Part shown: positions 1 to 33,316 of the stretch, piece by piece
Layout: every line of letters begins with the position of its first letter
Position numbering within the stretch: position 1 is the first letter of the stretch
From: Acidobacteriota bacterium
Lineage (GTDB): Bacteria > Acidobacteriota > Terriglobia > Acidiferrales > UBA7541
NCBI GenBank assembly: GCA_003223315.1
Contig: QHYR01000021.1
Span: 1-33,316, forward strand
Direction of reading: 5' to 3'
Length of the DNA stretch: 33,316 bases
Translations under genes and position numbers: made by a program
Notes under the pieces: model-generated
The model's input: the letters and a program-made list of their open reading frames with translations, nothing else
What the model was told of the DNA's origin: nothing
The model's database searches: none

Positions 1-416
1 GCTTGTCGCGTCAGAAACCGAAGGCGTCGATATACCACACGCGATGAACTCAGGGGAAAGCGAAATCACAGCGCCTCATAACAACGCGGGGCTGGATGAC
101 CAGATCTCTTCCAGTCGCAGGGGAAGTGTTTTTCTTGACATCCTCTTTTATAGAACGTGATTTTGATTTGTCCCTGGAGAATCGGACCCATGCCTAGCGG
201 GAATGGCAGTTTCACGAAAGACGCTCGACCGATGTTTCACGTGAACATTTTCGGTTCGCGCAGCAGTCTTCGCAGTGAATAGAGTCGCGCTTCGCGAATT
301 GTTTTGCGCGCAAAGACGGGCCTTCCAAGAAAAGTGCCCCAGGGCTCCCGCGCCTTCTTTATCTTGTTTATCTAGGCGCTTGCGCGCTGGCGCGGGGCGC
401 CCTGGGCTACAAGCTT

Positions 417-845
417 CTATGGGGTGGCGCGCTCTTTGTAGATGAAGGCGCCGGCGAGCGACGCCAGGATGAGTTCGACGAGACCTACGATCGTAGTGAT
501 CGCCACTAGCCGGGAAGGAAATAGAGCCATTGCCCAGCTCAGTAAGTTTGGAAAAAGGTAGCCGATCACCCAATAAGCGAAGCCGGTCAGTACTGCGGTT
601 CCAGGACCCGCACCGAAGCGAGTTCGCGCAGCCGCATAGAGCCAGATGGCGCTGATCCCCACCAAAAAGCCCCACACGATGAAGATGGGAACTGCGCTCG
701 GCGGCATTTGGCGCCCAAGGTTTTGCATGGCTGCGGCCCAATCCGCCGCCAGGACTCTGCCGTTGGTGACATATTCGAAAATGTTAATGATGATCCCCGC
801 CACGATCCCGCCTGCAATGACGCGGCCCCAATTGATTTTTCCCAT
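417..845 (-). CDS. small integral membrane protein, function unknown
   Basis: 142 aa ORF with start MGKINWGRVIAGGIVAGIIINIFEYVTNG and several hydrophobic segments. Confidence 0.75.
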   Translation of the reverse strand: MGKINWGRVIAGGIVAGIIINIFEYVTNGRVLAADWAAAMQNLGRQMPPSAVPIFIVWGFLVGISAIWLYAAARTRFGAGPGTAVLTGFAYWVIGYLFPNLLSWAMALFPSRLVAITTIVGLVELILASLAGAFIYKERATP

Positions 846-1127
846 GGTTTGCCTCCTGTTGACTCAGAATTCCATGGTCGGTCCCGCTTAGACTGGTTAC
901 GTGAGAAAGCCGTTGCCCGCACAACAAGTGTTGGATTGCCGGATGGGCCGAGGCCCGCTGCGAATGGGGAGAGTGTACGACGACCACCCCAACATGCGCA
1001 ATGGGACAAAGAGTGACGATACAGGCGTAAACTCTTTGCTTCTTTGCGGTTCTTTTCCGCCCTACATATCGCTTTGGAACATGTGTCTGGTCGGTTAATT
1101 GACCGGCCCTGACCGGCACGATAGCCT

Positions 1128-2474
1128 TTGAAAAGTTGCGCCATTTCTCGCGCCCACCGGGTCCAGCTCCGGTTTCAGTCCTGCTCCGCGCAAGCATCTG
1201 CCAAGGAGAGTGGTGTGATTTTCCCCTGTCGAAAACTTGCCTACGGCTCTACTGTAATCATTTTTATTCTGGGCTTGTTCCTCAGCTTGCTTTCGAGCGC
1301 ATTGGGGCAACAGAACGTTTGGGATGAGCTGAACGCGCGCGTCGATTCGCTCTACCGGCAGGGGAGATATGCGGAAGCGGTTCCGGCGGCCCAGAAGCTT
1401 GTGGATTTCGCGGAGGAGAAATTCGGCACCAAGGCTCCCAACGTGGCCTCGAGTCTGAATAAGCTGGCCGTGCTCTACGAAGAAGTGGGAAATTTCACTG
1501 ACGCCGAGCCTCTTTACCGGCGGGCGCTGGAGATTCGCGAGCAGGCGGCCGGGCCAGACAATCCGGAAGTCGCCGCCAGCCTCAATAATCTGGGGGCGCT
1601 TTACGCTGACCAGGGCAAATACGAGCAAGCCCAGGCGATTTACGAACGCGCGCTGGCGATCCGCGAAAAAGCACTTGGCGCGGACAATCCCGATCTGGCC
1701 ACAAGCCTGAACAATCTGGCGGTGCTCTACGATCTGGAAGGGCGAGAGGCCGATGCCTTGCCGCTATATCAGCGCGCGCTGGCCATTCGCGAAAAGGTGT
1801 TGGCTCCCGATCATCCCGAAGTGGCCAAGAGCTTGATGAATCTCGCCGGCCTCTATCGCGACGCGCGGCGCTACGAGGAGGCCGAGCCGCTTTATCGGCG
1901 CCTGCTGGCGATCGATGAAAAAGCGACCGACGAAAATAACGCCGGCGACGAGCAGAGCGAGCTTGCGAGTACGCTCGACGATCTTGGATCCATCTACCTG
2001 GCCGAAGGTAAGTACGCGCAAGCCGAACCGATCTATAAGCGAGCCGCGGCGCTGGCCGACCGGAATTTTTCCAAGGAGCCGCTCGCGGCAACCATCTTCA
2101 GCGACTTTGCGCGGCTGGATGTGGCGGAGGGGCATTACGCCTCGGCCGAGCCGCTGGATATCCGCGCCCTCCGGATCCTGGAAGAAGATTTCGGCTCCAG
2201 CAGCTCGCGACTGGCGCCGATTCTCGGCGGGTTAAGCGAGGTTTTTTACCTGCAGGGACGTTACACGGAAGCCACATCGGCGTTGCAACGTGAGCTGGCG
2301 ATTCAGGAAAAAGTGCTCGGTGCGGACGATCCCGAGCTTGCTTCCATTCTCGACAATTACGCCGCCGTGCTGCTCAAGACCAATCACACCGCGGAAGCAG
2401 CGCAAGCCGAGGCACGCGCCAAAGCTATCCGCGCGAAAGCGACCGCCGCCGCGAGCAGCGATCCGGCCAACTGA
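1128..2474 (+). CDS. exported tetratricopeptide-repeat protein (kinesin-light-chain-like TPR)
   Basis: about 42-aa repeats of the form YxxAxxLYxRALAIREKxLGxDNPxxAxSLNNLAxLY; N-terminal hydrophobic segment; true start may be the GTG near 1215. Confidence 0.85.
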   Translation: MKSCAISRAHRVQLRFQSCSAQASAKESGVIFPCRKLAYGSTVIIFILGLFLSLLSSALGQQNVWDELNARVDSLYRQGRYAEAVPAAQKLVDFAEEKFGTKAPNVASSLNKLAVLYEEVGNFTDAEPLYRRALEIREQAAGPDNPEVAASLNNLGALYADQGKYEQAQAIYERALAIREKALGADNPDLATSLNNLAVLYDLEGREADALPLYQRALAIREKVLAPDHPEVAKSLMNLAGLYRDARRYEEAEPLYRRLLAIDEKATDENNAGDEQSELASTLDDLGSIYLAEGKYAQAEPIYKRAAALADRNFSKEPLAATIFSDFARLDVAEGHYASAEPLDIRALRILEEDFGSSSSRLAPILGGLSEVFYLQGRYTEATSALQRELAIQEKVLGADDPELASILDNYAAVLLKTNHTAEAAQAEARAKAIRAKATAAASSDPAN

Positions 2475-2549
2475 GCGCATCCCGCGGCACGACTTTTAGC
2501 CCTTCGCTGGGCTTGCCTCGGACAGCGGCAAAGCCCTATATTGTCGAAT

Positions 2550-3464
2550 ATGTTTTGGCGGACTGCATGTTCGTCCGGCCTCCTTTTGATTTCACTCTGG
2601 CTGTATCCTGCGTCGCTTCGTGCTCAAGTAAACCAGCCGCCGTCTCCATGCTCTTCTTCGTCTCCGAAATCGGATAGTGCGCCAGCACAACCTGGGGGTG
2701 ATCATCCTAAGGTCGTCATCGATGAAGTCAGATTCGATGGGCCCATACGTCTGCCGGATTCGGTTGTGAACGCGGCGATCGCGGAGGCCAACGATGCGGA
2801 GTTGGATGCGACTAGTGAGACATGGGCGAATCAATTCGCCGAGGCTGGAATCAGGGCTGCATGGCAGGATCGCGGGTATTTTAAGGTAACGGTAAAGCCG
2901 GGAGAAGTGGAGTCCCTCGGGGGCGATTCGCATGAGCAGCATTTTCGTGTCATCGTTCATATCGACGAGGGCTTGCAATACCATCTCGGCGATTTGACGT
3001 TCGCAGACGCCAAGGCCTTCTCGCCGGGTGAACTGCGAGACGTTATTCCTTTGCGAGAAGGAGAGATCTTCGACATTTCGAAGATCCGGGGCGGCATCGA
3101 AGCGCTGACCAAAACATACGCGGCGATCGGATTCATCGATTTCACGGCGGTTCCGAGAACAGAAATCGACGACAAACTGCAGCGGATTTCGCTTACGCTT
3201 GAACTCGATGAGCAGAAGCAGTACCGCATTGAAGATGTTAATGTGATCGGACTTGATCAAACACTCGAAGGAGTTCTAAGGTCTCAGCTCGTTCCGGGCG
3301 AGGTCTTCAATCCAGCAGTTATCGATGACTTTGTGAAGCAGAATCGATCGTCTTTACCCGTGAACCTGCGCCAGGAGGACTATCTGCAAGCGAAGCGGGA
3401 TACGCGGCTTGGAATCGTCGATCTTTCGTTTGATTTTCGTGGTTGCCGTGAGACAACGCGTTGA
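2550..3464 (+). CDS. exported POTRA-domain-like protein
   Basis: signal peptide, then POTRA-like motifs (VVIDEVRFDGPIRLPDSV; YHLGDLTFADAKAFSPGELRDVIPLREGEIFD); no following beta-barrel domain. Confidence 0.65.
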   Translation: MFWRTACSSGLLLISLWLYPASLRAQVNQPPSPCSSSSPKSDSAPAQPGGDHPKVVIDEVRFDGPIRLPDSVVNAAIAEANDAELDATSETWANQFAEAGIRAAWQDRGYFKVTVKPGEVESLGGDSHEQHFRVIVHIDEGLQYHLGDLTFADAKAFSPGELRDVIPLREGEIFDISKIRGGIEALTKTYAAIGFIDFTAVPRTEIDDKLQRISLTLELDEQKQYRIEDVNVIGLDQTLEGVLRSQLVPGEVFNPAVIDDFVKQNRSSLPVNLRQEDYLQAKRDTRLGIVDLSFDFRGCRETTR

Positions 3465-3481
3465 AGGATGGAGGCCAGGTA

Positions 3482-3706
3482 ATGAGGGATCGGGTGGCAC
3501 TGCTGATTATTTCGAGCTTGGTGCTTTGCTGGGGGTTGGGCATGCGCGGCAGGGCCGCGGCGCAGGAGTCTCCGGCGCTGATCGCCAAGACTCCCATAGC
3601 GTTGAAGAACGTCGAAGGACGCATCAATCACTTTTCGCTGACGGTATCGGTTCAGTCCGGCGTGAGCGTAGTCGATGTCGGGACGGTATCCGTCACGGTG
3701 CCGTAA
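3482..3706 (+). CDS. small exported hypothetical protein
   Basis: about 74 aa with N-terminal hydrophobic segment, just downstream of the POTRA-like gene. Confidence 0.4.
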   Translation: MRDRVALLIISSLVLCWGLGMRGRAAAQESPALIAKTPIALKNVEGRINHFSLTVSVQSGVSVVDVGTVSVTVP

Positions 3707-3761
3707 CTTTATTGCGCGGGCGTGCTGGGCCGGAAAAAAACGATCCGCTGAAACTCCGAGA

Positions 3762-4342
3762 CTAATAAGCCATGGCGTTGCGAGTGAAGGGCGGACCCGG
3801 AGCTTTGCCTTCGGCACACGCTTTGAGGCGAAACATCAACTCCCCCAGGTCGTGTTGCAAGAAACAAAATAATCTGTCTCGGCTTTCCAATCGGCTTGGG
3901 CAAATCGCAGCATGGTGCCGCCGTTTTTGGATGTGGTGTCAAATACCAGCCGCGTACCCGTCCATTCCTGGCCGGATTCGCAAAGCCATTCGGCTCTTTG
4001 CGGCGGCGCCAGGCGCGCGGGGGTTAGCCGGTAAACCGTAGCGCGATTGAAAAAACCCAGCTCCACAGTATGCGCGGCCTTATTTTCCGTCACGCCTTCG
4101 CTCCACCATTGAGAAAAACCGTGAGGGGTGGAAACCAGCGTATGAACGCGCTCGGCTGGCGCAGCAATGAGTATGGCATTCCGAATCTGGGGCAAGACGC
4201 CTCCTCGAAGTGGCTCGATTGAGTCGAGACGATACCAGAAATCGTCCGACACCAACACCTGGCGCCGCTCCGCGCGTCGGCCCGGCTGCGCTTCAAAATC
4301 CTCACTGCCACATGCGCCTGAATCCGGCGTATTCTCGTGCAT
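3762..4342 (-). CDS. SRPBCC/AHSA1-like domain protein (frameshifted)
   Basis: IRNAILIAAPAERVHTLVSTPHGFSQWW...DWKAETDYFVSCNTTWG then premature stop; the next frame continues ELMFRLKACAEGKAPGPPFTRNAMAY*; start uncertain. Confidence 0.65.
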
Positions 4343-4368
4343 GAATGCGGATGCGGAGGAAGCGACAC

Positions 4369-5010
4369 ATGAATCCGAAACAAGCACGTGAGCCAGAAGC
4401 AGCCAGAAAGATCGCGAACGAGATTCCCGGATATACGTACGGGACTGCCGAAGCAGCCAGATCGCCTGTTTCGCTCGCCGACTTAGAACTTTTGAAAAAG
4501 ACGGTGAATTTCACCGAGGAAGACCAGAGGTATCTGCGCATGGCCGGCGAGGTGCTGGCGAGCCAAACTGAGGAAGTAGTGAAGAAATGGCGGGGCGTCA
4601 TTGCGGCCAATCCACATCTGGCCCAATATTCGCTGGGCCCCGAAGGAAAACCGGACGCGCACTATTCCGCCGACAGCGGACTGCGGTTTCGACAATGGAT
4701 TCTCGATACCTGTTTCCGCAGCTACGACCAGGATTGGCTCAATTATCAGCAGGAGATCGCTCTGCGTCACACCAGTGTGAAAAAGAATACGACCGACCAC
4801 GTGGAATCGGCAGCTTATATTCCGCTGAGGTATGTGATCGCGTTCACCGCAATCATCAATGATGCCATCAAGCCATTTTTAGCGGCTAAGGGGCACTCGC
4901 CGGAGGAGGTCGAGAGAATGCACCGTGCGTGGTGCAAGTCCGTGCAATTGCAGATTGCCTTGTGGAGCCAGCCTTACGCAGACAGCAACGTCGCGCCGGA
5001 TCAGTGGTAA
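4369..5010 (+). CDS. protoglobin-like heme protein
   Basis: PGYTYGTAEAARSPVSLADLELLKKTVNFTEEDQRYLRMAGEVL...HTSVKKNTTDHVESAAYIPLRYVIAFTAIINDAIKPF resembles the protoglobin family. Confidence 0.75.
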   Translation: MNPKQAREPEAARKIANEIPGYTYGTAEAARSPVSLADLELLKKTVNFTEEDQRYLRMAGEVLASQTEEVVKKWRGVIAANPHLAQYSLGPEGKPDAHYSADSGLRFRQWILDTCFRSYDQDWLNYQQEIALRHTSVKKNTTDHVESAAYIPLRYVIAFTAIINDAIKPFLAAKGHSPEEVERMHRAWCKSVQLQIALWSQPYADSNVAPDQW

Positions 5011-5070
5011 TCAAGTCTGCGAAATCTCATGTGGGGGCTATAGAACTGTCACCACGGAAAAGAGCGGATT

Positions 5071-5520
5071 ATGCGAGCGATTGTCTTGGCGGCTTTTACT
5101 CTCCTGCTTTTTCTCGGCGCTCGATCTTCCATTATCGTGAGCGGCGCCCAAAACGCCCCGCCCCGCACTGCCGATACTCAAGTCGGCCGGGGACGCTATC
5201 TCGTCGAAGAGGTAGCGAAATGCACGGAGTGCCATACGCCTCGCGATGCGCAGAATCAACTCGATCGTTCGCGCTGGCTTCAGGGCGCCTCGATCTGGAT
5301 CGAGCCGGTGCGCCCCGTCACTAAATGGGCTCAATTTGCGCCGCCGCTCGCGGGGTTGCCCAGTCTTAGCGACGAACAGATGGAGCGCGTCCTGGAAAAA
5401 GGCGAATCGGCGAACGGGAGAGAGATTCAGCCGCCGCTGCACATCTATCACCTGAGTCACAGCGACGCGCAGGCTATCATCGCTTACCTGCGTTCTCTAC
5501 CAAGGGCCACCAGCCACTGA
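5071..5520 (+). CDS. exported class I cytochrome c
   Basis: signal peptide; RGRYLVEEVAKCTECHTPRD (CXXCH); C-terminal LSHSDAQAIIAYLRSL. Confidence 0.85.
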   Translation: MRAIVLAAFTLLLFLGARSSIIVSGAQNAPPRTADTQVGRGRYLVEEVAKCTECHTPRDAQNQLDRSRWLQGASIWIEPVRPVTKWAQFAPPLAGLPSLSDEQMERVLEKGESANGREIQPPLHIYHLSHSDAQAIIAYLRSLPRATSH

Positions 5521-5675
5521 TCTGCTAGAGAATACATTTCCTACGGAAGATTCGCGGGTAGACAAGGTACTCAGCGGTGTGTATTCTTCGGCCTCCGGCA
5601 GGGAAAAGATCGGCTAGTTCAGTGGAAATATCCGAGGTGCTAGGCTTCGTTAGAGCCGAATCCAGGAGGAGCGCA

Positions 5676-6431
5676 ATGGAAATTCACAGCGAGTTTGTAA
5701 CCACCAAGGTGAGCGACGGCACGTCCATGCGGCTATACGTGGCGCACCCGGCCGGTGCGGCGGCTGCACGCGGTTTGCTGGTCATGCAGGAAGCTTTCGG
5801 TATTAACGCGCATATCCGCGACGTTACTGAACGCTTCGCGCGAGAAGGATTTTTGGCTGCAGCACCCGAGCTTTTCCATCGCACCGGCGCTGGATTCGAG
5901 GGCAGGTACGACGATTTTCCCTCGGCTATGGTTCATTTGAAGGAACTGCGCGATCCGAACATGGAAGCTGATTTTCGAGCCGCTTACGATTGGCTGCGCG
6001 CCAATGGTGTTGCCGCAGGCTCTCCCATCGCGGCAGCCGGCTTCTGCATGGGAGGCAGAGCCGCGTTTCTGGCGGCGATCACGCTGCCGCTGGAGTGCGC
6101 GGTTTCTTTTTACGGCGGCGGCATTGCTCCGAATCCGACGAATCCGGGCCTGCTGAATCGCGTAAAGGATTTGAAGGCCCCGGTCCTGCTTTTCTGGGGC
6201 GGGCGGGACCAACACATTCCAGTGGATCAAAGACGTGCGGTGGCGGATGCTTTGAAAAACGCAGGAAAGAATTATGTGAGCGTGGAATTTTCTGAAGCCG
6301 ATCACGGATTTTTCTGCGACGCGCGCCCGAGCTACAGCCCGGTGGCGGCCGCGCAAGCCTGGCCGCTTACTTTGGCGTTCCTCAACACGTACACTGCGGC
6401 TCGAGAGCAGCGTGCCTCGGCGCGGTCGTAG
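5676..6431 (+). CDS. dienelactone hydrolase family protein
   Basis: FCMGGRAAFLAA nucleophile elbow, LFWGGRDQHIP, EADHGFFCD motifs; preceded by AGGAGG-type RBS. Confidence 0.9.
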   Translation: MEIHSEFVTTKVSDGTSMRLYVAHPAGAAAARGLLVMQEAFGINAHIRDVTERFAREGFLAAAPELFHRTGAGFEGRYDDFPSAMVHLKELRDPNMEADFRAAYDWLRANGVAAGSPIAAAGFCMGGRAAFLAAITLPLECAVSFYGGGIAPNPTNPGLLNRVKDLKAPVLLFWGGRDQHIPVDQRRAVADALKNAGKNYVSVEFSEADHGFFCDARPSYSPVAAAQAWPLTLAFLNTYTAAREQRASARS

Positions 6432-6482
6432 CATTTAACAGAGGTATTGCTGCAGAAGCTTTGCAGCCACTAAGCCACCCGA

Positions 6483-7562
6483 TCACGCTTTAAGCGAATC
6501 GAGTCTGGGCGGCATCTCCAGGAAAGAGCGCGCGACGTGCCACAACTGGTGACGATTTAGCCCGAGCACAAGAGAGTGCGCCATGCCCGGCAAGATCGCA
6601 AACTGCCGGTCCGAATTGACCAGCTTGCGGTAAAAATTGAGGCAGTCCTCGTCAGTGGCGATACCGTCGTATTCGCCACGCGCAACGAGCACCGGCGCGT
6701 GAATTTTTTGCGGGTCGATGACCGGCAGATTAGCGGTCATATCGAGGTATGTGCCGGTGGGAACGCTATCGCCGAAACGCAGTTCCGCGTCCGCGAGCGC
6801 GTCGCCCACGGCGGGATCGGAAGTGCCGCTCTTATCGCGGGTAAAAATGCTGTGGACCATGGCGCGGTCGCGCGGGCGGCGGTTGTGGGTGCGATAGAAC
6901 TCGAGCTGCTTGGCGCGATCGGCAAGCGTTGGCGAACCTTCACCCGTATAAGTGAGAGCGGTAAGGACCAGGCGATTAACGCGCTGGGGCTGTTCCATGG
7001 CGTAAGCGCCAGCGCGAAGCGCGCCCGATGATTCGCCAAAAAAATGATAACGCTGCTGGCCCGTTTCGCGCGCCACCACTTCCACCGCCGCTTTTAGATC
7101 CTCGACGCCATCGGCGATGTTGGAGTTGCCCTCACCGGCTGACGATCTGCCATATCCCGCGAAATCCATGGTCCACACATCGAATCGATACTCGGCGAAC
7201 TTGTTCATCAAAGAGTACTCGCCGTGGCCGGGGACATTAAGATCGAAGCTCGGCCGGGCGGAAATGGATGAGCCGTGTACCAGGAAGAGCACGGGCTCGG
7301 CCACCTCGCGTGAATGCGGCGCATTCAGGCGCTTGCGGAAGAGGTTCAGCTTGAGATGGCCGCGTTGAGCCCAATACTCGTTGCTCCAGATTTTTTTGTC
7401 CGCGGGAGCTGATGGCGCTTCGTCGTCCTTTTGAGTCGTGGCCTTCGGTGCGGCCAGTGAGTTTCGGCTCAGGAGGCTCAGGAAGGTCGAACCCGCGCCA
7501 AAAAAGCCTAAACGGTGCAGAAAAGAACGGCGAGAGGATTCGGAAATGCCGGGCGTCATCAT
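6483..7562 (-). CDS. alpha/beta hydrolase with N-terminal Tat-like leader
   Basis: ESSRRSFLHRLGFFGAGS leader; FLVHGSS; FFGESSGALRAG; LPGMAHSLV. Confidence 0.85.
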   Translation of the reverse strand: MMTPGISESSRRSFLHRLGFFGAGSTFLSLLSRNSLAAPKATTQKDDEAPSAPADKKIWSNEYWAQRGHLKLNLFRKRLNAPHSREVAEPVLFLVHGSSISARPSFDLNVPGHGEYSLMNKFAEYRFDVWTMDFAGYGRSSAGEGNSNIADGVEDLKAAVEVVARETGQQRYHFFGESSGALRAGAYAMEQPQRVNRLVLTALTYTGEGSPTLADRAKQLEFYRTHNRRPRDRAMVHSIFTRDKSGTSDPAVGDALADAELRFGDSVPTGTYLDMTANLPVIDPQKIHAPVLVARGEYDGIATDEDCLNFYRKLVNSDRQFAILPGMAHSLVLGLNRHQLWHVARSFLEMPPRLDSLKA

Positions 7563-7746
7563 GTGCCTCCTGACGTGGAAAGGCGGAGGCGGCTCAATTC
7601 CAGAGCAACGTGTGAGCTGCCGCAGCTTACGATACTCTCATCCGAGAGTGGATCGCAATACGGAAGCCAGTATGTCACACATTACGTCACAAATTCCGAC
7701 GTGTCCCATCGAGTCATCGGGAAGGGCTCGCGACAGTAACGATGTG

Positions 7747-10700
7747 TCAGCGGACGGATGAACCTGATAGCATTCCACGACTGAGTGCCCGCTCTTTCAT
7801 AAGCGCAAAGAAAACAGGAACCAAAATCAGGACGTGAATCGTTGAGGTGATCATTCCTCCCACGATTGGAGCGGCAATTGGCTTCATTACATCTGAACCG
7901 ATTCCTGTTTCCCAAAGAATTGGAACTAGACTTGCTAGCACTGCGAATACTGTCATGAGTTTGGGGCGAAGGCGCTGAACCGCTCCTTCAATGACCGCAA
8001 CTTCGATGTCCTCACGTTTGAGCGGAGCGCCGGTTGCTAATCGCCGATTAAGCGCCTCGTGCAGATACACAACCATCACCACGCCTGTCTCGACTGCGAT
8101 TCCGAAAAGCGCGATATAGCCCACCCACACGGCCACGCTAAAGTTGTACTTGAGAAGCCATTGGAGGATGAGACCGCCGGTCATCGCATAGAACGTCGGA
8201 AAAACGAGCACCGTAGCTTCTGTGACGGAGTGGAAGACCATGTAAAGGAGCATGAAAATTACAAAGAAGACCATGGGAAGAATGATTTTCAGGCGCTGCC
8301 GTGCCCTCAGTTCAAATTCGTATTCACCGGACCACTGGTATGTGTATCCCGCAGGCAACCACAACTTTTGCTCAAATAGGTTCGAAGCTTGTTGGACGAA
8401 TCCGCCATAGTCCGTGGTGTTCAGATCAACATAAACGTAACCTGTAAGCTGGCCGTCCTCGTCTCGAATCATCGCGGGCCCTCGTGAGAAAGAAATGCTC
8501 GCCACTTGCCCAATTGGGATTTGAGCGCCGGCTGGCGTGGCGATGAGCACGCGGCGAAGCTCGTCTAAGTTGTCGCGGAAGTCGCGCTCGTAGCGCACAT
8601 TGATTGGATACCTTTCGCGGCCTTCTACGTTTTCGGCGACATTCATGCCGCCGATGCCGGAAGACACCGCTGCCTGCACGTCTGCAATGGTCAGGCCGTA
8701 CTTGGCGGCTTCGGGGCGATTCACGTCTACATTTATGTAGAACCCCTGGGACACACGCTCGGCAAATACCGAACGCACTTGGGGCACACCGGACAAAATC
8801 TGCTGCATCTCGGTGCCGAGTTGCTGAATGCCCTCAAGAGACGGACCTTGGATTTTCAATCCGACCGGCGTCTTGATTCCCGTCAAGGCCATGTCCAAAC
8901 GGTTTTCAACGGGCATGGTCCAGGTATTACTTAGGCCAGGAAACTGAAGTTTCTCGTCCATATCCCGGATCAATTTTTCGTAAGTCATTCCCACTGGCCA
9001 TTGCTCACGGGGTTTGAGCATGACGGTTGTGTCGTACATATCCAGTGGAGCGTTATCCGTGGCGCTATCGGAACGTCCAACCGCGCCGAATACCGTCTGG
9101 ACTTCGGGAAACGAGCGGATAATCCGATCCTGTTCCTGCAAGAGTTTGGAAGCCTCGACAATGGAGATTCCGGGCAGAGACGTTGGCATATACAGAGACG
9201 AACCTTCATAGAGCGGCGGCATAAATTGGCTGCCGAGTCTGAACATCAACGGGAACATGAGCGCAAGGAATGCTAGGTTCAAAAGCAGTGTCGTCTTCCG
9301 ATATTTCAAGCAAAGTCGAAGGACGGGCAGGTACAACGCCTGCGTGATCTTCGAAATGGGGTTTTCTGATTCAGGTCGCAGCCTGCCCTTAATGAACATG
9401 AGCATCAATACGGGCACCAGCGTGATGGCCAGCAAGGAAGAGAAACCGACCGCAAGCGTCTTCGTCCATGCCAGCGGCTTAAACATTCGTCCCTCTTGCG
9501 CTTCCAGCAGAAAGACCGGAAGAAACGAGACAACGATAATCACGAGCGAGAAGAACAACGCTGGCCCCACTTGTTTCGCGCCACCAATGAGAACACGCAC
9601 GCGATCCGCCTCGTTCGGAGGTGCGTTTTCGGAAAGGTGACGGTATCCGTTCTCGACCATGACAATCGCGGCATCAACCAAGACCCCAATTGCCAGCGCC
9701 AGGCCGCCGAGCGACATGATGTTCGAACTGACGTGAAGGTAGTACATGGGGATGAACGATGCGACGACAGCGATGGGAAGCGTGATGATGGGAATCAGTG
9801 CAGAACGAAAGTGGAAGAGGAAAATGATAATTACAAGGCTGACGATGATTGCTTCTTCGATCAGGTCGCGCTGCAACGTCTTCATGGATTCCTGAATTAG
9901 ACCAGCACGGTCATATCCGCTAACTACTTCTACTCCGGGCGGCAGGGAGCCCTTGATCTCCTCTAGTTTTTCCTTGACTCCATCAATCACAGTCAGGGCA
10001 TTGAGCCCATATCGCATCACCACAATGCCGCCCACCGTCTCGCCCTCTCCCTGCCATTCCGCAACGCCTTCTCGCATGTCCGGGCCGAATGAGACAAAGC
10101 CGAGGTCCTTGACCAGCACCGGAGTGCCGTTCTTCGCCATCACCGGGACGTTTTCCAAGTCACTGAGAGATTTCAGATAGCCAAGACCGCGAATCATATA
10201 TCGCGTTCCACTTAACTCTAGAACCCTCCCGCCAACTTCGTTCGTGCTGGATTTGACACGGTCAATGACTGTCGAGAGAGGAATTCCGTATGCCAACAAC
10301 TTGTTTGGATCGAGATTCACCTGATACTGGCGAACGAAGCCGCCGATGCTGGCGACTTCGGCGACGCCTGGAACAGTCTCCAACTGATAGCGAAGATGCC
10401 AGTCTTGGAGTGTTCGTAGGTCGGCGAGGCTGTATTTATGCGTGTGATCTACCAGAACATATTCATAGACCCAACCCGCTCCCGTTGCATCCGGTCCAAT
10501 CGCCGGATGCACGTCGGCGGGCAAGCGGCCAGCAATCGTTTGTAGGTATTCGACAACTCGTGAGCGTGCCCAATAGATGTCGGTTCCGTCCTCGAATATG
10601 ACGAAGACATAACTGTCGTTGAACATCGTTTGTGCGCGGACAGCCTTTACGCTCGGAGCAGCGAGGAACGCTGTGACGATGGGATAGGTGACCTGATCCT

Positions 10701-10884
10701 CGATGATGTTGGGAGGCTCGCCTTCCCAATTTGTATGAATAATGACTTCTACGTCGGAAATATCCGGCAGGGCGTCGAGCGGAATGTGCCCCATGCTCCA
10801 AATCCCTGCCAAAGTCAACAGCGCAACACCTGTGAAGACAAGGAAGCGATTGCGAGCGCACCATTCAATGACGCGGGCAATCAC
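7747..10884 (-). CDS. cusA: CusA/CzcA-family heavy-metal efflux RND permease
   Basis: 1045 aa; [36 protein letters not shown] and full-length RND architecture. Confidence 0.95.
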   Translation of the reverse strand: [1045 protein letters not shown]

Positions 10885-10886
10885 GG

Positions 10887-12527
10887 CTACATCCCTCCCG
10901 TGGCATCGACGGTGAACTGCTTGTTGGCGATGGTTTGGCCGTTCTGAATCGCTGTGATCGTGACCTGCCAGGTGCCTCCTGAACCGAGGCTGCCACTGCC
11001 TTCATATGTACCGCCGCCTTTATCGCTCGTCTGAACCACGGTTTTCATCGCGGCCATGCCCATTGCAGGCATCGCGGCCATGAAGAAGGTGACGGTTACT
11101 TGTGCTCCGGTCAGGGGCTTGCCCAACTGATCCGCTAATTTCACGCGAACGGTATTGTTGCCCTTCTGCGGAGGAGACGGTGCAGTCGTGAGTTCAACAT
11201 TAGCCTGCGCCTGGGCCGGTGCATTCATTGCGGCAGCCTGACCTGCGCCGGGAGGCGGAGGCGCGAAGGCGCCCGCAGCGGCTTGCAACTGAGCCTCTGA
11301 ATCAATCAGGAAATTGGCGGACGTGACGATCTGTTCGCCCGCTTTGATCCCTTTCGTAATCACAAACTGATCGCCGACGTGAGGGCCAAGCTCAACTTCA
11401 TTTGGTTCGATGTTCCCGTCGCCAGCGTATGTGAAAATCAGGTTCTTGGTTCCCGAATGGAAGATGGCCGAGTCGGGCACGATTAGACGCTTGCCTAGAG
11501 GAAGCTTCAGTCTCACGTTCACGTACATTCCCGGTCGGAGCTTTAGATCAGGATTCGAGAATACAAGGCGGACCGGTAATGTTCGCGTTGCCACATCCAG
11601 CTGTGGCAGCAAGTAATCGACTCTTCCCTTAAAAACCCGTCCGGGGTACGCATCCAGTGTCACCTCGGCGGGATCACCTGGTTTGATCTTCCCTGCATCG
11701 TTCTGAAAGATTTGAGCGAGCACCCAGATATCGGAAAGGTCGGCAATTGCGTAAAGCTTCGTATCGGGCTGCACATACATATTTGGCAGAGCATTTCTCT
11801 CCGTTACGTAGCCAGAAGCTGGAGAGTAGAAGGTCAGATCGGTAATGGCTTCACCTGTATGGTCTAGTTTCGCGATCTCGCTTTCAGGTATGTCGAACTG
11901 CTGGAGTCTTGCCCTGGCTGCGGCAATCAACGACGCAGCCCCGTCCGAGACCCCGCTCACCGTACTCTGTTGCAAAACCCCGTTATTCTTCTTTGCCAAC
12001 AGATACTCGTGTTCAGTCGCTACGAGATCGGGGCTATAGATCGTGAACAGCGGTTGTCCCTTGCGGATGAAATCTCCTGTGGCATCCGCATAGACCTGGC
12101 GAATCCATCCGGCGAACCGCGTCTGCACATACGCAAACCGACGCTCATTCGGCAGCACGTTTCCATACGAACGGATTTCCTCATTGAGGATCTTGGATTC
12201 GACCTTCCCAATCTTTACGCCGATGCTTTGCATCCGCTGTGGTGACAATTGAATCGGTGCAAGCGGCGTATCCGAAGAAAGCACAGCAGAATCAGAGGTG
12301 ATTTGGGCTTGGGCTGGACTTTGTGATAGATCGTTGCCTGTTTTCGTCGCTGTTTGTTGTGCGCGGCGCATGGCGTTACATGATGACTCCCACCACATCC
12401 AGACGGCGAAAGCGATAACTAAGATCAACGACACTAAGGTGAGGAGAAAAGCGCGGCGATATTTATCGTTTGCGTTCTGGCTCGTCGTGTCATTGGTCCT
12501 TTTAGTCACGTTCATTTCTTCAGTCAT
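10887..12527 (-). CDS. cusB: CusB-family efflux adaptor with C-terminal YtkA/FixH-like domain
   Basis: membrane-fusion core (VRLKLPLGKRLIVPDSAIFHSGTKNLIFTY) plus C-terminal NTVRVKLADQLGKPLTGAQVTVTFFMAAMPAMGMAAMK. Confidence 0.9.
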   Translation of the reverse strand: MTEEMNVTKRTNDTTSQNANDKYRRAFLLTLVSLILVIAFAVWMWWESSCNAMRRAQQTATKTGNDLSQSPAQAQITSDSAVLSSDTPLAPIQLSPQRMQSIGVKIGKVESKILNEEIRSYGNVLPNERRFAYVQTRFAGWIRQVYADATGDFIRKGQPLFTIYSPDLVATEHEYLLAKKNNGVLQQSTVSGVSDGAASLIAAARARLQQFDIPESEIAKLDHTGEAITDLTFYSPASGYVTERNALPNMYVQPDTKLYAIADLSDIWVLAQIFQNDAGKIKPGDPAEVTLDAYPGRVFKGRVDYLLPQLDVATRTLPVRLVFSNPDLKLRPGMYVNVRLKLPLGKRLIVPDSAIFHSGTKNLIFTYAGDGNIEPNEVELGPHVGDQFVITKGIKAGEQIVTSANFLIDSEAQLQAAAGAFAPPPPGAGQAAAMNAPAQAQANVELTTAPSPPQKGNNTVRVKLADQLGKPLTGAQVTVTFFMAAMPAMGMAAMKTVVQTSDKGGGTYEGSGSLGSGGTWQVTITAIQNGQTIANKQFTVDATGGM

Positions 12528-13882
12528 GGGAGTGTCACCCCCGCGAGTCGCTCGATGTGGGCCAATGCGGTCTCATGGTCGAGAAGGGTTTGCTGGTATT
12601 CAAGGTCCAGATTCAAAACATCCATGTAGGATGAAAACAAACTCTCAAAGTCTGCGCGATTGGACTGGTACGCGACTAACCCGGCTTGGACAGTCGTTTG
12701 CGCTTGCGGAATCAGGCCGTCACGATAAATCAGTAGTTGCTCCTCTGAGGTCTTCACGATGACGTATTGCTTCTGAAGTTCAGCCAGCGCCGCCTGTACC
12801 TGGGAATCCTCTTCTTGCTGAGCACGTTCAACGTTCACTTGAGCCTCAGCAAGGGCGGCTCGCCTCGGCTTGCGCCGTGGGAACTTCATGCTGAAGGAAA
12901 GCATGTAGTAGTCGCGATACTTGCGGTCTGTGTTCTCGTACATGTAGGAGACCTCGAAATCTGGACGAAATTCCTTTTGCGCTAACTCAACCGCCGTTTG
13001 GTTGCGCTGAACCATCGCCGCATCCTCGTGAACGTTGGGATTCTGTGCCCGCACCTTGTCGAGAAGCTCACTTGCGTTATAACGAAGGAAGGTTGCTGAC
13101 ACAGGCTCGGGAATAATGTCCGGGGAATCCTGAGACCTCCGAAGAATCCGTTTGAGCACAGCTTGATCTTCACCGACCAGTTGGTGATGCATGGAAATTT
13201 CGCGAAGAATTTTGGTCCGCTCAAGCTGCGCCTTTAGCACGTCCCGCTGATTCCCTTGACCAGTCGAGTAGTGCGCTCCGGCTTGTTGTTCTATTTGCTG
13301 GAGGAAGGCAGCATTCTGCTGAAGGATTCCTAAAGTCTGTTGAAGGTACGCAAGATGGAAATAAGTCGTCTTCAGGGTTTCGATTTCGTCTTGCAGCACG
13401 ACGTCAACGTGCGCCTTTACGGCATCCGCATCGCGATCCGCCACTGCGCCCCGCAGCTTGAGTTTTCCTGGATACGGAAACTGCTGAGAAGCGCCCAGGC
13501 CAATGTACGCAAAATCGCTATTCGTGTAGCCCGCAAATGGGCGGGGACTGCCCACACTGAACTGCTGAAGCGTGAATTGAGGGTCTGGCAACGTAGACGT
13601 TTGTGGAGCAGCAAATGCCGCAGCTTTGGCTACGCTCTCGGCAACGTGAATGGCCGGATCATTCTTCTTGGCCTCCTCAATCAGCACTCTTAATGGCGTG
13701 GGATTTCCGGCATCGTGTCGCATCTCGGTGGAAGCCTGCGGAGATTGCCCGTTTTTCAGCGCTTCTTGGGGCAGAGCGAATACCCTCGACGACCCAATGA
13801 GCGTGAGAAAACCAAGAACAATCAGTCGAAACCCTTCGCGCTGAGTAACGACCCACACGCGAAAACAGATACCTCGCATCAT
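12524..13882 (-). CDS. cusC: TolC/CusC-family outer-membrane efflux protein
   Basis: 452 aa, TolC-like helical repeats, 4-bp overlap with the adaptor gene. Confidence 0.9.
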   Translation of the reverse strand: MMRGICFRVWVVTQREGFRLIVLGFLTLIGSSRVFALPQEALKNGQSPQASTEMRHDAGNPTPLRVLIEEAKKNDPAIHVAESVAKAAAFAAPQTSTLPDPQFTLQQFSVGSPRPFAGYTNSDFAYIGLGASQQFPYPGKLKLRGAVADRDADAVKAHVDVVLQDEIETLKTTYFHLAYLQQTLGILQQNAAFLQQIEQQAGAHYSTGQGNQRDVLKAQLERTKILREISMHHQLVGEDQAVLKRILRRSQDSPDIIPEPVSATFLRYNASELLDKVRAQNPNVHEDAAMVQRNQTAVELAQKEFRPDFEVSYMYENTDRKYRDYYMLSFSMKFPRRKPRRAALAEAQVNVERAQQEEDSQVQAALAELQKQYVIVKTSEEQLLIYRDGLIPQAQTTVQAGLVAYQSNRADFESLFSSYMDVLNLDLEYQQTLLDHETALAHIERLAGVTLP

Positions 13883-13949
13883 CGTCCTCCATTACGAATG
13901 GAATGCACGCGGACACACGTAGGCACCGCGGAAAAACGGAAGGACGGAA

Positions 13950-14321
13950 CTAGATTCTTAGAATAGAGGCAGTTTCAGGAGGGCTTATAGGCGGAGAGTG
14001 GAAGCCCGTAACGATCAAAATCGCCTTTACAGCTAAGCGCTGTACTGAAGCGAATACCCAGGTTGCCGCTATCGCCACACCTTCAGACTGGAAATGACTA
14101 ATACTTCTACTTCCTATGTATGCGTGAGCAGATCGATTGGGCGATTCACAGCAAGACTGCGAAGAAGACATCCCTTGCGATCCGCATTGCGATCCCATGT
14201 ACTGGCAACAATCATTCGCCCCAGCACTGAAGATTTGCTGTAGAGCAAAACATGAAAGTGCTGGCGTCAAAAGGAGAATTAAAGAGGCAAATACGATGCC
14301 GCTTCTAACGCCTGATCTCAT
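13950..14321 (-). CDS. small exported Cys-containing protein upstream of the cus operon
   Basis: signal peptide followed by DCCQYMGSQCGSQGMSSSQSCCE; same strand as cusCBA. Confidence 0.5.
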   Translation of the reverse strand: MRSGVRSGIVFASLILLLTPALSCFALQQIFSAGANDCCQYMGSQCGSQGMSSSQSCCESPNRSAHAYIGSRSISHFQSEGVAIAATWVFASVQRLAVKAILIVTGFHSPPISPPETASILRI

Positions 14322-14378
14322 AAAGGCAGTCTACCCCGATGTTGTGCTGCTTTCAACCAGCAACAGACCTCAGCATTC

Positions 14379-15542
14379 TCAGTTTCCAGTTCTGGAAGGC
14401 CCGGCAAGGGTTTGAGCCGACTCAATCTCCTCCGCAGGCTGGCGCGGCTTAGTTCCTGCAGGCGCTGCGCGGAGATATTGCGCAGGCCAGGATATTGATT
14501 GGCCAAGCTGGGCGGCGGCGTGAAGCGGCCAGTAAGGATCGCGCAGCATCTGGCGGGCCAGCAGAACGATATCCGCCTGGCCGCTGCGGATGATTTCTTC
14601 GGCCTGATGTGCTTCGGTAATCATGCCCACAGCTCCGGTCAGAATTCCTGCATCGCGGCGAATGCGCTCCGCGAACGGCACCTGATAGCCCGGGCCCATG
14701 GGAATTTTGGCGTCGGCAACGTTACCTCCGGAAGAGCAGTCCACCAAATCCACGCCCAGCGTCCGCAGGCTTCGAGCCAATTCCACGGCTTGCTCAATAT
14801 CCCAGCCGCCTTCTACCCAGTCCGTTGAGGAGATGCGAATAAATAGCGGCAATCGTTCCGGCCAAAAGCGGCGGACTTTGCCAACCACCTCGCGCACGAT
14901 TCGCGTGCGGTTCTCGAAGGAGCCGCCATACAGATCGGAGCGGTGGTTGCTAAGAGGCGAGAGGAACTCATGGAGGAAATAGCCATGCGCGGAGTGGATC
15001 TCGAGCAGGCGAAAACCGGCGTCGAGGGCGCGTTGTGCGGCTTTACCGAAGGCATCGACAATCGCGGCGATTCTTTCGGTTGTGACTGCGGCGGGCATGG
15101 GATAGTTGGGAGCAAAGGCAAGGGCGCTCGGCGCGACGATGTCGCTCCAGCCGCCTTCACGCTCGGCGAGTTTTCCTGCGCCGTCCCAGGGTCGCGCCGT
15201 GCTCGCTTTGCGCCCGGCGTGGGCAATCTGGATACCGGCTACGCTGCCCTGAGCATGTATGAATTTCGTAATGCGCGCGAGCGGCTCAATGTGCGCTTCG
15301 CTCCAAATTCCGGAATCTTGAGGGCTGATGCGCGCCTCCGGCAGAACAGCCGTCGCTTCGGCGAAAACCAATGCTGCTCCGCCTACGGCGCGGCTGCCGA
15401 GGTGAACGAGGTGCCAATCCGTGGCCAGTCCGTTTTCGCAGGAGTATTGGCACATGGGTGAGACCGCGATCCGGTTCGCCAGCCGTACATCGCGGATCTG
15501 CAGTTCGTCGAAAAGTCCTTTCGTTTCGGCCGCTTGGGGCAT
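14379..15542 (-). CDS. NADH:flavin oxidoreductase, old yellow enzyme family (YqjM-like)
   Basis: LANRIAVSPMCQYSCENGLATDWHLVHLGSRAVGG; QIAHAGRKAS; HSAHGYFLHEFLSPLSNHRSDLYGGSFENR. Confidence 0.95.
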   Translation of the reverse strand: MPQAAETKGLFDELQIRDVRLANRIAVSPMCQYSCENGLATDWHLVHLGSRAVGGAALVFAEATAVLPEARISPQDSGIWSEAHIEPLARITKFIHAQGSVAGIQIAHAGRKASTARPWDGAGKLAEREGGWSDIVAPSALAFAPNYPMPAAVTTERIAAIVDAFGKAAQRALDAGFRLLEIHSAHGYFLHEFLSPLSNHRSDLYGGSFENRTRIVREVVGKVRRFWPERLPLFIRISSTDWVEGGWDIEQAVELARSLRTLGVDLVDCSSGGNVADAKIPMGPGYQVPFAERIRRDAGILTGAVGMITEAHQAEEIIRSGQADIVLLARQMLRDPYWPLHAAAQLGQSISWPAQYLRAAPAGTKPRQPAEEIESAQTLAGPSRTGN

Positions 15543-15699
15543 CTACTCTGTTCCTTCCAATAAATTTGGGCCAATAGATTCAGGTAGATGATCCTCTCAG
15601 GCTATGTGGTAATTGGCAAACAGAAAAGCGAATGGCGTACCGGGCCGCTGATCGACGCGGTCGGGACATTGCTGACGCGGTTTTGGACGGTCAGCTATC

Positions 15700-15999
15700 T
15701 CAGGGGCCCGGCGGCTTGATCCAGGAACGGCTGAAGACGTCGGCCAAGGTGAACAAGACCATCAGGGCGAGCCAGAAAAATCCGGCCAAGACGACGATCC
15801 GCGTGAGGCCCCGACTGTACCAAAGGTGCATAAAGAAAAGCCCCACCAGGGACATTTTTACGGCCGCAATCGCCAGCGCTACAACCGTGTTCAATGTGCC
15901 GAGGTTTATGTATGCGATGCCAGTGGTCAGGGCAGCCAAGATGAGCAGCGCCACGAACACGACAATGTAGGTTTCTACCGATGGGTTTTCTTCGTTCAT
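15700..15999 (-). CDS. coxD: cytochrome c oxidase subunit IV-like protein
   Basis: MNEENPSVETYIVVFVALLILAALTTGIAYINLG...VKMSLVGLFFMHLWYSRGLT; directly follows coxC. Confidence 0.85.
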   Translation of the reverse strand: MNEENPSVETYIVVFVALLILAALTTGIAYINLGTLNTVVALAIAAVKMSLVGLFFMHLWYSRGLTRIVVLAGFFWLALMVLFTLADVFSRSWIKPPGP

Positions 16000-16703
16000 T
16001 TGTAACGTCCGCCGATCAGATAGAGCAGAGGAAAGAGATAAATCCAAATTATATCCACGAAGTGCCAATAGAGTCCGGAGACTTCCACGCGATTGTAGTG
16101 TTCGCACGAAATCCTTCCGCGCCAGGCAAGAATCGCCATAACACTCAAAAGGCCGATGCCGATAATCATGTGCAACGCATGGAGGCCGGTCATGAAGAAA
16201 TAAAAACAGAGGAATAACTCGACGGCATGCTCCGGAGCGCCGCGCAACTCTGTCAGGGAGGGATGGAAATTAAGGCCCGGCACCATCTGCTCGTGCCATT
16301 TGTGGCTGTATTCGGTGAACTTCATTCCCAGGAAGGCGATGCCGAGAAGGATCGTTGCAAATAAGAGACCGAGCAGCATCCCGCGCCGGCCGGCGCGCGC
16401 GGCGTGGACGGCCATGGCCATGGTGAAACTGCTGGCCAGCAGCACAAAGGTCATGGCCGCGCCGAGATTCACCTCCAGACCGTGACTTCCGGCTGCAAAG
16501 CCCGGGTAATACAGGGATCGATACATAATGTAGCCCGTAAACACTCCGCCGAAAAACAGCATCTCCGTGGCCAGAAAAACCCACATGCCGAAATTGCCGG
16601 CATCGCGCTGCTGCTCGATATCCTCGAACTGATGGTGCAGTGCAGGGCTGAGATGGCGAGCGGACGGTGCGGCCAAAGGGCTGCTGGCTGCGCTTTCAGA
16701 CAT
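15996..16703 (-). CDS. coxC: cytochrome c oxidase subunit III
   Basis: GMWVFLATEMLFFGGVFTGYIMYRS; FFMTGLHALHMIIGIGLL; YWHFVDIIWIYLFPLLYL. Confidence 0.95.
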   Translation of the reverse strand: MSESAASSPLAAPSARHLSPALHHQFEDIEQQRDAGNFGMWVFLATEMLFFGGVFTGYIMYRSLYYPGFAAGSHGLEVNLGAAMTFVLLASSFTMAMAVHAARAGRRGMLLGLLFATILLGIAFLGMKFTEYSHKWHEQMVPGLNFHPSLTELRGAPEHAVELFLCFYFFMTGLHALHMIIGIGLLSVMAILAWRGRISCEHYNRVEVSGLYWHFVDIIWIYLFPLLYLIGGRYK

Positions 16704-18324
16704 GTGCGCGCTCCGGCTCAGCGTAGCCGTAGGGCTCTTCGGTAATGATCGGCGCCGCTTCGAAATTATCGGTGGGAGGCGGCGATGGCGTCTCCCATTC
16801 CAGGCCTTTCGCGCTCCAGGGATTCGATCCGGCTACGGGTCCATAGCGGATGGACCAGAGAAGATAGACGAATGGAATCAAGTAGCCTACGCCGAGTATG
16901 GGAGGCGCCGGCGGAGGACATCACGTCGAGCACCTGGAACTCCGCGGGATAAACCGCGTAGCGGCGCGGCATTCCCAAATAGCCCAACATGTATTGCGGA
17001 AAAAAGGTGAGATTGAAACCCACAAAAATCACCAGCGCGGCGAAGCGAGCCCAGCCATCGTGATAGAGCCGCCCGGTGATCTTCGGCCACCAAAAGTGAA
17101 TGCCCCCCAGATAAGCCATCACGGCGCCGCCCACCATGATGTAATGAAAATGGGCGATCACGAAGTAGGTGTCGTGCAGATGGACGCCCGTAGCGAGTGA
17201 AGCGAGAAAGAGGCCTGTGAGACCGCCCATGGTGAAAAGTCCGATGAAGCCGAGCGCATAGAGCATCGGCGCTTGATAGGAGATCGAGCCCTTATAGAGG
17301 GTTGCGGTCCAATTGAAAACCTTGATCGCAGAAGGAATGGCCAGCGCAAAACTTAGAGCGGAAGAAATAAATCCGGCGTACACGGATTGGCTGGACACAA
17401 ACAGATGGTGGCCCCAGACCAGAAAGCTGAACACCGCGATCGCCAGGCTCGAATAGGCGATGAAGATATATCCGAAAGGTTTTTTCTTTGAGAAGCAGGT
17501 GACCAGTTCGCTTACGACGCCCATGCCCGGCAGAATCATGATGTAAACGGCGGGATGGGAATAAAACCAGAAGAGATGTTGAAATAGAACCGGATCACCC
17601 CCGATCGCCGGATCGAAAATCCCCACGTGAAAGATTCGTTCAAGTCCCACCAGGAACAAGGCGATGGCAAGCACCGGCGTCGCCAGCACAAAGATCACGC
17701 TCGCGGCATATATGGACCAGAGAAAGAGCGGCATGCGTTTCCAAGTCATGCCCGGAGCGCGCATTTTGTGAATGGTAACGATGAAGTTCAGACCCGTCAG
17801 GATGGAGGAAAATCCCGTAATGAAAACGCCCAGTGCCGTGGTAATAACGTGGGTGTTGAGGTAGTGGCTGCTCAAGGGAGTGTAGAAGGTCCAGCCGGTG
17901 TCCACTCCGCCGGAAATAAGCGCATAGAGCGTGAAGGCCGCGCCCGTGATGTAGACATACCAGCTCAGCAGGTTCAGGCGCGGGAAAGCCAGGTCACGCG
18001 CGCCGATCATCATGGGCACGAGAAAGTTGCCGAGCGTCGCGGGGATGGAGGGAATTAGGAAGAAAAAGACCATGACCACGCCGTGCATGGTGAAAAGCTT
18101 GTTGTAGGTTTCCGGCTGAACCAAAGCGCCGGCTGGCTCGATCAAGTGCAGCCGCATCATGACCGCTGCGGCGCCTCCAATGAAAAACATCAGTGTGATC
18201 GAACCGAGATAGAGCAGCGCGATGCGTTTATGGTCAGTGGTAAAGAGCCAGGATTTGATTCCATAGTTGGCATTCAGGTAGTGAACGCGTGATTCGACCG
18301 GGCCTCCGATACGGCCGTGCTCAT
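16696..18324 (-). CDS. coxA: cytochrome c oxidase subunit I (frameshifted; annotated ORF 16766..18190)
   Basis: [46 protein letters not shown]; the C-terminus continues in another frame ([22 protein letters not shown]...) and the N-terminal [20 protein letters not shown] has no usable in-frame start. Confidence 0.9.
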
Positions 18325-19300
18325 GGCGCCTGCGTCCTTTCTCCCGAAGCGAGCGATTTGATGTAAGCGATCAATTGCAGAATGTGTTCTTCGCTGACTT
18401 GTCCGCGAAACGTAGGCATCACGGGCCGGTAATTTGGCAGGGGCAGGGAAGCGGGATCGAGGATCGATTGACGGACATAGGCTCCGTCCATCACACGATT
18501 CTGGCCGTCTCGCAGCGTCACCTGCTTGCCGAATCTGCCTTGCAGCGCGGGCCCGGCACCTGTTCCGTCTGAAAGATGGCACGTATCGCAACCAAGGCGC
18601 GAAAAGAGCTGCAGGCCCATTTGGGCCATGGATTCGGCGGTGGAATTTTCCCGCAGCCATTGCGCGTAGCCGGTGAGAGACATCACCTCGATTGTTCCTG
18701 TCATTCCCGAATGCAGAGTTCCGCAATATTGCGCGCAGAAGAGGTGATAACTGCCCGGTTTGGTCGCTTCAAACCATTCCGATGTGTAGCGGCCGGGGAC
18801 CACGTCCATCTTCATGCGGAAGGCGGGCACGAAGAAATCGTGGATCACGTCTTCCGAGGTCATGGTCAGGCGTACAGGAACATCCACTGGGATGTGCAAT
18901 TGGTTGATTTCACGCGGTCCTTCGGGATGCTGCAGGTGCCACATCCATTGTTTGCCCACGACGAAGATTGCCATGGCGCCTTGCGGCGACTGCGCGGCGG
19001 CAAAAAAGAGGCTGGCCCCCCAAAGAAAAAGGAATATGCAAATCAGACTGGGAATGGCTATCCCGGTGATCTCCAGCGCCATTGACTGCTGTGTGGCGGG
19101 CGGACGCTCCGCTTCGAGCGCCGGCGATACTTGATCATGAAGTAGAAGATCGTCGCGAAAATTAAGAACGTAAAGAACAGCGCGAGACCGGTGAGGAAAA
19201 AGTACAAATGGTCGACGCGGTCGGCCGAGGTGGAGGCATCCGTCGGCCGAAGCTGCGGCCATTGCGCAATAAAAACTCCGGCGATGAGACTAACGTCCAA
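18321..19300 (-). CDS. coxB: caa3-type cytochrome c oxidase subunit II with fused cytochrome c domain (frameshifted)
   Basis: CuA motif [13 protein letters not shown]-terminal heme motif GCDTCH; the N-terminal TM segment lies in ORF 19058..19300, a different frame. Confidence 0.9.
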
Positions 19301-19327
19301 GCTTAACGGTTGCCTTTCTTTTCGCCT

Positions 19328-20182
19328 TCAAGCGTCCCGCCTGGGAAGGCCATACTTCTCACGGCGAAATAGAATTGCGATCACGAGCCCAAGAGACAGC
19401 ACAGTCAGCGCGCCCGCAGCCTTGACGACGCGGGAGATCAACAGACCATACTTTCCGGTTGCCGGGTCGTAGTGATAGCAGTAAAGCAAAATCTGATCGA
19501 TGGGAGAGCCGATCCTCTCTTGCGACGCTTCCAGCAATCCCAGCCGCAGATCACGCGAGGGATAACTGATGCCATAGAAATAGCGCACCAGTTTTCCGGC
19601 GTGTGTGAGCAGCACGATTCCGCTGGGATGGGCGAACTGGCCGGAGGCGGAATCGTAGGCGTAACGGAAGCCTGCCGCTTGCGCCAGCATCTTGATCTGC
19701 GCTTTGTCTCCCGTCAGAAAGTGCCATCCTTGCGCGCCGCCGGGCCGGCCGTAGAGTCCGGTATAAAGTTCATGCTTCACGTTCGCGAGGATCGGCCGCT
19801 CGGTAGGATCAATGCTCACCGTCACAATCGTAAAATCCTTCCCGATCTCCAGTGGCAATTCTTTTGCGCTGCGCAAGAGGCCATTGAGCACCTCCGTGCA
19901 CAGCATCGGGCACTGGTAATACACGAGCGTCAGGATGACGGGCTTTTGTCCAAAGAATTCTTGCAGTGCCACCGTGTGGCCGTGCTCGTCGCGAAAAGCG
20001 AGATCAAGGGGAATGTCGCTGCCGAGGTTCTGATCCAATCCGACGTCGCGCAGCAGCGCCGGGCGCAGGCCCGCAGTCTGCACCGGTCTGTCGTCCAGTT
20101 GAGCGTTTGCGGAGCTGACGTCAAAAAGGCTCCCAAGAAACCCGAGTGCGAGAATCGATAAACGGAGAGCTTGCGATTTCAT
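19328..20182 (-). CDS. SCO1/SenC-type copper chaperone
   Basis: LTLVYYQCPMLCTEVLNGLLRSAKELP; thioredoxin-like; located between act and cox genes. Confidence 0.9.
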   Translation of the reverse strand: MKSQALRLSILALGFLGSLFDVSSANAQLDDRPVQTAGLRPALLRDVGLDQNLGSDIPLDLAFRDEHGHTVALQEFFGQKPVILTLVYYQCPMLCTEVLNGLLRSAKELPLEIGKDFTIVTVSIDPTERPILANVKHELYTGLYGRPGGAQGWHFLTGDKAQIKMLAQAAGFRYAYDSASGQFAHPSGIVLLTHAGKLVRYFYGISYPSRDLRLGLLEASQERIGSPIDQILLYCYHYDPATGKYGLLISRVVKAAGALTVLSLGLVIAILFRREKYGLPRRDA

Positions 20183-20640
20183 CGCGCGGATCCTCGTGGC
20201 TGAGGAATGCTCGTGGCGGGGTTTTCATTTTTAGGCAGCGGCGTATTTTGCGGGTTGGCGGCTGAGCGTATTGGTAATCCTCGCTGCAGAAGCAACTCCA
20301 TGGCGCGGTCAATCGGCAGGCGAACGATGCCATTCTGGCGATCGATCCAGCCGTAGCTGTTGAGGAGATTCTGTTGCGATTGGTAATAGTTCTGCAGATC
20401 CTCACGGGGATTTGGCTGAACGCGCGGCGGAGGAGGCAGCGGCCGCTCAGCGGCAAAGGGCGCCGCGACGAAAGATCCTGGATTTTCCGCCTTCTGAAAG
20501 TATTTGAATAGCCAGATCAGCGATAGCGAAGTGGCAGCTAGAATTGCGGCCATAATGAGGGCGAAGTAGAGCAAGCCGCGCGGGCTGGCATCGCTTCTCT
20601 CGTAGCCCTGCGAGCGGGTTGCGTGTGGGCTAGTCGCCAT
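20179..20640 (-). CDS. membrane-anchored hypothetical protein of the ACIII/oxidase locus
   Basis: single TM segment LLYFALIMAAILAATSLSLIWLF followed by LNSYGWIDRQNGIVRLPIDRAMELLLQRGLP. Confidence 0.75.
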   Translation of the reverse strand: MATSPHATRSQGYERSDASPRGLLYFALIMAAILAATSLSLIWLFKYFQKAENPGSFVAAPFAAERPLPPPPRVQPNPREDLQNYYQSQQNLLNSYGWIDRQNGIVRLPIDRAMELLLQRGLPIRSAANPQNTPLPKNENPATSIPQPRGSAR

Positions 20641-21808
20641 GCTGGAGCGCCCCTTCGAATCTGGGGTCGTGTAGAGGCAGTAAGGGCCGGCTCTTGAGTT
20701 CGCGCACAAACGCCGCTATCCAAATTCCGCCCATCCCGGCGGGCAACAGGAAATCAAGCAAATAGAAATGGGGGCCGGCCTTCTCGAATGCAGGGACCAC
20801 CATCCAGTAGATATCCACAAACGTCATGGACGATCAGTGCGCCGCAGAGCACGGAAAATCCACGTGTCGCTTGATCGCGCGCATGAGCAGAAGATAGAAG
20901 GGAATTGCGAAAGAAAAGAAAATCATCATGAGCGCGACGATGGCCCAGCCGCCTTCCGCTCGCGTCACGTACCAGGGGATTTCCTTGGTCAGATTCCCCG
21001 CCCAGATGATCAGGAATTGAGAAAAGGCCAGATAAGCCCAGAGCATTACGAACGTCAGGACCAGGTTCCCAAGATCGTTGAAACGGTCCGGCGTGATTGC
21101 AGCGGCGACGGGTTCGCCCTGGGAAAGCAGGCCCGCCACCAGAATGGACAAAGCGAGCGCGCCGAGCACCTGCAGGACCATGAAGATCATGCCGAAAATT
21201 GTGGAGAACCAGTGCGGCTCGAGAGACATGATCCAGTCAATGGAAAAGAACGTCACCGTAAGGCCATAAAGCACCAATCCCGGCCCACTCAAAGTTTCCA
21301 GACGTCCGGCCAGTGTTGGATCACCGGTACGGTCCTGCTCGTCTGACCAGCGGTTCAGCCGGCGCGCTAAAACCCACCACACCGCGAAATAGATCACATT
21401 GCGAATGAGGAAAAACGGCAAGTTCAAATAAGGCTGCTTGAATTTGAGAGCGGTATCCGCAGCGACAAGGGTTGGATGTGTCCAGGAATACAGGCGGCCG
21501 AGCCCGAGCAGGAGTGGAAGCGCAAAAGCGGTGAGCAGCGGCAGAGTGCGCGTGCCTGCTTCCAATGGGCGACGAATCGGCAATCCCCAAAGTCCGCCGG
21601 TCAAGTGGTGCACCATTAAAAATGCGGCGCAGCCGAGCGGGAAGCCGAGCCAGAAGCCGAGCCAGAAGCCGAGCCAGAAGACAAATGCCAGCAGGTAGGA
21701 ACGGAAGAATTGCTCGGGTGCGCGAATCCCGTCGAGCACCGCGAGGATGAGCGCGGCGATTCCCAGAATCAGGGCGCGCTTCTGGGATGAGATCGAATCG
21801 AGGGCCAA
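20630..21808 (-). CDS. actF: ACIII quinol:cytochrome c oxidoreductase subunit ActF (split by frame lesions)
   Basis: ORF 20834..21808 plus C-terminal fragment 20630..20827 (MTFVDIYWMVVPAFEKAGPHFYLLDFLLPAGMGGIWIAAFVRELKSRPLLPLHDPRFEGALQHGD). Confidence 0.85.
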
Positions 21809-21823
21809 GCGCGTCGGTTGCCG

Positions 21824-22435
21824 TCATGGTTGCCCCGTGAGCGCGCGGCTCTGCGATTCGGGAACGTCCGCCGTCGAGCCGTGCGCGCTGAATTGCAATG
21901 CCCGGATGTAAGCGGCGATGCGCCAGCGATCCTCCGGCGAAACTCGGGAGGCATAGCTGTACATAAGCCCCAGGCCATTGGTCATCACGTCGAAGAAATG
22001 CCCGGCGGGAGCCTGCCGCAGGCGTTCTAAGTGAAACGAAGGCGGCGATGGAAATCCGCGTTGCACGATCATTCCATTTCCGCTGCCGGTGTAATCGTGG
22101 CAAGGCGAACAGTAGATGTTATACCGCTCGCGTCCGCGGCTCAGTTCAGCAGAAGTGATGGGGAAGGGAAAAAGATCTTCGACAACGCCGTTGATCCTGC
22201 CGGTATAGAGAAACTCGTCGGTGCGCAATTGGCCGCGCGCCACGGTTCCCTCGACGGGCGGCCGCGCGGAACGGCCGTCCGCAAAAAAAGTGCTGGGGTC
22301 TTCAGGTACGTACTTGGGCTGGACGTGCATGTCCTGGCGGCAGCCGGCGAGCCAGAGGGCAGAAAAGATCACGCACGCCCGGAGCGCTGGCCTCGAGGCC
22401 GGCAAGGATTTGCGCGATTTAGACTTCGGCTTCAT
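21824..22435 (-). CDS. actE: ACIII cytochrome c subunit ActE
   Basis: lipoprotein-like leader LWLAGC; heme motif YNIYCSPCHDYTGSGNGMIVQRGFPSPPSFH. Confidence 0.9.
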   Translation of the reverse strand: MKPKSKSRKSLPASRPALRACVIFSALWLAGCRQDMHVQPKYVPEDPSTFFADGRSARPPVEGTVARGQLRTDEFLYTGRINGVVEDLFPFPITSAELSRGRERYNIYCSPCHDYTGSGNGMIVQRGFPSPPSFHLERLRQAPAGHFFDVMTNGLGLMYSYASRVSPEDRWRIAAYIRALQFSAHGSTADVPESQSRALTGQP

Positions 22436-22955
22436 AGACGCCAAATGGTTTGAGGCTTTCCAGAAATTGTCGGGTAGCGCCCATATCGAATTTCTTGTCC
22501 CGCGCCTTGATGCACAGGAAAAAGCGTCCCCGCGTGACCAAGGCAAAGCGTGGCACATTGAAAAGCGGGTGATAAGGTGTCGGCAAACCATTCATCGCCA
22601 GCATTCCGAAGGTGGCCGCCAGCGCCGCGCAGAGAATCGTTAACTCGAAGGTGATCGGAATGAACGCGGGCCAGCTATTGAAGGGCTTCCCGTCCACGTT
22701 CAAGGGGAAACTCAGGACGTTCGCATACCATTGAAGAAAAAAGTCGCCTGCTGCGCCGAACATCCCTGCGAACAACACGATCAGAGGAAGTCGCGTGCTA
22801 CGGAACCCCACGGCTTCCGCCAGCCCTTCTACCGGCATGGGCGAGAAAGCATCGATGCTGCAATAACCGGCCTCTCGCGCGCGGTGGGCGGCGTCGAGAA
22901 GCTGGTCCGGGCTCTCGAATTCCGCAACTAATCCGTAAAGGCGCTTATTGGCCAT
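22419..22955 (-). CDS. actD: ACIII subunit ActD (DUF3341-like)
   Basis: LYGLVAEFESPDQLLDAAHRAREAGYCSIDAFSPMPVEGL and two TM segments. Confidence 0.92.
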   Translation of the reverse strand: MANKRLYGLVAEFESPDQLLDAAHRAREAGYCSIDAFSPMPVEGLAEAVGFRSTRLPLIVLFAGMFGAAGDFFLQWYANVLSFPLNVDGKPFNSWPAFIPITFELTILCAALAATFGMLAMNGLPTPYHPLFNVPRFALVTRGRFFLCIKARDKKFDMGATRQFLESLKPFGVYEAEV

Positions 22956-22990
22956 GATCTCTGGTGTTGAGCCATGTGCGTCGCTTGCGT

Positions 22991-25985
22991 TCAGGTAGCT
23001 GAAATCTCCGGGTTCGGATTCCTCAACTTTGCTAGATATGTAGTTCGCGGCCGCGTATTGAGTTCCGCCAGCAGGCTATAATCACGCGTCTGGCGCTTTA
23101 GCTTGGAAACGCGGCTGTTCGGATCATTGGATGTTGCCAAAGATGATCGCTTCGGTCGGGCAGGCCTGCTGACATGCGGTCTGGATCTCGCCATCGCGCA
23201 CGAGGCGGTCCTCTTTTTCGGCGTTGATTTTTGCTTCGTTGATCCGCTGCACACAGTACGTGCATTTCTCCATGACTCCACGGCTGCGCACCGTGACGTC
23301 CGGATTGCGTAGGCCATAGAGGCTAGGGGTGACCCAATCTGAGTAGAGTTTGAAATTAAAACGCCGCACTTTGTAGGGGCAGTTATTGGAGCAATAGCGC
23401 GTGCCTACGCAGCGGTTGTAAACCATTTCGTTAAGCCCTTCCGAGCTGTGAAGAGTGGCCCCAACCGGGCAGACGAGCTCGCATGGCGCCTGCTCGCAAT
23501 GCATGCAGGGCACCGGCTGAAAATAGGTTTCCGGGTTTTCGAGGCCTACGACGCAGGCTTCGCAACCCGTGCAGCGGCTCAGGTCGATAGACATGCCCCA
23601 GGCATATCCTTCGTACTTATATGGCTGATAGAGCGAAAGACCCTTCGCGGCTTCTTCCTCAGCGTCCTTGGCAAATTGCGGATTCTTGCGAAAGTCCTCG
23701 AGCGTGGCAATGCGCACAAGGTTTCGTGCGAAGGCATTCTCGCTCTCTTCTTCGACCTGCTGATTATTGTGCTCAATGGGATGATGAATCTGCGTCGCCG
23801 CCATGAGATAGTTCTGGCCCGTTTTTTCAATCTGAAGGCCGTTCGCGATCGCCAGCCTTGAGGACGTGCGCAGAAGATATCCATTCAGGCCGAAGCCCGT
23901 GCCCACGTGTCCCGCGCGCCTGCGTCCGTATCCCAGCGTAACCGTCGCCGAATTGTCGGCGTGCCCGGGAAGGGCCCACACCGGCCCGGTAGCCTTCCAG
24001 CCTCCGATATTCAGATTGACCACGTCGCCGGTCGTGAGGCCGAGGCGCCAAGCGGTTGCGGGGCTGAGTGCCACCGCGTTATCCCAGGTGCTCTTTGTGA
24101 GTGGTTTGGGTAGTTCTTGCAGCCAGCCGTTATTGGCCCAGCGGCCGTCGCCGATCGTGGGATCGGGCCGGAAGACTACCTCGATGGATTGTTGATTCAC
24201 CGCCGGCGGCTCCGGCGATTTGCCGTAATCGAGGCCCAGCTTGGGTGAAAGCGCGGGAAGAGCAGTGCCCGCCATCACGCCGTCGTGTAAAGTTTGTTCC
24301 CAGAAAGTCTCGAACGGTTCCTTGGAAGACTGCGAATGTTGCGTTCTCCAGTAATCGCGGACCAAATCGTGATCGGATTTTCCGGTGTCGCCTGTGAACA
24401 GCGCGACCAGCTCATGGAGCGATCTGCCGTGATAGAGCGGAGCGATGAGCGGTTGCACGATGCCTACGGTGCCGTCGTACGCGCGAGCATCACTCCAGGA
24501 TTCCAGAAAATAAGCTTGGGGAACGTGCCAATGACACAGTGCAGCAGTTTCATCGTCGTAGAGACCGCAATGAATGCGCAGCGGCACCTTAAGGAGCTGC
24601 TGCGCGAACTGCAGATCGGCGGGCGCGGTGAAGACGGGATTGCTGCCGAGAATGAATAGTGTCGAGACTTGCCCTGCTTCAATCTCTTTCGCCAGTTCCG
24701 GCAGGGAATCGTTTTCAGGGCTTAGTTCGATAGGTTCGGTATAAACGACGGTTGGGCCGCCGTTCCCGAGTGCCGCATTCATGGCATGGGCCAGGGCGTG
24801 CACCGCGGCGGGTTGCGATGGGCCCGCAAGCACCAGCGACGCGCCGCGATGGCTTTGCAGGTCCCGCAAAACTGCTTTCAGCCATGAATCCGGAACGGCT
24901 GAGCCGGCGCTTTGCACTGGAAGCCCAAGAGCGGCGGCCAGAGCCCGAGCGAAATTCTCGATTTCACCGCAGCGAATGGGGAGCCGATGATCCGCCATCG
25001 CACCGCTAATCGAGGGCGTACTCTCGACGACGTAGAGGCGATTCATCTCCGCGCGCGGCGTCTCGATTCCGCGCCAATTCGCAAAATCACGCGCGTAGCG
25101 GATACTGGCTGCGCCATCGTTGAGGAAATCGCAATCGAGAGAAACGACGACGGCGGCCCTATCGAATCGATTGACTGGATTCACATTGCGGCCAAAGGCG
25201 AGCCGTGCACCCTGATGTGCCGCGTAGTTGCCGCAGGGTTCGTGCGTATACCACCTTGCATTCGGGAATTGCGCGAGCAGGGACCGCATTTGCACAGCAA
25301 ATGTCGGTGATGAGGTGGTTTCGGTCAGGATCCGCAAGCCCGCGCCTTTTGTGCTGGCCAAAGTGGCGCGAAGATCATCGGCCATGGCCAGGAATGCCGG
25401 CCAATCGCTGATGCGTCCTTCGCGCAGGATCACCTGCGAGCGGTCCGGGTCCCAAAGCGTAAGCACCGAGGCCTGGCAGAAAATGTTGCTGGCTCCCAAA
25501 CTCCCCGGATGATCCGGATTTCCCTCCACTTTGGTGGGCCTTCCCATGTGGCTTTCCACGAGGAGACCGACGGCCACGCCACGCTCCGCCATTGACGTGG
25601 CGTAAAAAAGCGGCTTGCCGGGAATGACCTCTTCAGGGGCGCGTACGTAAGGGACAATCTTCTCGGTCGGTAATTTCGTGCAGGCGGTGAGTCCGGAAAG
25701 CGCCGCGGAGGCGGCCATCAGCTTCAGAACCTCGCGCCTGTTCAGCCCGTGTTTGGCGGCCTTCGGTTCTTTCTCTGGATCGTTGGGAAATTCATCGTGC
25801 AGGAATCTCTGATATTCGGGTGTGCAGGCAAGTTCGTCCATGCTGCGCCAGAGGCGCCTGGTGCCCTCGCGCTTGAGCTTCGCGGCGATCGCCGCAAAAT
25901 CCATCGTTCTCGATTCCGAAGGCATGTGGCTTAAACGATTCGATAGCGGTTCGCCCGAAGGAATGCTTGCCGTCAGCGGTGGCAC
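22991..25985 (-). CDS. actB: ACIII subunit ActB, molybdopterin-like plus ferredoxin domains (1-nt frameshift and internal deletion)
   Basis: [19 protein letters not shown]-type leader region, [52 protein letters not shown]; frame change at about 23129 into [44 protein letters not shown]; start probably 25925 or 25904. Confidence 0.93.
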
Positions 25986-26623
25986 GTCCAGCAGTCCGTG
26001 AGCGAATAAATTTTGTATTCCCTCACCAGCTTTGTACCGAGCTCCAGTTGATGCGCGGGTGGCTGATAGGAAATGCTGAAAACGTCATTCTTCGGCCGCA
26101 CATTATTTTCCGGATGCCGGTGGCAATCGAGGCGCCAGGACATCTTCAGCGAGTTCTCCGCCCAGGTAAGGGGCATGGCCCCGATGGGGCCATGGCACGT
26201 CGTGCAGCCGATCCCCTTGGCCACGTGGATGCTGTGGTCGAAATAGACAAACTCGGGCAGAGCATTCACCCGCACCCATTCGATCGAGCGATCCTCCCGA
26301 AAACTTTGGCGAACGGGCTCCAACATCGGGCTGTTTTTCCAGATTTGGGAATGGCAGGTCACGCAAGTTTCCGTCGGCGGCAATCCCGCAAAGGAGGAAT
26401 TCTCGACCGAGGTGTGACAGTAGCGGCAGTCGATTCCCAGCTCCGCGGTGTGATGCTTGTGGCTGAAAGGCACGGGCTGCACTTTTGGCACATTGGCTTC
26501 GGTGACGTAGGGCGAGCCGTCGATCCAGTACGGAATAAAGCCACCCACAATCACCAAGAGAAAGAAGCCGTAGATGGTGAGCCGCGAAATTAAGTTCGTG
26601 CTGTGATGAAAGACCTGCGCCAT
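25973..26623 (-). CDS. actA: ACIII multiheme cytochrome c subunit ActA (4 intact CXXCH motifs)
   Basis: CRYCH, CVTCH, CTTCH, CWTCH and a degenerate RLDCH; PVPFSHKHHTAELGIDCRYCHTSVENSSFAGLPPTETC. Confidence 0.93.
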   Translation of the reverse strand: MAQVFHHSTNLISRLTIYGFFLLVIVGGFIPYWIDGSPYVTEANVPKVQPVPFSHKHHTAELGIDCRYCHTSVENSSFAGLPPTETCVTCHSQIWKNSPMLEPVRQSFREDRSIEWVRVNALPEFVYFDHSIHVAKGIGCTTCHGPIGAMPLTWAENSLKMSWRLDCHRHPENNVRPKNDVFSISYQPPAHQLELGTKLVREYKIYSLTDCWTCHR

Positions 26624-26647
26624 GATCGTCGTGTGGGCTGGCCGCCT

Positions 26648-27118
26648 TTATCTCCTTTCCCCCTCTGTCTCCGTAACAAGGCTTCTCATTTCAAAAATCG
26701 AGATCATCGGCAGGTAGCGGATGAACAGATAGATCAGCGTCAGGAAAAGTCCCACCGATCCGAAAAGCGTCATCCAGTCCCATCTTGTCGGCGCGTACAT
26801 GCGCCAGATGGAAGGCACGAAATCGCGGTGCAAACTGATCACCACAATGACAAAGCGCTCCAGCCACATGCCGCAGTTCACGATCAATGCCACTGCGAAG
26901 AGCAGCGGGGCGCTGGTCCGCACGCGGCGCGACCAGAGCGCCTGCGGAATGACTATGTTGAAGGCAATCAGAGACCAGTAGACGGCCGCATAGGGGCCAC
27001 CCATGCGGTTCAGCGTGACGTACCTCTCGTAGATGTCGGCGCTGTAGAACGCCATAAACGCTTCCATCATGTAGCCGTAGGCCACAATGAGTCCGGTCGC
27101 CAGCATGATCTTGCCCAT
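26648..27118 (-). pseudogene. actC: C-terminal fragment of ActC (NrfD-like quinone-interacting subunit)
   Basis: MGKIMLATGLIVAYGYMMEAFMAFYSADIYERYVTLNRMGGPYAAVYWSLIAFNIVIPQALW...; begins abruptly; in-frame upstream codons run into TGA six codons before the ATG. Confidence 0.85.
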
Positions 27119-27159
27119 ATGGACTCGAAGATTTCATCACCACGCGGCATCTGGACAAC
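27119..27159 (+). pseudogene. inverted ActC micro-fragment (encodes GLEDFITTRHLDN on the opposite strand)
   Basis: + strand tat gga ctc gaa gat ttc atc acc acg cgg cat ctg gac aac = YGLEDFITTRHLDN, the motif expected immediately before MGKIMLATG in ActC. Confidence 0.75.
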
Positions 27160-27268
27160 GATTGCCCCTAGCTAACTCACTTTACGGACCCTCCGGGGAT
27201 AGAATAGTGGGTCGGCGGCAATTCCTGTGCCCTAGCCGCATACTCATTTCCATCTCGCCGGAGTCAGT

Positions 27269-28573
27269 GTGAGCGCGGAGCGACAGAGCAAGCTCGACTG
27301 GATGGATGTACTTTGGCTCTTGTTCTTGCTGGGATTAGCCCTGTTGCCCCCGGTCCGCGAGATCCACAAGCAACTCATCCTCGTGGCCATCGGCATCCTC
27401 CAGCTTTTGGAGGGCCGACTCCTCGAGCAACTGCCGAAAAGAGGCCGCAGCTATGCGGTGCTGTTAAAGATTCTGCTGGCCATGCTCCTGATCAGCCATA
27501 CCGGAGAAGTAGGCATCAACAGCAGTTATTACCCCATTCTTTATCTCCCCATTGTGACTGCCGCGGTCTATTTCGACGCGTGGGTGACGCTTGGGTGGAC
27601 TCTCCTCGCCTCGGCCGCTTACTGCTCTTACCTCTTACTAGCCCTGCAACAGGAGTATGAACTCGCCCCGGGTGCCGAAGCGGAATTGGCGCTGCGCATC
27701 TTGTTCTTCTTTCTTGCGGCCATGGTGGTCAATCGGTTCGCCACAGAGAATCGGCGCCAGACGCGGCGCTATCAGATGCTGGCGGAGCAATTTGCAAAAA
27801 CGAATCGAGAACTCCAGCAAGCTCAGGCAGAAGCACGCCGTTCCGAGCGCCTCGCTGCACTAGGCCAGCTTTCCGCGGGTTTGGCGCACGAGATTCGCAA
27901 TCCATTGGGAATCATTAAAGGTTCGGCTGAAATGCTGAATCAACGAATCCAAACTGCGGAACCTCTGGCGGCCGAACTGGCGGGGTACATTTCCACGGAG
28001 GTGAATCGCCTCAGCGCCCTGGTGAGCCGTTTTCTCGATTTTGCCCGGCCGCTTCGTCTCGAGGCGAGAGAGTGCGCGGTTCCCGAAATTGTGGATCGGG
28101 CGCTCCGCGCCGTCGCCGCCAATTGGAATGGGCCCGAGGTTAAAGTCGAGCGCCGCTACGAGAGAGAGCTGCCGCCAGCAGCGGTCGATGAGAATCTCTG
28201 CGAGCAGGTGTTCGTCAATCTCATACAGAACGCTTACGATGCCATGAGCGAGACCGTCGGCCGGCTGCGCATTTCGATCGCTCTTGCAGCGCGAGGCGAG
28301 CGGAGGGGCATCGAGGTGCAAGTGCTGGATTCGGGGCCGGGAATCCCTCCTGAGCTTCGCGAACAAATCTTCAATCCTTTTTTTACTACCAAAAAAAGCG
28401 GCGTGGGCCTGGGTCTTTCCCTCGTGTCCAAAATTGTGGACGAACATCGCGGGTCTATTGAACTTCTCGGTGGCCAGCGGACCGGGGGAGAACCCGGCGC
28501 TTGCTTCGTGATCTTCCTGCCGCTGGCGGAACAGGCAGTCGTTCCTGAAGCGGAAGCGGCATCCAGGGCTTGA
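27269..28573 (+). CDS. membrane sensor histidine kinase (NtrB-like)
   Basis: GTG start; N-terminal TM segments; LGQLSAGLAHEIRNPLGIIKGSAEML; GSGPGIPPELREQIFNPFFTTKKSGVGLGLSLVSKIV-type ATPase motifs. Confidence 0.93.
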   Translation: MSAERQSKLDWMDVLWLLFLLGLALLPPVREIHKQLILVAIGILQLLEGRLLEQLPKRGRSYAVLLKILLAMLLISHTGEVGINSSYYPILYLPIVTAAVYFDAWVTLGWTLLASAAYCSYLLLALQQEYELAPGAEAELALRILFFFLAAMVVNRFATENRRQTRRYQMLAEQFAKTNRELQQAQAEARRSERLAALGQLSAGLAHEIRNPLGIIKGSAEMLNQRIQTAEPLAAELAGYISTEVNRLSALVSRFLDFARPLRLEARECAVPEIVDRALRAVAANWNGPEVKVERRYERELPPAAVDENLCEQVFVNLIQNAYDAMSETVGRLRISIALAARGERRGIEVQVLDSGPGIPPELREQIFNPFFTTKKSGVGLGLSLVSKIVDEHRGSIELLGGQRTGGEPGACFVIFLPLAEQAVVPEAEAASRA

Positions 28574-28577
28574 GCGC

Positions 28578-29954
28578 GTGGCCGCCATTCTCATTGTCGA
28601 AGATGAAGCTCGCATGCGCCGGCTGCTGGAGCTGGACCTCAGCGAGGCCGGATATCAGACATTCTCCGCTGCCGATGCGGAGAAAGGTCTGGACCTGTTG
28701 CGCCGCGAGCCGATCGATCTGGTGCTCACCGATTTGAAGCTGCCGGGCCTGGGCGGGCTGGAATTCCTTCAAGCCGCCAAGCGCCTCAATGGGGCTTTAC
28801 CGGTCGTGGTCATGACGGCTTACGGCTCAGTCGAAACCGCAGTGGAAGCCATGAAGGCCGGGGCCAGCGACTATGTGTTGAAGCCGTTTTCCCTCGCCGA
28901 AATGCGCTTAGTGGTGCAAAAGGAATTGGACGTTCGACGCCTGCGGGAGGAAAACCGCAGCCTGCGAGAGGCGCTGGGACGGCAGTACAACCACCCCAAC
29001 ATCGTCGCACGCAGCGCGAAAATGCAGGAGGTACTGGCATTGGCGGAGCGCGTCGCGGCGACTCTTTCCACGGTACTCATTGGCGGGGAGAGCGGCGTGG
29101 GAAAAGACTTGATCGCACATCTGATTCACCAGCGATCCAGCCGCGCGTCATGGCCTTTTGTGAAGATCAATAGCACGGCGATTCCGGAGAATCTGCTCGA
29201 AAGCGAGCTTTTTGGCTACGAGAAGGGAGCTTTTACCGGGGCCACAACGAGCAAGCCGGGGAAGTTCGAGCTGGCCGATAAAGGCACGCTCTTTCTCGAT
29301 GAAATTGGAGATATACCTCCGGCCATACAGGTCAAGCTCCTGCGCGTCTTGCAAGAACGCGAATTTGAGCGACTGGGCGGCACGCGCACGATCAAGGTGG
29401 ATGTGCGCCTCATCGCAGCCACCAATCGCGACCTGCGCGCTGCGCTGGAACAAGGGACGTTTCGCGAAGATCTTTATTATCGGCTCAACGTCGTGCCCAT
29501 CGATATACCGCCTCTTCGCGAGCATAAGGAAGACATTCCCGATTTAGTGAATCTCTTCCTTGCGCGCCTCGCGCAGAAATCGCAAAAGAAGCTAGACGGC
29601 ATCAAGCCCGAAGCTCTCGGAAAGCTTATGGATTTTCACTGGCCCGGCAATGTCCGGGAATTAGAGAACATTATAGAGCGCGCCTGCGCGCTGGCTGCGG
29701 GGCCCTTCATCGGACCGGGCGACATCCAGATGGATCACGTGCCCGACCGAAACCACGTTGGGTCGGCCGCCCTCTTGCCCGAAGGCAAAACGCTCGACCA
29801 GTGGGAGGATGAAATGATTCGCGAGGCCTACCGCCGTGCCAGCGGAAACAAAAGTGAAGCAGCTCGCATGCTTGGTCTTTCCCGCAATGCACTGCGCTAC
29901 AGACTGGAGAAGATCGGCATCGCCGACGAATCCTCGAAAACTCCGCAAGAGTAA
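28578..29954 (+). CDS. sigma54-dependent response regulator (REC-AAA+-HTH, NtrC-like)
   Basis: REC domain LIVEDEARMRRLLELDLSEAGY; GESGVGKD; GAFTGA; C-terminal Fis-type HTH NKSEAARMLGLSRNALRYRLEKIGI. Confidence 0.96.
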   Translation: MAAILIVEDEARMRRLLELDLSEAGYQTFSAADAEKGLDLLRREPIDLVLTDLKLPGLGGLEFLQAAKRLNGALPVVVMTAYGSVETAVEAMKAGASDYVLKPFSLAEMRLVVQKELDVRRLREENRSLREALGRQYNHPNIVARSAKMQEVLALAERVAATLSTVLIGGESGVGKDLIAHLIHQRSSRASWPFVKINSTAIPENLLESELFGYEKGAFTGATTSKPGKFELADKGTLFLDEIGDIPPAIQVKLLRVLQEREFERLGGTRTIKVDVRLIAATNRDLRAALEQGTFREDLYYRLNVVPIDIPPLREHKEDIPDLVNLFLARLAQKSQKKLDGIKPEALGKLMDFHWPGNVRELENIIERACALAAGPFIGPGDIQMDHVPDRNHVGSAALLPEGKTLDQWEDEMIREAYRRASGNKSEAARMLGLSRNALRYRLEKIGIADESSKTPQE

Positions 29955-30145
29955 TTCAAGCGCGCATTCGGCCTCCGATTCCCCCGACGAGGGCCAAAAT
30001 TCGGCTCGCGCGGGTAAGGCTTGGACCGGTGGTTGAAAACCACCAGCTTGGTGGATTCCGGCCACGACTATTGAATCTGAAATGAAATCCCCTCAGTTAA
30101 GGACCTGAATCTAGGAGACATAGTGGCCTTCTGCCGTAGCGGGTT

Positions 30146-30161
30146 TGGCACGCCGCGTGCC
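30146..30161 (+). promoter_or_regulatory. candidate sigma54 (-24/-12) promoter
   Basis: TGGCACG-CCGC-GTGCC against consensus TGGCACG-N4-TTGCW; GG-N10-GC spacing exact; 22-34 nt upstream of candidate ATGs. Confidence 0.5.
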
Positions 30162-30182
30162 CCTCCTATCGTGGGACGTTGG

Positions 30183-32624
30183 ATGAGGTGGCCCATGAGA
30201 GCGAATAGATCTGGTTTACTCGCGATTCTGATTCTGGTGCTTTTCACGGTGATCCCGGCGGCGGGCCAAGCGCCTGGTCCGGCGCCCGGTCCTACCGGAG
30301 CGCAAAATGATCCGGGCGTGGCCCGGGTCAGCTTTATACACGGCGACGTCACCATGCAACGGGGTGACTCCGGCGACTTCTCCTCGGTGACTTTGAATAC
30401 GCCGCTCGTGGCTGGGGATAAAGTTGCCACAGGCGATGCCTCGCGGACCGAGCTCCAACTCGACTATGCGAACATCCTGCGCTTGGATCAAAACGCCCAG
30501 GCAACTCTCGCGACGCTGGATAAAGATCGCATACAGGTTCAGGTGAGCCAGGGTCTGGCCCACTATTCCGTGCTGAAGGGTTCGCAGGCGGATGTAGAGA
30601 TTGACACACCCAACGTTTCCATCCACCCCGTTCGGGAGGGGCGCTATCGGGTCCAAGTGAATTCGGATGGCGACACCCTTGTAACGGTCAATGACGGCGA
30701 AGCGCAGGTTTCCACTTCCGAAGGCAGCACGACGGCTAAGAGAGATCAGCTCATCACCGTTCGTGGAACCGGTACTGAGGCGCAGTTCAAAGTCACCGAG
30801 GCGCCCAAAACGGACGATTGGGATAAGTGGAACAGAGATCGCGACAATATCATTTACAACGCGAACGCCTACCGAAAGACGAATCACTATTACACAGGCG
30901 CATCCGACCTCGACGCTCATGGCACCTGGACCGAAGTTCCCGACTACGGACAGGTTTGGGTTCCTCAAGTTGATTATGGCTGGGCACCCTATCGAGATGG
31001 CCGTTGGGTCTGGGAGCCGTACTGGGGTTGGACTTGGGTTTCTTATGAGCCTTGGGGCTGGGCGCCATATCACTATGGGCGCTGGTTCCTCTGGGGTGGA
31101 TCATGGGCCTGGTGGCCCGGCCCGATTTACCCGGCTTATCAGCCGATTTGGGCTCCCGCATACGTATCTTTCTTCGGGTTTGGCGGAGGCGCGGGCTTCG
31201 GCTTCGGCGCGGGGTTTGGATTCGGCTCCATTGGCTGGCTTCCGATTGGGCCCTGCGACTTCTTCCATCCCTGGTGGGGCGGTTTTGGGGATCGCTTTGG
31301 AGTCGTAAACGTCACCAATATCACGAACGTTATCAACATCAACAACATCAACAACATCAACAATGGAATCGCGCCGCTGCATGGCGGCAATCAGTTTTCT
31401 AATCTTCACAGCATGCTGATCAACGACCGCATGCGCCAAGGCGTCTCCGGCGTGCCGGCCGAAAGCTTTGGACACAGCACGGGGATAGCGCGGAGCGTAG
31501 CCACATCGGACCTGCGTGCCGGTCACATGATGACCGGCAACGTGCCGATCGTGCCTACGCGGGATAATCTCCGCGTATCGAACCGGCCGGTCAACTCGGC
31601 GGTTGCGTCGCGAATGAGCGCACAGCGCAGCTTCTTCTCGAAGAGCACGCCGGCTGCGCGGCCGGAGCCGTTTACCTCCCAAGCCGCGCGCGTAAGTGAA
31701 TCCATCCAGCGTAGCGGCCAATTCCAGGCTATTAACGGTTCGAAAGCCGCCGAAAACCCGGCCTCGAATCGTCCGGGGTTCGCTGGCCAATCCGCCACTA
31801 GGCAGCAACCTAACCGAGGGCTGCAGCCCAACTCGGCAGCGGGAGTTCGCAATCCTGCGCAGTCTCAGGTTCGCGGCGGGCAGACGTTTGAAGGACAAGG
31901 TCAACGTCCGCTAGCGGCGCAAGGTGCGAATGGCTGGCAGCGTTTTGGCGGCGAGCGCGGCGCTTCGGGCGCACAATCGCCTGCGGCGCAATCGCAACTT
32001 CGGTCGAATGCCCAGCCGGAATTCCGCAGCAACGCTCCGGTTGGCCGGCCGTCTCCTAACGCTGGCGAGGCCTCCGGTTGGCAGCGCTTCTCCAGGTCCA
32101 ATGGACCCGCCGCCGCGCCGAATGGCGGTTTTGGTTCGCCATCCAGCGCGGGCCGGCCTACGCTGGATATGAACAAGCCCATCGTTAACCAGCGGTCGTA
32201 TCGAAACAACGGCGATAGCTACGCCGGAACGAATCGCGGCAGCGCTACGCCCGCATATCGGCCGGCGCCGAATTACTCCGAGCCAAGCTACCGTGGCTCT
32301 CCCAATTCCGCACCGAGCAACTCGGCTCCACGTTACTCTGCTCCGGCTCCGAACTATCGCAGTTATCCGTCAAATCCCTCGCCAACCTACCGGAGCGCGC
32401 CCGCGCCTCAATCGTCCGGTTCGGGTAGCTACGGTGGATATCGTGGCGGAGGCGGCGGCTACGGCGGCGGTTCTCGTGGCGGCGGTAGTTACGGAGGAGG
32501 CGGTGGTAATTATGGGGGCGGCGGTTCTCGCGGAGGCGGTGGTGGTTCCGGAGGCGGCGGTGGTTCCCGGGGAGGCAGTTCCTCCGGCGGGCATTCTTCC
32601 GGAGGCTCCTCGCGCGGCCGCTAG
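30183..32624 (+). CDS. exported FecR-domain protein with Trp/Tyr/Gly-rich central repeats and Gly/Ser-rich tail
   Basis: signal peptide; ARVSFIHGDVTMQRGDSGDFSSVTLNTPLVAGDKVATGDASRTELQLDYANILRL; DYGWAPYRDGRWVWEPYWGWTWVSYEPWGWAPYHYGRW; Gly-rich C-terminus. Confidence 0.88.
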   Translation: MRWPMRANRSGLLAILILVLFTVIPAAGQAPGPAPGPTGAQNDPGVARVSFIHGDVTMQRGDSGDFSSVTLNTPLVAGDKVATGDASRTELQLDYANILRLDQNAQATLATLDKDRIQVQVSQGLAHYSVLKGSQADVEIDTPNVSIHPVREGRYRVQVNSDGDTLVTVNDGEAQVSTSEGSTTAKRDQLITVRGTGTEAQFKVTEAPKTDDWDKWNRDRDNIIYNANAYRKTNHYYTGASDLDAHGTWTEVPDYGQVWVPQVDYGWAPYRDGRWVWEPYWGWTWVSYEPWGWAPYHYGRWFLWGGSWAWWPGPIYPAYQPIWAPAYVSFFGFGGGAGFGFGAGFGFGSIGWLPIGPCDFFHPWWGGFGDRFGVVNVTNITNVININNINNINNGIAPLHGGNQFSNLHSMLINDRMRQGVSGVPAESFGHSTGIARSVATSDLRAGHMMTGNVPIVPTRDNLRVSNRPVNSAVASRMSAQRSFFSKSTPAARPEPFTSQAARVSESIQRSGQFQAINGSKAAENPASNRPGFAGQSATRQQPNRGLQPNSAAGVRNPAQSQVRGGQTFEGQGQRPLAAQGANGWQRFGGERGASGAQSPAAQSQLRSNAQPEFRSNAPVGRPSPNAGEASGWQRFSRSNGPAAAPNGGFGSPSSAGRPTLDMNKPIVNQRSYRNNGDSYAGTNRGSATPAYRPAPNYSEPSYRGSPNSAPSNSAPRYSAPAPNYRSYPSNPSPTYRSAPAPQSSGSGSYGGYRGGGGGYGGGSRGGGSYGGGGGNYGGGGSRGGGGGSGGGGGSRGGSSSGGHSSGGSSRGR

Positions 32625-32651
32625 AACTTAAAGCAGAGCAGGAGCAGAGTG

Positions 32652-32690
32652 GCGCGGCCTTCTGGCTTCAGAAGGCCGCGCTTCTTTTTT
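32652..32690 (+). terminator. strong Rho-independent terminator
   Basis: perfect 13-bp stem GCGCGGCCTTCTG / CAGAAGGCCGCGC, 4-nt loop GCTT, followed by TTCTTTTTT; 28 nt after the FecR gene stop. Confidence 0.93.
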
Positions 32691-32859
32691 GCGCCAAGTC
32701 CGTTTTGGCATCAAATTCACCGTGTCGTGCCAAATTCGAGCCCAGCGCGGATCGAGTTTTCTTCGGCGAGAGTCGGCGGCGAAAGCAGCCACGGCAGACT
32801 AAATGCTTGGATCGTCTCGTCGTCCGCTATACTGCTGGCGTATGTGAACCGGAGTAGAC

Positions 32860-33316
32860 GTGTATCCGTTCATTCATATCGGCCCTTTAACGCTGGGAAC
32901 GTACGGAATCATGGTCGCGACCGGCCTGATCTGTGCGTTCTTCGTTATACGCGCGGACCTGCGCCGAAGGGGCTACAGCGCCGAGGCAGAAAACATTATT
33001 GGCACAACGGGTTTGGCTGGTCTCGTCGGCGCCCGGCTCTATCATCTCCTCGAGTCCCCGTCGGAGTTTTTCGCCCATCCTTTGCCATTGCTCTTCAGCA
33101 CTATGGGTTTCGCTTGGTTTGGCGCGGTGATTGGCGGTTTCGTGGCCCTGGTCCTGCTGGCGCGGCACTACCAAATGAAAATTCTGTTGATGCTGGATAT
33201 TGCCTCCCCAGCTGCGGCCATCGGCTATGGCATTGGGCGCATCGGCTGTCTGATCTCGGGAGATGGAGACTACGGCGTCCCAACATCGCTCCCCTGGGGC
33301 ATGAGTTTTCCGAATG
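32860..33316 (+). CDS. lgt: prolipoprotein diacylglyceryl transferase (5' part, runs off window)
   Basis: GTG start, VYPFIHIGPLTLGTYGIMVATGL...GLVGARLYHLLE...FAWFGAVIGGF...GYGIGRIGCLISGDGDYGVPTSLPWGMSFPN. Confidence 0.92.
   Translation, partial: MYPFIHIGPLTLGTYGIMVATGLICAFFVIRADLRRRGYSAEAENIIGTTGLAGLVGARLYHLLESPSEFFAHPLPLLFSTMGFAWFGAVIGGFVALVLLARHYQMKILLMLDIASPAAAIGYGIGRIGCLISGDGDYGVPTSLPWGMSFPN

Follow-up and report, generated by a model that had tools for sequence, protein, structure and literature searches.

Probable recent pseudogenisation of an alternative complex III-cytochrome oxidase operon in an acidobacterial genome, with actC broken by a deletion and a microinversion

The operon for an alternative complex III (ACIII) and a cytochrome oxidase in this Acidobacteriota genome has, in our reading of the sequence, recently become a pseudogene cluster, and its actC gene appears to have been broken by a single event that combined a deletion with a microinversion; we give this interpretation a probability of about 0.72. 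The operon lies in the window, by which we mean the whole stretch of 33,316 nucleotides that was analysed, the complete contig 198 of a 4.3 Mb host genome that is assembled in 381 contigs and ~91% complete. It consists of actC-A-B-D-E-F, sco, coxB, coxA and coxC, and the ACIII gene set includes a two-domain ActB, a multihaem ActA, ActD and the NrfD-like ActC and ActF, of which the last two were recognised through their intact relatives (Table 1). Judged from alignments with G003 and G001, two congeneric genomes, the break in actC is not isolated: this respiratory operon has suffered several recent breaks, of which the one in actC is the largest.

What is left of actC is a minus-strand open reading frame of 156 amino acids that begins with MGKIMLATG and represents the last 156 of the 459 residues of ActC, its C-terminal third, with 92% identity over the entire length of the remnant to the intact proteins of G003 and G001. 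The truncation to a C-terminal part had been recognised in the initial annotation, and the comparison bears it out. The search for ActC covered 61 genomes, with a full-length match in the same two relatives; the Pfam profile NrfD_2 gave zero matches, controls included, so NrfD and protein queries were used instead. The full-length ActC of the relatives matches the ActC chains of solved ACIII structures (8k9e_C, E 8.6e-184; 6lod_C; 6f0k_C; 6btm_C). A complete ActC with its quinol site is absent from the locus, where the in-frame remainder comprises codons 304-459. The quinol-site residues of the Rhodothermus marinus protein are His139, Asp169 and Asp253 (PMC5928083), and among the codons lost here are those for His138, for Asp168 and for a conserved Asp further on, all located before residue 303.

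Table 1. Features of the operon and its flank in the window, with identities and lesions relative to the same-genus genomes G003 and G001
Feature	Coordinates	Strand	Observation
coxA, damaged	16699..18316	-	1-bp deletion ~18302 just past start; 1-bp insertion ~16900
coxB, damaged	18321..19300	-	1-bp deletion ~19110, ~codon 62 of 326
sco-like gene, intact	19328..20182	-	82% identity to G001 over 279 aa
actF, damaged	20630..21820	-	+1 ~21784 near start; -4 ~20858; +1 ~20822
actE, frame intact	21824..22591	-	76% identity to G001 over 219 aa, without stops
actD, intact	22419..22955	-	Pfam ActD E 2.9e-62; no indel
actB, damaged	22991..25985	-	99-bp in-frame deletion ~23550; 1-bp insertion ~23129
actA, multihaem cytochrome c, intact	25973..26623	-	96% identity to G003; no indel
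actC remnant	26648..27118	-	codons 304-459 of ActC plus stop; 92% identity to C-terminus of intact 459-aa ActC of G003 and G001
actC piece flipped in place, codons 290-303, 42 bp	27118..27159	+	inverted, 37/42 bases identical to the flush 42 bp at the syntenic place in G003 and G001; junction base T common
Histidine-kinase gene leader, remaining part; right side of deletion	27160..27268	+	aligns with G003 contig 31 ~10500-10610
Histidine kinase gene, intact	27269..28573	+	87% / 84% identity to G003 / G001; no frameshift
Sigma-54-type response regulator gene, intact	28578..29954	+	94% / 92% identity to G003 / G001; no frameshift

Directly abutting the remnant, the plus strand at 27118-27159 translates as YGLEDFITTRHLDN, and the intact ActC proteins read LEDFITTRHLDN (G003) and LEDFITMRHLDN (G001) just before MGKIMLATG. 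The reverse complement of this segment agrees at 37 of 42 positions with the 42 bp just before MGKIML in each of the two relatives (blastn E ~5e-8), and because the inverted match is syntenic and exactly flush, chance is excluded. An in-place inversion of a 41-42 bp piece of actC, as had been proposed from the window alone, is thus confirmed by the homologues. Against G003 contig 31, the window is collinear up to 27118 (G003 9390), continues with G003 9391-9432 in the opposite orientation, and then regains collinearity, certain from 27171 (G003 10514) and probable from a few bases before that, within the leader of the histidine kinase gene. Some 1.07 kb of the G003 sequence is missing from the window, namely actC codons 1-289 and ~200 bp upstream of the start. 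This alignment substantiates the loss of the N-terminal part in an event with several breakpoints, and the unrelated sequence past the inverted piece is, as suggested, the histidine-kinase leader, with the GTG of the kinase at 27269. The left breakpoint can be placed to the exact base, its junction sequence being CCCA-TATGGACTC with a single T common to both sides, which amounts to 1 bp of microhomology; the right junction sits in the diverged leader. No flanking inverted repeats were noticed by eye in the sequence of the relatives, and when the whole window was compared with both of them on the minus strand, every match other than 27118-27159 was palindromic or due to chance.

Both same-genus relatives with this operon have an intact actC in the corresponding position. 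The genome-wide search for a full-length actC or the missing N-terminal part, which the initial annotation had recommended, found neither in the rest of the 91%-complete assembly, the best other match being a 42% paralogue on contig 55, although ~9% of the genome lies outside the assembly and an intact copy there could be missed.

The same annotation had described actC as displaced upstream of actA. The usual slot between actB and actD does hold only 35 bp, measured from the end of actB at 22991, its frameshift read through, to the start of actD at 22955, and in 53 of the 63 loci with a located actC the gene occupies the actB-actD interval, a distribution that would suit a relocation of actC within this genome with breakage on landing. 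Such a relocation is nevertheless scarcely credible. The remaining 10 of 63 loci have actC upstream of actA and include both same-genus relatives, in which the gene is intact, and, within the genome collection, the nearest ActA relatives; the order in G003, G001 and one Acidobacteriota clade is actC-actA-actB-actD. The ActC tree has 65 rows, of which the 13 with actC first fall into one group (support 94/91; one change versus a shuffled mean of 12). Because actC comes first in both relatives and these loci form a single group, the upstream position is an old trait of the clade and separate from the break, which did not displace actC. The arrangement seems to have had a single origin, within an acidobacterial clade; the loci of this Acidobacteriota group are L033, L035, L037, L038, L043-L046, L054 and L116. 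A third genome of the genus, G002 (73% complete), showed only an operon of ~69% DNA identity, with actC between actB and actD.

Within the operon, the damage extends beyond actC. When aligned with G001 and G003, coxA, coxB, actF and actB together showed seven window-specific frameshifting indels, and actB in addition the 33-codon deletion. This deletion joins CTGCEACV straight to GLENPETYF, so that the last Cys of a CxxCxxCxxxC motif is lost; the iron-sulfur cluster motifs of ActB are not intact, since the 33 residues that follow CTGCEACV are gone and the next Cys is among them. The insertion nearer the end of actB shifts its last 49 codons, the 4-bp deletion in actF brings a premature stop, with 324 aa in the open frame versus 391, and the insertion in coxA shifts the last ~67 codons, the latter being seen against G001 only, as the G003 contig ends before this point. 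The frameshifts and the loss of the cluster Cys fit an operon that is no longer maintained. The frame of coxC is intact. A window-specific insertion of 24 bp, composed of 12-bp repeats, was also observed in actF at 21641-21665, where WLGF is repeated in the protein. An apparent CoxB-CoxA fusion in G001 was resolved by the lists of minus-strand open reading frames and dismissed.

We also considered the possibility that sequencing or consensus errors in one poorly covered stretch produced the indels and that a chimeric molecule produced the actC junction. The indels at 21784 and 23129 lengthen short G runs, as such errors might, and MDA-type chimeras typically consist of inverted sequence with a deletion in between (PMC1855051). 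Most of the indels lie outside homopolymers, however, and the lesions end at the operon. Frameshifts were absent from ~9.7 kb of other genes in the window, the kinase, the regulator and a FecR-like gene included, and also from genes totalling ~18.5 kb on contigs 21 and 199, for which G001 and G003 again served as the references; in these ~28 kb of control genes, 0 frameshifts were observed versus ~18.6 expected at the rate of the operon. Where control genes showed in-frame stops, these sit either at the gene ends or close to the starts, ahead of what is probably the true start. A chimera would furthermore have to be the sole form in a 33-kb contig, with the deleted sequence in no other contig, and the original orientation is regained 42 bp later, so that two coordinated chimeric joins would be needed. 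An amplification or assembly chimera as the source of the actC junction is accordingly disfavoured, because independent lesions cluster in this operon only, among the genes tested, and because the deleted sequence is absent elsewhere in the assembly; we consider the combination of errors and a chimera unlikely, though it deserves some weight.

Part of that weight comes from the substitution patterns. For the operon genes without actC, the ratio of nonsynonymous to synonymous codon changes (N/S) was 127/345 on the window branch versus 59/194 and 106/272 on the branches of the relatives, and for the actC fragment it was 3/13 versus 4/17 and 6/22. Relaxed selection on the window branch was not seen in these counts, N/S being no higher than in the relatives, and an unchanged N/S is also expected from sequencing errors. 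As the values are near those of the relatives, purifying selection must have acted for nearly all of the branch, which leaves either recent decay or erroneous lesions as explanations; that the lesions are clustered argues for decay, which would then be recent.

In the control regions, the order of genes on contigs 21 and 199 was strongly shuffled relative to G001 and G003, with matches of 1-3 kb scattered across many contigs. One gene on contig 21 (L129, 17257-18407) matches residues 5-343 of a 705-aa frame in G003 and is fused to the end of the homologue of the next frame, a junction that suggests another deletion in this genome.

A different view of the remnant is that the operon still functions in a reduced form, with the 156-aa fragment serving as a mini-ActC that uses MGKIML as its new start. 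The fragment does begin with ATG, is open to its stop codon and has the N/S of 3/13 given above, and actA, actD and actE are intact. Against this, the quinol-site residues are in the lost half, the catalytic oxidase subunit and ActB are broken too and the upstream region is deleted, and we therefore regard a functional mini-ActC as very improbable.

Under the pseudogenisation that we favor, four blocks A-B-C-D would have been converted to A-B'-D through three breakpoints, B being the 42 bp that were turned round directly at the left break. The gene would have lost everything from codon 303 back to ~200 bp before its start, the 42 bp at the inner edge being kept and flipped in place. One route may have been short-range template switching, a single accident in which the replication fork moved briefly onto the opposite strand and rejoined ~1 kb away; another may have been end joining, in which broken ends were joined with a small fragment turned round. 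The sequence is compatible with either of these routes, and a Ku protein is encoded in the genome (contig 64). ActC would have lost its entire quinol-binding half, and the operon its upstream region, presumably with the promoter; it is because of these losses that the complex is predicted to be unable to work.

A second, divergent ACIII cluster was identified on contig 55 (L040, 2-2506), where it starts at the contig edge and comprises the end of actB, an intact actC of 465 aa and an actD-like frame. Pieces of a second cytochrome oxidase are present on contigs 243 (L164) and 278 (L165), with cox1 cut by the contig ends; the former holds the cox1 C-terminus with two coxC-like genes and the latter the cox1 N-terminus together with a coxB-like gene. 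Some Acidobacteria are known to have branched chains and several oxidases (PMC8407424). Electrons could have been rerouted through the second ACIII and the second oxidase encoded elsewhere, and the cell has probably abandoned the electron-transport branch described here. A tentative hypothesis, which we think rather less likely to be right than wrong, is that the lineage has been caught discarding a whole ACIII-oxidase branch and that one fork-based template switch gave both the flip and the kilobase deletion.

The locus resembles the systems of ActABCDEF with a caa3-type oxidase in Rhodothermus marinus (6f0k) and Flavobacterium johnsoniae (6btm) in having homologues of actA-F beside sco and cox genes, and the ActC of the relatives matches the solved ActC chains end to end. 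It differs from them in that this clade has actC at the head of the operon, upstream of actA, and in that actC, actB, actF, coxA and coxB are damaged in the window. As in the pseudogenisation of other redundant bacterial operons, independent frameshifts and deletions are confined to one operon while paralogous systems are found elsewhere, but a signature of relaxed selection is missing, so that the operon would have been caught early. The in-place flip of a short segment, the 1-bp overlap at one junction and the adjacent loss are shared with microinversions that have a flanking deletion, whether these come from short-range template switching (PMC7954356; PMC8755829) or from end joining with an inverted fragment; the present case differs in being bacterial, in the lack of inverted repeats noted above, and in being a single event in the window.

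A decaying operon with a small complex rearrangement is an ordinary kind of finding, here well resolved in sequence. The locus documents an actC-first operon order as well as a complex rearrangement on a small scale in the chromosome of a bacterium, and if the template-switch reading is true, short-range template switching in bacteria would gain a clean natural example. For acidobacterial respiration, counts of the presence and absence of act and cox genes would score this locus as present despite five broken genes.
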